64,000 nt of DNA from Solwaraspora sp. WMMA2065 (GTDB lineage: Bacteria; Actinomycetota; Actinomycetes; Mycobacteriales; Micromonosporaceae), in NCBI RefSeq assembly GCF_030345075.1, contig NZ_CP128361.1, forward strand, positions 1,178,001 to 1,242,000, read 5' to 3'. Below are positions 1 through 64,000 of the stretch, in pieces (positions within the stretch are counted from its first letter, which is position 1; the number at the start of each line of letters is the position of its first letter). Below the pieces are notes generated by a model. That model had not been told where the DNA came from, did no database searches, and saw only the letters and a program-made list of their open reading frames with translations. A program made the translations under genes and the position numbers.

Positions 1-1
1 G

Positions 2-145
2 GCGACCGGGTTGGCGGTCTTTCTCGCGGTGTCCCTGCCTGCGGACCGCCACGATCTGCGGCCGATGGTCGTTGGCGCGGTGCGCCGGACCCGGCGGCTG
101 GCGGCCGGCCGGCGACGGGACGGGAAGGGGACGGAGTCGCGGTGA
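2..145 (+). CDS. C-terminal end of a membrane flippase-like protein (partial)
   Basis: The reading frame is open from the window edge to a TGA at 143-145 and gives 47 residues: a hydrophobic stretch (ATGLAVFLAVSL) followed by a basic Arg/Lys-rich tail. A last membrane helix with a basic cytoplasmic tail is what the end of a MurJ/MATE-type polyprenyl-glycan flippase looks like, and the next gene is a glycosyltransferase whose GTG start overlaps this stop (GTGA). The family assignment is inference from context; only the membrane nature is visible. Confidence 0.45.
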   Translation, partial: ATGLAVFLAVSLPADRHDLRPMVVGAVRRTRRLAAGRRRDGKGTESR

Positions 146-1335
146 GTGATCCGACGGACGATCGCTGGGCCGGTACGGTCCTGCTGCTGATCGGCTCCAG
201 CACGGGCGGTATCGGCCAGCACGTCGCATCCCTGAGCCGGGGCCTGGTGTCTGGCGGGGCGCGGGTGATTGTGTGCGGTCCGCTCGCCGTCGAACAGCAG
301 TTCCGGTTCACCGCGTCCGGTGCCCGGTTCGTCCCGGTGGAGATCCCGGCCAACCCGACCCTGGCCGACGCCCGCGCGGTGACCGCGGTCCGCCGCGTCC
401 TCGCCGACGGGGTCGACGTGGTGCACGCGCACGGACTACGCGCCGGGTTCGTCGCGGCGCTCGCCCGACCGTCCGCGCCGATCGTGGTGACCTGGCACAA
501 CAGCATCCTCGTCGGCGGGCTGCGGGGTCGACTGGCGCGGCTGGTCGAGCGGCGGGTGGCGCGGGCCGCCCGGGTGACCCTCGGTGCCTCGGCCGACCTA
601 GTCGAGCGGGCGGTGGCGCTCGGCGCGCCTGACGCCAGGCTCGGCCCGGTTGCGGCGCCGGAGTTGCCCGCGCCGAGACGCAGCCGTGCCGCAGTGCGCG
701 CGGAATTCGGTGTCGGCGCCCATCAACCGCTGGTGCTCTCGGTCGGCCGGCTGCACCCGCAGAAGCGCTACGACCTGCTGGTCGACGCCGCCGCCGGATG
801 GCGCGAACTGACTCCACCGGCGCAGGTGGTGATCGCCGGCACCGGGCCGAGCTACCTGTCCCTGGCGGCGCAGATCTCGGCGGTACGGGCACCGGTCACC
901 CTACTCGGCCACCGTCATGACGTGTCCGACCTGCTGCTCGGCGCCGACCTGGCGGTCGTCTGCAGCGACTGGGAGGCTCGACAGTTGTTCGCCCAGGAGG
1001 CGTTGCGGGCCGGCGTACCGTTGGTGGCGACCGCGGTCGGCGGGCTGCCCGAACTGGTCGGCGACGCCTGCCGGTTGATTCCACCCGGCGACCTGGCCGC
1101 GCTGGACGGCGCCGTGCGCGAGTTGCTGAGCGACCATCAGCAGCGGGCCGACCTGGCCGACCGTGGACCCCGGCGAGCCGCCGGCTGGCCAAGCGACGCG
1201 GACAGTCTCGACCTGGTCCGCGCTGTCTACCGGGAGCTGACCGGCGGGCGGGAGGTAGCCGGCGGGCAGTCGGTGCCGGGCCGCCGTGCCGGGCCGACCG
1301 ACCGCGACGACCGACCGGTGGACGGGAGCGGCTGA
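142..1335 (+). CDS. GT4-family glycosyltransferase
   Basis: Probable retaining sugar transferase of the GT-B fold, acting at the cytoplasmic face of the membrane. The N-terminal Rossmann domain has the Gly-rich loop STGGIGQHV (residues ~20-28) and a VHAHGLRAGF motif. The C-terminal donor-binding domain begins VLSVGRLHPQKRYD (~190-205) and carries the E-x7-E motif in WEARQLFAQEAL, followed by GVPLVATAVGGLPELV, all classical GT4 signatures. Length 397 aa is usual. The GTG start overlaps the stop of the upstream membrane protein, and its own stop overlaps the ATG of the next gene (TGATG), so the three are translationally coupled. Donor and acceptor cannot be read; a cell-envelope glycan or glycolipid is likely from context. 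Confidence 0.85.
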   Translation: MSDPTDDRWAGTVLLLIGSSTGGIGQHVASLSRGLVSGGARVIVCGPLAVEQQFRFTASGARFVPVEIPANPTLADARAVTAVRRVLADGVDVVHAHGLRAGFVAALARPSAPIVVTWHNSILVGGLRGRLARLVERRVARAARVTLGASADLVERAVALGAPDARLGPVAAPELPAPRRSRAAVRAEFGVGAHQPLVLSVGRLHPQKRYDLLVDAAAGWRELTPPAQVVIAGTGPSYLSLAAQISAVRAPVTLLGHRHDVSDLLLGADLAVVCSDWEARQLFAQEALRAGVPLVATAVGGLPELVGDACRLIPPGDLAALDGAVRELLSDHQQRADLADRGPRRAAGWPSDADSLDLVRAVYRELTGGREVAGGQSVPGRRAGPTDRDDRPVDGSG

Positions 1336-3575
1336 TGCGTCACCGGATCGTGCCGCTGCTGCTGACGTCGATGCTGCTGGCCGCCGGCGTGGCGGCACTG
1401 GCCGACCGGCCGGCGGTGGGTACCTCCGGTCGCAGCGCGGACTACGTGGTCATTGTCGGAGTGCCGGGCCTGCGCTGGGACGACGTCGACCGGCGGACGA
1501 CGCCGACGCTGTGGCGGCTGGCGGAGCAGGGCTCGATCGCCGCACTGGCGGTGCGGTCCGCGCAGCGGCCGACCTGTCCGGCCGACGGGTGGGTCACCCT
1601 CGGTGCCGGCAACTACGCGGCGTACGACGGGATCACCGGCACCACCGGCGACGGCACCTGCCCGCTGGCGCAGATCGCCGTCGAGCAACCTGACGGCATC
1701 GGTGGATACCTGACCTCGCAGCCCGCGACGGTGCGCCTCAATCAGGAACGTCTCACCTGGGGTGCGGTGCCCGGCGCGTTGGCCGAGTCGGTGCGGTGCA
1801 CGGTGGCCATCGGGCCGGGTGCCGCGCTGACCGCCGCCCGGCCTTTCGGCCGGGTCGACCGCTACGAGCCGCAGCTCCCGCCGGACCCGGCGGACCTGCT
1901 CGCCTCCTGCGTGTTGAGCGTCGTTGACGCCGGAGTGGTTGCCGGTTCCGACCCGACCGAACGGGCAGCCGCCGCACGGCGGGCCGACGAGACGCTGGCG
2001 CGGGTTCTGGCGGCTCGCCCGCAGCGCTCACTCGTGCTGGTCGCCGGGCTGGCCGACACCGGCGCACCGACCCGGCTGCACGTGGCGGTCGCCGACGGTC
2101 CCGGCTGGGAGACGGGTTGGATGACGTCGCCGACCACCGGCCGGGACGGCTACCTGCAGTTGGTGGACCTGGCACCGACCGCGCTGCACGTGCTCGACCG
2201 GGATCAACCCGACGGGCTGTTCATCGGCCAGCCGGCGAGTTCGGCACCTGGCCGGCCGGAGGACCTCGCGACGGCGATCGCGTACCCGGCCGACGCGGAC
2301 CGGGAGGCCCGCGCCCAGCGGCGCGCCGCGGTCTGGTTCTTCGGCCTGCTCGCCGGGTTCCACACCGCACTCGCCGTGGCCGTCGTACCGTTGCTGCGCC
2401 GGGTGCGCCGCACCGCAGGGCGGCCTGGCCCGGACCCGGTCACTCGGCGGGCCAACGCCGTCATGGAGGTCCTGCTGATCGCGGCCGCGCTCGCCATCCC
2501 GGCGGCGCTGCTCGCCGAGGTGGTGCCCTGGTGGCGCAGCGGCCGGCCCGGCCCCGCGTTGGCCGTGGCGACGGTGCTGGTGGTCGCCGCCGCGACGGCG
2601 GCGGTCCGGATCAGCCGTTCCTACCGACGCACGCTCGCCCCGATGACGCTGGTCGCCACGATCGCGGCGGCGGTCGTCGCCGCCGACGTGCTGACCGGCG
2701 CCAGGCTGCAACTCAACGGCGTAGCCGGATACTCCGCCTCCGAAGGCGGTCGCTACGCCGGGCTCGGCACGGTGGGACTGGGGGTGCTGATCGCCGGCAC
2801 CCTGCTGGCCGCCGGCTGTCTGGCCCAGCGGGTCCGGCGTGGTTGCCGGGTGACGGTGGTGGTCACCATCGGTGGTGCCGCGGTGATCCTGGTCGGCAGC
2901 CCCTACCTGGGTGCCGACCCGGTCGGAGCGATCGCGTTGACCGCCGGAGTGGCGGTCACGGCGGCGATCAGCACCGGGGGTTGGCTGAGTGTGCCCAGAG
3001 TGGCGTGGGCGACGGTCGCGAGTCTGCTGGTGACCGCCGGCTTCGCACTGCTCGATTTGCAGCGGCCGGAGACTGAACGGGGCAGCTTGGGACGGTTCCT
3101 CACCGCACTGGCCGACGGCACCGGCGGGCTCACCCTGCACCGTTCCTCGGCGGCCAACATGTCGGCCCTGCTGAGCAGCCCGTTGACGGTGCTGACGCTG
3201 GTCGCGGCGGTACTCGTGTGGTTCGCCCTGCTGCAGCCGTGGGGCGGGCTGAAACGGCTGTTCGGCATCTATCCGGCGGTGCGGGCGGCGATGGCCGGCA
3301 TCGCCGTGTCGTCGGTGATCGGCGGCGGTCTTGCGGGTTCTGCGCTGGACGTGGCCGGTGCGGCGGCGGCGGTGACCGTGCCGTTGGCCGCGTTGGTGGC
3401 GTTGCGGGTGCTCGGGCACTCGGCGGACCGGACCAGACCGTCCACCGGCCAGACGGGCCCGCCCGGCCCGGCCGAGCAGAGCCCGGCAAAGGCACCCGAC
3501 GAGGTCAGCGGGTCCGCTGTTTCGGCAGGTGTTACCGTGGAGTCCCGTGGATCGCGCCAGCAGCTTCATCAGTGA
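1335..3575 (+). CDS. Membrane protein with alkaline-phosphatase-like extracellular domain
   Basis: A 746-residue protein with an N-terminal signal or anchor helix (residues ~4-24), an extracytoplasmic domain of ~300 residues, and a C-terminal half with about eight hydrophobic segments. The extracytoplasmic part starts VVIVGVPGLRWDDV and continues TPTLWRLAEQGSIAAL, the layout of phosphodiesterase/phosphatase-fold proteins where an early Asp binds metal, and also has LVLVAGLAD and LVDLAPTALHVL, which recur near the end of that fold. It follows the glycosyltransferase with a 1-nt overlap and precedes pyrG. This protein is usually annotated as hypothetical in actinomycetes; a role in modifying an envelope glycan is inference. 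It ends with a Pro/Ser/Gly-rich cytoplasmic tail. Confidence 0.7.
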   Translation: MRHRIVPLLLTSMLLAAGVAALADRPAVGTSGRSADYVVIVGVPGLRWDDVDRRTTPTLWRLAEQGSIAALAVRSAQRPTCPADGWVTLGAGNYAAYDGITGTTGDGTCPLAQIAVEQPDGIGGYLTSQPATVRLNQERLTWGAVPGALAESVRCTVAIGPGAALTAARPFGRVDRYEPQLPPDPADLLASCVLSVVDAGVVAGSDPTERAAAARRADETLARVLAARPQRSLVLVAGLADTGAPTRLHVAVADGPGWETGWMTSPTTGRDGYLQLVDLAPTALHVLDRDQPDGLFIGQPASSAPGRPEDLATAIAYPADADREARAQRRAAVWFFGLLAGFHTALAVAVVPLLRRVRRTAGRPGPDPVTRRANAVMEVLLIAAALAIPAALLAEVVPWWRSGRPGPALAVATVLVVAAATAAVRISRSYRRTLAPMTLVATIAAAVVAADVLTGARLQLNGVAGYSASEGGRYAGLGTVGLGVLIAGTLLAAGCLAQRVRRGCRVTVVVTIGGAAVILVGSPYLGADPVGAIALTAGVAVTAAISTGGWLSVPRVAWATVASLLVTAGFALLDLQRPETERGSLGRFLTALADGTGGLTLHRSSAANMSALLSSPLTVLTLVAAVLVWFALLQPWGGLKRLFGIYPAVRAAMAGIAVSSVIGGGLAGSALDVAGAAAAVTVPLAALVALRVLGHSADRTRPSTGQTGPPGPAEQSPAKAPDEVSGSAVSAGVTVESRGSRQQLHQ

Positions 3576-5320
<1,745 letters not shown>

Positions 5321-5321
<1 letters not shown>

Positions 5322-5974
5322 TGCGGGAGCACGGGCCGGACGCCGAAGACGGCTCGGGCGGTCACGTCTACCGGGTGCTGTCGCGGACCGACCGGTTCTC
5401 CGGCCCAATCTTCTCGGTGGTCAGCGACGAGGTGACGATGCCGGCTGGCGGTGTGGCCAGGCGGGACTACGTACGGCATGTCGGCGCGGTCGCAGTGGTC
5501 GCGCTCGACGAGGCCGGACGGGTGGTGCTGGTCCGTCAGTACCGCCATCCGGTCGGCCGGCAGCTGTGGGAACTTCCCGCCGGCCTGATCGACGTCGCCG
5601 GGGAGGAACTGCCCGCCACCGCCCACCGGGAGCTCGTCGAGGAGGCCGACCTGACCGCCGGTCGACTCGATCTGCTCGTCGATGTGCACCCGTCGCCGGG
5701 ATTTTCGGACGAGACGGTCCGGATCTTCCTCGCCCGGGACCTCACCCCGGTGCCGGAGCAGGACCGGCACCATCGCCACGACGAGGAGGCGGAGCTGCAG
5801 GTCCACCTCGTCGACCTCGACGAGGCGGTCCGGATGGTACTGGGCGGCGAGATCACCAACGGTCCGGCGGTAGCCGGTCTGCTGGCTGCGGCCTGCGCCC
5901 GGCAGACGGGGTGGGCGGCGTTGCGTGCCGTCACCGAACCTGCCCCGCGCCCGCCCGGCGGCGCGGCGCGCTGA
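5321..5974 (+). CDS. ADP-ribose pyrophosphatase, NUDIX family
   Basis: Hydrolyses ADP-ribose to AMP and ribose 5-phosphate. The protein (217 aa) has the upstream ELPAG element and a NUDIX box, GLIDVAGEELPATAHREL followed by VEEADL; as in the mycobacterial ADPRase the box carries an extra residue, and the usual EExG glycine is Asp here. It is coupled to pyrG by TGATG. The neighbour relation pyrG-NUDIX-xerD is the same as in Mycobacterium tuberculosis (Rv1699-Rv1701), which supports orthology. Confidence 0.9.
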
Positions 5975-5986
5975 CCCGGCGGCCGG

Positions 5987-6081
5987 CGAACGGCGGCCGG
6001 CGCGGATGTCGTCCGCCCGACCGCCGTTCGGCTTGTCGCTATCTCCGCTCGGCCACCGGTTACGCGGTGGTCGCCGAGCGG
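5987..6081. terminator. Two stem-loops between convergent genes
   Basis: Two inverted repeats lie between the NUDIX gene (+) and the TM2 gene (-). The first pairs CGAACGGCGG (5987-5996) with CCGCCGTTCG (6021-6030). The second pairs CCGCTCGGC (6045-6053) with GCCGAGCGG (6073-6081) and has an inner CACCG/CGGTG helix. No clear U-tract follows, as is common in high-GC actinomycetes; bidirectional termination is inferred from the convergent position. Confidence 0.6.
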
Positions 6082-6089
6082 TCGGGTGG

Positions 6090-6341
6090 TCAGTCGCGTA
6101 GCGGCCGACCCTGGGCGTCGGTGCCGCCGTTGACCAGGACGAGAATCCCGTCGATCAGGCCCCAGAGCGAACCGAGGCCGCAGGTGACGACGCTGACGAC
6201 CAACTGGAGTACGGCGATCTTGGTGTGGCCTGTGTAGAACCGGCCGACGCCGAAGCCGCCCAGCAGGATGCCGAGGACCCCGGCGATGATCTTGCTCTTG
6301 TCGGAGACGCCACCGGCGCCAGGATGCTGAGGAAAGGTCAT
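6090..6341 (-). CDS. TM2 domain-containing membrane protein
   Basis: A small 83-residue protein with two hydrophobic helices (IAGVLGILLGGFGVGRFYTG and a second one from VLQLVVSVVTC to GLIDGILVLV). The GGFGVGRFYTGHTKIAVLQ pattern and the hairpin ending in GLIDGI are typical of the TM2 family, of unknown biochemical role. It stands alone on the minus strand between the NUDIX gene and ald, which are on the plus strand. Confidence 0.85.
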   Translation of the reverse strand: MTFPQHPGAGGVSDKSKIIAGVLGILLGGFGVGRFYTGHTKIAVLQLVVSVVTCGLGSLWGLIDGILVLVNGGTDAQGRPLRD

Positions 6342-6600
6342 GGAGCGGCAATGTAGTGACCTTGGTCCAGGTCGTCGCAGCGAAGGTCCGGATCCTGGGA
6401 AAACCGCGGACCGCGCTCACCTGGTGGTCCCTGGCCTTCACTCCATGTGATCGCCTGGGCGGTGGTCGCTCGGAATGACACACCGTCAAGCCGTGCCGTC
6501 ATCGACTGTCAACGTGCCGGCTGTCGGACCTGTCGACCGGATCTAGACTTCGCCGGGAGACAAGTTCGGGCAGCGTGGCCCGCGGAAAGGTGACGGCGAC
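6342..6600 (+). promoter_or_regulatory. Divergent intergenic region upstream of ald
   Basis: 259 nt with no gene separates the minus-strand TM2 gene from ald. A TAGACT hexamer at ~6544 could be a -10 element and AAAGG at ~6587 is the ribosome-binding site for the ald GTG. No convincing -35 or operator was recognised. Confidence 0.3.
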
Positions 6601-7716
6601 GTGAAGGTTGGCATTCCCCGCGAGGTCAAGAACCACGAGTACCGGGTGGCGATCACCCCGGCCGGGGTGCACGAGTTCACCCGGGCCGGTCACCAGGTGA
6701 CGGTGGAGACCGGCGCCGGCGTCGGATCCGCCATCACCGACGACGAGTTCGCCGCCGCCGGGGCGAGCATCGCCCCGAGCGCCGACGACGTCTGGGCGAG
6801 TGCCGACCTGGTCCTCAAGGTGAAGGAGCCAGTCGCCGAGGAACACCACCGGATGCGACCCGGCCAGGTCCTCTTCACCTACCTGCACCTCGCGGCGTCG
6901 CGAGAGTGCACCGACGCCCTGCTGCGCCAACGGGTCACCGGAATCGCGTACGAAACGGTGGAGAACGCCGACCGTTCCCTCCCGCTGCTCGCACCGATGT
7001 CCGAGGTCGCCGGTCGGCTGGCCGCACAGGTCGGCGCGTACCACCTGATGCGTCCCGGCGGTGGCCGCGGCGTGCTGATGGGCGGGGTCCCCGGCGTCTA
7101 CCCGGCGAAGGTGGTGGTCATCGGGGCCGGGGTGTCCGGGATGAACGCGGCCGTGATCGCGGCCGGGATGCACGCCGACGTCCTGCTGCTCGACCGGGAC
7201 ATCAGCAAGCTGCGTCAGGCGGACGCGATCCACCAGGGGCGGATGAAGACGGTCGCGTCGAACACCTACGAGGTCGAGCGGGCGGTGATCGACGCGGACC
7301 TGGTGATCGGCGCGGTCCTGGTGCCCGGAGCGAAGGCACCCAGGATCGTCACCAACGAACTGGTGTCCCGGATGAAGCCCGGCAGTGTGCTCGTCGACAT
7401 CTCGATCGACCAGGGCGGGTGTTTCGAGGACTCCCGGCCCACCACCCACGCCGAACCCGTCTACCCGGTCCACGACTCGGTCTTCTACTGCGTGGCGAAC
7501 ATGCCCGGCGCCGTCCCGCACACCAGCACGTACGCGTTGACCAACGTCACCCTGCCGTACGCCCTCGAACTCGCCAACCGGGGCTGGCGCGACGCGCTGC
7601 GTCACGATCGGGCTCTCGCCGCCGGTCTGAACACCCACGACGGCGAGATCACCTCCGGTCCGGTGGCCGAGGCACATGGCCTGAGCAGCCGGTCGTTGGC
7701 CGAGGTGCTGGGCTGA
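6601..7716 (+). CDS. ald: Alanine dehydrogenase
   Basis: NAD-dependent oxidative deamination of L-alanine to pyruvate and ammonia (reversible). The start [20 protein letters not shown] is diagnostic, with the pyruvate-binding Arg and the following [15 protein letters not shown]. The NAD-binding Rossmann motif is [19 protein letters not shown] (~175-193), followed by the acidic LLLDRD. The catalytic His is in LFTYLHLA and the Asp in [12 protein letters not shown]. 371 aa is the family length. GTG start with AAAGG ~10 nt upstream. Probably monocistronic or read into xerD, which follows with almost no gap. Confidence 0.96.
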
Positions 7717-7739
7717 CCGGCGACGCGCCGCCGCAGACG

Positions 7740-8693
7740 GTGCCGCCGGCCCCTGCGCTGCGGCACGCGGTCCGCAGCTACCTGGACCACCTGACCGTCG
7801 AACGCGGGCTGTCCCAGCACACCCTCCGGTCCTACCGGCGCGACCTGGACCGCTACCTCGGCACGCTGGCGCACCTGGGGATCGCTGAACTTGCCGAGGT
7901 GGGGCCGGTGCAGATCACCGGGCACCTCGCCGCGCTGCGGGCCGGCGCCGACGGGCAGCCGCCGCTGTCGGCCGCGTCCACCGCCCGGGCCGCCAGTGCC
8001 ATCCGCGGGCTGCACCGGTTCGCCGTCCGGGAGGGACACGCCGACTCCGACGCCGGCCGCGACGTCCGTCCCGCCGTCCCGCCGCGCCGGCTGCCCCGGG
8101 CGCTCGACGTCGACCAGGTCGAACGGTTGCTGACCGCCGCCGGCGCGGTGGACGGTCCGGTGCCGCCGCTGGCCGTACGCGACCGGGCACTGCTGGAGTT
8201 CCTCTACGGCACCGGGGCGCGGATCTCCGAGGCGGTCGGTGCCGCCGTCGACGACCTCGACCTGGACACCGGGACGGTCCTGCTCCGTGGCAAGGGCGGC
8301 CGGCAGCGGGTGGTCCCGGTCGGCGGGTACGCGGCCGACGCGCTGCGGGCCTATCTGACCCGGGTGCGGCCGGCACTCGTGGCGGCGGGCCGGGGCAGCC
8401 CGGCCGTCTTCCTCAACGCGCGGGGCGGGCAGCTGTCCCGGCAGAGCGCGTGGACGGTGCTGCGGCGCGCCGCTGAGCGCGCCGGGTTGCCGGTGAGCGG
8501 GGCACATCCGGTTTCCCCGCACACCCTGCGGCACTCGTACGCCACCCATCTGCTCGACGGCGGCGCGGACGTACGGGTGGTCCAGGAACTGCTCGGCCAC
8601 GCGTCGGTGACCACCACTCAGGTCTACACGCTGGTGACCGTCGACCGGCTCCGCGAGGTCTACGCCACCGCGCATCCGCGGGCCCGTGGTTGA
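7740..8693 (+). CDS. xerD: Site-specific tyrosine recombinase XerD
   Basis: Resolves chromosome dimers at dif together with XerC. The N-terminal SAM-like core-binding domain is seen in [19 protein letters not shown]. The catalytic domain carries all expected residues: Arg in GTGARISEA, Lys in LRGKGGRQR, HxxR in [12 protein letters not shown], His in LLGHASV and the nucleophile Tyr in TQVYTLV. The frame is open far upstream, so the start is uncertain: GTG at 7740 is used, with CTG at 7713, which overlaps the ald stop, as an alternative. The neighbourhood (NUDIX, XerD, ParA, ScpAB) is conserved in actinobacteria. Confidence 0.93.
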
Positions 8694-8933
8694 CCCGTTC
8701 CGCGAGCCTGCGGTCGATCCGTAGGCGGATGCGGGTGCGGGCGTCGGGCGTACCCGGGTCATGCCGGGTCGACACGCCGGACCGGTGTCCGCCGCACCCC
8801 GGCCGGGTGGCGTACAGTCGGGCAACGGCGCGGCTTTCGTACGGCGGCAGGCGAAGGCCCCGCAGCGGCGACGCCGCTGCAGACGCCGGTCGGCTCCGGC
8901 GCCGAGCAGTCGTCGGGAGGGGGCGCACAGGAC

Positions 8934-9863
8934 ATGGCGGGCAACAGTGACCGTGCCGAGGCGTGGACCTCGACGCTCCGCGAACAACAGGCAGGGCTCG
9001 ATCTGAGCGCGGAGCTCGGTCCCGCCGATCCGACCGCCTACACCATGCGCAAGCCGATCCCCGAGCCGATGCCGACCGACCGGCACGGCCCGGCGCGGGT
9101 CATCGCGATGGCCAACCAGAAGGGCGGCGTCGGCAAGACCACCACGACGATCAACCTCGGTGCCGCGTTGGCCGAGTACGGTCGCCGGGTGCTGCTGGTC
9201 GACTTCGACCCGCAGGGCGCGCTGTCGGTCGGGCTCGGGGTCAACCCGCACAACCTCGATCTGTCGGTCTACAACCTGCTGATGCAGGACGACGTCACTG
9301 CCGAGGACGTGCTGATCAAGACCGACGTCGCCGGTCTGCACCTGCTGCCGGCCAACATCGACCTGTCGGCCGCGGAGATCCAGCTGGTCAACGAGGTTGC
9401 CCGGGAGATGGCCCTGGCCCGGGTGCTCAAGTCGATCCGCAAGGAGTACGACTTCGTTCTGATCGACTGCCAGCCCTCGCTCGGTCTGCTGGCGATCAAC
9501 GCGCTCACCGTGGCACACGGTGTGCTGATCCCCCTGGAATGCGAGTTCTTCAGCCTGCGTGGGGTGGCGCTGCTGCTGGACACCATCGACAAGGTCCGCG
9601 AGCGGCTCAACTTCGACCTGGAGCTCGAAGGCATCCTCGCCACGATGTACGACAGCCGCACCACCCACTGCCGGCAGGTGCTGCAGCGGGTGGTCGAGGC
9701 GTTCGGCGACAAGGTCTACCAGACGGTCATCACCAAGACAGTGAAGTTCCCCGAGTCGACGGTGGCCGGCGCACCGATCACCAGTCTCGACCCGGCCTCG
9801 TCCGGCGCCCGCAACTACCGGCAGCTGGCCCGCGAGGTCATCGCGCACCAGGCGGAGCGCTAA
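8934..9863 (+). CDS. ParA/MinD-type chromosome partitioning ATPase
   Basis: A 309-residue Walker-type ATPase. An ~50-residue N-terminal extension precedes the deviant Walker A NQKGGVGKTTTTINLGAALA (~58-77), then VLLVDFDPQGALSVGLG (A' motif) and the Walker B-like FVLIDCQPSLGLLAINAL. It is the orthologue by position of the mycobacterial ParA-like protein upstream of scpA (Rv1708), distinct from the oriC-linked ParA. No parB follows, so its partner is probably the SMC-ScpAB machinery or polar proteins (inference). A 240-nt gap after xerD probably holds its own promoter. Confidence 0.9.
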   Translation: MAGNSDRAEAWTSTLREQQAGLDLSAELGPADPTAYTMRKPIPEPMPTDRHGPARVIAMANQKGGVGKTTTTINLGAALAEYGRRVLLVDFDPQGALSVGLGVNPHNLDLSVYNLLMQDDVTAEDVLIKTDVAGLHLLPANIDLSAAEIQLVNEVAREMALARVLKSIRKEYDFVLIDCQPSLGLLAINALTVAHGVLIPLECEFFSLRGVALLLDTIDKVRERLNFDLELEGILATMYDSRTTHCRQVLQRVVEAFGDKVYQTVITKTVKFPESTVAGAPITSLDPASSGARNYRQLAREVIAHQAER

Positions 9864-9869
9864 CCTGCG

Positions 9870-10859
9870 GTGCAGCTCGTCGAGCAGGTGGACTACGGTC
9901 GACGGGTGAGCGCTCCGACGGTCGACGTGACAGCTGGGCAGGTTGCCGGGACGGCACCCGGCTCCGGCGACGCCGCCGGGGTGGTCCTGCCCGGCGAGAG
10001 CACCGGATTCACCGTCCGGCTGGACAACTTCATCGGACCGTTCGACCTGCTGCTGCAGCTCATCGGTAAACACAAGCTGGACGTCACCGAAGTGGCGTTG
10101 CACCAGGTCACCGACGAGTTCATCGCCTACATCCGGGCGATGGGCGACGACTGGGACCTGGACGAGGCCAGTGAGTTCCTGGTCGTCGCGGCGACCCTGC
10201 TCGACCTCAAGGCCGCCCGGCTGCTGCCCGCCGCCCAGGTCGAGGACGAAGAGGACCTGGCTCTGCTGGAGGCCAGGGACCTGCTGTTCGCCCGGCTGTT
10301 GCAGTACAAGGCGTTCAAGGAGGCCGCGGCGCACATCGCCGAGCTGGAGACCGCTGGGGCCCGCCGCTATCCCCGCTCGGTCACCATGGAGGAGCGGTAC
10401 GCGCAGGCGCTGCCCGAGCTGGTGCTCGGTATCGGTCCGGAGCGGCTCGCGAAGCTCGCGATCAGGGCGATGACGCCACGCGTCGCACCGGTCGTCTCCA
10501 TCGACCACGTGCACCAGATCCGGGTGAGCGTGCGGGAGCACGCCACTCTGTTGCGTGACCGGCTGCGCCGGATGGGCACCGCGACGTTCCAGACGCTGTG
10601 CCTGGACTGCGAGTCCACCCTGGAGGTCGTCGCACGCTTCCTCGCGCTGCTGGAGCTCTACCGGGAGGGTCTGGTCGGCTTCAGCCAGGAGCAGGCCCTG
10701 GGGGATCTGACCGTACGCTGGACCGGAGGCGCCGACGGCGGCGGGGAGCTCACCATTGACGAGTACGCCGGCCACCCGGAGGAACGGGACGCCGCCGCGG
10801 CACCGGTCACCCAGCTGAAGGCCGTGCAGCCGGACGCCGTGCAGGAGGAGACCCCGTGA
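9870..10859 (+). CDS. scpA: Segregation and condensation protein A
   Basis: Kleisin subunit of the SMC-ScpAB condensin. The N-terminal domain is recognised from FTVRLDNFIGPFDLLLQLIG (~48-67) and HKLDVTEVALHQVTDEFIAYI; the middle is acidic (EDEEDLALLEARDLLFARLL); the C-terminal winged helix begins near VSIDHVHQIRVSV and ends in QEQALGDLTVRW. GTG at 9870 has GGAG 10-13 nt upstream; GTG at 9906 is an alternative that removes a poorly conserved leader. Only 6 nt separate it from parA and its stop overlaps the scpB start (GTGA). Confidence 0.93.
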   Translation: MQLVEQVDYGRRVSAPTVDVTAGQVAGTAPGSGDAAGVVLPGESTGFTVRLDNFIGPFDLLLQLIGKHKLDVTEVALHQVTDEFIAYIRAMGDDWDLDEASEFLVVAATLLDLKAARLLPAAQVEDEEDLALLEARDLLFARLLQYKAFKEAAAHIAELETAGARRYPRSVTMEERYAQALPELVLGIGPERLAKLAIRAMTPRVAPVVSIDHVHQIRVSVREHATLLRDRLRRMGTATFQTLCLDCESTLEVVARFLALLELYREGLVGFSQEQALGDLTVRWTGGADGGGELTIDEYAGHPEERDAAAAPVTQLKAVQPDAVQEETP

Positions 10860-11674
10860 GCACCGACGAGCAGTCCGACTCGCTCGCCGAGCAGGCGGCC
10901 GCCTGGGTGCCACCGTGGGCGCGGGCCCCCGTACCAGCGGAACATGCCACCGCGCCCGAACCGCAGCCGCCGCCGACCCCCGAGCCTGAACCGGTCCCGG
11001 CGGCGGAGCCGGCCCCCGAGCCGCCGCCGGCGCCCGAGCCGGTGCCAGCCGCTGAACCGCCGCCTACAGCCGGGCCGACACCGGTGGTCGGGCCGTCGCC
11101 GGTCCGACCGGAGGCGCTGGCGCTGCTCGACGACGCCGAGTTGCGCGCCGCGCTCGAAGCGATCCTGCTCGTGGTCGACGAACCCGTCGCCGAGGTGGTC
11201 CTGGCCCAGGTGCTGGAGCAGCCCACCGACCGGATCGCCGCAGTCCTCGCCGACCTCTCCGCCGGCTACACAGCGGCCGGTCACGGCTTCGACCTGCGTC
11301 GGGTGGCTGGCGGCTGGCGGCTCTACACCCGTCCGGAGTACGCGCCGTACGTGGAGCGGTTCGTACTCGACGGGCAGTCGGCACGGCTGACCCAGGCCGC
11401 GCTGGAGACCCTCGCCGTGGTCGCCTACAAGCAGCCGGTGACGCGTGGCCGGGTCTCCGCGATCCGGGGTGTCAACTGCGACGGGGTGATCCGTACCCTG
11501 TTGTCCCGTGGCCTGATCGAGGAGTGCGGCAGCGAGCCGGAGTCCGGCGCCTACCTCTACCGCACCTCGACGCTGTTCCTGGAGAAACTGGGGTTGGACA
11601 GCGTCGAGGAGCTACCCTCGCTCGCGCCGTTCCTGCCCGACGACGTGGAAGAGATTGCCGATGCCCAGCGATGA
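10856..11674 (+). CDS. scpB: Segregation and condensation protein B
   Basis: ScpB partner of the SMC complex. The first ~80 residues are low-complexity Pro/Glu/Ala (PEPEPVPAAEPAPEPPPAPE), then tandem winged-helix domains start at LLDDAELRAALEAILLVVDE and continue with LRRVAGGWRLYTRPEYAPYV, TQAALETLAVVAYKQPVTR and AIRGVNCDGVIRTLLSRGLIE, all core ScpB motifs. The GTG start overlaps the scpA stop by 4 nt. The disordered extension is common in actinobacterial ScpB. Confidence 0.93.
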   Translation: MSTDEQSDSLAEQAAAWVPPWARAPVPAEHATAPEPQPPPTPEPEPVPAAEPAPEPPPAPEPVPAAEPPPTAGPTPVVGPSPVRPEALALLDDAELRAALEAILLVVDEPVAEVVLAQVLEQPTDRIAAVLADLSAGYTAAGHGFDLRRVAGGWRLYTRPEYAPYVERFVLDGQSARLTQAALETLAVVAYKQPVTRGRVSAIRGVNCDGVIRTLLSRGLIEECGSEPESGAYLYRTSTLFLEKLGLDSVEELPSLAPFLPDDVEEIADAQR

Positions 11675-12401
11675 CGACAGCGGTGTACAGCGTCTGCAGA
11701 AGGTGCTCGCCACCGCCGGAGTCGGCTCGCGGCGGGCCTGCGAGGATCTGATCTTCCGACGCCGGGTGACGGTCGACGGACGCATCGCTCAACTCGGCGA
11801 CAAGGTCGACCCGCGTACGGCGGTCATCCACGTCGACGGCGAACGGGTCGTCGCCGACCACCGGCTCGCCTATCTGGCGATGAACAAGCCCCGCGGCGTG
11901 GTTTCCACCATGGCAGACGAAAAGGGTCGTACCGCGTTGTCGGACCTGCTCGACCGGGTTGACCAGCGGGTCTACCACGTCGGCCGACTGGATGCGGACA
12001 GTGAGGGACTGTTGCTGCTGACTAACGACGGCACGCTGGCCCACCGCCTGATGCATCCGTCGTACGGGGTGCCGAAGACGTACCTGTGTGAGATTGCCGG
12101 CCCGGTGCCCCGGGCGGTCGGCCGCCGGCTGCTCGCCGGTGTCGATCTCGACGACGGGCCGGCCAAAGTGGACAAGTATGCGCTGCTGGACACCCTGGGT
12201 CGCACCGCGCAGGTCGAGGTGGTGCTGCACGAGGGGCGCAACCACATCGTGCGTCGGCTGTTCGACGAGGTGGGGCACCCGGTCTCGCGACTGGTGCGGA
12301 CCGCCATCGGGCCGATCCGGCTCGGTGACCTGCGGCCGGGGCGGACCCGGCGGCTGAACAACGCGGAGGTCGCCGCCCTCTTCTCGGCCGTCAGCGACTA
12401 A
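11661..12401 (+). CDS. 23S rRNA pseudouridine synthase, RsuA/RluB family
   Basis: Isomerises a uridine in 23S rRNA. An S4 RNA-binding domain (RLQKVLATAGVGSRRACEDL, ~10-29) is followed by the synthase domain with NKPRGVVSTM and the catalytic Asp motif VGRLDADSEGLLLLTNDG. EGRNHIVRRLFDEVGHPV is motif III. ATG at 11661 is preferred over TTG at 11655 because GGAAGAG at ~11647 is then correctly spaced. The start overlaps the end of scpB by 14 nt. Orthologue by position of Rv1711. Confidence 0.92.
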   Translation: MPSDDDSGVQRLQKVLATAGVGSRRACEDLIFRRRVTVDGRIAQLGDKVDPRTAVIHVDGERVVADHRLAYLAMNKPRGVVSTMADEKGRTALSDLLDRVDQRVYHVGRLDADSEGLLLLTNDGTLAHRLMHPSYGVPKTYLCEIAGPVPRAVGRRLLAGVDLDDGPAKVDKYALLDTLGRTAQVEVVLHEGRNHIVRRLFDEVGHPVSRLVRTAIGPIRLGDLRPGRTRRLNNAEVAALFSAVSD

Positions 12402-12500
12402 CCAGGCATGATGGACCCGGAAAGCGGGCACTCGGCAGGTGCCCTCGTGGATGCTCCCGGGACTGCCGGGGCCGGTGGTACGGAAGAGAGGAAACCGACG

Positions 12501-13181
12501 GTGGCTGAGCAGGCACGGACCGGGCACTTCGTGGTGGCGGTGGATGGTCCGTCCGGATCCGGCAAATCCACCGTTTCCCGGCGACTGGCCGCCGCGACAG
12601 GCGCCCGCTACCTGGACACCGGCGCGATGTACCGGGCAATCACCTGGGCAGTGCTCCGGTCTGGCGTCGACCCGCACGACACGCCCGGGGTCGTCAAGGT
12701 CGCGTCGGACGTCACCTTGACCGTCGGCACCGATCCGGCGGCACCGCACATCAGCGCGGATGGCGTCGCGGTGGACGTCGAGATCCGCAGCCAGGAGGTC
12801 ACCTCCGCAGTGTCCGCGGTGGCGGCCGTGCCGGCGGTACGTGAACGGCTGGTCGCCGAGCAGCGCGCGTTGATCGATCAGCCGTCCCCGATCGTCGTCG
12901 AGGGCCGTGACATCGGCTCCGTCGTCGCACCCGATGCTGACCTCAAGGTCTACCTCACCGCGTCGGCCGAGGCCAGGGCGATGCGGCGCAGCGCCGAGAC
13001 CGCCGCCGACGTAGCGGCGACAGCCGCGGCGCTGGCCCGCCGCGACCGGCTCGACTCGACCCGGGCCGCCGACCCGTTGCAGCAGTCCGCCGACGCGGTC
13101 GAGCTGGACACCACCGGGATGGGCATCGACGAGGTCGTCGACCAGCTCCGCGAGCTGCTCGTAGCCCGGACGACCCGGTGA
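12501..13181 (+). CDS. cmk: (d)CMP kinase
   Basis: Phosphorylates CMP and dCMP to the diphosphates. P-loop [19 protein letters not shown], substrate loop [15 protein letters not shown] and [24 protein letters not shown] are characteristic. GTG at 12501 is chosen because GAGAGGAAA lies just upstream and gives 226 residues, the usual length; an in-frame ATG at 12408 would add a 31-residue non-conserved leader. The stop overlaps the GTG of der (GTGA). Confidence 0.93.
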
Positions 13182-14563
13182 GCGCCGAGGCAGTCCCGGA
13201 CGAGCGGACCGGGCCGGCCGCCCCGGTCCCGGTGGTCGCCGTCGTCGGGCGCCCCAACGTCGGCAAGTCCACACTGGTCAACCGGATCATCGGCCGCCGG
13301 CAGGCGGTGGTGGAGGACACCCCGGGCGTGACCCGGGACCGGGTGCCGTACGACGCCAACTGGTCCGGTCGGCAGTTCGTCGTCGTCGACACCGGCGGCT
13401 GGGAGCCGGACGCCCGCGACCGCGCCGCCGCGATCGCCGCCCAGGCCGAAGCCGCGGTGGCCACCGCGGACGTCATCCTGTTCGTCGTCGACGCCACGGT
13501 CGGCTCGACCGATGTCGACGAGGCCGCGGTCAAGATGCTGCGACGCAGCGCCAAACCGGTCCTGCTGGTCGCCAACAAGGCCGACAACATGTCCGTCGAG
13601 TTGGAGTCGGCCGCCCTGTGGTCACTCGGCCTGGGCGAGCCGTACCCGGTCTCGGCGCTGCACGGTCGCGGGTCCGGCGACCTGCTCGACGCGGTCCTCG
13701 ACGCGTTGCCTGATCCGCCGCCGGTCACCGAGCCGGGTGGGCCGCGCGGCCCTCGCCGGGTTGCCCTGGTCGGCCGGCCGAACGTCGGCAAGTCGAGTCT
13801 GCTCAACCGGCTCGCCCGGGAGGAGCGGGCCGTCGTCGACTCCGTCGCGGGCACCACCGTCGACCCGGTGGACAGCATCGTCGAGATCGGCGGTGAACCG
13901 TGGCAGTTCGTCGACACCGCCGGGCTGCGCAAGCGCGCCAACCGGGCCAGCGGCACAGAGTACTACGCCAGCCTGCGCACCGCCGGCGCGATCGAAGCGG
14001 CCGAGGTGGCGGTCGTCCTGCTCGACGCCAGCGAAGTCCTGAGCGAGCAGGACCAGCGGGTGCTGTCGATGGTCGTCGAAGCCGGCCGGGCCCTGGTGAT
14101 CGCGTTCAACAAGTGGGATCTGGTCGACGCCGACCGACGGTACTACCTGGAGAAGGAGATCGAGCGGGACCTCCGGCGCATTCCGTGGGCGATCCGGGTG
14201 AACATCTCCGCCCGGACCGGCCGGTCGGTGGAGCGGCTCGCCCCGGCGCTGCGGACCGCCCTGGCCAGCTGGGAGACCCGTATCCCGACCGGCCAGCTCA
14301 ACCAGTGGATCACCGCCCTGGTGCAGGCCACCCCGCACCCGGTACGCGGCGGCCGCGCACCGCGCATCCTCTTCGCCACCCAGGCCGGCGTGGCGCCGCC
14401 CCGGTTCGTGCTGTTCACCACCGGCCCGCTCGACGCCGGCTACCAGCGGTTCGTCGAGCGCAAGCTGCGGGAGGAGTTCGGCTTCGAAGGCACCCCGATC
14501 GAGGTCACGGTGCGCCCACGCAAGCAGGTGGGTCCCGGCGGGCGGGGCAAGGCCCACGGCTGA
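13178..14563 (+). CDS. der: Ribosome biogenesis GTPase Der (EngA)
   Basis: Tandem-GTPase needed for 50S subunit maturation. Two G domains are visible: [18 protein letters not shown] with DTGGW and NKAD, and [19 protein letters not shown] with DTAGLRKRA and NKWD; a C-terminal KH-like domain follows, ending in [15 protein letters not shown]. 461 aa is typical for actinobacteria. Coupled to cmk by a 4-nt overlap. This closes the conserved pyrG-to-der block. Confidence 0.97.
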
Positions 14564-14671
14564 GGCCCGTCGCCGGTATGGCTGCCGTATCTCCCCGGTG
14601 GGGGCCGCGGTGTCCTGGCCGACCGGTGCGCTACGCTGTACCGGCTGCCGCCGGCGCTGTGCCGGCTGGAG

Positions 14672-14745
<74 letters not shown>

Positions 14746-14751
14746 CAGCGT

Positions 14752-14792
14752 GAGGGTTTCCGCAGGTCAGCGACTTGCGGGAGCCCTCTTTT
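14752..14792 (+). terminator. Rho-independent terminator after tRNA-Pro
   Basis: GAGGG (14752-14756) pairs with CCCTC (14784-14788), with an inner CCGCA/TGCGG helix, directly followed by TTTT. Position and U-tract fit intrinsic termination of the tRNA transcript. Confidence 0.8.
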
Positions 14793-14858
14793 CATTGCTT
14801 GGCATGGATGCCCGGTCTGGCGTGCCGCTGTTGGACCACAAAACTCGGGCAGGTTGCC

Positions 14859-15140
14859 ATGGCACTGTTGGATCTTCAGAAGCTGACCGTAGGACTGTCC
14901 CGGACCTGGGCCGGGTCCCTGCGGGACTGGGACCGGTCGCTGCGTTCGGGGAACTATCCGGAGACGACCCGGTACAACTGTCTCCTCGCGGCGGCGCAGC
15001 TGGCGCGGTACCTGGGGGAGCACTCGCCCGACCCGGACGCCGACGACGGCGCCGCCGACCCATGCGTGGTCTGTCTTTCACTTCCACCCGAGGTTGGGAT
15101 GAGGTCCGACAGGGGCGGAGTAGGTAGTTGTCACCCGTGA
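14859..15140 (+). pseudogene. Truncated tyrosine recombinase (phage/ICE integrase), N-terminal part
   Basis: ATG at 14859 opens a 93-codon frame. Residues ~8-60 (WAGSLRDWDRSLRSGNYPET, then TRYNCLLAAAQLARYLGEH) resemble the N-terminal SAM-like core-binding domain of phage-type tyrosine recombinases. The catalytic domain (R..HxxR..Y) is absent and the frame ends in unrelated sequence. It lies 114 nt behind tRNA-Pro, where an integrase gene normally sits, so it looks like the relic of the element that used this tRNA as attachment site. Family call is from residue pattern only. Confidence 0.5.
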
Positions 15141-15371
15141 TCTCCACGCGGAGCGGTTGATGAAACGGATGCCGTAGGTCGAGACAGGCCCGAGCGCGCG
15201 GCTTCCATCACTGGTCAACCCGCGTCCCGGCTGCCACGCCGGCTTGCTCGCACCGCCCGTGACCAGCTCGCTTGCGAATCGGTGCGCTGAAGGTGAGGGC
15301 TAAGGCGTTTATACCGACGCGAAGGCGCCGCCGAGGACGGAAGTCTTGTGCCGAGACGAGAGGGAGCCGCG
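15119..15371. other. Solo IS5-type end and leader region without a gene
   Basis: GTAGGTAGTTGTCACC at 15120-15135 matches, with one mismatch, the left-end sequence of the complete IS5-family element at 39907-39922, and GATC follows in both. This is probably an isolated IS end that cut off the integrase. The rest (15150-15371) has no gene but includes the leader shared with 32101-32172: TAAGG, TACCGACGCGAAGGCG and a purine-rich stretch directly before the ATG. Confidence 0.45.
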
Positions 15372-15611
15372 ATGCCCGTCAGCCCAGTCATCGAAGCCGC
15401 CCAATTGAGCGTTACCTACGGCAAGTTCGACCCCGTCGAGGAGATCTCAACCCATGTCGCGCTCTGGGAGCTCTACGCCCTCCTCGGCACCAACGGGGCA
15501 GGCAAGACCTCGACGATCGAGGTCATCGAGGGTCGTCGGACGGTGTCGGCGGGCACGGTGCGCGACTTCGGCGAAAGCCCCACGGCCCGGCGAACGGTGG
15601 CCGTCACCTAG
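15372..15611 (+). pseudogene. Truncated ABC transporter ATPase (copy 1)
   Basis: About 80 residues of the N-terminal half of an ABC ATPase: a strand-like IEAAQLSVTYGKFDPVEEI, then a good Walker A in LLGTNGAGKTSTIEVIEG. The Q-loop, signature, Walker B and H-loop are missing because a stop comes at 15609-15611 after unrelated residues. It is clearly homologous, with its upstream leader, to the remnant at 32173. It cannot be functional as an ATPase. The intact LLM oxidoreductase follows. Confidence 0.7.
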
Positions 15612-15699
15612 GTGCTCGGCGGCAACGCCTGCGCGCTGAGCATCACCACATCTGGACCAGATGTCGGAGGCAGCCGAGACATTGAAGGAGTCACCCACG

Positions 15700-16770
15700 G
15701 TGGATGCATCGCAGATCGAGTTCGGTATCGACAGTTTCGGTGACCGCCCTCGTGATGACCGGGGGGAAATCGTCTCGCACGCGAAGGCGATCCGCGCGGC
15801 AGTGGCCGAGGCCGTCCTGGCCGACCAGATCGGCATCGACGTGGTCGCATTGGGCGAGCACCACCGGCCGGAGTACGCGATCTCCAGTCCGGAGACTGTG
15901 CTCGCCGGCATCGCGACCGCCACGCAGCGGATCCGGCTCGCGTCGGGAGTGACGGTGCTGTCCTCGGATGATCCGGTGCGGGTGTTCCAGCGCTTCGCCA
16001 CGATCGATGCGCTATCCAGCGGTCGCGCCGAGGTGATCCTCGGGCGAGGGTCGTTCACCGAGTCGTTCCCGTTGTTTGGGTACGACCTGAAGGACTACGA
16101 GGTGCTGTTCGAGGAGAAGATCGACCTGTTTCACCGACTGCTGGACGAGAAGCCGGTGACCTGGGAAGGCACCATTCGCGCCGCCCTGCAGAACGCGGAC
16201 GTCTATCCGAAGACGGAATCGGGACGTCTGAGCACCTGGGTGGGAGTGGGCGGTACGCCGCAGTCGGTGCTCCGCACCGCGCGCTACGGATTCCGGCTCA
16301 TGCTCGCCATCATCGGTGGCGTACCCGATCGCTTTGCTGCGTACGTGGACCTGTATCGACGGGCGCACCAGCAGCTCGGCACGACCGCTGCGCCGGTCGG
16401 GGTGCACTCGCCTGGCTTCGTCGCCGCGACCGACGAGGAGGCCAAGGAGCTGTTCTACCCCGGATACCGGGAGATCCGCGATCGGATCGGCACGTTGCGC
16501 GGTTGGCCGCCGCTCCAGCGGCGGGAGTTCGATGCCGACGTGGCGCACGGCTCGCTGTACGTCGGGTCGGTCGAGACCGTCGCGGCGAAGATCGCCCGCG
16601 CGGTCCGGATGTTGGACGTGGGCCGTTTCGACATGATCTACTCCGCCGCGGGGACAGTCTCCGCCGCGGCGCGGATGCGGTCGGTCGAGCTGTACGGCAC
16701 GCAGGTCATTCCGCGGGTGCGTGAGCTTCTGGCTGAGCAGTCCGCAGCCACGGCGCGGGTTGCACGATGA
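15700..16770 (+). CDS. LLM-class flavin-dependent oxidoreductase (luciferase-like monooxygenase)
   Basis: TIM-barrel flavin (FMN or F420) oxidoreductase of the bacterial luciferase family. FGIDSFGD starts the barrel, followed by [55 protein letters not shown] and, near the end, [13 protein letters not shown], all typical. GTG at 15700 is favoured because AAGGAG lies 9 nt upstream; ATG at 15661 is in frame and would add 13 residues. Its stop overlaps the ATG of the next gene (ATGA), so the two are coupled. Substrate unknown; the neighbour resembles an F420:NADPH oxidoreductase, which hints at F420 use. Confidence 0.88.
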
Positions 16771-17489
16771 CTTCTCGTGTCACAACCGTCGGTATTCTGG
16801 GTGCCGGGAAGGTCGGCACCGTCCTGGCCCGTCTGGCCGTCGCCGCCGGCTATCGCGTCCTCATGGCCGGCTCCGGAGATCCTGAGAGGATCGCACTGAC
16901 CACCGAGGTGCTGACACCCGGCGCCACTGCCGGGTGGCCGACCGAGGTCGCGGCGACCGCGGACGTGGTGATCCTCGCACTCCCACTCAGCAGGCACCGC
17001 AACCTCCCGGTAGACGAATTGAAGGGGAAGCTCGTCGTGGATGCGATGAACCACTGGTGGGAGTCTGACGGCCTCCGCGACACGATCGTCCCGCCCGGCG
17101 TGTCATCGAGCGATGCCGTGCAGCGGTTCCTGCCGGGCGCGCGGGTCGTCAAGGCGCTGAACCACATGGGCTATCACGACCTCGAAGAGGAGGCTCGTCC
17201 CGCAGGGCGGTCCGGGCGCAAGGCGATCGCGGTCGCCGGAGACTCTCCCGAGGACGTGGCTGTGGTGTCACAACTCATCAACGCGTTCGGATTCGACGCC
17301 GTGGCGATCGGCTCCCTCTCGGCCGGTGCCCGCGTCGAGCCCGGGACTGCTGCGTTCGGAGCGAATGTCGAGGCCGCCGAGCTGCGAACCCTCACCACAG
17401 CCTGCCGGGCCGTTCGGGCGCGGCCCTGCAAACAGCTTCCGCGAGAACCTGAGGAGGACAGATGCGGTCAGTCGTTCCCGACTATCTGA
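16767..17489 (+). CDS. NADPH:F420 oxidoreductase-like Rossmann protein, altered C-terminus
   Basis: Begins [22 protein letters not shown], a dinucleotide-binding fold of the F420-dependent NADP reductase family, with DVVILALPL and the later [14 protein letters not shown] and [15 protein letters not shown] typical of that family. The homologous part ends near [11 protein letters not shown] (~17390); the last ~30 residues are Arg/Pro-rich and unlike the family, and the frame runs 28 nt into the glutaminase gene. A small frameshift near 17390 is likely; it may still fold. It presumably supplies reduced cofactor to the coupled LLM enzyme (inference). Confidence 0.75.
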
Positions 17490-18747
17490 CTGACGTACTC
17501 GCAGATGTCGAATCGGACACCTCCGGGGAGCCGGCGGGGTACATCCCCGAGCTCGCGGCGGCTGATCCTGAGCGTCTGGCAGCGGTCTTCGCCACGGTCG
17601 ACGGCACGGTCCATGGTGCCGGCGACCCTGACGTCGCGTTCACGATCCAGTCGATCTCGAAGCCTTTCGTGTACGCGATGGCGCTCTCCGATCGCGGCTT
17701 TGATCGAGTGCTCGCCAAGGTCGGGGTCGAGCCATCCGGGGAGGCGTTCAACGAGATCTCCTTGGAGAACGACACGGGGCGCCCTCGTAATCCGATGATC
17801 AACGCCGGCGCGATCACCGCTCACTCACTTACCGGTCCGGAAAACGTGACGCCCGTCGAGCGGGTCGACCGCGTCGTCCAGGGGCTTTCGGCGTTCGCTG
17901 GCCGTCAGCTGACAGTCGACGAGACGGTGTGCGCATCCGAGATGGAGAACGCGCACCGCAACCTTGCCATCGCGTACATGCTCCGCAGCCACGGCATCCT
18001 CACCGAGGACCCAGGGCCGTCGTCGATGGCTACATCCGTCAGTGCTCGGTCCTCGTGACCACCCGGGATCTGGCGATGATGGCGGCGACGCTGGCCAACC
18101 GCGGGGTGAATCCCCTGTCGGACGAGCAGGTGGTGGACGGGGCGGTGGTGCGTCAGGTCCTGAGCGTCATGGCCACCTGCGGGATGTACGACGCCGCCGG
18201 CGACTGGGCCACGCAGGTCGGCATTCCAGCGAAGAGCGGTGTGGCCGGGGGACTGATCGGTGCACTCCCCGGTCAGCTCGGCATAGCCACTTTCTCGCCA
18301 CGACTGGACAGGCACGGCAACAGTGTTCGCGGAGTGTCGCTGTTCGAGCGGTTCTCGGCAGACATGGGACTGCATGTGATGGAGGTCCCGCCTGCGGCGC
18401 GCGCGGTCGTGCGTTCCAATCGGGTACGGGGTGACGGAGCGGACGCGACCCGGGTTCTCCGGCTGCAGGGCGGAATCCACTTTGCGGGAGCAGAACGGAT
18501 CGTGCGCGAGGTCGTGGAGAGCGCGCCTTCGGAGCCCCGAGTGGTCCTCGACGTCTCCCTGGTGCACTCTATCGACGACGTGTCCCGACGAATGCTCCTG
18601 GAAGTCGCGCGTCGGCTCCGCCTGAACGGTCACGAAGTCTATCTCGTAGATCCGGAGATGATGATCCCGGACCCCGACCCTGGCGACGGGGTCCGGCTCG
18701 CGGTCATCGATGTCATTGCTCAATTGCGACCAGGAAGGACATCATGA
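17462..18747 (+). pseudogene. Glutaminase with C-terminal STAS domain, interrupted by a frameshift
   Basis: Glutaminase (glutamine to glutamate and ammonia) in two frames. The first frame (17462-18058) carries the serine-dependent glutaminase N-half: AFTIQSISKPFVYAMAL with the catalytic S-x-x-K, then FNEISLENDTGRPRNPMINAGAI. Near 18014-18024 the frame shifts: TEDP is followed in the other frame by VVDGYIRQCSVLVTTRDLA, MMAATLANRGVNPLS and IPAKSGVAGG. The end (from ~18440) is a STAS domain (VVLDVSLVHSIDDVSRRMLL). A missing base in CCAGG.GCC explains it. Either a recent pseudogene or an assembly error; the rest is well preserved. GAGGA before ATG 17462 supports the start. Confidence 0.85.
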
Positions 18748-19469
18748 CCGCGAGGATCATCGAGAAGCCCGACTTTACCGGGCTGCATGCGATGTATATC
18801 AACTGCACCCTCAACCGTTCCCCCGGCCGGAGCCACACCCAGGGGTTGATCGACCGCAGTGTGGCGATCATGGCGGCGAACGGGGTCAGCGTGGACCAGA
18901 TTCGCGCCGTCGACCACGACATCGCCACCGGCGTGCGACCGGACATGACCGAGTACGGGTGGGACACCGACGAATGGCCCGCGTTGCTGACCCGGGTGCT
19001 GGCAGCCGACATCCTGGTCATCGCCGGTCCGATCTGGCTCGGCGACAACAGTTCGGTGACCCGCCGGGTGATCGAGCGGCTCTACGGCTACTCCGGTGTA
19101 CTCAACGAGCAGGGTCAGTACGCCTACTACGGGCGGGTCGGTGGCTGCCTGCTCACCGGCAACGAGGACGGCCTGAAGCACTGCGCCATGAATATCCTCT
19201 ACAGCTTGCAGCACATCGGCTTCACCATCCCGCCGCAGGCCGATGCGGGTTGGCTCGGCGAGGTCGGTCCCGGCCCGTCCTACCTCGACGCGGGTTCTGG
19301 CGGGCCGGAGAACGACTTCACCAACCGCAATACCGCGTTCATGACCTACAACCTGCTCCACCTCGCGTCGATGATCCGTCGTGCCGGCGGGTTCCCGGCC
19401 TACGGCAACCAACGCACTGTCTGGGACGCAGGAGTCTATCCGGACACGGCCAATCCCGAGTACCGCTGA
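18744..19469 (+). CDS. Flavodoxin-like NAD(P)H-dependent oxidoreductase
   Basis: A flavodoxin-fold protein: MYINCTLNRSPGRSHTQGL is the phosphate-binding loop region, IRAVDHDIATGV the second strand, ILVIAGPIWLGDNSSVTRRV the FMN isoalloxazine loop, and YYGRVGGCLLTGNEDGLKH a further conserved block. 241 aa. ATG at 18744 has AGGAAGG 6-8 nt upstream and overlaps the glutaminase stop by 4 nt, so it belongs to the same transcript. Such enzymes reduce quinones, azo dyes or iron with FMN; the substrate here cannot be read. Confidence 0.82.
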   Translation: MTARIIEKPDFTGLHAMYINCTLNRSPGRSHTQGLIDRSVAIMAANGVSVDQIRAVDHDIATGVRPDMTEYGWDTDEWPALLTRVLAADILVIAGPIWLGDNSSVTRRVIERLYGYSGVLNEQGQYAYYGRVGGCLLTGNEDGLKHCAMNILYSLQHIGFTIPPQADAGWLGEVGPGPSYLDAGSGGPENDFTNRNTAFMTYNLLHLASMIRRAGGFPAYGNQRTVWDAGVYPDTANPEYR

Positions 19470-19516
19470 CCCGACGACCGTCACCTCTCGTGACAGCGCC
19501 AAGGATGTGAGTAGCG

Positions 19517-20458
19517 ATGACCATTTCGGCAACGACGAGCTGGCCGAGCCTGCGGGTCTCGGACTGGACCGACACGCGTGACACCCTGCACATGTGGACC
19601 CAGATCGTGGGCAAGATCCGCATGGCGCACGCTCCGTTGGTCAATCACTGGTGGCAGGTGACCCTGTACGTGAGCCCACGCGGGTTGACGACGTCCGCCA
19701 TCCCGTACGGCACGGGAGCCTTTGAGATCGAGTTCGACTTCATCGGCCATCGGCTCGACGTGCGCACCAGCAACGGCGGCGTGCGGAGTCTTCCGCTCCG
19801 GCCGATGCCGGTCGCCGAGTTCTACTCGCGGGTCATGGCCATGCTCGACGAACTCGGGATCGAGGCGCCGATCCGGCCGCATCCCAACGAGGTCGACCCG
19901 GCGATCCCGTTCGCCGAGGACCACCACCACGCCTCCTACGACGGTGAGGCCGCCGCCCTGTTCTGGCGGCAGCTGTTGCAGGCGAACCGGGTGATCGGCG
20001 AGTTCCGGTCGCATTTCGTGGGCAAGGTCAGCCCGGTGCACTTCTTCTGGGGCGGGATGGACCTCGCCTGCACCCGCTTCTCCGGCCGGTCGGCCCCGCC
20101 GCACCCCGGCGGAGTGCCGAACTGCGGAGACTGGGTCATGGTCGAGGGCTACTCCCGCGAGCTGTCCAGCTGCGGGTTCTGGCCCGGCGGCGGTGAGGAA
20201 GGCGCCTTCTACTCGTACGCCTATCCCGCACCCGACGGGTTCGCCGAGCAGCCGATCGGACCCGACGGCGCGTACTTCAGCGCTGAGTTCCAGCAGTTCC
20301 TGCTGCCGTACGAGGCTGCCCGCGCCGCACCGAATCCGGACCGCGCGGTCGCTGAGTTCCTCCGCAGCACCTACGTGGCCGCCGCAGACCTCGGGGGCTG
20401 GGACCGCTCCGCCCTGGAGGACGACCCGTTTCGTTGGCACCGAACCTCTGCTCGGTGA
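19517..20458 (+). CDS. DUF5996 family protein
   Basis: A 313-residue soluble protein with the DUF5996 pattern: WPSLRVSDWTDTRDTLHMWTQ at the start, HAPLVNHWWQVTLYVSPRGL, FEIEFDFIGHRLDV, and the central SHFVGKVSPVHFFWGGMDLA followed by TRFSGR. No catalytic site is established for the family. The many conserved His/Trp/Asp residues could make a small-molecule or metal pocket (inference). It follows the flavodoxin-like gene by 47 nt. Confidence 0.8.
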   Translation: MTISATTSWPSLRVSDWTDTRDTLHMWTQIVGKIRMAHAPLVNHWWQVTLYVSPRGLTTSAIPYGTGAFEIEFDFIGHRLDVRTSNGGVRSLPLRPMPVAEFYSRVMAMLDELGIEAPIRPHPNEVDPAIPFAEDHHHASYDGEAAALFWRQLLQANRVIGEFRSHFVGKVSPVHFFWGGMDLACTRFSGRSAPPHPGGVPNCGDWVMVEGYSRELSSCGFWPGGGEEGAFYSYAYPAPDGFAEQPIGPDGAYFSAEFQQFLLPYEAARAAPNPDRAVAEFLRSTYVAAADLGGWDRSALEDDPFRWHRTSAR

Positions 20459-20652
20459 AGACCACCAAGGTGATCGCACGACCGCCGCGTTACCCCTGCG
20501 AACACGACTGGCGGCAACCGGTGGTACGGCCGGCGGTCGAGCCGTATGACGCCTCTGGGAGACAGATGCTCGCCGGAGACGGCGGAAGCGACCTCTGACC
20601 TGGCCGCCGCGCCGGTCCGCCCGTATCAGAGATGAGAGCTGATGGAGGACAC
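20459..20652. other. Intergenic region without a recognised gene
   Basis: 194 nt between the DUF5996 gene and the GNAT gene. No coding potential was recognised. GGAGG at ~20645, just before ATG 20653, is the ribosome-binding site of the next gene. Confidence 0.3.
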
Positions 20653-20961
20653 ATGGTAGTTAATGTGAAGGATGTCCCCGAAGCCAAGCAGTACGAGGCT
20701 CGGGTCGAGGGAGAGTCCAAGGTTGCGGGTATCGCGCAGTACATCCGGACCAAGGAACTCATCGCGTTCGTGCACACCGAGGTCCCGCCGGAGTACGAGG
20801 GCAGGGGAGTGGGGACGGCCCTTGCCCGCGCCGGCCTCGACGAGGCCCGCGCCGCAGGCCTGCTGGTCCTGGCCACCTGCCCGTTCTTCGCGGGGTGGAT
20901 CGCGCGGCACCCCGAGTACCAGGACCTGGTGTACCAGTCCCGCAGCAGAGTCACCGACTGA
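20653..20961 (+). CDS. GNAT-like N-acetyltransferase, YjdJ type
   Basis: A 102-residue minimal GNAT protein. The core is IAFVHTEVPPEYEGRGVGTALARAGLDEA, in which EGRGVGTAL is the acetyl-CoA pyrophosphate loop, followed by LLVLATCPFFAGWIARHPEY, the signature of the short YjdJ/GCN5-related group. GGAGG lies 4-8 nt upstream of ATG 20653. Substrate unknown. It is usually found beside Fe-S (Fer4_19/CDGSH) proteins, as here. Confidence 0.88.
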   Translation: MVVNVKDVPEAKQYEARVEGESKVAGIAQYIRTKELIAFVHTEVPPEYEGRGVGTALARAGLDEARAAGLLVLATCPFFAGWIARHPEYQDLVYQSRSRVTD

Positions 20962-20993
20962 ACAGCAGGGCGCGGCAACGATGGAGAGGCGAC

Positions 20994-21414
20994 ATGAGCA
21001 GCGGAACCGCGAAGAAGGCGTACGAGGGTCAGTCGATCACCGTGACCTTTGAGGCCAGGCGTTGCCTGCACGCTGCCGAGTGGGTTCGCGGCTTGCCGGA
21101 GGTCTTTGATCCGGGTCAGCGCCCGTGGAGCCGGCCCGACGGTGCCGAGGCCGAGCGCTTGGCCGAAGGGCTCCGACGCTGTCCCTCCGGAGCGTTGCGG
21201 TACGAACTCGTATCCGGCGGGGCGGAGGCCCCTGATCGGCCCACGTGGGTCACGCGACTCCACCGGACAGTTGATCGTGCGCGGTGAGTTGAGTGTGGCC
21301 ACATCGCGAGGTGCGAGCGCTGAGATCAGGGCCGTCCTATGTGGCTGCGGGCAGAGCCGCCTGCAGCCGTACTGCGATCACACCGGGCCTTGCGGTCAGA
21401 CCCCGCTTGGATGA
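20994..21414 (+). pseudogene. (4Fe-4S)-binding plus CDGSH iron-sulfur protein, split by a frameshift
   Basis: Two domains in two frames. Frame one (20994-21287) is the Fer4_19-type domain: EGQSITVTFEARRCLHAAEW then VFDPGQRPW and RRCPSGALRY. In the family the ARRCLHAAE is followed by Cys; here it is Trp (TGG), so one cluster ligand is lost. Near 21255-21265 the frame shifts and the sequence continues GQLIVRGELSVATSRGASAE and ALCGCGQS-type CDGSH residues CGCGQSRLQPYCDHTGPCG, ending at 21414. GGAGAGG precedes ATG 20994. Both the shift and the missing Cys point to decay. Confidence 0.75.
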
Positions 21415-21508
21415 CCCGACACCCGGTCGGTCGATTCCCAGCATGAGCCAAGGAGCGAGCAGGTGGTCTGCAGAGTGCACACCGACCGGCTGAAGATGAA
21501 AGGATGTT

Positions 21509-21820
21509 ATGACTGAGCAGGTTATCGGCAGAAGCTACCGGTTCAACCTGGGTGAACTGACGGTCCGGTTCACCTTTGATTCGCAGACACAGGGAAGCTT
21601 CGTCGTCGAGAGCGGTGGCGGGCTTGCGCCCGATGGTCACGCGGAGACCGTGAAGCTCGACCTGCGGGAGATTCGCGACGGCGTCTACTTGAATTCGTGG
21701 ACGGAGGCCAGCGGCGCCACCGTCACCCACGTCGAGGGCTTCGCCAACGCGACGCTGTATTCCAATGTGACTGTCGGCGGCACTCTCTACAACTTCGTCG
21801 GGACTATCGAGGAGGCATGA
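21509..21820 (+). CDS. MoaF-related lipocalin-like protein
   Basis: A 103-residue protein rich in alternating beta strands: YRFNLGELTVRFTFDSQTQGS, VKLDLREIRDGVYLNSW, ATVTHVEGFANATLYSNVT and LYNFVGTIEEA. The pattern matches the MoaF-like/lipocalin-like small beta-barrel family, which binds small hydrophobic molecules. Its stop overlaps the start region of the following NTF2-like gene, so they form an operon. Function unknown. Confidence 0.65.
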   Translation: MTEQVIGRSYRFNLGELTVRFTFDSQTQGSFVVESGGGLAPDGHAETVKLDLREIRDGVYLNSWTEASGATVTHVEGFANATLYSNVTVGGTLYNFVGTIEEA

Positions 21821-21822
21821 CC

Positions 21823-22212
21823 ATGGCCGCGAACACAGCGACTGGCCAGGCTCAACGCAACACCGAAATCGTACTGACCGCCATGCGGGAACTCTTCGTT
21901 GAGAAGGACATCACGGCGCTCGACCGGTACTGGTCTGAGCCCTACGTCCAGCACAGTCCTCAGTTGGCCAATGGTCTGGGCACGCTACGCGCTGTGGTGC
22001 CGGGCCTGGAGGGCTTCTCATGGGAGCCGAAGCGGATCGCCGCGCAGGGTGACCTCGTGTTCACCCACAGCGTCGTCCATGGGTGGGCGCCGAATCCGGT
22101 CGTCATCGTTGACATCTTCCGGCTCGATAACGGACGTATCGTCGAACATTGGGATGTCATTCAGGACCTCACCTCCCCTGAGGCGACCGTCAGCGGTAAC
22201 CCGATGATCTGA
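21823..22212 (+). CDS. NTF2/SnoaL-like protein
   Basis: A 129-residue alpha+beta cone-fold protein of the SnoaL-like group: AMRELFVEKDITALDRYWSEPYVQHSP, then LVFTHSVVHG and VIVDIFRLDNGRIVEHWDVIQ, which is diagnostic of the family. GGAGG at 21811-21815 fits ATG 21823; ATG 21817 is too close to it. Members act as isomerases or cyclases or just bind ligands; the substrate is unknown. Confidence 0.85.
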   Translation: MAANTATGQAQRNTEIVLTAMRELFVEKDITALDRYWSEPYVQHSPQLANGLGTLRAVVPGLEGFSWEPKRIAAQGDLVFTHSVVHGWAPNPVVIVDIFRLDNGRIVEHWDVIQDLTSPEATVSGNPMI

Positions 22213-22488
22213 CACTCTGAAGGCGGGAGTGGGCGGCATATCGGCTCAGGGAAAACCTAACCACCCCCGGCTGCTGCAACAGGCCTGAGCGCCTCGCGTG
22301 GCGTTCCTGGTACAAACGAGCTCACCGCCTGACCGTGGCCTCGGATCGTCCTGATTCGATGGACTACCTGTCAGTCAGGGAGCAGCTGAACCGGGCGGGG
22401 CTCATTTCACATACCGACCCGGCGGGCTCGTCGCGGTCGGCGAGCCACTGCCGGGAGTCACCCAGACGCCGGGCTGCGCACACGGCCG
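22213..22488. other. Intergenic region without a recognised gene
   Basis: 276 nt between the convergent NTF2-like gene (+) and the SRPBCC remnant (-). Short open frames exist on both strands but none shows family motifs, a ribosome-binding site or homology that I recognise. No U-tract terminator is evident. Confidence 0.3.
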
Positions 22489-22916
22489 TCATGCCTCTGC
22501 CCGCGCGGCGAGAGCCGTGTTCATCGTAGCGAAGCCTGACTCGGCCGAGCGCAACAAGCCGGGCAGCATCATCACGAACAATCCAGAGAAGCGTTCGGAC
22601 TGGGTGAACCGGGTCGATTTGGGAGTGAGCGGTTCGATGTCGAAGGAGTGCGCGCCGTCGAAGATCCCCGGGATGAGCACACGGCCGAGCCACGCGAGCT
22701 GCCGCTCGGGCTCGGCGGTGGTGACGGTGGGAGTGAAGCGGCGCGGCTTAGCCCCGGGAAGAGCGATAGTGACCGCCACATGAGAGCCACGGGTCAGGCT
22801 GCCGTCAAGCTTCGTGATGAACGGGTTCCATTCCGGGTAACAGCGGTCTCGGTGAGAATCGTCCACACAGGATCCGCAGGCGCGGCGATGTCGATCGTAT
22901 GGTTGATGGTAGGCAT
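22489..22916 (-). pseudogene. SRPBCC (START-like) family protein, frameshifted
   Basis: The start (ATG at 22916, minus strand) reads MPTINHTIDIAAPADPVWTI and LTET, the usual first strand and helix of SRPBCC ligand-binding proteins. Near 22836-22840 the frame shifts by one base and goes on as YPEWNPFITKLDGSLTRGS, then FTPTVTTAEPERQLAWLGRV, GIFDGAHSFDIEPL and the C-terminal helix. One missing base restores a normal ~143-residue protein. It is therefore a recent pseudogene or an assembly error. Confidence 0.75.
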
Positions 22917-23075
22917 GGTCGTCCGCTCCTGGTCCAGGGCCGTTGCGTAGTCGGTTGAGGGCTGGCTGAGCTGGGAGTTTGGGAGGAATCCGGGGGTCTA
23001 TGCAGGACGGGCACGGCCCGTTGGTGATCATGAAGTTGCGAAGCCGCATGATCCCGAGGAAGACCGCACCCGCCG

Positions 23076-23615
23076 ATGCCATCATCACCCACCGAGATTC
23101 TGCTGCCGCACCGACCCACCGATACGCCTCTCCCGGTAGCGGTCACTGACAGCGAGCAGCTCAGTCTGTTCGTCGCGTTGAGGGCGGTACCCGATCCGCG
23201 TGACCCGCGTGGCCGCCGCTACCCCCTGGTCAGCGTGCTCGCGGTCGCGGTGTGCGCGGTGCTGGCCGGGGCGTGCACGTTCGCCGCGATCGCCGACTGG
23301 GTACGCGACCTCGACCGCGCCGCGTGGGCGAGGCTCGGGTTCACCGATCGGGTCCCCGCCGCGACCACGGTGTGGCGACTGTTGATCCGCATCGACGCGC
23401 AAACGCTGTCGGCGGTACTGGCCCGCTGGCTGCGGGCACGCACCACACCGGACGGCGGGACCGGACGGCGGTGGCGCATCGTCATCGCCGTCGACGGCAA
23501 GGTCGTACGCGGTGCCCGGCTCCCCGACGGACGTCAGGTCCATCTGCTGTCGGCCTACGACACCAGCACCGGCATCGTGCTCGCCCAGGTCCAGATCGCC
23601 ACGAAATCGAACGAG
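23076..23615 (+). pseudogene. ISAs1-family transposase, N-terminal part (cut by IS110)
   Basis: The first 180 residues show the ISAs1 N-terminal accessory domain (LSLFVALRAVPDPRDPRGRR, LVSVLAVAVCAVLAGACTF) and the start of the DDE domain (IVIAVDGKVVRGARLPDGRQ, first Asp; LLSAYDTSTGIVLAQVQIA). At KSNE (23604-23615) the sequence changes to an IS110 element, and the transposase resumes at 25251. The ATG at 23076 is the likely original start. Confidence 0.88.
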
Positions 23616-23624
23616 TCACCCTGT

Positions 23625-23810
23625 GCCGAGCACGCCGCTATGGCGTGAAAAACTGCGGTACGGTCGCCCGCCGACGCCGATGGGATCTTGGCACTTGAAG
23701 CCGTTAACGAGTCTGGCGCGGGGCCCGACCTCGATGGGTCGCACACTGTTGCTTCGAGCACGCCGGTCAGATTTCTTGGTTCCCGACCGTGGCCCACGGG
23801 CGACCTCCCA
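23625..23810 (+). ncRNA. Candidate bridge RNA of the IS110 element
   Basis: The noncoding left part has the order expected of an IS110 bridge RNA. A perfect 6-bp hairpin CACGCC-GCTAT-GGCGTG lies at 23631-23647. AACGAG (23706-23711) equals the left target plus core (23610-23615), and CGCGGGG (23717-23723) is the reverse complement of the right target CCCCGCG. CCGGTCAG (23763-23770) equals the element's right end plus core (25245-25252). GGGCGA (23798-23803) pairs at 5 of 6 positions with the left end. This gives a target loop first and a donor loop second, as in IS621. The RNA ends and folding are inferred. Confidence 0.6.
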
Positions 23811-23840
23811 CCCCCTTCTGCCCGTATGGAGCCCGGTGGC

Positions 23841-25160
23841 ATGTCACGAGAACCTGAAGAGATCCACGACCCCGACCATGAGATCCGGTTGAGCCGGGTC
23901 GCGGCCATCGACGTCGCGAAGGCATCCGGCAAGGTCTGTACCCGGCTACCGCATCCGACTCAGCCTCACCGCAGGGTGACGCTGGTCTGGGACGTCGTGT
24001 CCACCAACGAGCTCTGCGCCTTGGCCCAGCGGTTGGTCACCGATCAGATCGAACGTGTCGTTCTGGAGTCGACCGGCGACTACTGGCGACCGTTCTACTA
24101 CATCCTGGAAGCCCACGGGGTGACCGTGTGGCTGGTCAACGCCAACGACGTCAAGCAGGTCCCGGGCCGACCCAAGACCGACAAGCTCGACGCGGTCTGG
24201 CTGGCCAAGCTCAACGAGCGTGGGATGCTGCGGCCCTCGTTCGTGCCGCCGAAGGCGATCCGGGACATCCGCGACTACACCCGGCTGCGCCACGACCTCG
24301 TCGCGGACCGGACCCGCTACAAGCTGCGCTTGGACAAGCTGCTGGAAGACGCTTTGATCAAGCTGTCCACGGTGGCTACCAACTTCCTCGGGCTGTCCGG
24401 AAGAGCGATGATCGACGCTCTCGTCGCGGGTGAACGCGATCCCCGCCGACTGGCCGAGCTGGCCCTGGGCAAGCTACGGGTCAAACGTCCCGCTCTGGTT
24501 GAGGCGTTGACCGGCCGTTTCGACGACCATCACGCCACGATCGCTGCCGTCCTGCTGCAGCAGATCGATGCCCTTGACGTCGAGATCGACAAGCTCACCG
24601 TGATCATCGACCAGCTAATCGCCGCACTGCCTCCGACGGGTACTGGTGAGGACTGTCCTCCTGCGGCCCATCAGCCTTCGGTCTTGGAGCGGCTCGACGA
24701 GATCCCTGGTGTCGGACCTCGGGTCGCTCAGATCATCATCGCGGAGACCGGCGGGAACATGGCCCAGTTCCCCACCGCTGGCCACCTGGTGTCCTGGACG
24801 AAACTGTCCCCACGCACCATGCAGTCCGGGTCAAAGACCCGCCGCGGACCCACCGGCCGTGGCAGCCCCTACCTTAAAAGTGTGCTCGGTGACGCCGCCG
24901 CGGCAGCCGCCCGCACCGACACCTTCCTCGGCGAACGCTACCGGCGCCTGGTCAAACGCCGAGGCAAAGCCAGAGCCCTGGTCGCGATCGCCAGATCCAT
25001 CCTGACGATCGTCTGGCACATCCTGGCCGACCCGACCGCTAGCTTCATCGATCTCGGCCCGGACCACTACGCCACCCATATCAACAAGCACCGCAAGACC
25101 CGTAGCCTCATCCGCCAGCTCGAAGCCCTCGGCCACACCGTTCAGCTCAACCCGGCCTGA
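23841..25160 (+). CDS. IS110-family transposase (DEDD recombinase)
   Basis: An RNA-guided DEDD/serine recombinase of ~439 residues. The N-terminal RuvC-like DEDD domain shows VAAIDVAKASGKV (first Asp), VVLESTGDYWRPFYYILE (Glu), VWLVNANDVKQVPGRPKTDK and LDAVWLAKL (Asp pair). The C-terminal Transposase_20 domain has LDEIPGVGPRVAQIIIAETG, HLVSWTKLSPRT, the conserved Ser region (SGSKTRRGPTGRGSPYLKSV) and ALVAIARSILTIVWHIL. ATG at 23841 has GGAG 9 nt upstream; ATG 23826 is an alternative. All key motifs are intact, so it may be active. Confidence 0.93.
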   Translation: MSREPEEIHDPDHEIRLSRVAAIDVAKASGKVCTRLPHPTQPHRRVTLVWDVVSTNELCALAQRLVTDQIERVVLESTGDYWRPFYYILEAHGVTVWLVNANDVKQVPGRPKTDKLDAVWLAKLNERGMLRPSFVPPKAIRDIRDYTRLRHDLVADRTRYKLRLDKLLEDALIKLSTVATNFLGLSGRAMIDALVAGERDPRRLAELALGKLRVKRPALVEALTGRFDDHHATIAAVLLQQIDALDVEIDKLTVIIDQLIAALPPTGTGEDCPPAAHQPSVLERLDEIPGVGPRVAQIIIAETGGNMAQFPTAGHLVSWTKLSPRTMQSGSKTRRGPTGRGSPYLKSVLGDAAAAAARTDTFLGERYRRLVKRRGKARALVAIARSILTIVWHILADPTASFIDLGPDHYATHINKHRKTRSLIRQLEALGHTVQLNPA

Positions 25161-25250
25161 CCAGCACCACACCCAACGGACAAATTCAGAACCTCGTCGG
25201 GGCTGCGCCCCGACGCTGCCGCCTGCCCACTCACGGTTGTTTTTCCGGTC

Positions 25251-25924
25251 AGATCCCCGCGTTCACGCCCCTGCTACGCCTGGTCGCCGCCCAGCTGGGA
25301 TCGCTGACCGACGTCCTGGTCGTCGCGGACGCCCTGCACGCCCAGACCGGACACGCCGAGTACCTGGCCGCCGCCGGCGGACATCTGATGGTCACGGTAA
25401 AAGCCAACCAGCCGACCACATTCGCCCAGCTCAAGACGCTGCCCTGGGCGCAGGTCCCGGTCGGAGCGCGGACCCGCGAGACCGGACACGGCCGCACGGA
25501 GACCCGCACCGTCAAGGCCGTCACCGTGGCGACCCCCGGCGGGCTCGGCTTCCCCCACGCCCAGCAGGCCGTCCGGATCACCCGGACCCGCACGGTCAAG
25601 GGCAGGACCAGCCGCGAAACGGCGTATCTGACCGTGTCCCTTCCCGCCGGAGCAGCCCAACCCGCCGACCTCGGCGCCTGGGCGCGAGCGGAGTGGCATA
25701 TCGAGAACCGCCTGCACTACGTCCGCGACGTGACGTTACGTGAGGATGCCCATCGAGCCCGGACCGGCAACGGTCCCGCCGTCTTCGCCACACTCCGTAA
25801 CACCGCGGTTGGCTACCACCGTGCCAACGGCGAACCCAACATCGCCCGCGCCACCCGACGCGCGAACCGACGCTCCACAGACCTCATCGACGCCGTGACC
25901 AGCAGTAATCCGACTACGCAATAG
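25251..25924 (+). pseudogene. ISAs1-family transposase, C-terminal part
   Basis: Continues the interrupted gene: IPAFTPLLRLVAAQLGSLTDVL, VVADALHAQTGHAEYL (second Asp), HLMVTVKANQPTTF and the C-terminal ARAEWHIENRLHYVRDVTLRED (catalytic Glu) followed by ALRNTAVGYHRANG-type residues. The stop TAG is at 25922-25924. Joined with 23076-23615 it would give an intact transposase of ~400 residues, so the IS110 insertion is the main lesion. A group II intron begins 2 nt after the stop. Confidence 0.88.
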
Positions 25925-26510
25925 CGTGTGCCACGAACGAGGAATGGTGATCGCGATGTAGGAGCGATGTCAGGAATCGATGCTGTGCAGGAGATGAAGG
26001 TTTGGCCCTTCGGAGTCGCCTTTCGGGAGGAGGCTTCAAACCACCACATGCTGCGTTGGCTGAAGACCGTCGTGGTGAGCGATGTGGAAAAGGCGCCGTG
26101 AGAGGTGTCAGGTAGGGACCAGGAAGATGAGTGAAACCGAACCGCTGTTGACGTGTCGTTACGTTTTAGGTGGCATCAGAACCGTGGTCCTTGCTGTTGG
26201 CTGCGGGATGAGTCTGGCGGGTGCCCGATGACTGGCCAGGCGGTGCTCGGCATGGAGGCGGCATGAGCCTGGTCTGCGGCTTCTGCATGGAACGTGGGAA
26301 GGCGTGTCTCGATACCGCCCCGGGTAGCCGGGCGAGAGGGAGTAGCCGAGCGGGATGTGCCCGCGAGGTGTGAGTACCGATGCGAGACGCGCTGGCGGAC
26401 CGGCCCGTAGTAGTGACGAAGCCCTGGTAATCGGGGTGGAGCGAAGGGGCCGGGCCATCCGCAGTTGGTTCGTCTGGTCAACCAGAACGCATAACGGTCT
26501 GGGAGGAACT

Positions 26511-27791
26511 GTGAGGAGCGAGCTGACATTGTCAGAGAAACCGTTAGAGATTTCAAAGTGGGAAGTCTGGGAAGCGTACGAAAGAGTCAAGGCGAACAAG
26601 GGAGCACCCGGAGTCGACGACGTCAGCTTGGGGGAGTTCGAGAAGGATCTGAAAGGAAATCTGTACAAGATCTGGAATCGGATGTCCTCGGGCAGTTACT
26701 TCCCGCCTCCGGTGAAAGCGGTGCGGATACCGAAACCGCAGGGTGGGGTCAGAACACTCGGTGTGCCCACTGTGGGTGACCGGGTGGCGCAGACCGTGGT
26801 GGCCCGCAGGATCGAGGAGAAGGTCGAACCGATCTTCCACCCCGACTCCTACGGCTACCGGCCGCGACGGTCGGCGCTGGACGCGGTAGCGGCATGCCGG
26901 CAACGGTGCTGGCGCTACGACTGGGTCGTCGATCTGGACGTCCAGGCGTTCTTCGACAGCGTCGACCACGACCTCATGATCAAAGCGGTGGAGGCGAACA
27001 CCGACCTGCCGTGGGTACTGCTGTACGTCAAACGGTGGCTCATCGCCCCGATGCAGCAGCCCGACGGTAGCCTGCAACCCCGAGACCGGGGAACCCCGCA
27101 AGGGTCCGCGGTCTCACCCGTGCTGGCGAACCTGTTCCTGCACTACGCGTTCGACACCTGGATGGCCCGGACGTTCCCGTCCGTGCCGTTCGAACGCTAC
27201 GCCGACGACGCGGTGGTGCACTGCGCCAGCGAACGCCAGGCGTACCTGGTGCGCCAGGCGATCGAGGACAGGATGGTCGAGGTCGGGCTGCGCCTGCACC
27301 CGGACAAGACCAGGATCGTGTACTGCAAGGACACCAACCGGCGAGGCGCCCATCCGGACACCTCGTTCACGTTCCTCGGGTACACGTTCCGTCCTCGCGG
27401 GGCCAAAGATCGTCGAGGGGACGTGTTCACCGCGTTCCTCCCGGCGGTCAGCAAGGACGCTCTCAAAAGACTCAGCCGTACCGTCCGGCGATGGCAGATC
27501 CACCGCCGGTTGGACCTCAGCTGGGCCGAACTCGCCGAGATGATCAACCCCGTCGTACGCGGGTGGATGAGCTACTACGGGCGGTTCTACCGCTCCGAGC
27601 TCAACACTCTCCTGGCGCGCATCAACTCCTACCTGGTGCGTTGGATCCGCAAGAAGTACCGGCGGCTACGACCCCGACGCAAGGCCCGAGTCGTGTGGGA
27701 ACGCATCATCGCGCAACACCCGCGCTACTTCGCGCACTGGGCCTGGGTCCGTAACCCTCTGATGATGGCCAGGGTGGTACGAGCGGAGTGA
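26511..27791 (+). CDS. ltrA: Group II intron-encoded reverse transcriptase/maturase
   Basis: Makes cDNA of the intron at its target and helps splicing. RT motifs in order: NKGAPGVDDV, RIPKPQGGVRTLGVPTVGDR, PDSYGYRPRRSALDAV, VVDLDVQAFFDSVDHDLM, RGTPQGSAVSPVLANLFLHY, RYADDAVVHC (catalytic YADD), VGLRLHPDKTRIV, FTFLGYTFRPR; the maturase (X) domain has INPVVRGWMSYYGRFYRSEL. No HNH endonuclease domain. GTG at 26511 follows GGGAGGA; the frame is open further upstream. The TGA stop (27789-27791) lies inside domain V, so the coding and ribozyme sequences overlap. Confidence 0.92.
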   Translation: MRSELTLSEKPLEISKWEVWEAYERVKANKGAPGVDDVSLGEFEKDLKGNLYKIWNRMSSGSYFPPPVKAVRIPKPQGGVRTLGVPTVGDRVAQTVVARRIEEKVEPIFHPDSYGYRPRRSALDAVAACRQRCWRYDWVVDLDVQAFFDSVDHDLMIKAVEANTDLPWVLLYVKRWLIAPMQQPDGSLQPRDRGTPQGSAVSPVLANLFLHYAFDTWMARTFPSVPFERYADDAVVHCASERQAYLVRQAIEDRMVEVGLRLHPDKTRIVYCKDTNRRGAHPDTSFTFLGYTFRPRGAKDRRGDVFTAFLPAVSKDALKRLSRTVRRWQIHRRLDLSWAELAEMINPVVRGWMSYYGRFYRSELNTLLARINSYLVRWIRKKYRRLRPRRKARVVWERIIAQHPRYFAHWAWVRNPLMMARVVRAE

Positions 27792-27814
27792 CGGGAGACT
27801 GTCACGCTCCGTTC
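27781..27814 (+). ncRNA. Group II intron domain V
   Basis: A 34-nt hairpin whose arms GAGCGGAGTGAC and GTCACGCTCCGTTC pair around a short loop, with the GAGC start and GTTC end typical of domain V. The maturase stop codon falls in its 5' arm. Confidence 0.85.
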
Positions 27815-27854
27815 CGTGGGAGCCCGGAGGTGAGATCCCTCCGGGCGACCCGAC

Positions 27855-28173
27855 CCTGGCTCCTGGTTCGGCCTGAGGGCGACTCGGCGGCCAAATCGGT
27901 TGTGCGGCATGGTGTCGCAGGTTTCCAGGTCATGTCGGGATGAGGTCTTGCGATCCGAACCGCCGTCGGTCATCGGCGTATCGCCAGCCTCGCATCCGTG
28001 GCGACGGTTCGCGTCGGTGGAAGGTGCGGAGGCCCCGATCGGTCGCACCGTGCTGGCGCGGCGTATTAGCCCGGCGGACGCTGTCAAAGCAGCCGAACGC
28101 AGCTGGTGGATCGAGCACCGACGCCTGGCTGCCCGGCCTTCCCAGGTCTTCTGGCCGTGGTGTGCGCGGCTGG
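27855..28173. other. Region between group II intron and LAL regulator, no gene recognised
   Basis: 319 nt. It should contain the right end of the ISAs1 element behind the intron, but I could not find a matching inverted repeat. Short open frames show no family motif. Confidence 0.3.
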
Positions 28174-30954
28174 TCAGCGCAGCGGTAGTTCCTTGAGCTG
28201 CCGGCGGGAGGTGATCCCGAGCTTACGGAAGATGCTGCGCAGGTGGGCTTCGATCGTGCGAGGGCTCAGGAACAACTGTGCGCCAATCTCCCGGGAGGTG
28301 GCCCCGGTGGCGACCAATCGGGCGATGTGCAGCTCGTGGGTGGTGAGGGCGTGGGCCGGCTGGGTGGTGCGTTTGCGCGGGTGCTCACCGGTGGCGCGTA
28401 GCTCGCGGGCCGCTCGCTCGGCGAACGCTTCCACACCCATCTCCGACAGCAGTTGGTGGGCGGTGCGGAGTCTCTTGCGCGCGTCCTGGCGGCGGCCTTC
28501 GCGGCGCAGCCACTCGCCGTAGACGAGGTGAGCACGAGCCGTGTCGCTGGCCATCCGGGACTTTTCGAGCCGTTCGATCGCCTCGCGGTAGTTCTTCTCG
28601 GCATCGGGCCCGGTGCTGGCCAGCGCTCGTGAGCGCGCGGCCAGGCCGAGCGCCCATGAGGTGCCGTACGCATCCGCGCGTGAACTGAGCTGCTCCAGTG
28701 CGAGCGCCGCTCGTTCCGGTTCGCCGGCACGGACAGAAGCCTCGATGAGCTCGGGTAGGCCCGCGCTGCTGATCGACTGTTCGTCGGACCTGCACGCCCT
28801 CGCCGCAGCTTCCTGCGCGACCGAATAGTTGCCTAAGCCGTTGTGGAGCACCGCCATCGCGTACCGGGCGAGGGAGACCTCCACGCCCTCGTCGGGGTAG
28901 GTGCCATCGCTGGCTATGATGGCGTTGAGCGCGGTGGTCTCGGCCTGGTCGCCACGCCAGGCGTTGAGAATGACGCGACCATGGCGCAACGGCACGCCCC
29001 CGGTCGCCTGTGTGATCACTGTGGCCTCGGCCGCCAGCTCGTCAGCGTGGGCGAGATCGCCCATCAGGACCAACGTGATGGACAGGAAGTTCAGTGCGGC
29101 GGGGAGCGTCGCCAGCGCGCCGGCCTCACGAGCGAGCTGGACGTTGCGGCTGGCCAGCACATAGAGCAGCTCGTCGTCGAGGACCGTCACGGCGTTGCGG
29201 CCGGCCAGCCACAGCCAACGGTCGCTCTGGCTGGACTGCACAGATTCCGCCTGCGGGCAGTCGCGGAACGCTGCCAGTGCGAGCTGCAGCCGGGGCGCTC
29301 CTGCCGGATGTCCCCTTGTCAGGGTCGTCGCGAGCCCGTCGAGGAGTAGGTCTACCGGTCGCGGCGGCACCTCGGGCGCCGGGGCGGCCAGGGCCGCTTC
29401 GGCGATGCGTACCGCGTCGCCCCCGCCATTGATGATCGCCGCGTCCAGCGCATGTAGGTAGGTCTCGCGGGACAACGCGGCGTCCAACGGGGCGAACGCC
29501 TTGGCAGCATCCATCAGCATGTCCGGCACCTCGGTGCCGCGGTTCAGGTGGAACACGATCTGGGCTCGCAGCAGGTCGAGATGCGCGCGTTGCAGGGGAG
29601 CCAGCGGCCCGAGTGGCGCCGTCGTGAGCAGTTCCAGCGCGCTTTCGGAGGCGCCGGCTTCGTGCTTGGCGCGGGCGGCTTCCAGCGCCCGCCGGGCTCG
29701 GGTGGCGTGATCGGGAGTGAGGGTTGCCGCGTGCTGCAGGAACGCGGCTGCGGCGGCCAGCCCACCGCGGGCCCGCGCCCGGTCGGCTGATTGCTCAAGT
29801 TCGGCAGCGGCGTCCTCGTCGGTGCCCAAGATCGATTGTGCGCGGTGCCAGGCGCGCCGGTCCGGGTCGGTCTGCGGGTCGATGGCGGCGGCCAGAGCGC
29901 CGTGGGCGCGGCGGTGGTCGGGTGGCGTGGCGGCCCGGTAGACCGCCGAACGCGCCAACGGATGACAGAACCGCACCCGGATATCGATCTCGAGTAGCCC
30001 GACGGCTTCGGCTGCCTCGACCGCTTCGAGGGCGATGCCTAGCTCGGCGGCGGCGCGCCACAGCAGCGCCACGTCGCCGGTTGGCTCGGTGGCGGCGACC
30101 AGCAGTAGCAGCTGGGTGTCGGGGGGCAAGCTGCCGCTGCGGCGCCGGAATGCGTCCTCGACGCGGTGCGGAACGCTGAGGGTGTCGGGCAGCTCGAACC
30201 CGCCGGCCAGCTGTGTGGGACGGGTACTGCGGGGCAGCTCCAGCAGCGCCAGCGGGTTGCCGCGTGCCTCGGCGATGATCCGGTCGCGTACTCCAGCGTC
30301 GAGCGGTGCGTGGACGGCGGAGGCCAGCAGCGCTCCGGCGTCGGTGTCGTTGAGGCCGTCCAGCCGTAGCTCCGGCAGCTCGGCGAACGTGGTGACAGCG
30401 CTGTCGCCGACATCGCGCAGCGCGAAGAGTAAGGCGATTCGTTCGGCGGCGACTCGGCGTGCCACGAACGCCAGGATCTGCGCGGAGGCCTCGTCCAGCC
30501 ATTGAGCGTCGTCGACGAGGCACAGCAGCGGCTGTTCCTCGGCGATCTCGGCCAGCAGGTTGAGGGTGGCCAGCCCGACCAGGAACCGGTCCGGTGCCGC
30601 TCCGGCGCGTAAGCCGAACGCTACGCCGAGGGCAGCCTGCTGCGGCTCGGGCAGCGCATCCGCGTGGTCCAGCAGCGGCGCGCACAGCTGGTGCAGACCG
30701 GCGAACGCGAACTGGTTCTCGGACTCCGCTCCGACCGAGTGTTCGACCCGGAACCCCGACGGAGATGCGGTATCGCGGGCGTGCTCCAGGATCGCGGTCT
30801 TTCCGATGCCCGCTTCCCCGCGCACCACGAGCGCCCCGCTGCGTCCGGCCTGTGCCTGGGCGAGTAGGTGTTCGACGGCGACGCGGTCTGCGCGCCGGCC
30901 CAGAAGGTTCGCCAGTTCGTTCTCACCTGAGTCCGTCGGCACCCGTACAACCAA
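28174..30954 (-). CDS. Large ATP-binding LuxR-family (LAL) transcriptional regulator
   Basis: A 926-residue STAND-type regulator. The N-terminal NTPase has Walker A VVRGEAGIGKTAILEHA (~43-59) and Walker B LLCLVDDAQWLDEASAQ (~143); ELPRSTRPTQLAGGFELPDT belongs to the sensor region. The middle (~350-800) is helical, TPR-like. The C-terminal LuxR helix-turn-helix is HIARLVATGATSREIGAQLF, then LSPRTIEAHLRSIFRKLGI. LALs usually activate neighbouring catabolic or secondary-metabolite genes. Its only non-mobile neighbours are the two redox/hydrolase cassettes, each preceded by an ABC remnant with a shared leader, so these are possible targets (inference). Confidence 0.92.
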   Translation of the reverse strand: MVVRVPTDSGENELANLLGRRADRVAVEHLLAQAQAGRSGALVVRGEAGIGKTAILEHARDTASPSGFRVEHSVGAESENQFAFAGLHQLCAPLLDHADALPEPQQAALGVAFGLRAGAAPDRFLVGLATLNLLAEIAEEQPLLCLVDDAQWLDEASAQILAFVARRVAAERIALLFALRDVGDSAVTTFAELPELRLDGLNDTDAGALLASAVHAPLDAGVRDRIIAEARGNPLALLELPRSTRPTQLAGGFELPDTLSVPHRVEDAFRRRSGSLPPDTQLLLLVAATEPTGDVALLWRAAAELGIALEAVEAAEAVGLLEIDIRVRFCHPLARSAVYRAATPPDHRRAHGALAAAIDPQTDPDRRAWHRAQSILGTDEDAAAELEQSADRARARGGLAAAAAFLQHAATLTPDHATRARRALEAARAKHEAGASESALELLTTAPLGPLAPLQRAHLDLLRAQIVFHLNRGTEVPDMLMDAAKAFAPLDAALSRETYLHALDAAIINGGGDAVRIAEAALAAPAPEVPPRPVDLLLDGLATTLTRGHPAGAPRLQLALAAFRDCPQAESVQSSQSDRWLWLAGRNAVTVLDDELLYVLASRNVQLAREAGALATLPAALNFLSITLVLMGDLAHADELAAEATVITQATGGVPLRHGRVILNAWRGDQAETTALNAIIASDGTYPDEGVEVSLARYAMAVLHNGLGNYSVAQEAAARACRSDEQSISSAGLPELIEASVRAGEPERAALALEQLSSRADAYGTSWALGLAARSRALASTGPDAEKNYREAIERLEKSRMASDTARAHLVYGEWLRREGRRQDARKRLRTAHQLLSEMGVEAFAERAARELRATGEHPRKRTTQPAHALTTHELHIARLVATGATSREIGAQLFLSPRTIEAHLRSIFRKLGITSRRQLKELPLR

Positions 30955-31136
30955 CTTAGAACGTAGGCGATTATCACCGATGCGTACCGCAGCCGCCAGT
31001 GTGGGGTCTCAACCGTGGCCGGCACGTCCGCCGACGCCGTTGTTGGTCCCGGTACGCCGCGGGCAGCGACCATCGACCTCGCGCACGGTGACGACCGGCG
31101 AAGGCATCAGGGGCTACTACGGCAGCCCGCCAGTTG

Positions 31137-32068
31137 CTAGTTGACCAGGGCGTATTCGCGGTTGAGGCGGGCGAGTTGGTGGTGCCAGCAGGTGCGGGTC
31201 TGGTGGCGTCGTCGCCAGGTGAACCAGTCGATGGCGTGGTCGGGTGGTTGTGGGTGGTGGAGGGTGCGGGCCTGGCACTGGTCCAGGCCGAGGTGGTCCT
31301 TGCCCAACTCGAAGCATTTCTCGACCGGCCACCGCAGGCCGGCGGCGCGGACCAGCCGCGACACGACCGCCGGCTGCTCTCGGGCACGTGGCAGTAGTGC
31401 ATCGCCAGTTCCCCGGTGGCCAGGTGACGGCGCACGAGGAGGTGGTGCCGGGGTGAGGCGGTGGCGATCCACGCCCACGCGTACCAGCGATGTCCCTTCG
31501 ACCCGGCGTCGGCCGAGCGGACATGCCAGCCGCGGCCGGACCCCGCCGCCAGTTCCGTGACGGCTTGCGCGCTGGTCAGCCGGTCACCGGACGGCATCTG
31601 GATCATGAAGGTCGAGGCGACCCGCAGCACGTACGCCTGTCCACGGGATTCGAGGAACCCCCGCGGCTCGGTGCAGTTGCCGTACACCTCGTCACCGCAG
31701 ATCACGTCGAAGGTCAGCTCGTCGGCGTACGCGTGGGTGCACAGGTCGATCGCGAGTTGGCCCTTCGTGCGGAACTCCAGCCCTGGGGTCAGCCCCGTCC
31801 GCGCGGCGGTGGCCGGGTCGGTGATCTGCTCGGTGGGGATCCACTGCCGCGCGGCGATCAGGGCGTGGCCGGTCCGTTCCCGCACATAGGCCAGGTGCAC
31901 TGTGTTGATGCCGTTGAAGACCCGACCGGCGCAGCCCATGTACTGCCGTTCACCCCGACCGTCGCCACGCCTTATGCCGAGTCGACGGTAATGCCGTGGT
32001 CGGTGCGGGATGGTCCACCTGCGGCGGCCGTTGCCGGTCGGGTCCAGGCTCATCAACGCCATGTACAC
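31137..32068 (-). pseudogene. IS701-family transposase, frameshifted and 5'-truncated
   Basis: The central part is typical of IS701: RQYMGCAGRVFNGINTVHLAYVR, HALIAARQWIPTEQITD, GLEFRTKGQLAIDL, FDVICGDEVYGNCTEPRGFLE and HRWYAWAWIATASPRHHLLVRR. Around 31395 the frame shifts and the end reads SRLVRAAGLRWPVEKCFELG, KDHLGLDQCQ, HHQLARLNREYALVN. Upstream of ~31985 the N-terminal domain is scrambled over several frames. Non-functional IS relic. Confidence 0.82.
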
Positions 32069-32100
32069 GCACTTGAGTGCGGCCTGCTCGGACGGTGACA

Positions 32101-33398
<1,298 letters not shown>

Positions 33399-33446
33399 GC
33401 GCACGGGCGAGTGACAACGCGCAAAGAGGACAGGGAAGGAACACCT

Positions 33447-34142
33447 ATGGGCGAAAAGCCGATGTCGGCACGTAACGACCTACTCATCGTCGACGACCTT
33501 ATGCTGCTCCTAATGGACGACGACGGCGCGTCGATCCAGTCGGCGGGCACCCTGTACTACACGCTTGGGGGCGCGGTGCTCACCGAGCTCGCGCTGCTCA
33601 ATCGGATTCAGACTGACGACTCCGGGGGGTTGAACGGCCCGCGGGTCACCCCGGCTGGTGAGGGTCCGCTGCCCGACCCGCTGCTGCAGTCGGCCTACGA
33701 CACCATCGCCGAGAAGACGCAGCGGGTGCAGCCGTTGCTCGTCACGCTCGGCGCCGACCTGTGGCAGGTGGTGGTCGACCGGCTCGTGGCCCGCGGCCTC
33801 CTGCGGCGTGAGGAGACGCGGGTGCTGCGCGTGTTCCGCTCCACCAGGTGGCCCGCGGCCGACGGGGAGCACGAGGCGCGGCTGCGAGCGCGGATCCGTC
33901 GGATCCTGGAGGCCGGCGAAGCTCCCGATCCCCGCACCGCTGCGATCATCGGGCTGCTCTTCGCCAGCGGCGCCATGCCCTCGCTGCGGCCCCCGTTGCC
34001 CTGGACGTCGACGACGGTGACCCGGGCCAGCGAGATCGCCTGCGGCCATTGGGGACCCGAGGCGGTCGCCATCGCGGTGACGCGCACCGCGGCGGCGATC
34101 GTCGCAGCCAGTGCTGCCGGCATGGCCACTACCAACAGGTGA
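33447..34142 (+). CDS. GPP34 (GOLPH3-like) family phosphoprotein
   Basis: 231 residues with the GPP34 pattern: NDLLIVDDLMLLLMDDDGAS near the start, YTLGGAVLTELALLNRI, a DPLLQSAYDTI helix, VVDRLVARGLLRREETRVL, FRSTRWPAADG and a hydrophobic Ala-rich C-terminus. Eukaryotic homologues bind phosphatidylinositol 4-phosphate; the bacterial ones are actinobacterial and of unknown role, perhaps membrane-associated. ATG 33447 has GGAAGGA 6-12 nt upstream; the frame is open a little further upstream. Confidence 0.9.
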   Translation: MGEKPMSARNDLLIVDDLMLLLMDDDGASIQSAGTLYYTLGGAVLTELALLNRIQTDDSGGLNGPRVTPAGEGPLPDPLLQSAYDTIAEKTQRVQPLLVTLGADLWQVVVDRLVARGLLRREETRVLRVFRSTRWPAADGEHEARLRARIRRILEAGEAPDPRTAAIIGLLFASGAMPSLRPPLPWTSTTVTRASEIACGHWGPEAVAIAVTRTAAAIVAASAAGMATTNR

Positions 34143-34168
34143 GCACCGGTTGGCGAAAGGAGCACGAA

Positions 34169-35245
34169 ATGCCCGCACTGGACCAGGCGCTCGAGTCCGA
34201 TCAGCTGCGGTCCGACCGGCTTCGGCGGCGGCGATGGCCCTGGATCGCCTCCTGCGTCGCGCTGGTGCTCGCGGTCGGTGTCGGTGTCGGTGTCGCGGTC
34301 TTCCAGTTCGGCCTGCCATGGTGGATGGGGGAGGGAGATCGCAATCACAAGTACGAAAGCGACGTCGGCTCCCAGCGTTACCAGGTCCACCTACCGCCAC
34401 AGTACGACGGCACCACCCGGTTGCCGGTGATCATGGCGATTCACGGGTGCGGGATGTCCGGGTACGGGTGGAACTCGATGAAGTTCACGACGCAGTTTAA
34501 CAATTTGGCCGACCGCGAGGGCTTCATCGTGGTCTATCCCACGCAACGCCTGTTCCGCAACGCGGTCAACTGCTGGAACTCGGCTGATCCGCGGGAGCAG
34601 CACCGCTACGACGGAGAACCCGCGCTGCTCGCAGGCGTGGCTCGGCAGGTGGTCGAAGAGTACAACGCGGATCCGGACCACGTGCACGTCGCCGGCGCGT
34701 CCTCCGGGGCGGGGACCGCCGTCATCCTCGCGGCGACCTACCCCGACGTCTTCGCGACCGCGACGTCGGTCGCCGGTGGCGAGTATGGGCTGAACCAGGT
34801 GGACCCGGACGACCCCGGTGCCACACCGCCGGACTACACCGCACGTCAGGCGTGGTCCCAGATGGGCGACCGGGCGCGGCAGGTGCCGCTGCTCGTCATC
34901 CAGGGCGAGGAGGATGACGTCGTCCCACCAATCGTCGCAACTCGCCTCGTCGAGCACTGGATCGCGGTAAGTGACCTCATTGACGACGGTCTGCTAAACG
35001 AGAGTTTGGACCTTGTCGAAGAGACGGCGACGGTGCCTGCGGAACCGGGCAGGCATGCGTACACGCGCACCACCATCAGCACGCCCGACGGCACGTCTGT
35101 CGTCGAGTCGTACCTCGTCCGCAGTATGGGGCACGTCTGGCCAGGCCCTGCCGGTGACGGCCTCTTCACCGATGGCGCCGGCCCGGACGCCAGCGCCATC
35201 GTCTGGGACTTCGTCCGACGCCACCCGAGAGGATCACCGGCGTAA
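34169..35245 (+). CDS. PHB depolymerase/feruloyl-esterase-type secreted or anchored esterase
   Basis: 358 residues. An N-terminal membrane helix (IASCVALVLAVGVGVGVAVF, ~26-45) anchors or exports it. The catalytic domain shows LPVIMAIHGCGMSGYGWN (oxyanion hole), NCWNSADP, nucleophile Ser in HVAGASSGAGTAVILAATYP, Asp in LVIQGEEDDVVPP and His in RSMGHVWPGPAG: the LpqC/PHB-depolymerase esterase family. ATG 34169 is preceded by GAAAGGAG, 6 nt upstream. It lies 26 nt behind GPP34, in a three-gene operon with the hydrolase. Substrate not readable. Confidence 0.87.
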   Translation: MPALDQALESDQLRSDRLRRRRWPWIASCVALVLAVGVGVGVAVFQFGLPWWMGEGDRNHKYESDVGSQRYQVHLPPQYDGTTRLPVIMAIHGCGMSGYGWNSMKFTTQFNNLADREGFIVVYPTQRLFRNAVNCWNSADPREQHRYDGEPALLAGVARQVVEEYNADPDHVHVAGASSGAGTAVILAATYPDVFATATSVAGGEYGLNQVDPDDPGATPPDYTARQAWSQMGDRARQVPLLVIQGEEDDVVPPIVATRLVEHWIAVSDLIDDGLLNESLDLVEETATVPAEPGRHAYTRTTISTPDGTSVVESYLVRSMGHVWPGPAGDGLFTDGAGPDASAIVWDFVRRHPRGSPA

Positions 35246-35697
35246 GTCCCAGGACCTGCCAACCGCCGTCGCGTCGGCGGGACCGCTGGGGATCCGGGCG
35301 AAGTGCTCGTCCAGGACCGACAAGGCCACGTTGCTCAGCAGCGGCGAAAGGATCGATCCCCGCGGGGTGCCGGTGTCGGTGGCTCGCGGCTGGCCGTCCT
35401 CACCGAGGATGCCAGCTTTGAGCAACGCCTTGACCAGGGCCAGGACGCGTCTGTCCGCGATCCGATCGCGCACCCGGTCCATCAGGGCCGTGTGGTCGAT
35501 CTCGTCGAAGCACGCCGTGATGTCGCCTTCCACGATCCATTCGTAGCTCTTGGACGTGAGTAGACGGGTCTTGGCGATCGCGTCATGAGCCCGGCGCATC
35601 GGGCGGAACCCGTAGGAGCGCCGGTGGAATGGAGTCGGACCGGGGCGCGGTGCCGCCTTCTCAGCCTCGATCCACCGACGCGGTTGCCGCTGAATGT
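35234..35697 (-). pseudogene. Group II reverse transcriptase fragment (RT palm part, second copy)
   Basis: Minus-strand frame starting near 35697: PRRWIEAEKA, PTPFHRRSYGFRPMRRAHDA, YEWIVEGDITACFDEIDHTA, LMDRVRDRIADRRVLALVKA, DTGTPRGSILSPLLSNVALS, VLDEHFARI, then unrelated residues to the stop at 35234. These are RT blocks 2-4 of a group II maturase; YADD and the maturase domain are lost. The cut near 35700 coincides with the IS1380 copy next to it. Confidence 0.78.
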
Positions 35698-35843
35698 TGG
35701 TTGATCATTTCTGTATTGGGTGGTGCGGCGGGCGTGAGGGAGTCGCCGATCACGTGATCGGCTTGCTCCGAGGGTGAGTGTTCGGGGTGGAACGGGATTG
35801 TGGCCTGTGGTCGGGCCGCCTGGTTTCGGCTGGTGGGGTGTGG

Positions 35844-37232
35844 TCAGCCGGGTGCCGGCTGGACGGCGGTGAACAGGTTGTCGAACGCCGCCTGCCAGGG
35901 CCAGTACTCGGGCAGGTGTAGGTGGATGGTGCGGGCCCGGTGGGCGAGGCGGGCTGCGACGGTGATGATCCGGGTCCGGATGGTGGCGGGTCTGGCGGTC
36001 GACCAGGTGCCCGCGGCGAGGTGTCCGGCGGCGCGGGTGAGGTTGTGCGTGATCGCGGCGCAGGTCAGCCAGGCGTCGTTGGCGCTGAAGTGTCCGGAGG
36101 GCAGGTGGGCGAGGGGGCCGGCGATCAGGTCGGCGTTGACCTGCTCGATGATCGCGTGTTGCCGGTGCTGGGCTTCGGCCTGTACGAGGGTGTACGGGCT
36201 GTCGGTGAACACGGCGTGGTACCGGTAGGTCGGTAGGAGTTCGTCCTGGCCGGGGATCTGTTGCGGGTCGTCGCGGCGGACGCGGCGCACGATCAGCCGG
36301 GCGGTCGCCTCGTGTCGGGTGCCGGCGAACGCGGTGTACGTGGTTTCGGCGATCTGCGCGTCGGAGATCCACCGGCCGGCGTCTTCGTCCCGGACGGCCT
36401 GCGGATAGGTGATGTCGACCCACTGGTCGGCGGCGATGCCGTCGCACGCGGCGCGGATCTTCGGGTCGATGCGGCAGGTGACCGAGAACCGCACGCCACG
36501 ACGCCGGCAGCCGCTGATCACCGTCTTGGCGTAGAACGCCGAGTCCGCTCGCACCATGATCTCCCCCGAAGCGCCGCATGCCCGGGCGGTCGTGATGGCC
36601 TCGGCGATCATGGTGGCGGCGCCCCGGGACGAGCCGGCGTTACCCGACCGCAGCCTCGTGGCGGCGATCACCGGCGCGGACAGCGGGGTGGACAGCGTCG
36701 CGACCAGGGGGTTGTAGCCGCGCAGGTAGACGTTGTAGCCGCCGACCTTGGCGTGGCCGAACCCGATGCCCTGCTTCTGCTTGCCGTACACCCGCCGCAG
36801 CATGGAGTCGATGTCCACGAAGCACAGGGTGTCGGCGCCGGTCAGGATCGGTGCCCGGCCGGTCAGACCGATCAGGGTGTCGCGGGCGGCGGCCTGTAAC
36901 TGCCGTACGTGCCCGTGGGTGAACGTACGCAGGAACGACCCGAGCGTCGACGGCGCGTACACGCTGCCGAACAGCGACCGCATGCCACCGTGCCGGGCGA
37001 TGTCGAGGTCGTCGATGCTGTCCGCGCCCGCGAGCATCCCCGCCACGACCGTGGCGACCTTCCCGGCGGGGTTCGCGCCCTTGTCCGTCGGCAGCCGCAC
37101 CCGGTCGGCGACCGCGTCATGCAGACCGGCCTGCTCGGCCAGGCGCATCACCGGAACGAGACCGGCACACGACACCAGATTCGGATCGTCGAACGTCGCG
37201 CGCACCACCGGCGCGTCCTGGCGTATTCTCAC
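35844..37232 (-). CDS. IS1380-family transposase (copy 1)
   Basis: A 462-residue DDE transposase. NLVSCAGLVPVMRLAEQAGL, VAGMLAGADSIDDLDIARHG and LGSFLRTFTHGHVRQL are the IS1380 N-terminal blocks; TLCFVDIDSMLRRVYGKQKQ has the first Asp, IMVRADSAFYAKTVISGCRR the second, and the C-terminal IEQVNADLIAGPLAHLPSGH and FSANDAWLTCAAITHNL the Glu region. It appears intact. Element ends could not be fixed: no inverted repeat was found at 35700 or 37290. It separates two RT fragments. Confidence 0.9.
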   Translation of the reverse strand: MRIRQDAPVVRATFDDPNLVSCAGLVPVMRLAEQAGLHDAVADRVRLPTDKGANPAGKVATVVAGMLAGADSIDDLDIARHGGMRSLFGSVYAPSTLGSFLRTFTHGHVRQLQAAARDTLIGLTGRAPILTGADTLCFVDIDSMLRRVYGKQKQGIGFGHAKVGGYNVYLRGYNPLVATLSTPLSAPVIAATRLRSGNAGSSRGAATMIAEAITTARACGASGEIMVRADSAFYAKTVISGCRRRGVRFSVTCRIDPKIRAACDGIAADQWVDITYPQAVRDEDAGRWISDAQIAETTYTAFAGTRHEATARLIVRRVRRDDPQQIPGQDELLPTYRYHAVFTDSPYTLVQAEAQHRQHAIIEQVNADLIAGPLAHLPSGHFSANDAWLTCAAITHNLTRAAGHLAAGTWSTARPATIRTRIITVAARLAHRARTIHLHLPEYWPWQAAFDNLFTAVQPAPG

Positions 37233-37439
37233 CTGCGAGGTGCCCTCTCGAACCGAGCGATAGAAGCGTCAGAACTCCTATCCTTCCAGTTCAGAGGGCA
37301 CTTTCTATAGCCGGGGTCCTGCCGGTCCGACCTTCATCGGTGGATCGAGGCTCAGACGGTCCGTTTCCCCAACCCGCTCCCCGAACCCAGCGTGCCGGTC
37401 GTCCCGGCACCGGGCTCTCCACAGGTGTACGGATGGGCG

Positions 37440-37716
37440 AGTTACGCCGATGCAGTTGCCGCATCCCACGGCGTGGGGATGTTCGACCCGCGATAGCGAT
37501 ATCGGGTGACCTGGACCTTGCGTTTCGTGGCCTCGAAGTTAGCCTCCGACAGAAGGTGTAGGCGCAGGCGGGCTTGCCTTCACGCGGCCGACGCTGGATG
37601 CGGAGGCCGAGAAAGTCGAAACCGCTGTCCACGTGGGTGATGTGCGTCTTCGCCTCCGACAGCCGCAGTCCCTGACCATCCAGGATCTTCGCGGTGTCGG
37701 CTTTGACCTCCCCCGT
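37440..37716 (-). pseudogene. Group II reverse transcriptase fragment (C-terminal part of RT domain)
   Basis: Minus-strand frame beginning at the IS1380 junction (37716): GEVKADTAKILDGQGLRLSE, AKTHITHVDSGFDFLGLRIQ, RRPREGKPACAYTF, the RT7/thumb region of group II RTs (to ~37540). From ~37545 a different frame reads FEATKRKVQVTRYRYRGSN and ends at ~37440, of unknown origin. With the fragment at 39396-39838 it would restore the same RT gene, interrupted by IS1380 copy 2. Confidence 0.7.
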
Positions 37717-39395
37717 TCAGAGGGGAATTGGTTGATCGAGGGTGATGAAGGAAAGGTGCACCTGACCTGCGAGGATGTGATTGTCTAGATCAAGTCCAGA
37801 GCAGAAGCGGGTGCACCTTTCCGGTGAGTAAGAGTAACGGTTGGGATCAACGGCTGGTCGTGGCCTCGGGCGGGAAGGGTTTGGTCGGTCACGCGGGTGC
37901 GGTCCTGCTGCGCCGGTGTGCGGACCGGACCGGGTTGACCGGTGGGTTGAACAAGGTGCTGCCGCGGGGGAAGGGGCCGGGCTGGTGGGATCGGGGCACG
38001 GTCCTGGTCTGCCTGGCGGTCGCGATCGTGCTCGGCGCGACGAGCATGTCCGACATCGGGCTGCTGGCGCATCAGTCTCTGGTGTTCGCCGAGCCGCCGT
38101 CGCAGGCCACTGTGCGTCGCGCCCCGGCGGGGCTGGACGAGGCCGGGCTGCGCCGCGTCGCCAAGGCACGGGCGAAGGTCCGGGCCCGGGTCTGGGATCT
38201 GCTCGCCGGTCGGCCGCAGGGTTTCCCCTGGCTTGCCGTGGCGGGCAAACTGCTGTCGGGGTGGGTGGTCATCGACCTGGACGCCACTTTGATCACCGCC
38301 CACAGCGACAAGCAGAGCGCGGCCGCGACGTTCAAGCGCGGGTTCGGGTTCCACCCGTTGGGGGCATGGTGCGCGAACACCGGCGAGAGCCTGGCCATGT
38401 TGCTGCGCCCGGGTAACGCCGGATCGAACACCATCACCGACCATATCCGGGTCCTCGGTGAGGCGATCGTCCAACTCCCCGTGAAGTACCGGCGCAGGAT
38501 CCTCGTGCGGGTCGACGGCGCTGGAGCCACCCACGACCTGCTACACCACCTGGAGCAGATGAACCGGCTGTGGCGCACGGTGCGCTTCACCGTCGGATGG
38601 ACAATCACCGACGCCGACGAGATCGCGATCGCCGCCCTGCCCGAGCGGGCCTGGGACAGCAGCCTGCGTCAGGACGGGACCGCCACCGACACCGCGCAGG
38701 TCGCCGAACTGACCGGCCTCAACACCCGCCTCGGCGGCTGGCCCGCCGGGCTGCGGCTGCTCGCGCGGCGCACCCGCCCGGCCGCCCGGCACGCCAAGAA
38801 ACTCACCGACCTGGAGAAGAAGACCGGCTGGCGGTACGCGATCGTGGCCACCAACATCGGTCGGATCGGCGGCGTGCCCGGCTCGCACCACCCGCAGTGG
38901 CTCGACGCCCCGCACCGCTCCCACGCCGGCGTGGAAGACCAGGTACGAACGAACAAGGCCATGGGCCTGCGGAACTTGCCCAGCAAGTCCTGGACCGTCA
39001 ACCGCGGCTGGATCCTCGCCGCGAACATCGCCGCCGACCTGGCCGCCTGGACCCGGCTACTCGGCCTGCACGACCAACCCGATCTCGCCCACGCCGAACC
39101 CGACACCCTGCGCTACCGGCTACTGCACCTACCCGCGAAACTCACCACCCACGCCCGCCGCCGAACACTGTCCATCCCCGACACCTGGCCCTGGGCCGAC
39201 GCGTTCCTGATCTGCTGGCAACGCCTGCACCTGCCGCTGACCACCTGACCCACCCAACCTGCCCCTACCAGCAGAAAGGCAAGCCCCGGGACCGGAGACC
39301 CGGCGCGCCCGCAGCGAGACGCGGCCGGCCCGTACACCCACAAGAGGACAAAACAGTCAAGCCGAAACGGTCAGGCAGGGACCAAACCCCTCTGA
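37717..39395 (+). mobile_element. IS1380-family element (copy 2) with imperfect terminal inverted repeats
   Basis: Left end TCAGAGGGGAATTGG (37717-37731) and right end ending CCAAACCCCTCTGA (39395) are inverted repeats with a one-base gap and one mismatch. The element is ~1679 nt with one transposase gene. It interrupts a group II reverse transcriptase between the YSDD block and the thumb. I could not see a clear target duplication. Confidence 0.65.
37824..39248 (+). CDS. IS1380-family transposase (copy 2)
   Basis: A 474-residue DDE transposase of a different IS1380 subgroup from the one at 35.8 kb. LVGHAGAVLLRRCADRTGLT, LVCLAVAIVLGATSMSDIGL, VVIDLDATLITAHSDKQSAA (first Asp), LVRVDGAGATHDLLHHLEQM (second Asp), HRSHAGVEDQVRTNKAMGL (Glu) and NIAADLAAWTRLLGLHDQ are visible. 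GTG start, upstream CACCTTTCCG. Intact in sequence. Confidence 0.92.
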   Translation: MSKSNGWDQRLVVASGGKGLVGHAGAVLLRRCADRTGLTGGLNKVLPRGKGPGWWDRGTVLVCLAVAIVLGATSMSDIGLLAHQSLVFAEPPSQATVRRAPAGLDEAGLRRVAKARAKVRARVWDLLAGRPQGFPWLAVAGKLLSGWVVIDLDATLITAHSDKQSAAATFKRGFGFHPLGAWCANTGESLAMLLRPGNAGSNTITDHIRVLGEAIVQLPVKYRRRILVRVDGAGATHDLLHHLEQMNRLWRTVRFTVGWTITDADEIAIAALPERAWDSSLRQDGTATDTAQVAELTGLNTRLGGWPAGLRLLARRTRPAARHAKKLTDLEKKTGWRYAIVATNIGRIGGVPGSHHPQWLDAPHRSHAGVEDQVRTNKAMGLRNLPSKSWTVNRGWILAANIAADLAAWTRLLGLHDQPDLAHAEPDTLRYRLLHLPAKLTTHARRRTLSIPDTWPWADAFLICWQRLHLPLTT

Positions 39396-39838
39396 CGAAT
39401 CGAGGCTGAGGGCCTCCGTCTGCTCTCGGGTTGCATGCACCATGACCACGAAGTCATCCGAGTACCAAATGAGTCGATAGGTGGCGATCCCCTTCGAGTG
39501 CAGGTAGGAGCGCTGTGCGGTATTTCGACGTTGCCGCCCAGGCTGCCTGGATCGGCTCGTCCAGAGCGGACAACGCCAAGGTTGGCGAACAGCGGGCTGT
39601 TTGCACCACCCTGCGGCGTGCCGGACACCCGTCGTTCGAGTCGTCCCAGATCGGTAAGCAAACCAGCCTTGAGAAACACCTTGCACAGATTGATCACCTT
39701 GCGATCGGCGACGCGTCGACGGATGCGTTCGATCACGGCGCTGTGCCGAATTTCGTCGAAGCAGCCTTCGATGTCGCCCTCGACCAACCACGAGTAGCCG
39801 TTGTTGATGTAGTGAGCTGATCTCAGCAACGCAAAAGG
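39396..39838 (-). pseudogene. Group II reverse transcriptase fragment (RT palm with YSDD, frameshifted)
   Basis: One minus-strand frame reads SWLVEGDIEGCFDEIRHSAV, RIRRRVADRKVINLCKVFLK, RRVSGTPQGGANSPLFANL; near 39580 the frame shifts and the palm continues as YLHSKGIATYRLIWYSDDF, VVMVHATREQTEAL up to the IS1380 end at 39395. These are RT blocks 3-5 with catalytic YSDD. Upstream the gene is cut by the IS5 element near 39850. Frameshifted and split, so dead. Confidence 0.75.
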
Positions 39839-39902
39839 TTTGATTGGTGCGACACGGACGAAGCCGGTGAAGCCGGACAGTGCTGGAGAAGGGCGTGGGG
39901 CC

Positions 39903-40758
39903 CTCGGTAGGTAGTTCTCACCACAAGATCACCCACCGGTGAGGACCCCACGTGATCGCATATCGTGCCATGGTCGACGTCCCCAGGGAACTCGTGCAGT
40001 ACGTCAGCCGGCTGCTCGCCGCCGAACGCCGGACGCGCGGAACCCGTACCGGCGCCCGTGCCCTGACCTGCTTCCGCCAGGCGCTGATGGTGCTCGTCTG
40101 GTTCCGCAAGGGCGAGGACGTCGCGCTGCTCGGCGCCGGCTTCGGCATCTCACGGGCGACCGCCTACCGGTACCTCGCCGAGGGCATCACGGTCCTCACC
40201 ACACAGGCCGAGGATCTCCACACCGCCCTGCGCCGGGTCGCCGACGACGGCTGGTCCCACGTCATCCTCGACGGCAAACTGTTCGACTGCGACCGGCTCA
40301 CCGAGACCACCCTGTCCGTCAAAGGCGAAACGATCGACGCCTGGTACTCCGGAAAGCACCGCGACTTCGGCGCGAACATCCAGGCGGTCGCCCGCCCGGA
40401 CGGACTGCCGATCTGGACCTCACCGGCGATGCCCGGACACCTGCACGACCTGACCTGCGCCCAGACCCTCGGTGTCACCGCAGCCCTGAACTGGGCCGCC
40501 ACCGAACTGGACCTGCCCACCCTGGCCGACTCCGGCTACGAAGGCGCAGGCCAGGGCATCAAGACCCCGGTCAAGCAAAACACCGACGGCAGCCGACTCG
40601 CCCCCGACAACCGCTTCTACAACCGGCTGCTACGCAGCCTGCGCTGGCAGGGCGAACGCGGCTTCGCCATCCTGATCGGACGCTGGAGGACGCTCCGTCA
40701 CACCACCGCCAGCCCACGCAGAATCGGCGACATCGTCACCGCAGCACTACACCTGACC
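39903..40758 (+). mobile_element. IS5-family element, 3' end disrupted by IS66
   Basis: Left end around 39903-39951 (CCTCGGTAGGTAGTTCTCACC, then GATC and a GGTGAGGACCCC repeat). The right end is displaced: at 40759 the IS66 terminal repeat starts, inside the last codons of the transposase. The left boundary is approximate. Confidence 0.55.
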
Positions 40759-40788
40759 GTAAACATTCAGGTGGTGCGCGAAGAGTGA
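39952..40788 (+). CDS. IS5-family transposase, last residues replaced by IS66 end
   Basis: 278 residues: LVQYVSRLLAAERRTRGTRT, LMVLVWFRKGEDVALLGAGF, GISRATAYRYLAEGITVL (helix-turn-helix), VILDGKLFDCDRLTET (first Asp), YSGKHRDFGANIQAVARPDG (HKHG-like), MPGHLHDLTCAQTL (second Asp), LADSGYEGAG and FYNRLLRSLRWQGERGFAIL (Glu). The final residues NIQVVREE come from the IS66 terminal repeat beginning at 40759, so the true C-terminus is lost; the catalytic domain is complete. A second ATG at 39970 is possible. Confidence 0.85.
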   Translation: MIAYRAMVDVPRELVQYVSRLLAAERRTRGTRTGARALTCFRQALMVLVWFRKGEDVALLGAGFGISRATAYRYLAEGITVLTTQAEDLHTALRRVADDGWSHVILDGKLFDCDRLTETTLSVKGETIDAWYSGKHRDFGANIQAVARPDGLPIWTSPAMPGHLHDLTCAQTLGVTAALNWAATELDLPTLADSGYEGAGQGIKTPVKQNTDGSRLAPDNRFYNRLLRSLRWQGERGFAILIGRWRTLRHTTASPRRIGDIVTAALHLTVNIQVVREE

Positions 40789-42460
40789 CGGTCAGCGCGG
40801 GTTGAGTGACGGGGTTCGACCGGCTCGACGCCGTTCTGTCCGTTGTGGTTTGATCTTGGCGTGTCGGTGTCGGAGGATCTGTCTCGTGAAGAGTTGATCT
40901 CGCTGGCACGGACGCAGGACGCTCGGATTGCTGAGCAGGACGCGCAGATCGCGGAGTTGACGGCGGCGTACGAGGCGCTCGCGGTGCGGCTGGCGCGGGT
41001 CGAGCATCTGTTGTCGCGGAACTCGTCGAACTCGTCGTCTCCGCCGTCGAAGGATGATGATCCGGGGCGTACGCCACCTGCGGCGAGGAAGAAGCGGGAC
41101 ACCCCGGCGGGTACGCGGGGTAGGCAGCGGGGTGCGCCGGGGTCGAACCTGGCCTGGTCGGATGCTCCTGATCAGCGGCGGGACCGGTTCCCCGAGGGTA
41201 GTTGCGGGTGCGGCGCGGAGTTGGTGGACGCGCGGGATCTGGGTGTGGTGGACCGGTATCAGCAGGTCGAGGTTCCGTTGATGACCGCGACGCTGACCCA
41301 GTACGACCAGCATGCGGTGCGGTGTGGGTGCGGGAAGCTGCACACCGCGGCCCGGCCGGAAGGCGCGGGGGCCGGTCCGGTGGGGTACGGCCCGAACCTG
41401 CAGGCGTGGGCGGTCTATCTGATGGTCGTGCATTTCATCCCGGTGCAGCGGTGTGTACAGATGCTTCGGTCGCTGACCGGTGCGACACCGTCGCCGGGGT
41501 TCGTGCACGGCGTGCTGACCCGGGTCGCGGCGCTGACCAGCGAGGTCGACAAACGGATCCGCATGTTGATCACCCTGGCGTACGCGGTGTGCTGTGACGA
41601 GACGCCGCTGCGGGTCGGGCCAAAGAAACCGAGGCCGGGCCGGAAGAAGGCCGAGAAGTACCTGCTCGTGGCGTGTACCGAGTTGTGGACTCACTACCAG
41701 GTCGGTGACCGGGACCTGGCCACGTTCACGGCGTTCGTGGTCAAGGACCTGACCGGCTCGGTGGTCGTGCACGACCGGTACCAGAACTACGACTCGGCCG
41801 AGTTGGGCACGCTGGTCCACCAACTGTGTTGCGCTCACCTGTTACGTGATCTTGACGGTGCGGCCGAGGTGTACCCCGACGCGGTCTGGCCGAAGCAGAT
41901 CTCCGACGCGCTGCGCGCGCTGATCCACGAGACGAACACGGCCCGTGAGCAGAACCGGCCGGGCATCGACCCCACAGTGAAGGCCGAGTTGCTGTACCGG
42001 CTGCACCACGGCGTGCTGGTCGGACTGTCCGACACCAGCACCATCGGCAACCGGCCGGGTGAGCGTAAAGCCCGCCTGCTGTTGGAAGTCTTCCGGGACC
42101 GACGTGCCGACGTGCTGCGCTTCGTTGACGACCTGTTGGTGCCGCCGACGTCGAACCAGGCCGAACGGGACCTGCGACCGGCGAAGATCCAGCAGAAGAT
42201 CTCCGGGCGGCTCACCAGCGAGCAACGCACCAAGGATCGGTACAAGATCCTCGGCTACGTCTCCAGCGCGGCGAAGAACGGCCTCGACAAAATGGCCGTC
42301 CTGCGCGACGCCATCCTCGGACGACCCTGGATGCCGAACCTACCCGCACCCACCTGACCCCCACCCCACCCAGGTCAACATCAGCCGGCGGCCACCAACC
42401 AACCGGCCATCACGCTATGCCACCACGCGGAATCCCAGCGCGCACCACCTGAATGTTTGC
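40759..42460 (+). mobile_element. IS66-family element with 22-bp terminal inverted repeats
   Basis: The left end GTAAACATTCAGGTGGTGCG (continuing CG, 40759-40780) and the right end 42439-42460 are inverted repeats, 20 of 22 bases in one perfect run plus the first G. IS66 ends typically start GTAA; the right end starts GCAA. One transposase gene is inside. It sits within the 3' end of the IS5 element. No 8-bp target duplication could be seen, which suggests a later rearrangement. Confidence 0.75.
40861..42357 (+). CDS. IS66-family transposase (TnpC)
   Basis: ~498 residues. An N-terminal coiled coil (LSREELISLARTQDARIAEQ, LTAAYEALAVRLARVEHLLS) is followed by the IS66 linker NSSNSSSPPSKDD, a zinc-finger-like SCGCGAELVDARDLGVVDRY and RCGCGKLH, then the DDE domain with VCCDETPLRV (first Asp), VVVHDRYQNYDSAEL (second Asp), CCAHLLRDL and the SNQAERDLRPAKIQQKISGR (Glu) end. 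GTG 40861 is chosen; GTG 40843 is an in-frame alternative. Element of the single-gene IS66 subgroup. Confidence 0.93.
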   Translation: MSVSEDLSREELISLARTQDARIAEQDAQIAELTAAYEALAVRLARVEHLLSRNSSNSSSPPSKDDDPGRTPPAARKKRDTPAGTRGRQRGAPGSNLAWSDAPDQRRDRFPEGSCGCGAELVDARDLGVVDRYQQVEVPLMTATLTQYDQHAVRCGCGKLHTAARPEGAGAGPVGYGPNLQAWAVYLMVVHFIPVQRCVQMLRSLTGATPSPGFVHGVLTRVAALTSEVDKRIRMLITLAYAVCCDETPLRVGPKKPRPGRKKAEKYLLVACTELWTHYQVGDRDLATFTAFVVKDLTGSVVVHDRYQNYDSAELGTLVHQLCCAHLLRDLDGAAEVYPDAVWPKQISDALRALIHETNTAREQNRPGIDPTVKAELLYRLHHGVLVGLSDTSTIGNRPGERKARLLLEVFRDRRADVLRFVDDLLVPPTSNQAERDLRPAKIQQKISGRLTSEQRTKDRYKILGYVSSAAKNGLDKMAVLRDAILGRPWMPNLPAPT

Positions 42461-42704
42461 GTTCACCGGCCACCGTTGGGTGGGTCGGGATCGAGCTTCT
42501 CCCCGGTAACATCACCACGAGTACGCCGCAGGCCTTCCCTCGTGGTCTCCCTTACCGCGCGGACTGGACGGCCAGGAAGCGGGCGGGCCACCGACTGGAG
42601 CCCGCCCAGCACTGCATCGACCCACATCCGCCAGGTTTCGGGTCGTTTTGGAATCACGGGGGATCAGACACTCGTCCGCGATCGCTATCCCTTTCCGCCT
42701 CGCT
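42461..42704. other. Rearranged region without a recognised gene
   Basis: 244 nt between the IS66 right end and the RT N-terminal fragment. It probably contains the displaced right end of the IS5 element. No motif was recognised on either strand. Confidence 0.3.
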
Positions 42705-42970
42705 AGGCGGCGTAGCTTGCCGTTCGTCTTGGGGATCATGCGCTCGCGCACCGGGATCGGACGGAAACTGCGGTCCTTGACCTGCGACCGTAGTTCGTCG
42801 AGGAAGTCCTCGACGCCTCGCACGTTCTCGATGTAGGAGACGGTGCGTCCGTCCACGCCGGGCGTGCGCGCACCCTTGTTGTCCCGCACCTGCATCCATG
42901 GTTGCGTCAACCCTGCCCCCCGCCCGTGAACTGTGTTAGCCCGTTGCCTGCGGAGTCCCTGCCGCCCCAA
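42705..42970 (-). pseudogene. Group II reverse transcriptase fragment (N-terminal part)
   Basis: From ~42895 the minus strand reads MQVRDNKGARTPGVDGRTVS, GVEDFLDELRSQVKDRSFRP and IPVRERMIPKTNGKLRRL, the RT0-RT1 region of group II maturases. It diverges after KLRRL (~42715), where GIPTxxDR is expected. The open frame continues to 42512 without homology. Together with the fragments at 39.4-39.8 and 37.5-37.7 kb it could be one RT gene broken by IS5/IS66 and IS1380 insertions. Confidence 0.7.
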
Positions 42971-42991
42971 CCGGCTGGCCTGATTCGCTGA

Positions 42992-43798
42992 TCATGCCGA
43001 GTCGCGTAGCACCAACTTCGTGGGCAGGATGATGGACAGGGGTTCGTGCCCCGCGATGAGCTCGACGAGCATCCGGGTCATTTCTTTGCCCAGAGCTTGG
43101 ACCGACTGGTGAACGGTGGTCAACGGCGGATCGGTTCGTTCGGCTATTCCGAGGTTGTCGAAGCCCACCACTGCCACGTCGCCTGGAACCGACCGGCCAG
43201 CGTCGATGAGGACACGTAGAGCGCCTGCTGCGGCGTTGTCGCTGGCGGCGAAGACGGCGTCGAGGTCGGGGTGGCTGTCGAGCAGTGATCTCATCGCTGC
43301 GGCACCGCCGGTCTCGGTGAAGTCACCTTCCGCCGCCGCGTACGGGGTCAGCCCAGCCATGATCATTGCCTCCTCGTAGCCGCGGTGGCGAGCGAGGCCG
43401 ACATCGGTGGACCTGGGGCCGGTTATGGTGACGATCCGGGTGCGGCCGAGGCCGATGAGATGTTCGGTGGCCAGTCGGGCGCCGCCGAGGTTGTCGGAGT
43501 CGACGTACCACTGTGGTTCGAAGTTTAACGGCCGGCCGCCGTACACCGCGGGCAGGCCGGCCCGCCGCACGATGTGCGTCAGCGGATCGTCGCCGTGCAG
43601 CGCCATCAGCATGATGCCGTCGACGCCGCGCGTGTGCAGCAGGTTGGTCAACCGGGACCGGCCCCGCCCGGAGCTGGCAAGGCACAGCAGCAGGTGAAGG
43701 TCGGTCTCCTCGAGCGCTGCGGACACGCCGACGATGATTTGGGCAAAGAACGGGTCGGCGAACAGTTCGGGATCGTCATGGGAGACCGCCAGCGCGAC
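42992..43798 (-). pseudogene. LacI-family regulator lacking its DNA-binding domain
   Basis: The sensor domain is nearly complete: VSHDDPELFADPFFAQIIVG, GVDGIMLMALHGDDPLTHIV, YVDSDNLGGARLATEHLIGL, RIVTITGPRSTDVGLARHRG, LDAVFAASDNAAAGALRVL, VAVVGFDNLGIAERTDPPLT and TTVHQSVQALGKEMTRMLVE. The ~60-residue helix-turn-helix that should precede it is missing: at ~43798 the sequence changes to the 3' half of an IS4 transposase on the opposite strand. It cannot bind operators as it stands. Confidence 0.85.
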
Positions 43799-44566
43799 GA
43801 ACTCGACCAGGCCCGCTCCCTGGCCGCCGGGATGCTGCTGTTGGCCGACCGTAACTACGCCGCCGCCGACCTCATCCAGACACTCGCCGCCACCAGGGCC
43901 GACCTGCTGATCCGCTGCAAGAACGGCCGCCGCCCGCCGGTGATCCGCCGGTACCACGACGGATCCTGGCTGTCGACCATCGGCACGGTACGGGTGCGGG
44001 TCGTGGACGCTGAGATCAGCGTCCAGACCATCGACGGCGTCCGCACGGGCGGCTACCGGCTGATCACCACCCTGCTCGACCCACGCACCCACCCGGCCGG
44101 CGGACTGATGAAGCTGTACCACCGCCGGTGGGAGGTCGAAACCGCCTACCTGGAGATCAAATCCAGCATCCTCGGCGGCCGGGTCCTGCGCGCGCGTACT
44201 CCCGACGGCATCGACCAGGAGGTCTACGCCCTGCTGGTCGTCTACCAGATCCTGCGTACCGCCATGACCGACGCCACCGACAGCCGGCCCGGCACCGGCC
44301 CTGACCGGGCCAGCTTCACCACCGCCCTGAACGCCGCCCGCGACCAGGTCACCCACGCCGCCGGCGTCCTCGCCGACACCGTCATCGACCTGGCCGGCGC
44401 CATCGGTCGTGCGGTTCTGGCCCACCTGCTACCTGAGCGTCGGATCCGGGTGAAGACCCGCATGATCAAACGCTCGAACTCCAAGTACCAAGCCCGCGGA
44501 CCCAACGTAGACCGACGCAGCCACAAAGCCACCATAGCCATCGATATAATCACAAACACTTGCTAA
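43799..44566 (+). pseudogene. IS4-family transposase, C-terminal half
   Basis: Starts within ELDQARSLAAGMLLLADRNY (second catalytic Asp), then LIRCKNGRRPPVIRRYHDGS, TGGYRLITTLLDP, LMKLYHRRWEVETAYLEIKS (YREK-like signature with catalytic Glu) and the usual end. The N-terminal half with the first Asp is absent, cut at the junction with the LacI gene. The stop is at 44564-44566, 33 nt before the peptidase stop. Confidence 0.85.
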
Positions 44567-44599
44567 CCATCCACCCGCCCTAACCGAGCGGCGTTGCGA

Positions 44600-45652
44600 C
44601 TAGTCGAGCCGCTCCGCCAGGATCTCCACGGCCAGGGCGGTGGCTGCGACCACGTCCGCCACCTGCTGCATGCTCACCGTGTCGGGGAGATCGCCGGCCC
44701 GGTGGTAGTGCGGGTTACGGAAGTTGGCCGTGTCGGTGATCTGGACCGCGGGTAGACCGGCGTCCCAGAACGGCAGATGGTCGCTGCGCGCGAAGTGCTG
44801 GGTGAACGGCACGAAGCGGCCGAGCAGCGGCCCCAGCACCGGCAGGTCGGTGGGTGCACGGAGCAGGACGGTGCCGGTCGGGCCGTTCAGCTGGGTCAGC
44901 GCGGCCGCGAACAGGGCCGCCATCGTCCGGCTGGACCGCTGGTAGAGCACTGCGGCGAAGTCCGCTCGCTGCCCGTTGCGCCGGATCCGGCGGATCTGCC
45001 CGGGATAGAGCAGGTCGAGCCCGCGCGGCAAATGTTGGCTGCCCGGCTCGGTGCTGGCGAATCCGAGCATCTCGAACACGTAGGCACCGACCACCTTCCG
45101 CCTGGCGACCGACATCTGCCGCACCAGGTGACGGGCACCGTGAAAGCCGAGCTCCTCGTGGTCGACCGCGACGAGTAGCACCGTCCGGCGGAATCGCGCC
45201 GCACCCAGCAGGCGGGCCAGCTCCAGCAGCCCGACCACGCCGGTGCCGTTGTCGTCGGCGCCGCCGGTGCCCGGGACCGTGTCGTGGTGGGCGAGGACCA
45301 GGACCGCGTCGGAGAGCACGCCCTCCTTGACGGCGACGATGTTGACGCCGTCGATGTCGGTGCCGGTCAGGACATCCTCGTACCGCCCACTCGGCCCCCA
45401 CTGGGCGACACCCCGCGCGTGGAAGTGATCGAGCCGCGCCGTCCATCCCGCCGCCGTGAAACGGTTCCGCAGGTCGATGTCCAGTGCGGCACAGATATCC
45501 GGGGTGAGTGCCCGTACCCGGGGCGCCGGAAGGGCTCTGAGCTCGCGGCCGAGGGCGTCGTCGTCGATAGCGGCGCGCAGCTTGCCCACGCGTTCGGTCT
45601 GCGCGGGACCGAGAACGGGTAGGCGAGGTTCGGCAGCTCCAAAGATGATCAA
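44600..45652 (-). CDS. M28-family zinc aminopeptidase-like protein
   Basis: ~350 residues. Metal and catalytic residues of the M28 family: VLVLAHHDTVPGTGGADDNG (His-Asp, bridging Asp), VAVDHEELGFHGARHLVRQ (catalytic and metal Glu), FEMLGFAST (metal-ligand region, Glu where Asp is usual), and NPHYHRAGDLPDT (last His). No signal peptide is obvious. The start is uncertain: TTG at 45652 is used; the frame is open to 45799, and GTG at ~45595 would also keep the domain. It is divergent from the promoter at 45683. The PA-domain-free form suggests a cytoplasmic or surface peptidase. Confidence 0.8.
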   Translation of the reverse strand: MIIFGAAEPRLPVLGPAQTERVGKLRAAIDDDALGRELRALPAPRVRALTPDICAALDIDLRNRFTAAGWTARLDHFHARGVAQWGPSGRYEDVLTGTDIDGVNIVAVKEGVLSDAVLVLAHHDTVPGTGGADDNGTGVVGLLELARLLGAARFRRTVLLVAVDHEELGFHGARHLVRQMSVARRKVVGAYVFEMLGFASTEPGSQHLPRGLDLLYPGQIRRIRRNGQRADFAAVLYQRSSRTMAALFAAALTQLNGPTGTVLLRAPTDLPVLGPLLGRFVPFTQHFARSDHLPFWDAGLPAVQITDTANFRNPHYHRAGDLPDTVSMQQVADVVAATALAVEILAERLD

Positions 45653-45682
45653 GCCTACATCGATTGGCGCCAGTGCATCCAG

Positions 45683-45710
45683 TTGACAGGGGGTGCACCG
45701 GGCGTAACAT
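45683..45710 (+). promoter_or_regulatory. Near-consensus sigma-70-type promoter
   Basis: TTGACA (45683-45688), a 16-nt spacer and TAACAT (45705-45710), about 190 nt upstream of the CBM2 protein. Such an AT-rich consensus promoter is rare in this GC-rich window. Confidence 0.6.
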
Positions 45711-45899
45711 TTATGAACATCTATTGATGGTGCGTTCGCTGTCTTCCCTTCGGGCGATCCACCACGCCGCGCTGCCCGGTGCCACCCGTGCCGCGCCACA
45801 CCGGGACACCTCGCGCTCCAGGCCGCCCGGGGTGGTCGACCGTAGGTGACAGCGCGCCCTGTCGATCCGTCCGCACGTCAGTGGAGGAGAGCCAGCACA

Positions 45900-47644
45900 T
45901 GCGCTTACACCGGTACCGGTCCCGGCTGTGGTCAGCCGCGACCGTGACAGCCGTCATCGCCGGAAGCGGAGTGGCCGTCACGGCCGCGTACGCTGCCGTC
46001 GGATGCGGCGTCACCTACTCCGTCGCCTCGCAGTGGCCGGGTGGCTTCACCGCCAACGTGGCCGTCACCAACCTCGGCGACCCAGTCAGCTCGTGGACGC
46101 TGACCTGGAGCTACGGCAACGGTCAGCAGATCACCCAGGCGTGGAACGCCACGGTGTCGCAGAGCGGTGGACAGGTCACCGCCCGCAACGCCAGCTACAA
46201 CGGCAGCATCGCCACCGGGGCGACCACCTCGTTCGGCTTCAACGGGTCGTGGAACGGCAGCAACACCGCGCCGACCAGCTTCGCGCTCAACGGCACCACC
46301 TGCACCGGATCGCCGGCCGACCCCACCACCCCACCGTCCACGACCGCACCGCCGTCCAGTCCACCGCCGACCACCGCACCGCCGACGATGCCACCCGGCG
46401 ACCCGACCTGGGGTACGGCGTTGCCGCCGGCGAGCGCGCCCAGGAGCCGGGCGTACGAACTGATCGCCACCGCCAACGAGAAGGGCTACCTGCCGCGGGC
46501 CGGGGAGTGCTCGGTCGAGATCCACGCCCGGTACTGGACCTACGGCCCCGACGGCAAGGTCTACCCGACCTAGCACCCGACCCGGGACCCGAGCGGCTGC
46601 TACTTCGGTCACGAACACGGTGACGATCCGCGGGCCTCGGACCTGTACGGCACCGCCGGCTGGCCCGCCTTCGGCTACACCAGCGAGGTCATGCTGGACA
46701 ACATGCCCGACCACAGTCACCGCCACGAGGACCACGTCGGGCACAAGGTGCTGGTGGTGAACAACAGCAATGTCATCCAGGGCGACAACGGCACCAGCTT
46801 CTTCCCGCCGCAGGGGCCCACGATCGCCGTCTGCGACGTTCTGCTGAAATTCCACCAGGGCACCCACTCGCCGGACGCGTTCACCAACAACGTCCACGAG
46901 CTGCTGTTCAACCAGCGCTGCGTCGGGAGCAACGGCGGCCCGGTCACCGAGGCCCGGTACAACGCGATGATCCCGCTCGGTCGACCCGGCGGCTTCAGCC
47001 CCAGCGAATGCCCCGGCTTCGGCCGCCCGTTCATCAATGTCGCACCTCCGGTGCCGGCGGACTCGCCGTCGGACACCCGATCGTTGGGCCGGCTGATCGC
47101 CGAGACCGGCTGTATCGACGCGATCCGGGAGGGCCGTACCCACTTCGACCCGCTCTACCCCAACCCGGTGCCGTTCACGGTTTCCGACATGGACGACTTC
47201 TGGTTCTCCGACGTGCAGGTGACAGGCTCCGGGCTGGACTTTCACCTCGCGCCGCTGTTCTACGTCGTCAACCCGTCCCGGTACTACGACCCGAGCCTGC
47301 CGAACAGGATGGGCCGGATCGTGGACCTGTGCTACACGGACCTGGCCGGTGGCGACTATTGCGCCGAGGCTCGGCAGGTGACTCAGCAGACCGGCCAACA
47401 GGTCGGCTGGAACGATCCGCGCTCACCGTTCAAGGGCACCCTGCGCGAGTACCGGCCCGGCACCTTCTCGGTGCGCAACAGCGGTCCATCCACGGTCTAC
47501 ACCGACGTGTACGGACGCAACGCCTCCACCATGCCGTTCCCCGGCTCCATCGAACAGTACTCCACCGGTAACACGGGCAGCGAGATGTACGTTCGGGGAT
47601 CCATCAAGGACTACGCGGCGACCGGAGTCCACGCCCCGAACTGA
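45900..47644 (+). pseudogene. Secreted CBM2 protein with unknown C-terminal domain, in-frame amber stop
   Basis: Signal peptide with cleavage near AYAAVG (~33), then a family 2 cellulose-binding module ([51 protein letters not shown]), a Pro/Thr linker, and a ~430-residue domain ([60 protein letters not shown]) that I do not recognise as a known glycosidase. A TAG at 46571-46573 breaks it, but the same frame is open for 357 more codons, so a single C-to-T change of CAG is likely. GGAGG precedes the ATG. Nonsense mutation, sequencing error or readthrough are the options. Confidence 0.8.
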
Positions 47645-47702
47645 CACCTCTGACCCGGGCACTTCCGGCTGCGGTACGCCGTGAGCCGGCCGGCACCGCG
47701 CA

Positions 47703-47735
47703 GGGCGGGCCATCGGCGACCCCGATGGCCCGCCC
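47703..47735 (+). terminator. Strong stem-loop after the CBM2 gene
   Basis: A perfect 14-bp inverted repeat, GGGCGGGCCATCGG (47703-47716) and CCGATGGCCCGCCC (47722-47735), with a 5-nt loop and no U-tract. Confidence 0.7.
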
Positions 47736-47902
47736 GTCGTCTGCGCCCGACACGTCGGCCCGGGCAACGCCGGAGAAGCCCCGCAGCCGCCAGCCGTAAA
47801 GAATCTTGACAACGTCCCGCGACAGCCGGCGTCTCGCAGAAGAGGTCAACGCATGTCTGTGCCAGCGCCCAGGGGCATCGTCGTCGAGAGCCCCGGCTGA
47901 CC

Positions 47903-49165
47903 ATGGTGCCCGCAGCGGTCGAGGCCCGCCGGACCCGGCACCGTCCGATGGTCGCGTTGTTCACCGGCGCGGCGGTGACCCACGTGTCGATGGTCGGTGC
48001 GAGCACGGTGAGCACCCTCGTCGGGGCGCAGTTGCTCAGCCCGCTGTGGAGCGGCATACCGAACGCGGCCGGGATCGTCGGCTCCGCCGTCGGCACCCTG
48101 ACGCTGGCCGCTGTGCTGGCCAGACGTGGCAGCCGTGCCGCGCTCGTGCTGGGCTACCTGGTCGCGGTCATCGGTGCGGTCGTCGCGGGCGGTGCCGTGC
48201 TGGCCGACGCGGCGGGCCCGCTGATGGTCGGCATGCTGCTGCTCGGTGTCGGCAACGGCGCAGCGCAGCTGTCCCGGTACTGCGCGGCGGACCTGTACCC
48301 GCCCGACCGCAAGGGTTTCGCGGTCGGCGTCGTCGTCTGGGCGGGTACGGTCGGTGCGTTGGCCGGGCCGAACCTGATCGCGCCACTCGCGCGGTTCTCT
48401 ACGGGGCTGGGGCTGCCGCCGCTCGCCGGGCCGTACTTCCTGGCGTTGGTCGGTGCGGGTGCCGCGGTAGCGGCGTCGGCGACCCTGCCGACCACCCGGG
48501 CCGGCACGCGGCGTGGTGACCCGGGGCCCGGTGCCGTGTCGGCCGGAGTGTGGCGACGGCCGGTGGTCCGTACGGCGGTGGTGTCGATGACCGCCGGCCA
48601 GGTGTCGATGGTCGCCGTGATGACGATGACGCCGTTGCACATGGACATGCACGGTCACGGCCTCGGCGCGGTAGGTGCGGTGGTCAGCGCACACCTGCTC
48701 GGCATGTTCCTGCTGGCGCCGCTGTCCGGGCACATCGTCGACCGATTCGGGGCACGGACGGCGATCCTCGCCGGCATCGGGTTGATCGCCCTGTCCACGA
48801 TGGTCGCGTTGGTGCCGGCGGCGGCGAGCGCGCAGCTGTACGTCGCACTGTTCCTGCTCGGTTCCGGCTGGAACCTCACCTTCGTCGGCGGCAGCGGCCT
48901 GCTCGCCCAGTCGTTGACACTCGCCGATCGCCAGCACGTCCAAGGCGGCGTGGACGCGGTCGCCTGGGGTGCCTCGGCGGTGGCCAGTGTCGGTGCCGGA
49001 ATGGTGCTCGGCACCGTCGGGTATCCGGTCTTGGCGGTCAGCGCCGGTGCGGCGGTGCTGCTCCCGTTGTTTCTGCTGGCCCGGGCGGACGTCCCGGCGG
49101 CCGTCCCGTCCTCCGGCAGAGCCGAGGACCCGCCGGACCGGCGCGGCGGGCAGCCGTGCTGCTAG
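47903..49165 (+). CDS. MFS transporter
   Basis: A 420-residue integral membrane protein with about twelve hydrophobic segments, two halves of six, split by a polar loop near residue 200 (TRAGTRRGDPGPGAVSAGVW). MFS features are the Arg/Gly-rich loop LARRGSRAALVLGYLV after helix 2 and LSGHIVDRFGARTAILAGIG in the second half. VSMVAVMTMTPLHMDMHGHG is a Met/His-rich stretch also found in uncharacterised actinobacterial members. Substrate unknown. ATG 47903; no strong ribosome-binding site. The stop lies in a tandem 25-nt repeat. Confidence 0.85.
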   Translation: MVPAAVEARRTRHRPMVALFTGAAVTHVSMVGASTVSTLVGAQLLSPLWSGIPNAAGIVGSAVGTLTLAAVLARRGSRAALVLGYLVAVIGAVVAGGAVLADAAGPLMVGMLLLGVGNGAAQLSRYCAADLYPPDRKGFAVGVVVWAGTVGALAGPNLIAPLARFSTGLGLPPLAGPYFLALVGAGAAVAASATLPTTRAGTRRGDPGPGAVSAGVWRRPVVRTAVVSMTAGQVSMVAVMTMTPLHMDMHGHGLGAVGAVVSAHLLGMFLLAPLSGHIVDRFGARTAILAGIGLIALSTMVALVPAAASAQLYVALFLLGSGWNLTFVGGSGLLAQSLTLADRQHVQGGVDAVAWGASAVASVGAGMVLGTVGYPVLAVSAGAAVLLPLFLLARADVPAAVPSSGRAEDPPDRRGGQPCC

Positions 49166-49191
49166 AGCGCGGCGGTCGGCCGTGCTGCTAG
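49141..49191. repeat. Tandem 25-nt duplication across two stop codons
   Basis: 49141-49165 and 49167-49191 are alike in 23 of 25 bases, separated by one A. Each unit ends CTAG. The first supplies the stop of the MFS gene (+), the second the stop of the kinase gene (-). Confidence 0.85.
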
Positions 49192-49871
49192 CGCCCGCCG
49201 GTCCGGGGCCGGTCAACCGGGCGCGGAGTGTTGCCGTCGGCCGGCCCCAATGTGGTCATGTCGACGACGAGGTCGGCTCGGTCCCGGCCGGCCCCGATCA
49301 ACCGGGCGTTCGGGTCGTCGACGGTGGCCACCCAGGCGCGGGCGGCGGCGGGTGACTTGCCGAATTCGACGTGCCGGCGGGTGAGACGGTCCCGCCGTAC
49401 GTCGTCGTCGAGTTGGCAGAACCACACCTCGGCCAGCAGCGCACGTACCGCCGGCCAAGGCTCTGTGTCCGCGAGCAGGTAGTTTCCTTCGGTGACGACC
49501 AGCCGCACCGGTGGGTCCACCGCGATTGTGCCGGCCACCGGTTGTTCGAGGTCGCGTTCGAAACCCGGCGCCCAGACGGTCCGGTGTCGTTCGGTCCGCA
49601 GCCGGTGCAGCAGGGCGAGGTAACCGTCGCCGTCGAAGGTGTCGATGGCACCCTTGCGGTCGCGTCGGCCGAGCCGGTCCAGTGCCGCGTCGGACAGGTG
49701 GAAGCCGTCCATCGGCACCAGCGCCGCCGGGACCCCGACCTGCCGCAGCCCGGCGACCAGCAGCGCCGCCAGCGTCGACTTGCCCGCCGCCGGGCAGCCG
49801 GTGATGCCGAGGAGGAGCCGGCCGTCGCGGGGGACAAGCCGGTGGGCGCGTGCGACGAGTTCATCGAGCAT
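49188..49871 (-). CDS. Nucleoside/nucleotide kinase family protein (uridine-kinase-like)
   Basis: 228 residues of the P-loop kinase group that includes uridine kinase and the FrcK-like proteins. Walker A is LLLGITGCPAAGKSTLAALL (~20-39), then VPMDGFHLSDAALDRLGRRD, WAPGFERDLEQPVAG, VVTEGNYLLADTEPW and the Arg-rich lid DDVRRDRLTRRHVEFGKSP. ATG at 49871 opens just before homology; the frame extends further upstream without homology. Substrate probably a nucleoside or sugar. Convergent with the MFS gene. Confidence 0.85.
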   Translation of the reverse strand: MLDELVARAHRLVPRDGRLLLGITGCPAAGKSTLAALLVAGLRQVGVPAALVPMDGFHLSDAALDRLGRRDRKGAIDTFDGDGYLALLHRLRTERHRTVWAPGFERDLEQPVAGTIAVDPPVRLVVTEGNYLLADTEPWPAVRALLAEVWFCQLDDDVRRDRLTRRHVEFGKSPAAARAWVATVDDPNARLIGAGRDRADLVVDMTTLGPADGNTPRPVDRPRTGGR

Positions 49872-50023
49872 GCACCAGCTTAAGCAGCGCCGGGGAGCCG
49901 TTGGCCGACTCAGCGGCGGACACGGGTATCCGCCGCCGGCCCTCGACCCATTGACATCGAGACTGCAGGTAGTTAACACTGTCGATTCAATCCGGCAATC
50001 GCGCGGCAATCGTGCCGGGTGCC

Positions 50024-50039
50024 GTGTTAGCGCTAACAC
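50024..50039. promoter_or_regulatory. LacI-type operator palindrome upstream of GH43
   Basis: GTGTTAGCGCTAACAC is a perfect 16-bp palindrome with the central GC step typical of LacI-family operators. It lies 135 nt upstream of the GH43 ATG. The cognate regulator is not identifiable in the window. Confidence 0.7.
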
Positions 50040-50174
50040 CAGAGGAGCTGGATACCTGCCGGCTGCGGCGTCGCTGCCGTCCGGTGCCCGGCAGCGCCAC
50101 GTCGTGCGCCAGCACGTAGGCGGCGGACCGCCGGCACTGGCCGGACCCGACCAACTCCAACTGAAGGAGACCCG

Positions 50175-51629
50175 ATGCCGAGGACCCTTGCCCGGCTCAG
50201 CGCCGTCCTTGCCGCCGCCTGCCTGCTGCTCACCTCGTGGTCGGTGGCTGCGGCGAGACCGGCTGCCGCGCTCGACCCGTTCGCCGGGTACCTGATGGCC
50301 CACTTCACCGGTGAGTCGGCCAACGGCGAGCAGATCTATCTGGCGCGCAGCACCGACGGGCTGCACTGGACCGACCTCAACAACGGCAGCCCGGTTCTGC
50401 TATCCACAGTGGGCACCCGTGGCGTACGGGATCCGGTCCTGGTCCGCTCACCGGCCGGCGACCGGTACTGGATCATCGCCACCGATCTGCGGATCGCCAG
50501 CGGCACGTCCTGGAACGACGCCGCCAACCGGGGCAGCACCTCGATCGTCGTCTGGGAGTCCACCGACCTGGTCAACTGGTCGGCGCCGTGGCTGCTCAAC
50601 GTCGCTGGCGGTATCGCGGGCGCCGGCAACGCCTGGGCCCCGGAGGCGATCTACAACCCGGCGACCGGGGACTACGTCGTCTACTGGGCGACCAACTCGG
50701 CCCGCAACGGGGTCACCAAGCATCGCATCTGGTACGCGCGGACCAGCGACTTCCGCACCATCGGTGCTCCGCAGCTGTACATCGACCGGGGCAGCGGCCA
50801 GGGCATCATCGACACCCAGATCATCGAGGTCCCGAACAGCGTCGGCGGCTACCGCTACTACCGGGCGTCCGCCGACGGTCACATCACGATCGAGGCGAGC
50901 AACTCGATCCTGGGCAGCTGGACGACCCTCGGCAACCTGTCGCACCTGGGCATCTCGAACGGCGCCGGCGGCGGCAACGTGGTCGAGGGCCCGATGTGGG
51001 CCCAGTTCAACGGCCGTGACGAGTGGGTGCTCTGGCTGGACCAGTACGCGACCGGCCGCGGCTATCTGCCGGTCACCTCGACCAACCTGGGCAGCACGGG
51101 CAACTTCCGGACCCGGTCGGACTACAGCATGGGCGGCAGCCGTAAACGGCACGGATCGATCCTCAACCTGACCGCGGCCGAGCAGTCCCGGGTGCTTGCC
51201 CGCTGGGGCGCGACCACCCCGGTGAACCGGATTCAGTCGTACAACTACCCGGACCGCTACGTGCGGCACGCCGACTTCGACGTGCGCATCGACGCCAACG
51301 TCAGCCCGGCGCAGGACGCGCAGTTCCGGCTGGTGCCCGGCCTGACCGGCGGCTCGGGCTACGTCTCGATCGAGTCGGTCAACTACCCGGGCCACTACCT
51401 GCGGCACTACGCGTACGACTTCGAGTTGGCGCCCGACGACGGCTCGGCGGTCTTCGCCGCCGACGCCACCTTCCGCCGGGTCGCCGGCCTGGCAGACGCC
51501 GGATGGTCGTCGTTCCAGTCCTACAACTTCCCGGACCGCTACATCCGGCACTACGGCTACCAACTGCGCCTCGACCCGATCGCCGACGCGCAGGCACGCG
51601 CCGACGGCACCTTCCGCGTCACCGGCTGA
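50175..51629 (+). CDS. Secreted GH43 glycosidase with AbfB (CBM42) domain
   Basis: 484 residues. Signal peptide (residues 1-~34, ending near RPAAA). The five-bladed GH43 domain has GVRDPVLVRSPAGDRYWIIA (Asp), AWAPEAIYNPATGDYVVYW (Glu) and NVVEGPMWAQFNGRDEWVL (Glu). The C-terminal AbfB module has three beta-trefoil repeats: IQSYNYPDRYVRHADFDV, IESVNYPGHYLRHYAYDF and FQSYNFPDRYIRHYGYQL; it binds arabinose side chains. Likely substrate arabinoxylan or arabinan, as an arabinofuranosidase or arabinanase-type enzyme. GAAGGAG precedes ATG. Probably induced through the palindrome at 50024. Confidence 0.88.
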   Translation: MPRTLARLSAVLAAACLLLTSWSVAAARPAAALDPFAGYLMAHFTGESANGEQIYLARSTDGLHWTDLNNGSPVLLSTVGTRGVRDPVLVRSPAGDRYWIIATDLRIASGTSWNDAANRGSTSIVVWESTDLVNWSAPWLLNVAGGIAGAGNAWAPEAIYNPATGDYVVYWATNSARNGVTKHRIWYARTSDFRTIGAPQLYIDRGSGQGIIDTQIIEVPNSVGGYRYYRASADGHITIEASNSILGSWTTLGNLSHLGISNGAGGGNVVEGPMWAQFNGRDEWVLWLDQYATGRGYLPVTSTNLGSTGNFRTRSDYSMGGSRKRHGSILNLTAAEQSRVLARWGATTPVNRIQSYNYPDRYVRHADFDVRIDANVSPAQDAQFRLVPGLTGGSGYVSIESVNYPGHYLRHYAYDFELAPDDGSAVFAADATFRRVAGLADAGWSSFQSYNFPDRYIRHYGYQLRLDPIADAQARADGTFRVTG

Positions 51630-51632
51630 CCC

Positions 51633-51670
51633 GGTGGGCGGTGTCGCCGCCGACGGAGACACCGCCCACC
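51633..51670 (+). terminator. Stem-loop after the GH43 gene
   Basis: A perfect 13-bp stem: GGTGGGCGGTGTC (51633-51645) with GACACCGCCCACC (51658-51670), 12-nt loop, no U-tract, 4 nt after the stop. Confidence 0.7.
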
Positions 51671-51710
51671 GACGGCGCGGACCGGCGTCGACTGGTCCGC
51701 GAGGGCTCCG

Positions 51711-52715
51711 ATGGCCCACACTGAGCCGGTGCAGAAGCAGACAGCGCCGGTACGGTCCGCCGTGGTGGTCAACCCGACGAAGGTCACTGACCTCGACGGC
51801 CTGCGAGCGGCAGTCGACGCGAGCCTGGCCGAAGCCGGCTGGGCGGCACCGATCTGGCTGGAGACGACGGTCGCCGAACCAGGGCGGACGCAGGCCCGGG
51901 ACGCGGTCGCGGCCGGGGTCGACGTCGTGTTCGCCTGCGGCGGCGACGGCACCGTGATGTCGTGTGTCGCCGGTCTGGTCGGCACCGACGTGGCGCTCGC
52001 CATCCTGCCGGCCGGCACCGGTAACCTGCTCGCCGCGAACCTCGGGCTGTCGACCGACCTCGCGGCCGGGCTGGAGGTCGCGGTGGAACGGCAGACCCGC
52101 CGGCTCGACGTCGGTCGGCTCGACGACGAGCGCTGCTTCGTGGTGATGGCCGGCATGGGATTCGACGCGAGCATGCTGGCCGCTACCTCCGAGCAGGCCA
52201 AGGCGCGGATCGGCTGGCCGGCGTACGTTGCCGGCGCTGTGCGGCACCTGCGGGACCGGCCGGTGCCGGTGCGGGTCCAGATCGACGACCAGCCGCTGGT
52301 ACGGACCCGGGCCCGCACCGTGCTGGTGGCCAACGTCGGCCGGCTGCAGGGCGGGATGCCCCTGCTGGCCGACGCCGAACCCGACGACGGTCTGCTAGAC
52401 GTCGCCGTGCTGACGCCACGGACGCTGCGGCACTGGCTCGCGCTGGCCTGGGCACTGGTACGGGGTCGGCGACGGGTGCCGCGGATGCAGGTGTACCGGG
52501 GGCGTGAGGTGTCGGTGGTCAGTGACCGCGACCAACCCCGCGAGCTCGACGGCGACCTGATCGAACCCGGCGCCACGCTGCGGGTGACGGTCCAGCCGGC
52601 GGCGTTGCTGCTGTGCGTGCCGCGTCCGGCGGATGACCCGGACCTGTCGGTGGACGCGGGTGCGGCCGCGCGGCGCGGTGCGGCGCTCGTCGAACGTACC
52701 CGTCACCCCAGATGA
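51711..52715 (+). CDS. Diacylglycerol kinase-family lipid kinase
   Basis: 334 residues of the DAGK/sphingosine kinase superfamily. Nucleotide-binding motifs are AVVVNPTKV, VVFACGGDGTVMSCVAGLVG (GGDGT), VALAILPAGTGNLLAANLGL and, in the C-terminal beta-sandwich domain, MAGMGFDASMLAAT, LVANVGRLQGGMPL and the ELDGDLIEPGATLRVTVQP end. Phosphorylates a membrane lipid (diacylglycerol or similar) at the cytoplasmic membrane. Stands between the GH43 gene and the convergent debranching-like gene. Confidence 0.92.
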   Translation: MAHTEPVQKQTAPVRSAVVVNPTKVTDLDGLRAAVDASLAEAGWAAPIWLETTVAEPGRTQARDAVAAGVDVVFACGGDGTVMSCVAGLVGTDVALAILPAGTGNLLAANLGLSTDLAAGLEVAVERQTRRLDVGRLDDERCFVVMAGMGFDASMLAATSEQAKARIGWPAYVAGAVRHLRDRPVPVRVQIDDQPLVRTRARTVLVANVGRLQGGMPLLADAEPDDGLLDVAVLTPRTLRHWLALAWALVRGRRRVPRMQVYRGREVSVVSDRDQPRELDGDLIEPGATLRVTVQPAALLLCVPRPADDPDLSVDAGAAARRGAALVERTRHPR

Positions 52716-52722
52716 CCCGTCC

Positions 52723-52740
52723 CGGGGCGTGACCGCCCCG
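52723..52740. terminator. Short hairpin between convergent genes
   Basis: CGGGGCG-TGAC-CGCCCCG, a 7-bp perfect hairpin just behind the lipid kinase stop and touching the end of the convergent gene. Bidirectional termination is plausible. Confidence 0.5.
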
Positions 52741-52742
52741 AA

Positions 52743-54830
52743 TCAGCCGTTGTCGGTGCGTCCGAGTCGGGCGAGCAGCCCGGTGTGCTGCCGCTGATGA
52801 CTCTCGGCCCGCCGGCCGAGCGCGTCCGCCCGGCCCCACCGGCCGGGTACGTCGAGCAGTTCGATCCGAGGTATCGACGGCGGGAGATGCGGGTCGACGC
52901 CCAGATGGTCCTGGTACGGGGTGAGATCCAGCATGGTACGCAGCAGCAGCAGGACCGCGCCCGCCGACCAGCCCTGTGGGCTGCACGCCGTCGGGTACTC
53001 GACCGGGTATCCGGTCAACTCGCGCCGGTAGCCGGCGAAGGCCTCCGGCAGCCGTCCGTCGAAGAACCCGGACGCCTCGATCATCCCTTCGGCGATCCGG
53101 GCGGCCTCCTCCCGGAACCCGTACCGGCGCAGCCCCCACGCGATGATCGAGTTGTCGAACGGCCAGACCGACCCCACGTGATAGCCGACCGGGTTGTACC
53201 GTGCCTCGGTCTCGGCCAACGTCCGTACCCCCCAGCCGGAGAACATCGCCGGTCCGAGCAGGTGTTCGGCCACCTTGCCGGCCCGGTCCGGCTCGACGAT
53301 GCCGCTCCACAGCAGGTGCCCCATGTTCGACGCCAGCGCGTCGACCGGGGTACCGTCCGGGTCGAGCGCGAGCGCGTAGTATTCGCCGTCGGCCACCCAG
53401 AAGTCGCGGTTGAACCGCTGCTTCAGGTCGGCGGCCTCCCGCTCCAGCCGGTCGGCGTACGCCGGGTCGTTCCAGAACTGGCGGGCCAGCCGGGCGCCAC
53501 GGATCTTGGCGTCGTAGGCGTAGCCCTGCAGCTCGCAGGTTGCCCTCGGCAGCGCGGACAGCCGTCCGTCGCGGTAGGAGATCGCGTCCCAGGAGTCCTT
53601 CCAGCACTGGTTCTCCAGGCCGTTGCGGGTATTGCGGCGCCAGTAGGAGACGTAGCCGTTGCCGACCAGGTCGCCGTACTCGTCGATCCAGTGCAGCGCG
53701 GCGCGGGCCTGGCGTTCGAGCCCGCGGACCAGTTCGGTGTCGCCGCTCCACCGTTCGTACTCGTCGAGCAGGATCACGAACAGTGGGGTGGAGTCGGCCG
53801 AGCCGTAGTACGGGGTGTGCGGCTGCTCCTCGAACGCCGCCGACTCGCCGTACCGGAATTCGTGCAGGATCTTGCCGGGCTCCTCCTCCCGCAGGTCGTC
53901 GAGGCTGCCGCCCTGCAACGAGCCGAGCAGCCGTAGCACCGGGGGAGTCAGCCGGGGCAGGAACGGCATGGTCTGCAGACTGATGAAGATGCTGTCCCGG
54001 CCGAACAGCGTCATGAACCAGGGCAGTCCGGCGGTCGGGATCGGGCCCGTGGCGGTCAGCGAGGCGTACCGCATGGCAGCGAGGTCGATCAGGCTCCGCT
54101 CGTACGCCGTGGTGAGGTTGGGGTTGTCGGCGAGCAGTTGCGGTGCCCGGTCGATCCAGTGCTCCAGCTCCTGGCGCACCTGCGGTCGGGCCCGGCGTCG
54201 GTAGGCCCCCCAGATGGTCGGCGACGCGGTGTCACCGCCGTTGATCACCGGTTCCACCCGGATCTCGGTCTGCCACTGACCGCGCGGCTCCAGGGTGACG
54301 TCGAACGTCATGCCGTCGTCGTCGATCCGGGCCGGGAGCGTGCTGGAGATGACGGTGTCCCGCTGAAAGGTTTCCCGCCGGTAGCTGTATCGCAGCCGAC
54401 CGTCGTCGTGGTGGACCGACTTCGTGCCGCGCTTGTGCTGGACGTCCTTGATCTCGAACAGGTCCGCGAAGTCGGTGTCCATGTCGACTCGCAGGGTCAG
54501 GGTTACCGGCGCGATGTCGTGGTTGAGCACGGTGAGCCGCTCGACGAACGCCGCGCCGATCGACTGCTCCCGGATGACGGACAGCTTGGCGTCGATGTAG
54601 TGGGTGGGCCGGCCCGGTACGAGGAAGAACCGGGTCTCGAAGAAGTGCAGGTCGTCCTGGGACAGAGCGTTCAACCGGTGGCCGTCGATCCGGAGCACCC
54701 AGGTGGACAGGAAGCGCGTGTCGAACGAGAACAGGCCGGTCGGCAGGTCCGGTGAGGCGGTCACGTCACCGCGCTCGTCAGTCACCACGAAGGTGTTCCC
54801 GTCCAGGATGCTGACTGTCTTCTCGTTCAT
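52743..54830 (-). CDS. Amylo-alpha-1,6-glucosidase / glycogen-debranching-like protein
   Basis: 695 residues. An N-terminal GDE_N_bis-type beta domain (VSILDGNTFVVTDERGDVTA, LPTGLFSFDTRFLSTWVLRI, GRPTHYIDAKLSVIREQSIG) is followed by a six-hairpin (alpha/alpha)6 domain with AGLPWFMTLFGRDSIFISLQ, TPYYGSADSTPLFVILLDEY, YVSYWRRNTRNGLENQCWKD, LYGYAYDAK-like ELQGYAYDAKIRGARLAR and NPVGYHVGSVWPFDNSIIAW. The Trp/Asp-rich blocks are those of GH63/GH133-like enzymes. GGAGG precedes the ATG. It overlaps the SCP2-like gene by 53 nt. Possible trehalose/glycogen-related or glucosylglycerate-like substrate is inference. Confidence 0.88.
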   Translation of the reverse strand: MNEKTVSILDGNTFVVTDERGDVTASPDLPTGLFSFDTRFLSTWVLRIDGHRLNALSQDDLHFFETRFFLVPGRPTHYIDAKLSVIREQSIGAAFVERLTVLNHDIAPVTLTLRVDMDTDFADLFEIKDVQHKRGTKSVHHDDGRLRYSYRRETFQRDTVISSTLPARIDDDGMTFDVTLEPRGQWQTEIRVEPVINGGDTASPTIWGAYRRRARPQVRQELEHWIDRAPQLLADNPNLTTAYERSLIDLAAMRYASLTATGPIPTAGLPWFMTLFGRDSIFISLQTMPFLPRLTPPVLRLLGSLQGGSLDDLREEEPGKILHEFRYGESAAFEEQPHTPYYGSADSTPLFVILLDEYERWSGDTELVRGLERQARAALHWIDEYGDLVGNGYVSYWRRNTRNGLENQCWKDSWDAISYRDGRLSALPRATCELQGYAYDAKIRGARLARQFWNDPAYADRLEREAADLKQRFNRDFWVADGEYYALALDPDGTPVDALASNMGHLLWSGIVEPDRAGKVAEHLLGPAMFSGWGVRTLAETEARYNPVGYHVGSVWPFDNSIIAWGLRRYGFREEAARIAEGMIEASGFFDGRLPEAFAGYRRELTGYPVEYPTACSPQGWSAGAVLLLLRTMLDLTPYQDHLGVDPHLPPSIPRIELLDVPGRWGRADALGRRAESHQRQHTGLLARLGRTDNG

Positions 54831-55215
54831 TCTCGGCGGCCTCCCTCCGAGTGAAGTCCCTTGGATGCAGCCCGGCCGGGACACTGCCGAAAAGGACCCG
54901 GCAGAGCTGGTCCGCGAGCCCCAGGTCTCCCTCGACGACGACCGCGTTGCGGAACAGCAGGGGGATGAACCGGTCCTCGCCCCGGGCCAACCGGTCGAAG
55001 CGGACCCGTTCGCTGCGGACGATCGAATCCGGCTCGGCCCCCGTCGACGACACCCGGACCTTCCCCGTTCCCAGGGTGACAAACCAGTGCGTCGTCCTGG
55101 TCTCCTCCTGTACGTCGAAGCGAACGGTGCCACGCAGCCTGGGTGGCAGCCGGTCCAGGACGGAGCTTGCGTCGCGGGCCAGCCGCTCCAGCGCATCTTC
55201 GACCGTGTCGACCAT
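54778..55215 (-). CDS. SCP2-like sterol-transfer-domain protein
   Basis: 145 residues: VEDALERLARDASSVLDRLP, GTVRFDVQEETRTTHWFVTL, GKVRVSSTGAEPDSIVRSER and the end NAVVVEGDLGLADQLCRVLF, FGSVPAG. This is the SCP2 fold pattern (a small lipid-binding pocket). It is immediately upstream of, and overlaps by 53 nt, the debranching-like gene, so the two are translationally coupled. ATG at 55215 is chosen because homology starts there. Function unknown. Confidence 0.78.
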   Translation of the reverse strand: MVDTVEDALERLARDASSVLDRLPPRLRGTVRFDVQEETRTTHWFVTLGTGKVRVSSTGAEPDSIVRSERVRFDRLARGEDRFIPLLFRNAVVVEGDLGLADQLCRVLFGSVPAGLHPRDFTRREAAENEREDSQHPGREHLRGD

Positions 55216-55362
55216 CCGGCCCCGCCTCCTCACGCCGTGTGACGTCCTGGGTGCACGGTAGGTCGGGTCGGAACCGGCCCGCATCACCCGCGTCGGGTGA
55301 GCTCACCGGCGGCCGGTTGCCGGCCGTGCTGGTTCACGGCCTGGGGATCAGCCAGCCTGGGA

Positions 55363-56337
55363 TCAACCGGCGGTGGACAGCAGGTCGATGAAGCGCCGGG
55401 TGTCGACATTGCCGCCGGAGACGATCACACCGACCCGTCGGGGAGCCGGGACCGGCCGACCTGCCAGCAGAGCTGCCAGCCCGGTCGCGCCGCTGGGCTC
55501 GACGACGATCCGCATCCGGTCGAACGCGAACCGCATCGCCGCCCGGATCTCGTCGTCGTCGACGAGGACGACGTCGTCGAGCAGCCGCTGGTTCACCGAG
55601 AAGGTCAGCTCGCCGGGCGTCTCGGCGGCCTGGCCGTCGGCGATCGTGCGCGGCACCGGGATGGTGATCCGCCGGCCGGCGGCCAGCGATCGCAACGTGT
55701 CGTCGCCGGCCGACGGTTCGACGCCGACCACCCGGATCCGGGGCAGCAGTCCTTTCGCCGCGACCGCGGTGCCCGCCGCCAGCCCGCCGCCACCGACGGG
55801 CACCAGCAGCGCGTCGAGCGGTCCAACCTCCTCGACCAGCTCGAGGGCTGCGGTGCCCTGCCCGGCGATGACGTGCGGGTGATCGTACGGCGGGACCAGG
55901 GTCAGCCCGCGTTCGGCGGCCAACGCCGCACCGATGGCGACCCGGTCACCGGTGTACCGGTCGTAGGTGATTATCTCGGCCCCGTAGCCGCGGACCGCTG
56001 CCGTCTTGGCCGCCGGCGTGTCCTGCGGCATGACGATCACTGCGGTGCTGCCCAACTCCCTGGCGGCTAGCGCGACGGCCTGCGCGTGGTTGCCGGACGA
56101 GTACGCGGCGATGCCCCGGGCCAGCTGGGCCGGGGACAGTCGCGCGATCGTGTTGTAGGCGCCACGGAACTTGAACGCACCGACGCGTTGCAGATTCTCG
56201 CACTTGACGAAGACCTCGGCGCCGACCATGGCGTCCAGAGTGCGCGAGCGCAGCACGGGGGTGCGGTGCGCGGCACCGGCTATCCGTGCGGCCGCGTCGC
56301 GGACGTCGGGCAAGGTGACCGGTGTCGAGTCTGTCAA
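55363..56337 (-). CDS. Threonine/serine dehydratase (PLP-dependent)
   Basis: ~324 residues, fold type II PLP enzyme. The Schiff-base Lys is in RVGAFKFRGAYN, the phosphate loop is LVPVGGGGLAAGTAVA, and AYSSGNHAQAVALAARELG is a further signature; VSGGNVD near the end contacts PLP. No C-terminal ACT domain, so a catabolic (unregulated) or serine racemase-like type. TTG at 56337 is preferred because GGAGGA stands 7 nt upstream; ATG at 56361 would add eight residues. Converts threonine to 2-oxobutyrate and ammonia. Confidence 0.88.
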   Translation of the reverse strand: MTDSTPVTLPDVRDAAARIAGAAHRTPVLRSRTLDAMVGAEVFVKCENLQRVGAFKFRGAYNTIARLSPAQLARGIAAYSSGNHAQAVALAARELGSTAVIVMPQDTPAAKTAAVRGYGAEIITYDRYTGDRVAIGAALAAERGLTLVPPYDHPHVIAGQGTAALELVEEVGPLDALLVPVGGGGLAAGTAVAAKGLLPRIRVVGVEPSAGDDTLRSLAAGRRITIPVPRTIADGQAAETPGELTFSVNQRLLDDVVLVDDDEIRAAMRFAFDRMRIVVEPSGATGLAALLAGRPVPAPRRVGVIVSGGNVDTRRFIDLLSTAG

Positions 56338-56515
56338 GGTGCTTCCTCCCAGGGCGCTCATCTGACAGAGTTCCATACAGCGGCCGGGCGAGTCGCAGCC
56401 GGCCGGCTGGTGTCCATGCCGCATTGTCCGGGCGCGGCCGACACCGCCGACCCCGTAGCGCGACTGTGCCGCTGACAGGGTTGCGCGTGGTGTCCGGGTC
56501 TGTCCCGGATCTTCT

Positions 56516-56528
56516 CCGAAAGTTTCGG
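56516..56528. promoter_or_regulatory. CCGAAA-N-TTTCGG palindrome upstream of xylanase
   Basis: A perfect palindrome apart from the central base, in the divergent region 207 nt before the xylanase ATG. CGAAA-N-TTTCG-type repeats are known upstream of actinomycete xylanase genes; binding by a LacI-type xylan regulator is inferred from that. Confidence 0.55.
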
Positions 56529-56647
56529 TACTCTGGCCTTGCCGTCGAGTGCCGAACTGGGTGCTGCCGTGTTTCGGATTAGCTGGTCGAGCAGCGGGTT
56601 GCCCGGTATCGGCCTTGGTCATTGAGCTACCGGAAGTTCTCCGTTAG

Positions 56648-58171
<1,524 letters not shown>

Positions 58172-58187
58172 CGGCTACCACCCCCAC

Positions 58188-58297
58188 GACGGGGCCGGTA
58201 CGCGGGACACCCGGCGTACCGGCCCCGTCCGGCGTGTGCGGGCCGGCGCGCAGGGTGCGGCCGGGCCGGTACCGGCGACACCCCGGTACCGGCCCGG
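58188..58297 (+). terminator. Two consecutive perfect hairpins after the xylanase
   Basis: Hairpin one pairs GACGGGGCCGGTACGC (58188-58203) with GCGTACCGGCCCCGTC (58214-58229), 16 bp. Hairpin two pairs CCGGGCCGGTACCGG (58261-58275) with CCGGTACCGGCCCGG (58283-58297), 15 bp. Both share a GGCCGGTAC core, so they may be duplicates. They insulate the xylanase from parE. Confidence 0.75.
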
Positions 58298-58427
58298 CGC
58301 GGCGCTGTCGGTGGCTGCGGTTACGCTCGTCGGACGGTGGCCCGCAGGCCACCGTCGTTGCCCTGCCGGTCGGTCCTGCCCGCCGGCGAGGTGGGGCACC
58401 GTTGGCCGGCACCGGGAGTTCGACGCG

Positions 58428-60485
58428 TTGACTGCACAACCTGAGACGCTGTACGGAGCAGACGACCTCACCCACCTGGAAGGGCTGGAGGCCGTCCGCA
58501 AGCGGCCCGGCATGTACATCGGCTCAACCGACAGCCGGGGTGTCGGCCATCTGCTCAACGAGATCCTCGACAACTCCACCGACGAGGGCGTCGCCGGTCA
58601 CGCCAGCCGGGTCGAGGTGACCCTGCACGCCGACGGCTCGGTGCAGGTCGATGACGACGGCCGGGGCATCCCGACCGACGTGCACACCCGGTCCGGGCTG
58701 TCCGGGGTCGAGCTGGTGCTGACCCGGCTGCACGCCGGCGGCAAGTTCGGCGGCTCCGGTTACAAGGCGTCCGGCGGCCTGCACGGGGTCGGCGCGTCGG
58801 CGGTGAACGCGCTCTCGCTACGGTTCGACGTGCGGGTCAAGCGGGCCGGTCGGGTGTCGGAGATGTCGTTCCAGCGGGGCGTCCCGGGGGCCTTCGACGG
58901 CCCCGGCCCGGCCGCCGGTTTCACAGAGCAGTCGGGGCTGCGGGCGGTCGGCCGGATGAAGCGCGGTGAGGCTACCGGCACCTCCATCCGCTACTGGTAC
59001 GACGCCCGCTACTTCGACGCCGGCGCCGCACTCGACGTGACGGCCGTGCGGACCCGACTGCGCAACACCGCCTTCCTGGTGCCCGGGGTCACCTACGTGC
59101 TGCGCGACGCCACCTCCGATGAACTGGTCGAGGAGGTGTACCACCATCCCCGTGGCCTGGTCGAGATGGTGGAGTTCCTCACCCCGAGCGGGGACCGACC
59201 GGTCAGCGGCACGCTGTTCATCACCGGCACCGGCACCTACAAGGAGAACGCCGCCGACGCCAACGGCGTGATGCAGTCCGACGTCGAGCGTCGGGCCGAG
59301 GTGGAGGTCGCCCTCGGCTGGGGCACCGGCTACGAGCGGACCGTCGAGTGCTTCACCAACACCATCCGCAACGTGCACGGCGGCACCCACCGGCGGGGTT
59401 TCGAGCGCGGGGTGACCCGGGCCGTCGTCGACGCGGTACGCAACAGCCGGGGCCTGCTCAAGCCCAAGGAGGATCCGCCGACCGTCGACGACGTGCTCGA
59501 AGGCATGACGGCCGTGGTGCACGTGCGGATCCCGGAGCCCCAGTTCACTTCGCAGACCAAGGACGAGCTTTCCACCGCCGGCATCACCCGGGTGGTGCAG
59601 ACGGTGGTGGAGCGGCACATCAAGTCCTGGGTGGAGGACCGCCGGACCCGTACCGAGGCCCGGACCGTGCTGCAGAAGGTGGTCGACGCGGCCCGGGTCC
59701 GGCTCACCCAGAAGCAGCAGAAGGACGCCGCCCGGCGCAAGACCGCCCTGGAAGGGGCGTCCATGCCGCCGAAGCTGGTCGACTGCCGGTCGACCGGCCT
59801 GCAGCGCAGCGAGCTGTTCATCGTGGAGGGCGACAGTGCGCTCGGCTCGGCCCGGATGGCCCGGGTCGCCGAGTACCAGGCCCTGCTGCCGATCCGGGGC
59901 AAGATCCTCAACGTGCAGAAGGCCAACCTGGCCGACACGTTGCGCAACGCCGAGGTGGCGGCGATCGTCCAGGTCCTCGGCGCCGGCACCGGGCGCACCT
60001 TCGACCTGGCCGCCATGCGGTACGGCCGGGTGATCCTGATGGCCGACGCGGACGTCGACGGCTCGCACATCCGGACCCTGCTGATCACCCTGTTCGCCAA
60101 GTACCTACGTCCGGTGATCGAGGCCGGCCGGCTGTACGCGGCGATGCCCCCGCTCCACAAGATCACCACCAAGGGCCGGAACGCGGAGACCATCTTCACC
60201 TTCACCGAGGCCGAGATGGAGCAGACCGTACGGCGACTGGAACGGGCCGGGCGACAGGTCGTCACCCCGGTTCCCCGGTTCAAGGGCCTCGGCGAAATGG
60301 ACGCAGACGAGCTGTGGGAGACGACCATGAATCCGGCGACCCGCTCGGTACGCCGGATCACCCTGGCCGACGTGGAGGTCGCCGACCGCACCCTGGAGTT
60401 GCTGATGGGGGAGAAGGTCGAGCCGCGCCGCAACTGGTTGATCGACTCGGCCGGCCGGGTCGACCAGGAGAGTATCGACGCCTGA
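58428..60485 (+). CDS. parE: DNA topoisomerase IV subunit B (GyrB/ParE type)
   Basis: 685 residues; the ATPase subunit of a type IIA topoisomerase. GHKL ATPase: [52 protein letters not shown] and [18 protein letters not shown]. Transducer Lys in [32 protein letters not shown] (EGDSALGSA where EGDSAGGSA is usual) and [23 protein letters not shown] 58428 is selected since GGGAG is 10 nt upstream and homology begins at once. The parC gene follows with 40 nt spacing. Decatenates sister chromosomes. Confidence 0.93.
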
Positions 60486-60525
60486 GCATGACCCGCTCGA
60501 TCGAGGAAGCGCTGGAAACGTAGAG

Positions 60526-63009
60526 ATGGCACGCAGCAAGAGCAAGCAGTCCGGGGTCGACCTGTCCGCGTTCGACCAGGCCGGCGCCCGGATCATGGAC
60601 AACCCGCTGGAGACCGAGATCCAGGACTCCTACCTGGAGTACGCCTACTCGGTCATCTACGCCCGGGCCCTGCCCGACGCCCGGGACGGGCTCAAACCGG
60701 TGCACCGACGCATTCTCTACTCGATGAGCGAGCAGGGTCACCGCCCGGACCGGGGCTACGTCAAGTCGGCTCGGGTGGTGGGCGACGTGATGGGCAAGTT
60801 CCATCCGCACGGCGACACCGCGATCTATGACGCGATGGTCCGGATGGCACAGCACTTCTCGCTCAACGTGCCGCTGGTCGACGGGCACGGCAACTTCGGC
60901 TCCCCCGACGACGGTCCGGCGGCCAGCCGCTACACCGAGGCGCGGATGTCCCGCCCGGCGATGCTGCTCGTCGGCGAGCTCGACGAGGAGACCGTCGACT
61001 TCAAGCCCAACTACGACGGCTCGCTGACCGAGCCGAAGGTGTTGCCGGCGGCCTTCCCGAATCTGCTGGTCAACGGGGCGTCCGGGATCGCCGTCGGGAT
61101 GGCGACCAACATGATCCCGCACAATCTCGGTGAGGTCGTCGCGGCCACCCGCTGGCTGATCCGCCATCCCGACGCGAGTCTCGACAAGCTGATGGAGTTC
61201 GTCCCCGGCCCGGATCTGCCGACCGGTGGTCTGCTGCTCGGCCTCGACGAGGTGCGGCGTGCGTTCGCCACCGGGCGTGGGGTGGTGCGGATGCGCGCCA
61301 AGGTGCAGATCGGTCTGCTCGAGGGCAGCCGTGGGCGGCAGGCGATCACGGTGACCGAGCTGCCCTACGGGGTCGGCACCGAGCGGATCATCGAGAAGAT
61401 CACCGAAGAGGTCAACAAGACCAAACGGCTGCAGGGCATCGCCGACGTCAAGGACCTGACCGACCGGGAGAACGGCACCCGCCTGGTCATCGAATGCAAG
61501 ATCGGGGTGAACCCACAGGCGTTGCTCGCCGATCTCTACCGGCTGACCCCGATGGAGCAGTCGTTCGGCGTCAACAACCTGGTGCTGGTCGACGGGCAGC
61601 CACGTACGCTCGGGCTGAAGGAGCTGCTGGAAGCCTTCCTGGCCCACCGGTACGACGTCGTCACCCGACGCAGCCTCTACCGACGGAGCCGTCGCCAGGA
61701 CCGACTGCATCTGGTCGACGGTCTGCTGATCGCGCTGCTTGACATCGACCGGGTGGTGCGGCTGATCCGCGGCAGCGACGATGCGCAGGCGGCGCGGGAC
61801 GCGCTGATGGCCGAGTTCGGGCTGACCGCCGTGCAGGCCGGCTACATTCTGGACACCCCACTGCGTCGGCTGACCCGGTTTGACCGGATCGAGCTGGAGG
61901 CCGAGCAGGATCGGCTACGTGGCGAGATCGCTGAGCTGTCGCGGATCCTCGACGACCCCGCGGCGCTGCGCAAGCTGGTATCCGACGAGCTGGCCAAGGT
62001 GGCCAAGCAGTTCGCCACCCCCCGGCGGACCACCCTCGTCGACGGTGACCTCAAGGAGGTGCTGGCCGCCTCGGTCCCGGCCGGCCCGCTGGAGGTCGCC
62101 GACGACCCCTGCCAGGTGATCCTGTCCGCCACCGGGCTGGTCGCCCGCACCGTCGCCGAGAGCGAGGAGTCGGTCGAGGACGCCCGGCGCAACAGCCGGG
62201 CCAGGCACGACGCGGTACAGGCCGTGGTGCCGGCCACCGCCCGTGGCCAGGTGCTGCTGATCACCAGCACCGGCCGGGCGGTCCGTACCGATGTCCTGCC
62301 ACTGCCGGTGCTGCCGCAACGGTCCGGAACGGTATCGCTGTCCGGCGGGATGCCGGTTGCCGAACTGCTGCCGTTGAGCGCGGGTGAGCAGGTCGTCGGC
62401 CTGGCTCCGGCCGCCCAACGGGATACGCCGGGACTCGCGCTCGGCACCCGCCACGGCGTGGTGAAGGTGTGCGCGCCGGACTGGCCGGTACGCGCCGACG
62501 AGTTCGAGGTGATCGGTCTGCGCGACGGCGACGAAGTCGTCGGGGCCAGTTGGCTGACCGACGGCACCGAGAGCCTGGTGTTCGTCACCACCGACGCGTC
62601 GCTGCTGCGGTTCGCCGCGAAGCTGGTCCGTCCGCAGGGGCTCAAGGGGGGCGGCATGGCCGGGATCAACCTCGCTGCCGACGCCCGGGTGCTGTTCTTC
62701 GCCGCCGTGCGGACCGACGACCCGGTACACGGCGAGCCGATGGTGGTCACCTCCACCGGGAACAACGTCAAGGTCACACCGTTCGCCGAGTATCCCGCGA
62801 AGGGTCGGGCCACCGGTGGGGTCCGGGTGCAGCGGTTCCTCAAGGGCGAGTCGGGGCTGGAGCTGGCCTGGGTGGGTTCCCGCCCGGTCGGTGCCACCCC
62901 GTCCGGGGAGTCGGTGGCGCTGCCGCAGCTCGATCCGCGCCGGGACAGTTCGGGCACCCCGGTGATGCTGGCCCCGCAGGTCGTCGGTCACCTGCTGGAA
63001 CGCGGCTGA
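60526..63009 (+). CDS. parC: DNA topoisomerase IV subunit A (GyrA/ParC type)
   Basis: 827 residues; the DNA-cleaving subunit. [20 protein letters not shown] and [20 protein letters not shown] start the winged helix; [20 protein letters not shown] contains the quinolone-resistance region (HPHGD-T); the catalytic Tyr is in [10 protein letters not shown]. The coiled coil and C-terminal beta-pinwheel follow from ~500 on, with [30 protein letters not shown] and [20 protein letters not shown] repeats in place of the gyrase GyrA-box, supporting ParC. Ends in ...VGHLLERG. Coupled to parE. Confidence 0.93.
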
Positions 63010-63047
63010 CCACCGACCGCAGGTCCGGCGTTGGCGGCCGACCCCGC

Positions 63048-63088
63048 TCCGACCGGGACCCCGGCCGGGGGACCCGACCGGGACCGAG
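63048..63088. terminator. Hairpin between convergent parC and aldo/keto reductase
   Basis: CCCCGG/CCGGGG arms around 63059-63071 within a GGGACC...GACCC repeat, in the gap between convergent genes. Bidirectional termination is inferred. Confidence 0.45.
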
Positions 63089-64000
63089 TCACCAGTCCAG
63101 TGGGGTGGCGGCCAGCCGGCGGTCGTACCAGGCGCGGATCGCGGCGACGGTGTCCGCCGGCAGTGGGCCGTCGGCGGCACCGGCGATGCTGCTGGTGAGC
63201 TGGGCGACCGACCTGGTTCCCGGGATCACTGTCGACACCGCGTCGTAGCTGAGCAGGAAGCGCAGCGCGCCGGCGAGCACCCCGACACCGGCCGGCAGCA
63301 GCGACCGGAACTCGTCGACCAGGCCGGCGCGCACCGCGACGTCCTCTCGCGACCAGCGGTCCCGTACCCCGGCGAAGACGCTGTCGGCGTGGTACCGGCC
63401 GGAGAGCCAGCCGGACTCCAGCGGCACCTTGACGATCGTGCCGGCACCCCGGTCGCGGGCCCGGCCCACCGCCGGCCACGGCTCCTGGTAGAGCGCTGAC
63501 AGCCGGACTTCGAACGCGGTGGAGTCACTGGTGGACAGCACGAGGTCCAGATCGGCGCTCCAGTCCACCGAAGCGCCGTACGACCGGATGACGCCCTTGT
63601 CCCGCAGCCGGTGCAGCACCTCGTAGTGGTCGCTGCGGCTGCCGTCGAGGATCTCTGGTGGCGGGTTGTGTAGCACCACGATGTCGACGTGGTCGACGTT
63701 CATCCGGCGGGCGCTGCGCTCGACCGACGCCTCAATTTCGCTGGCCGACCAGTTTTCGGTGCCGTCGGGAAGATAGCCAAACTTGGTGCAGATCACTACC
63801 TCGTCCCGTCGCCGGCCGGCGAGGGCCCGGCCGATGTTGGGTTCGCTGCGGCCGTCCGCGTAGCCCGGCGCGGTGTCGATGAAGGAGACGCCGTGGTCGA
63901 GCGCGGTGTGCACGATGCGGACCGCCTCGGCCTCGTCCGGCCCGTCCGGCCAGTGCGACGATCGGCCCAGCTGCCAGGCGCCGAGACCGATAGCGCTGAC
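63089..64000 (-). CDS. Aldo/keto reductase (partial, N-terminus beyond window)
   Basis: The 304 residues in the window start SAIGLGAWQLGRSSHWPDGP and have the AKR barrel with VSFIDTAPGYADGRSEPNIG (Asp and Tyr of the catalytic tetrad), VICTKFGYLPDGTENWSASE (Lys), VDIVVLHNPPPEILDGS (His), YGASVDW and the NADP-binding end AVSTVIPGTRSVAQLTSSIA. NADPH-dependent reduction of an aldehyde or ketone; substrate unknown. The start codon lies past 64000. Convergent with parC. Confidence 0.9.
   Translation of the reverse strand, partial: VSAIGLGAWQLGRSSHWPDGPDEAEAVRIVHTALDHGVSFIDTAPGYADGRSEPNIGRALAGRRRDEVVICTKFGYLPDGTENWSASEIEASVERSARRMNVDHVDIVVLHNPPPEILDGSRSDHYEVLHRLRDKGVIRSYGASVDWSADLDLVLSTSDSTAFEVRLSALYQEPWPAVGRARDRGAGTIVKVPLESGWLSGRYHADSVFAGVRDRWSREDVAVRAGLVDEFRSLLPAGVGVLAGALRFLLSYDAVSTVIPGTRSVAQLTSSIAGAADGPLPADTVAAIRAWYDRRLAATPLDW

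Follow-up and report, generated by a model that had tools for sequence, protein, structure and literature searches.

The insertion sequences closest to the element described here belong to the IS110 and IS1111 groups, for which bridge RNAs were predicted in 85.7% of IS110s and 93.0% of IS1111s (Durrant et al, 2024; PMC11208160). In IS621, the left-target guide is described as 5′ of the right-target guide (PMC11208160), the recombinase residues D11, E60, D102, D105, and S241 are reported as essential by mutation, and the handshake guides, which adjoin RTG and RDG, pair after exchange with DNA that is not their cognate (PMC11208158). In IS1111 elements, the noncoding region usually lies downstream of the gene, the ends carry subterminal inverted repeats (PMC11187229) of 7–17 bp (PMC11208160), and the target matches of their seekRNAs are in reverse order with respect to those of IS110 seekRNAs (Siddiquee et al, 2024; PMC11187229).

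Here, we describe an IS110 element found in a stretch of 64,000 nucleotides, hereafter the window, of Solwaraspora sp. WMMA2065 (contig NZ_CP128361.1, positions 1,178,001–1,242,000), whose genome is a single contig of 6,743,220 bases. A bridge RNA was to be expected in this element because of the large share of IS110s for which one has been predicted.

Materials and Methods

Relatives of the recombinase were collected from genome contigs (18 loci), from seven genomes of the genus, four of which matched, from 354 of the family (29 matching at E 1e-90), and from draws of 397 genomes of the order (22 matching) and 394 of the class (7 at E 1e-100). Some genomes belong to more than one of these sets, and that of the window is among them. 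Duplicates were merged, and two copies with short upstream DNA as well as matches beginning past residue 30 were excluded; 105 element copies were kept, with 80 distinct noncoding segments among them. Right ends were set by a fixed motif, independently of any guide match. One copy without an anchor, 34 without a recognised right end, and two without a readable right target were set aside, leaving 68 insertions, which gave 43 guide classes, defined as distinct target-guide pairs. The left-target boundary was placed by the match to the left-target guide (T3), a bias that inflates the scan value of T3 and the identity of left footprints.

In the permutation test, the guide of each class was scored against its own DNA and against the DNA of the other classes, with 10,000 permutations. 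Chance occurrence of motifs was estimated by resampling the 225-nt noncoding left part 20,000 times with a first-order Markov model. RNAalifold was run on 32 of 41 representatives; the other nine, which were divergent or aligned oddly, were omitted. IS621 loci were located with a sequence query.

Results

An IS110 element with an intact recombinase gene within a transposase gene

The recombinase ORF (Table 1) matches PF01548 with 87.7 bits (cut-off 29) and PF02371 with 67 bits (cut-off 21.3). Its residues D24, E76, D114, D117, and S329 stand in invariant columns of an alignment with IS621, in which the first four match D11, E60, D102, and D105 of IS621, and S329 is aligned with S241. The protein is thus predicted to hold what marks the IS110 family, a DEDD RuvC-like domain and a C-terminal Tnp domain with a catalytic serine. 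The initial annotation had called the recombinase gene intact and the noncoding left part 225 nt long, and both statements agree with our reading: the ORF spans all 439 residues with both domains above cut-off, and the noncoding flanks of the gene measure 225 nt upstream (23,616–23,840) and 92 nt downstream (25,161–25,252). The longer noncoding side is upstream of the recombinase gene, as in the IS110 group, and the RNA-like region is on that side too, not downstream as in the IS1111 group.

The element had been described as lying inside an ISAs1 gene and ending at 25,254. The first point was borne out, as the two flanks match DDE-transposase families (PF13808 and PF01609) and join into one frame of 403 codons whose only stop is terminal, with KSNE|IPAF spanning the site; we take this interrupted gene to be of the ISAs1 type. 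The second was corrected by two bases, since an in-frame empty site was obtained only when the element ends at 25,252, with AG the only sequence common to both junctions. The end motif at this right end is common to relatives, and the core at the right end is AG in 40 of the 43 guide classes, AA in two, and TG in one. Compared as empty sites, other ISAs1-type gene copies in the genome gave just short weak DNA matches, and it is the reading frame on which the empty site depends. As to close copies, one 95% twin (L045) turned up among the 354 genomes of the family, and the seven of the genus had none besides the copy in the window. The twin lies at KTNE|ISRF and a 47% relative (L092) at KTNE|ITRF of other ISAs1-type genes; one conserved protein motif is therefore the target of three insertions.

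Table 1. Features of the IS110 element and its insertion site, in window coordinates.
Feature	Position	Strand	Remarks
ISAs1-type transposase gene, 5′ part	23076..23615	+	PF13808
Left target AACG, adjoining core	23610..23613	+	codons of K-S-N-E, ISAs1-type gene
Core AG, left junction	23614..23615	+	second copy 25251-25252
IS110 element without left core copy	23616..25252	+	1637 nt including right core AG; junctions read directly
5′ hairpin CACGCC/GGCGTG	23631..23647	+	6 bp, 23631-23636/23642-23647; similar hairpins visible in relatives
Closing stem, predicted 5′ arm GGTCGCCCG	23662..23670	+	pairs with 23797-23805; helix 1, both-side changes in 6/10 pairs
Target-loop outer stem, predicted 5′ arm	23671..23678	+	helix 2, both-side changes in 3/7 pairs, 96.9% of cells paired
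Predicted right-target guide T5, GGGATCT	23682..23688	+	reverse complement of core AG + ATCCC; 5′ side of target loop
Target-loop inner hairpin TTGGC...GCCG	23688..23703	+	helix 3, both-side changes in 2/3 pairs, 86.5% of cells paired
Predicted left-target guide T3, AACGAG	23706..23711	+	left target + core; 3′ side of target loop
Dinucleotide TC after T3	23712..23713	+	identical to bases 1-2 of the left end
Target-loop outer stem, predicted 3′ arm	23715..23722	+	contains most of CGCGGGG 23717-23723; without target covariation
Predicted donor guide D5, CCGGTCAG	23763..23770	+	right end + core; 5′ side of donor loop
Dinucleotide AT after D5	23771..23772	+	equals first two bases of right target
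Closing stem, predicted 3′ arm CGGGCGACC	23797..23805	+	holds GGGCGA, earlier candidate for a fourth guide, unsupported
IS110 recombinase, 439 aa	23841..25160	+	catalytic D24 E76 D114 D117, S329 aligned with IS621
Right target ATCCCCG	25253..25259	+	junction reading
ISAs1-type transposase gene, 3′ part	25253..25924	+	PF01609

Several features of the neighbourhood and of the relatives were noted along with these results. Downstream of the interrupted gene (region from about 25,925), the window encodes a group II intron reverse transcriptase/maturase (RVT_1, GIIM; 26,355–27,791), and the intron RNA may start directly after the stop codon of the ISAs1-type gene. The same genome carries a 52% identical paralogue (L009; G000:C1:4473985), which shares its guides with L061, L062, and L084, and these four elements sit at DIMGK|AHALLEEI-like codons of a gene that is presumably an IS3-type OrfA. 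The target guides of this group also occur in L028, which lies in an unrelated gene with a poor right target. A third recombinase relative in the genome (L008; G000:C1:4522348-4523082) is decayed and partial, with one TGA. At L090 and L137 (G199:C2, about 1149500-1157200), head-to-tail arrays have arisen by insertion of one IS110 at the right end of the next, and the tandem copies L052/L076 (G174:C1:4951400-4957500) have an extra base between the right end and the next left core. Sequence of the element's right end is duplicated at the right junction of L122 and L107, and L053, which matches strongly on both sides of the target, shows a core-like TG at the left junction and AG at the right one.

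The left end is predicted to form a conserved structured RNA

The consensus fold (31 pairs) had a closing stem, a target loop with its outer stem and inner hairpin, and three more helices. Both-side changes occurred at 14 pairs against 9.3 in shuffles, 94.4% of cells could pair against 89.2%, and the covariation score was 0.298 against 0.203, with 0 of 500 shuffles reaching the observed value in each case. In a slid-partner control, 36.6–47.3% were paired. T5 and T3 each occupy an unpaired side of the target loop, the last base of T5 (23,688) being shared with the first base of the inner hairpin, and the donor loop is less well defined in the consensus structure. Folded singly, the window RNA did not outperform its shuffles (z 0.19 over 225 nt and z 1.30 over 181 nt); the evidence for the putative structure is a comparison among relatives. 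It points to a conserved structured RNA with two loops, as expected of a bridge RNA. The initial annotation had proposed a check of the left-end fold by covariance, a perfect 5′ hairpin ahead of the guides, and the order target loop then donor loop; the compensatory changes among relatives, the 6-bp hairpin, and the loop order are all in line with it.

A search of Rfam returned one match, CRISPR-DR29 at 25,184–25,219, which at 29.9 bits stayed below the gathering score of 39 and was taken as chance. It overlaps a GC-rich hairpin near the right end (25,195–25,215), and similar hairpins are visible in several relatives.

Three predicted guides vary together with the DNA they match

We compared the candidate guides of the 43 classes with their own DNA and with that of the other classes. 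T3 scored 6.53 of 7 against its own left flank and 4.80 against others (z 17.2), D5 7.38 and 5.24 of 8 against the right end (z 14.0), and T5 5.01 and 3.63 of 7 when compared with core plus right target in reverse complement (z 10.6, or 8.2 without the core), with 0/10,000 permutations for each of the three. The earlier assignments of AACGAG to left target plus core and of CCGGTCAG to right end plus core are therefore retained. For T5, the signal was seen at all levels of identity to the window protein (below 49.5%, z 6.3, n = 15; 49.5–54%, z 4.9, n = 16; above 54%, z 4.2, n = 12), and a control in which T5 was matched in sense to the left flank gave z 1.0. When all RNA columns were scanned against all target positions in both senses, the right target had its top complementary diagonal on TGGGATC (Stouffer 7.7). 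In the sense direction, the top diagonals placed the left target on T3 (21.0, a value inflated by the T3-placed boundary) and the right end on D5 (16.9). The own target was best or tied-best in 34/43 classes for T3, 40/43 for D5, and 16/43 for T5, the T5 match being modest, with an own score of 3–4 of 7 in 15 of the 43 classes. Chance occurrence in the Markov resamples was 3.3% for AACGAG, 0.3% for CCGGTCAG, and 1.0% for GGGATCT. These comparisons support GGGATCT, 5′ of the left-target guide, as the right-target guide, and the first loop accordingly matches both target sides and covaries with them, as is characteristic of bridge RNAs.

Among copies with the same guides inserted elsewhere, left-target positions −7 to −1 were identical in 0.87–1.00 of 31 pairs and in 0.42–0.65 beyond, figures subject to the bias of the T3-placed boundary, and right-target positions +1 to +6 were identical in 0.47–0.68 of 34 pairs and in 0.24–0.59 beyond. 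Because same-guide copies share the left target more than the right one, the left target appears to be the stronger determinant. The initial annotation had anticipated that other copies would be found at related targets, and the twin at the same ISAs1-type codons and the left target shared by same-guide copies are both compatible with this.

Handshake-like bases and the donor loop

The bases that follow T3 and D5 vary with the DNA across the junctions. The two bases after T3 matched the left end with 1.78 for own and 1.13 for other classes (z 8.5, 0/10,000; both bases match in 35/40 classes). After D5, the next two bases matched the right target with 1.06 and 0.69 (z 4.7, 0/10,000; both match in 16/43 classes and neither in 12/43). 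In the window, T3 with its next two bases reads AACGAGTC, which is the left junction, and D5 with its next two bases reads CCGGTCAGAT, which is the right junction. Controls taken two bases further gave z 1.2 after T3 (1232/10,000) and a slightly raised z 1.8 after D5 (347/10,000), and IS621-style handshake bases after T5 gave z −1.3. According to the mechanism that we propose, the two bases after T3 would pair with the incoming left end after exchange, and those after D5 with the incoming right target.

In the donor loop, the left-donor guide D5 covaries, and the candidate right-donor guide found no such support (z −0.3). GGGCGA, put forward earlier as a fourth guide on a 5-of-6 match, had to be abandoned as such: it sits in the 3′ arm of the closing stem, and the best stretch in the 15–46 nt after D5 scored 4.04 of 7 against its own left end and 4.07 against others. 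A scan for any complementary stretch reached at most Stouffer 4.2, away from the core, and was taken as background. The polarity assigned to the donor loop depends on one guide, D5.

That no right-donor guide was found here could also fit a short seekRNA reading nothing but the target, in which case D5 would be DNA or mRNA leader that resembles the right end for some other reason, such as autoregulation; in assays of ISEc11 and ISEc21, short target-reading seekRNAs were indeed sufficient (Siddiquee et al, 2024; PMC11187229). However, D5 tracks the right end base by base, including the core, and the two bases after it track the right target, which only a recombined junction would explain. We therefore regard this possibility as improbable, and favour a bridge RNA that reads both target and donor.

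Changed guide letters are followed by the element's own DNA

The elements are related, and some guide classes have targets in common, so that the matches between guides, ends, and targets might reflect shared descent instead of base-pairing. Against this, in 21 disjoint pairs of nearest classes (proteins 56–100% identical), changed guide letters were tracked by the element's own DNA. At differing positions, own and crossed matches were 110 vs 3 for T3 (60 positions), 26 vs 0 for D5 (13 positions), and 65 vs 18 for T5 (55 positions; with the register fixed in either of two ways, 48 vs 18 and 44 vs 18). The handshake-like bases behaved in the same way (11 vs 1 at 6 positions after T3, 14 vs 1 at 9 positions after D5), and control stretches gave no signal. 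Shared descent is thus a very improbable explanation, and the comparison among relatives bears out the three predicted guides, their order, the structure, and the handshake-like covariation.

The initial annotation had read CGCGGGG (23,717–23,723) as the right-target guide. The motif is present and equals the reverse complement of right-target bases 3–9, but a guide role did not survive the comparison. It scored 4.44 against its own target and 4.36 against others (z 0.9; 1830/10,000 permutations), its own target was best or tied-best in 2 of the 43 classes, own and crossed matches in nearest pairs were 14/16, 10/15, and 10/12 in three registers, and it arose in 6.8% of the Markov resamples. 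An IS621-like order, with AACGAG followed by CGCGGGG and both loops of equal polarity, is scarcely credible, since this stretch is near-constant among relatives with differing targets, forms part of a conserved stem arm with compensatory changes, and is identical in the RNA of the twin L045, which is the same as that of the window element, yet the right target of the twin is ATCAGCCGG.

Discussion

Of the bridge-RNA-like left end first proposed for this element, the covariation between guides and DNA and the compensatory structure stand, whereas the position of the right-target guide was revised and the fourth guide dropped. With high confidence, we propose that this is an insertion sequence of the IS110 group whose left end encodes a predicted bridge RNA in which the target loop is permuted with respect to IS621 and the donor loop is not, and in which handshake-like bases follow the left-target and donor guides. 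In IS621, each loop pairs with the bottom strand through its 5′ side; with the right-target guide 5′ of the left-target guide and a donor loop as in IS621, the two loops here would therefore be of opposite polarity. Read on the strand with the CT core, the handshake bases would adjoin the right-side guides as they do in IS621, and the chemistry of IS621 may for this reason be kept. We infer that the RNA is transcribed and bound by the recombinase, and that exchange begins with the bottom strand, as defined in the frame of the element.

The arrangement may reach beyond the relatives compared above. ISArsp3 and other long-recombinase IS110s have 44% identical recombinases and diverged guides and targets, and in two of them (L146 and L152), read by eye, the right-target guide again seems to precede the left-target guide, with a donor guide as in the window element. 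For six distinct non-actinobacterial elements, too, the reading was by eye and not by permutation. The match between D5 and the right end covers 8/8 bases in L147, L153, L154/L155, L157/L158, and L159, and 7/8 in L156, and T3 matches at least five bases of the left target with the core in 6/6. For T5, seven bases match in L156, six in L158, five with a two-base shift in L155, and four plus a wobble in L159; by eye, no match was seen in L147, and L153, a tandem copy, was left out of this judgement. As judged by eye, the right-target-guide-first order probably recurs in some relatives from Pseudomonadota and Bacillota. It seems rather likely, although we hold this with less assurance than the reading of the element itself, that a large subgroup of long-recombinase IS110s, in at least Actinomycetota, Pseudomonadota, and Bacillota, has loops of opposite polarity, handshake bases beside the left-target and left-donor guides, and the bottom strand (element frame) exchanged first. 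This would be a second bridge-RNA architecture, in which a loop can be circularly permuted without loss of function.

Applying the IS621 order to IS110s of this kind would program the wrong bases, as happened in the first reading of this element, and the corrected guide map gives a direct retargeting design for a set of long-recombinase bridge systems. The handshake-like covariation also makes a sharp prediction of the first-exchanged strand. In a search at title and abstract level, mostly of open-access papers, we found no text describing a reversed target-guide order for IS110s with an upstream RNA. Published drawings, such as Extended Data Fig. 10c, where ISAar29 and five other elements are drawn (Durrant et al, 2024; PMC11208160), may already show it, and the novelty of the guide order is therefore provisional. 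Provisionally, then, the bridge-RNA mechanism is a known one, and the loop arrangement appears to be a variant of it.

The window element and IS621 share an RNA upstream of the recombinase gene and a target loop ahead of the donor loop (PMC11208160, PMC11208158), and they are alike in the 2-base core within the guides, the handshake-like bases, and the aligned DEDD and serine catalytic residues. The recombinases are 23% identical and differ in length, with 439 aa in the window and 326 aa in IS621, and the core in the element frame is mostly AG in elements of the window type and CT in IS621. A further difference concerns the target loop. In IS621, as read in that frame at two E. coli loci, the left-target guide is 5′ and the right-target guide 3′, the 5′ side of each loop pairing with the bottom strand and the 3′ side with the top strand; in the window element, the predicted target guides are in the reverse order, whereas the 5′ side of the donor loop is as in IS621. 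Likewise, the handshake-like bases adjoin the left-target and left-donor guides here, and RTG and RDG in IS621. ISEc21, an element of the IS110 type, resembles the window element in its upstream noncoding RNA and in targeting conserved codons of the transposase of another insertion sequence, but its target guides are in the IS621 order (PMC11187229). The order in the window element is that of the IS1111 type, a comparison confined to the target guides, so a target-guide order that has been reported as an IS1111 trait would also occur in an IS110 with its RNA upstream, which bears on the relationship between the two groups.
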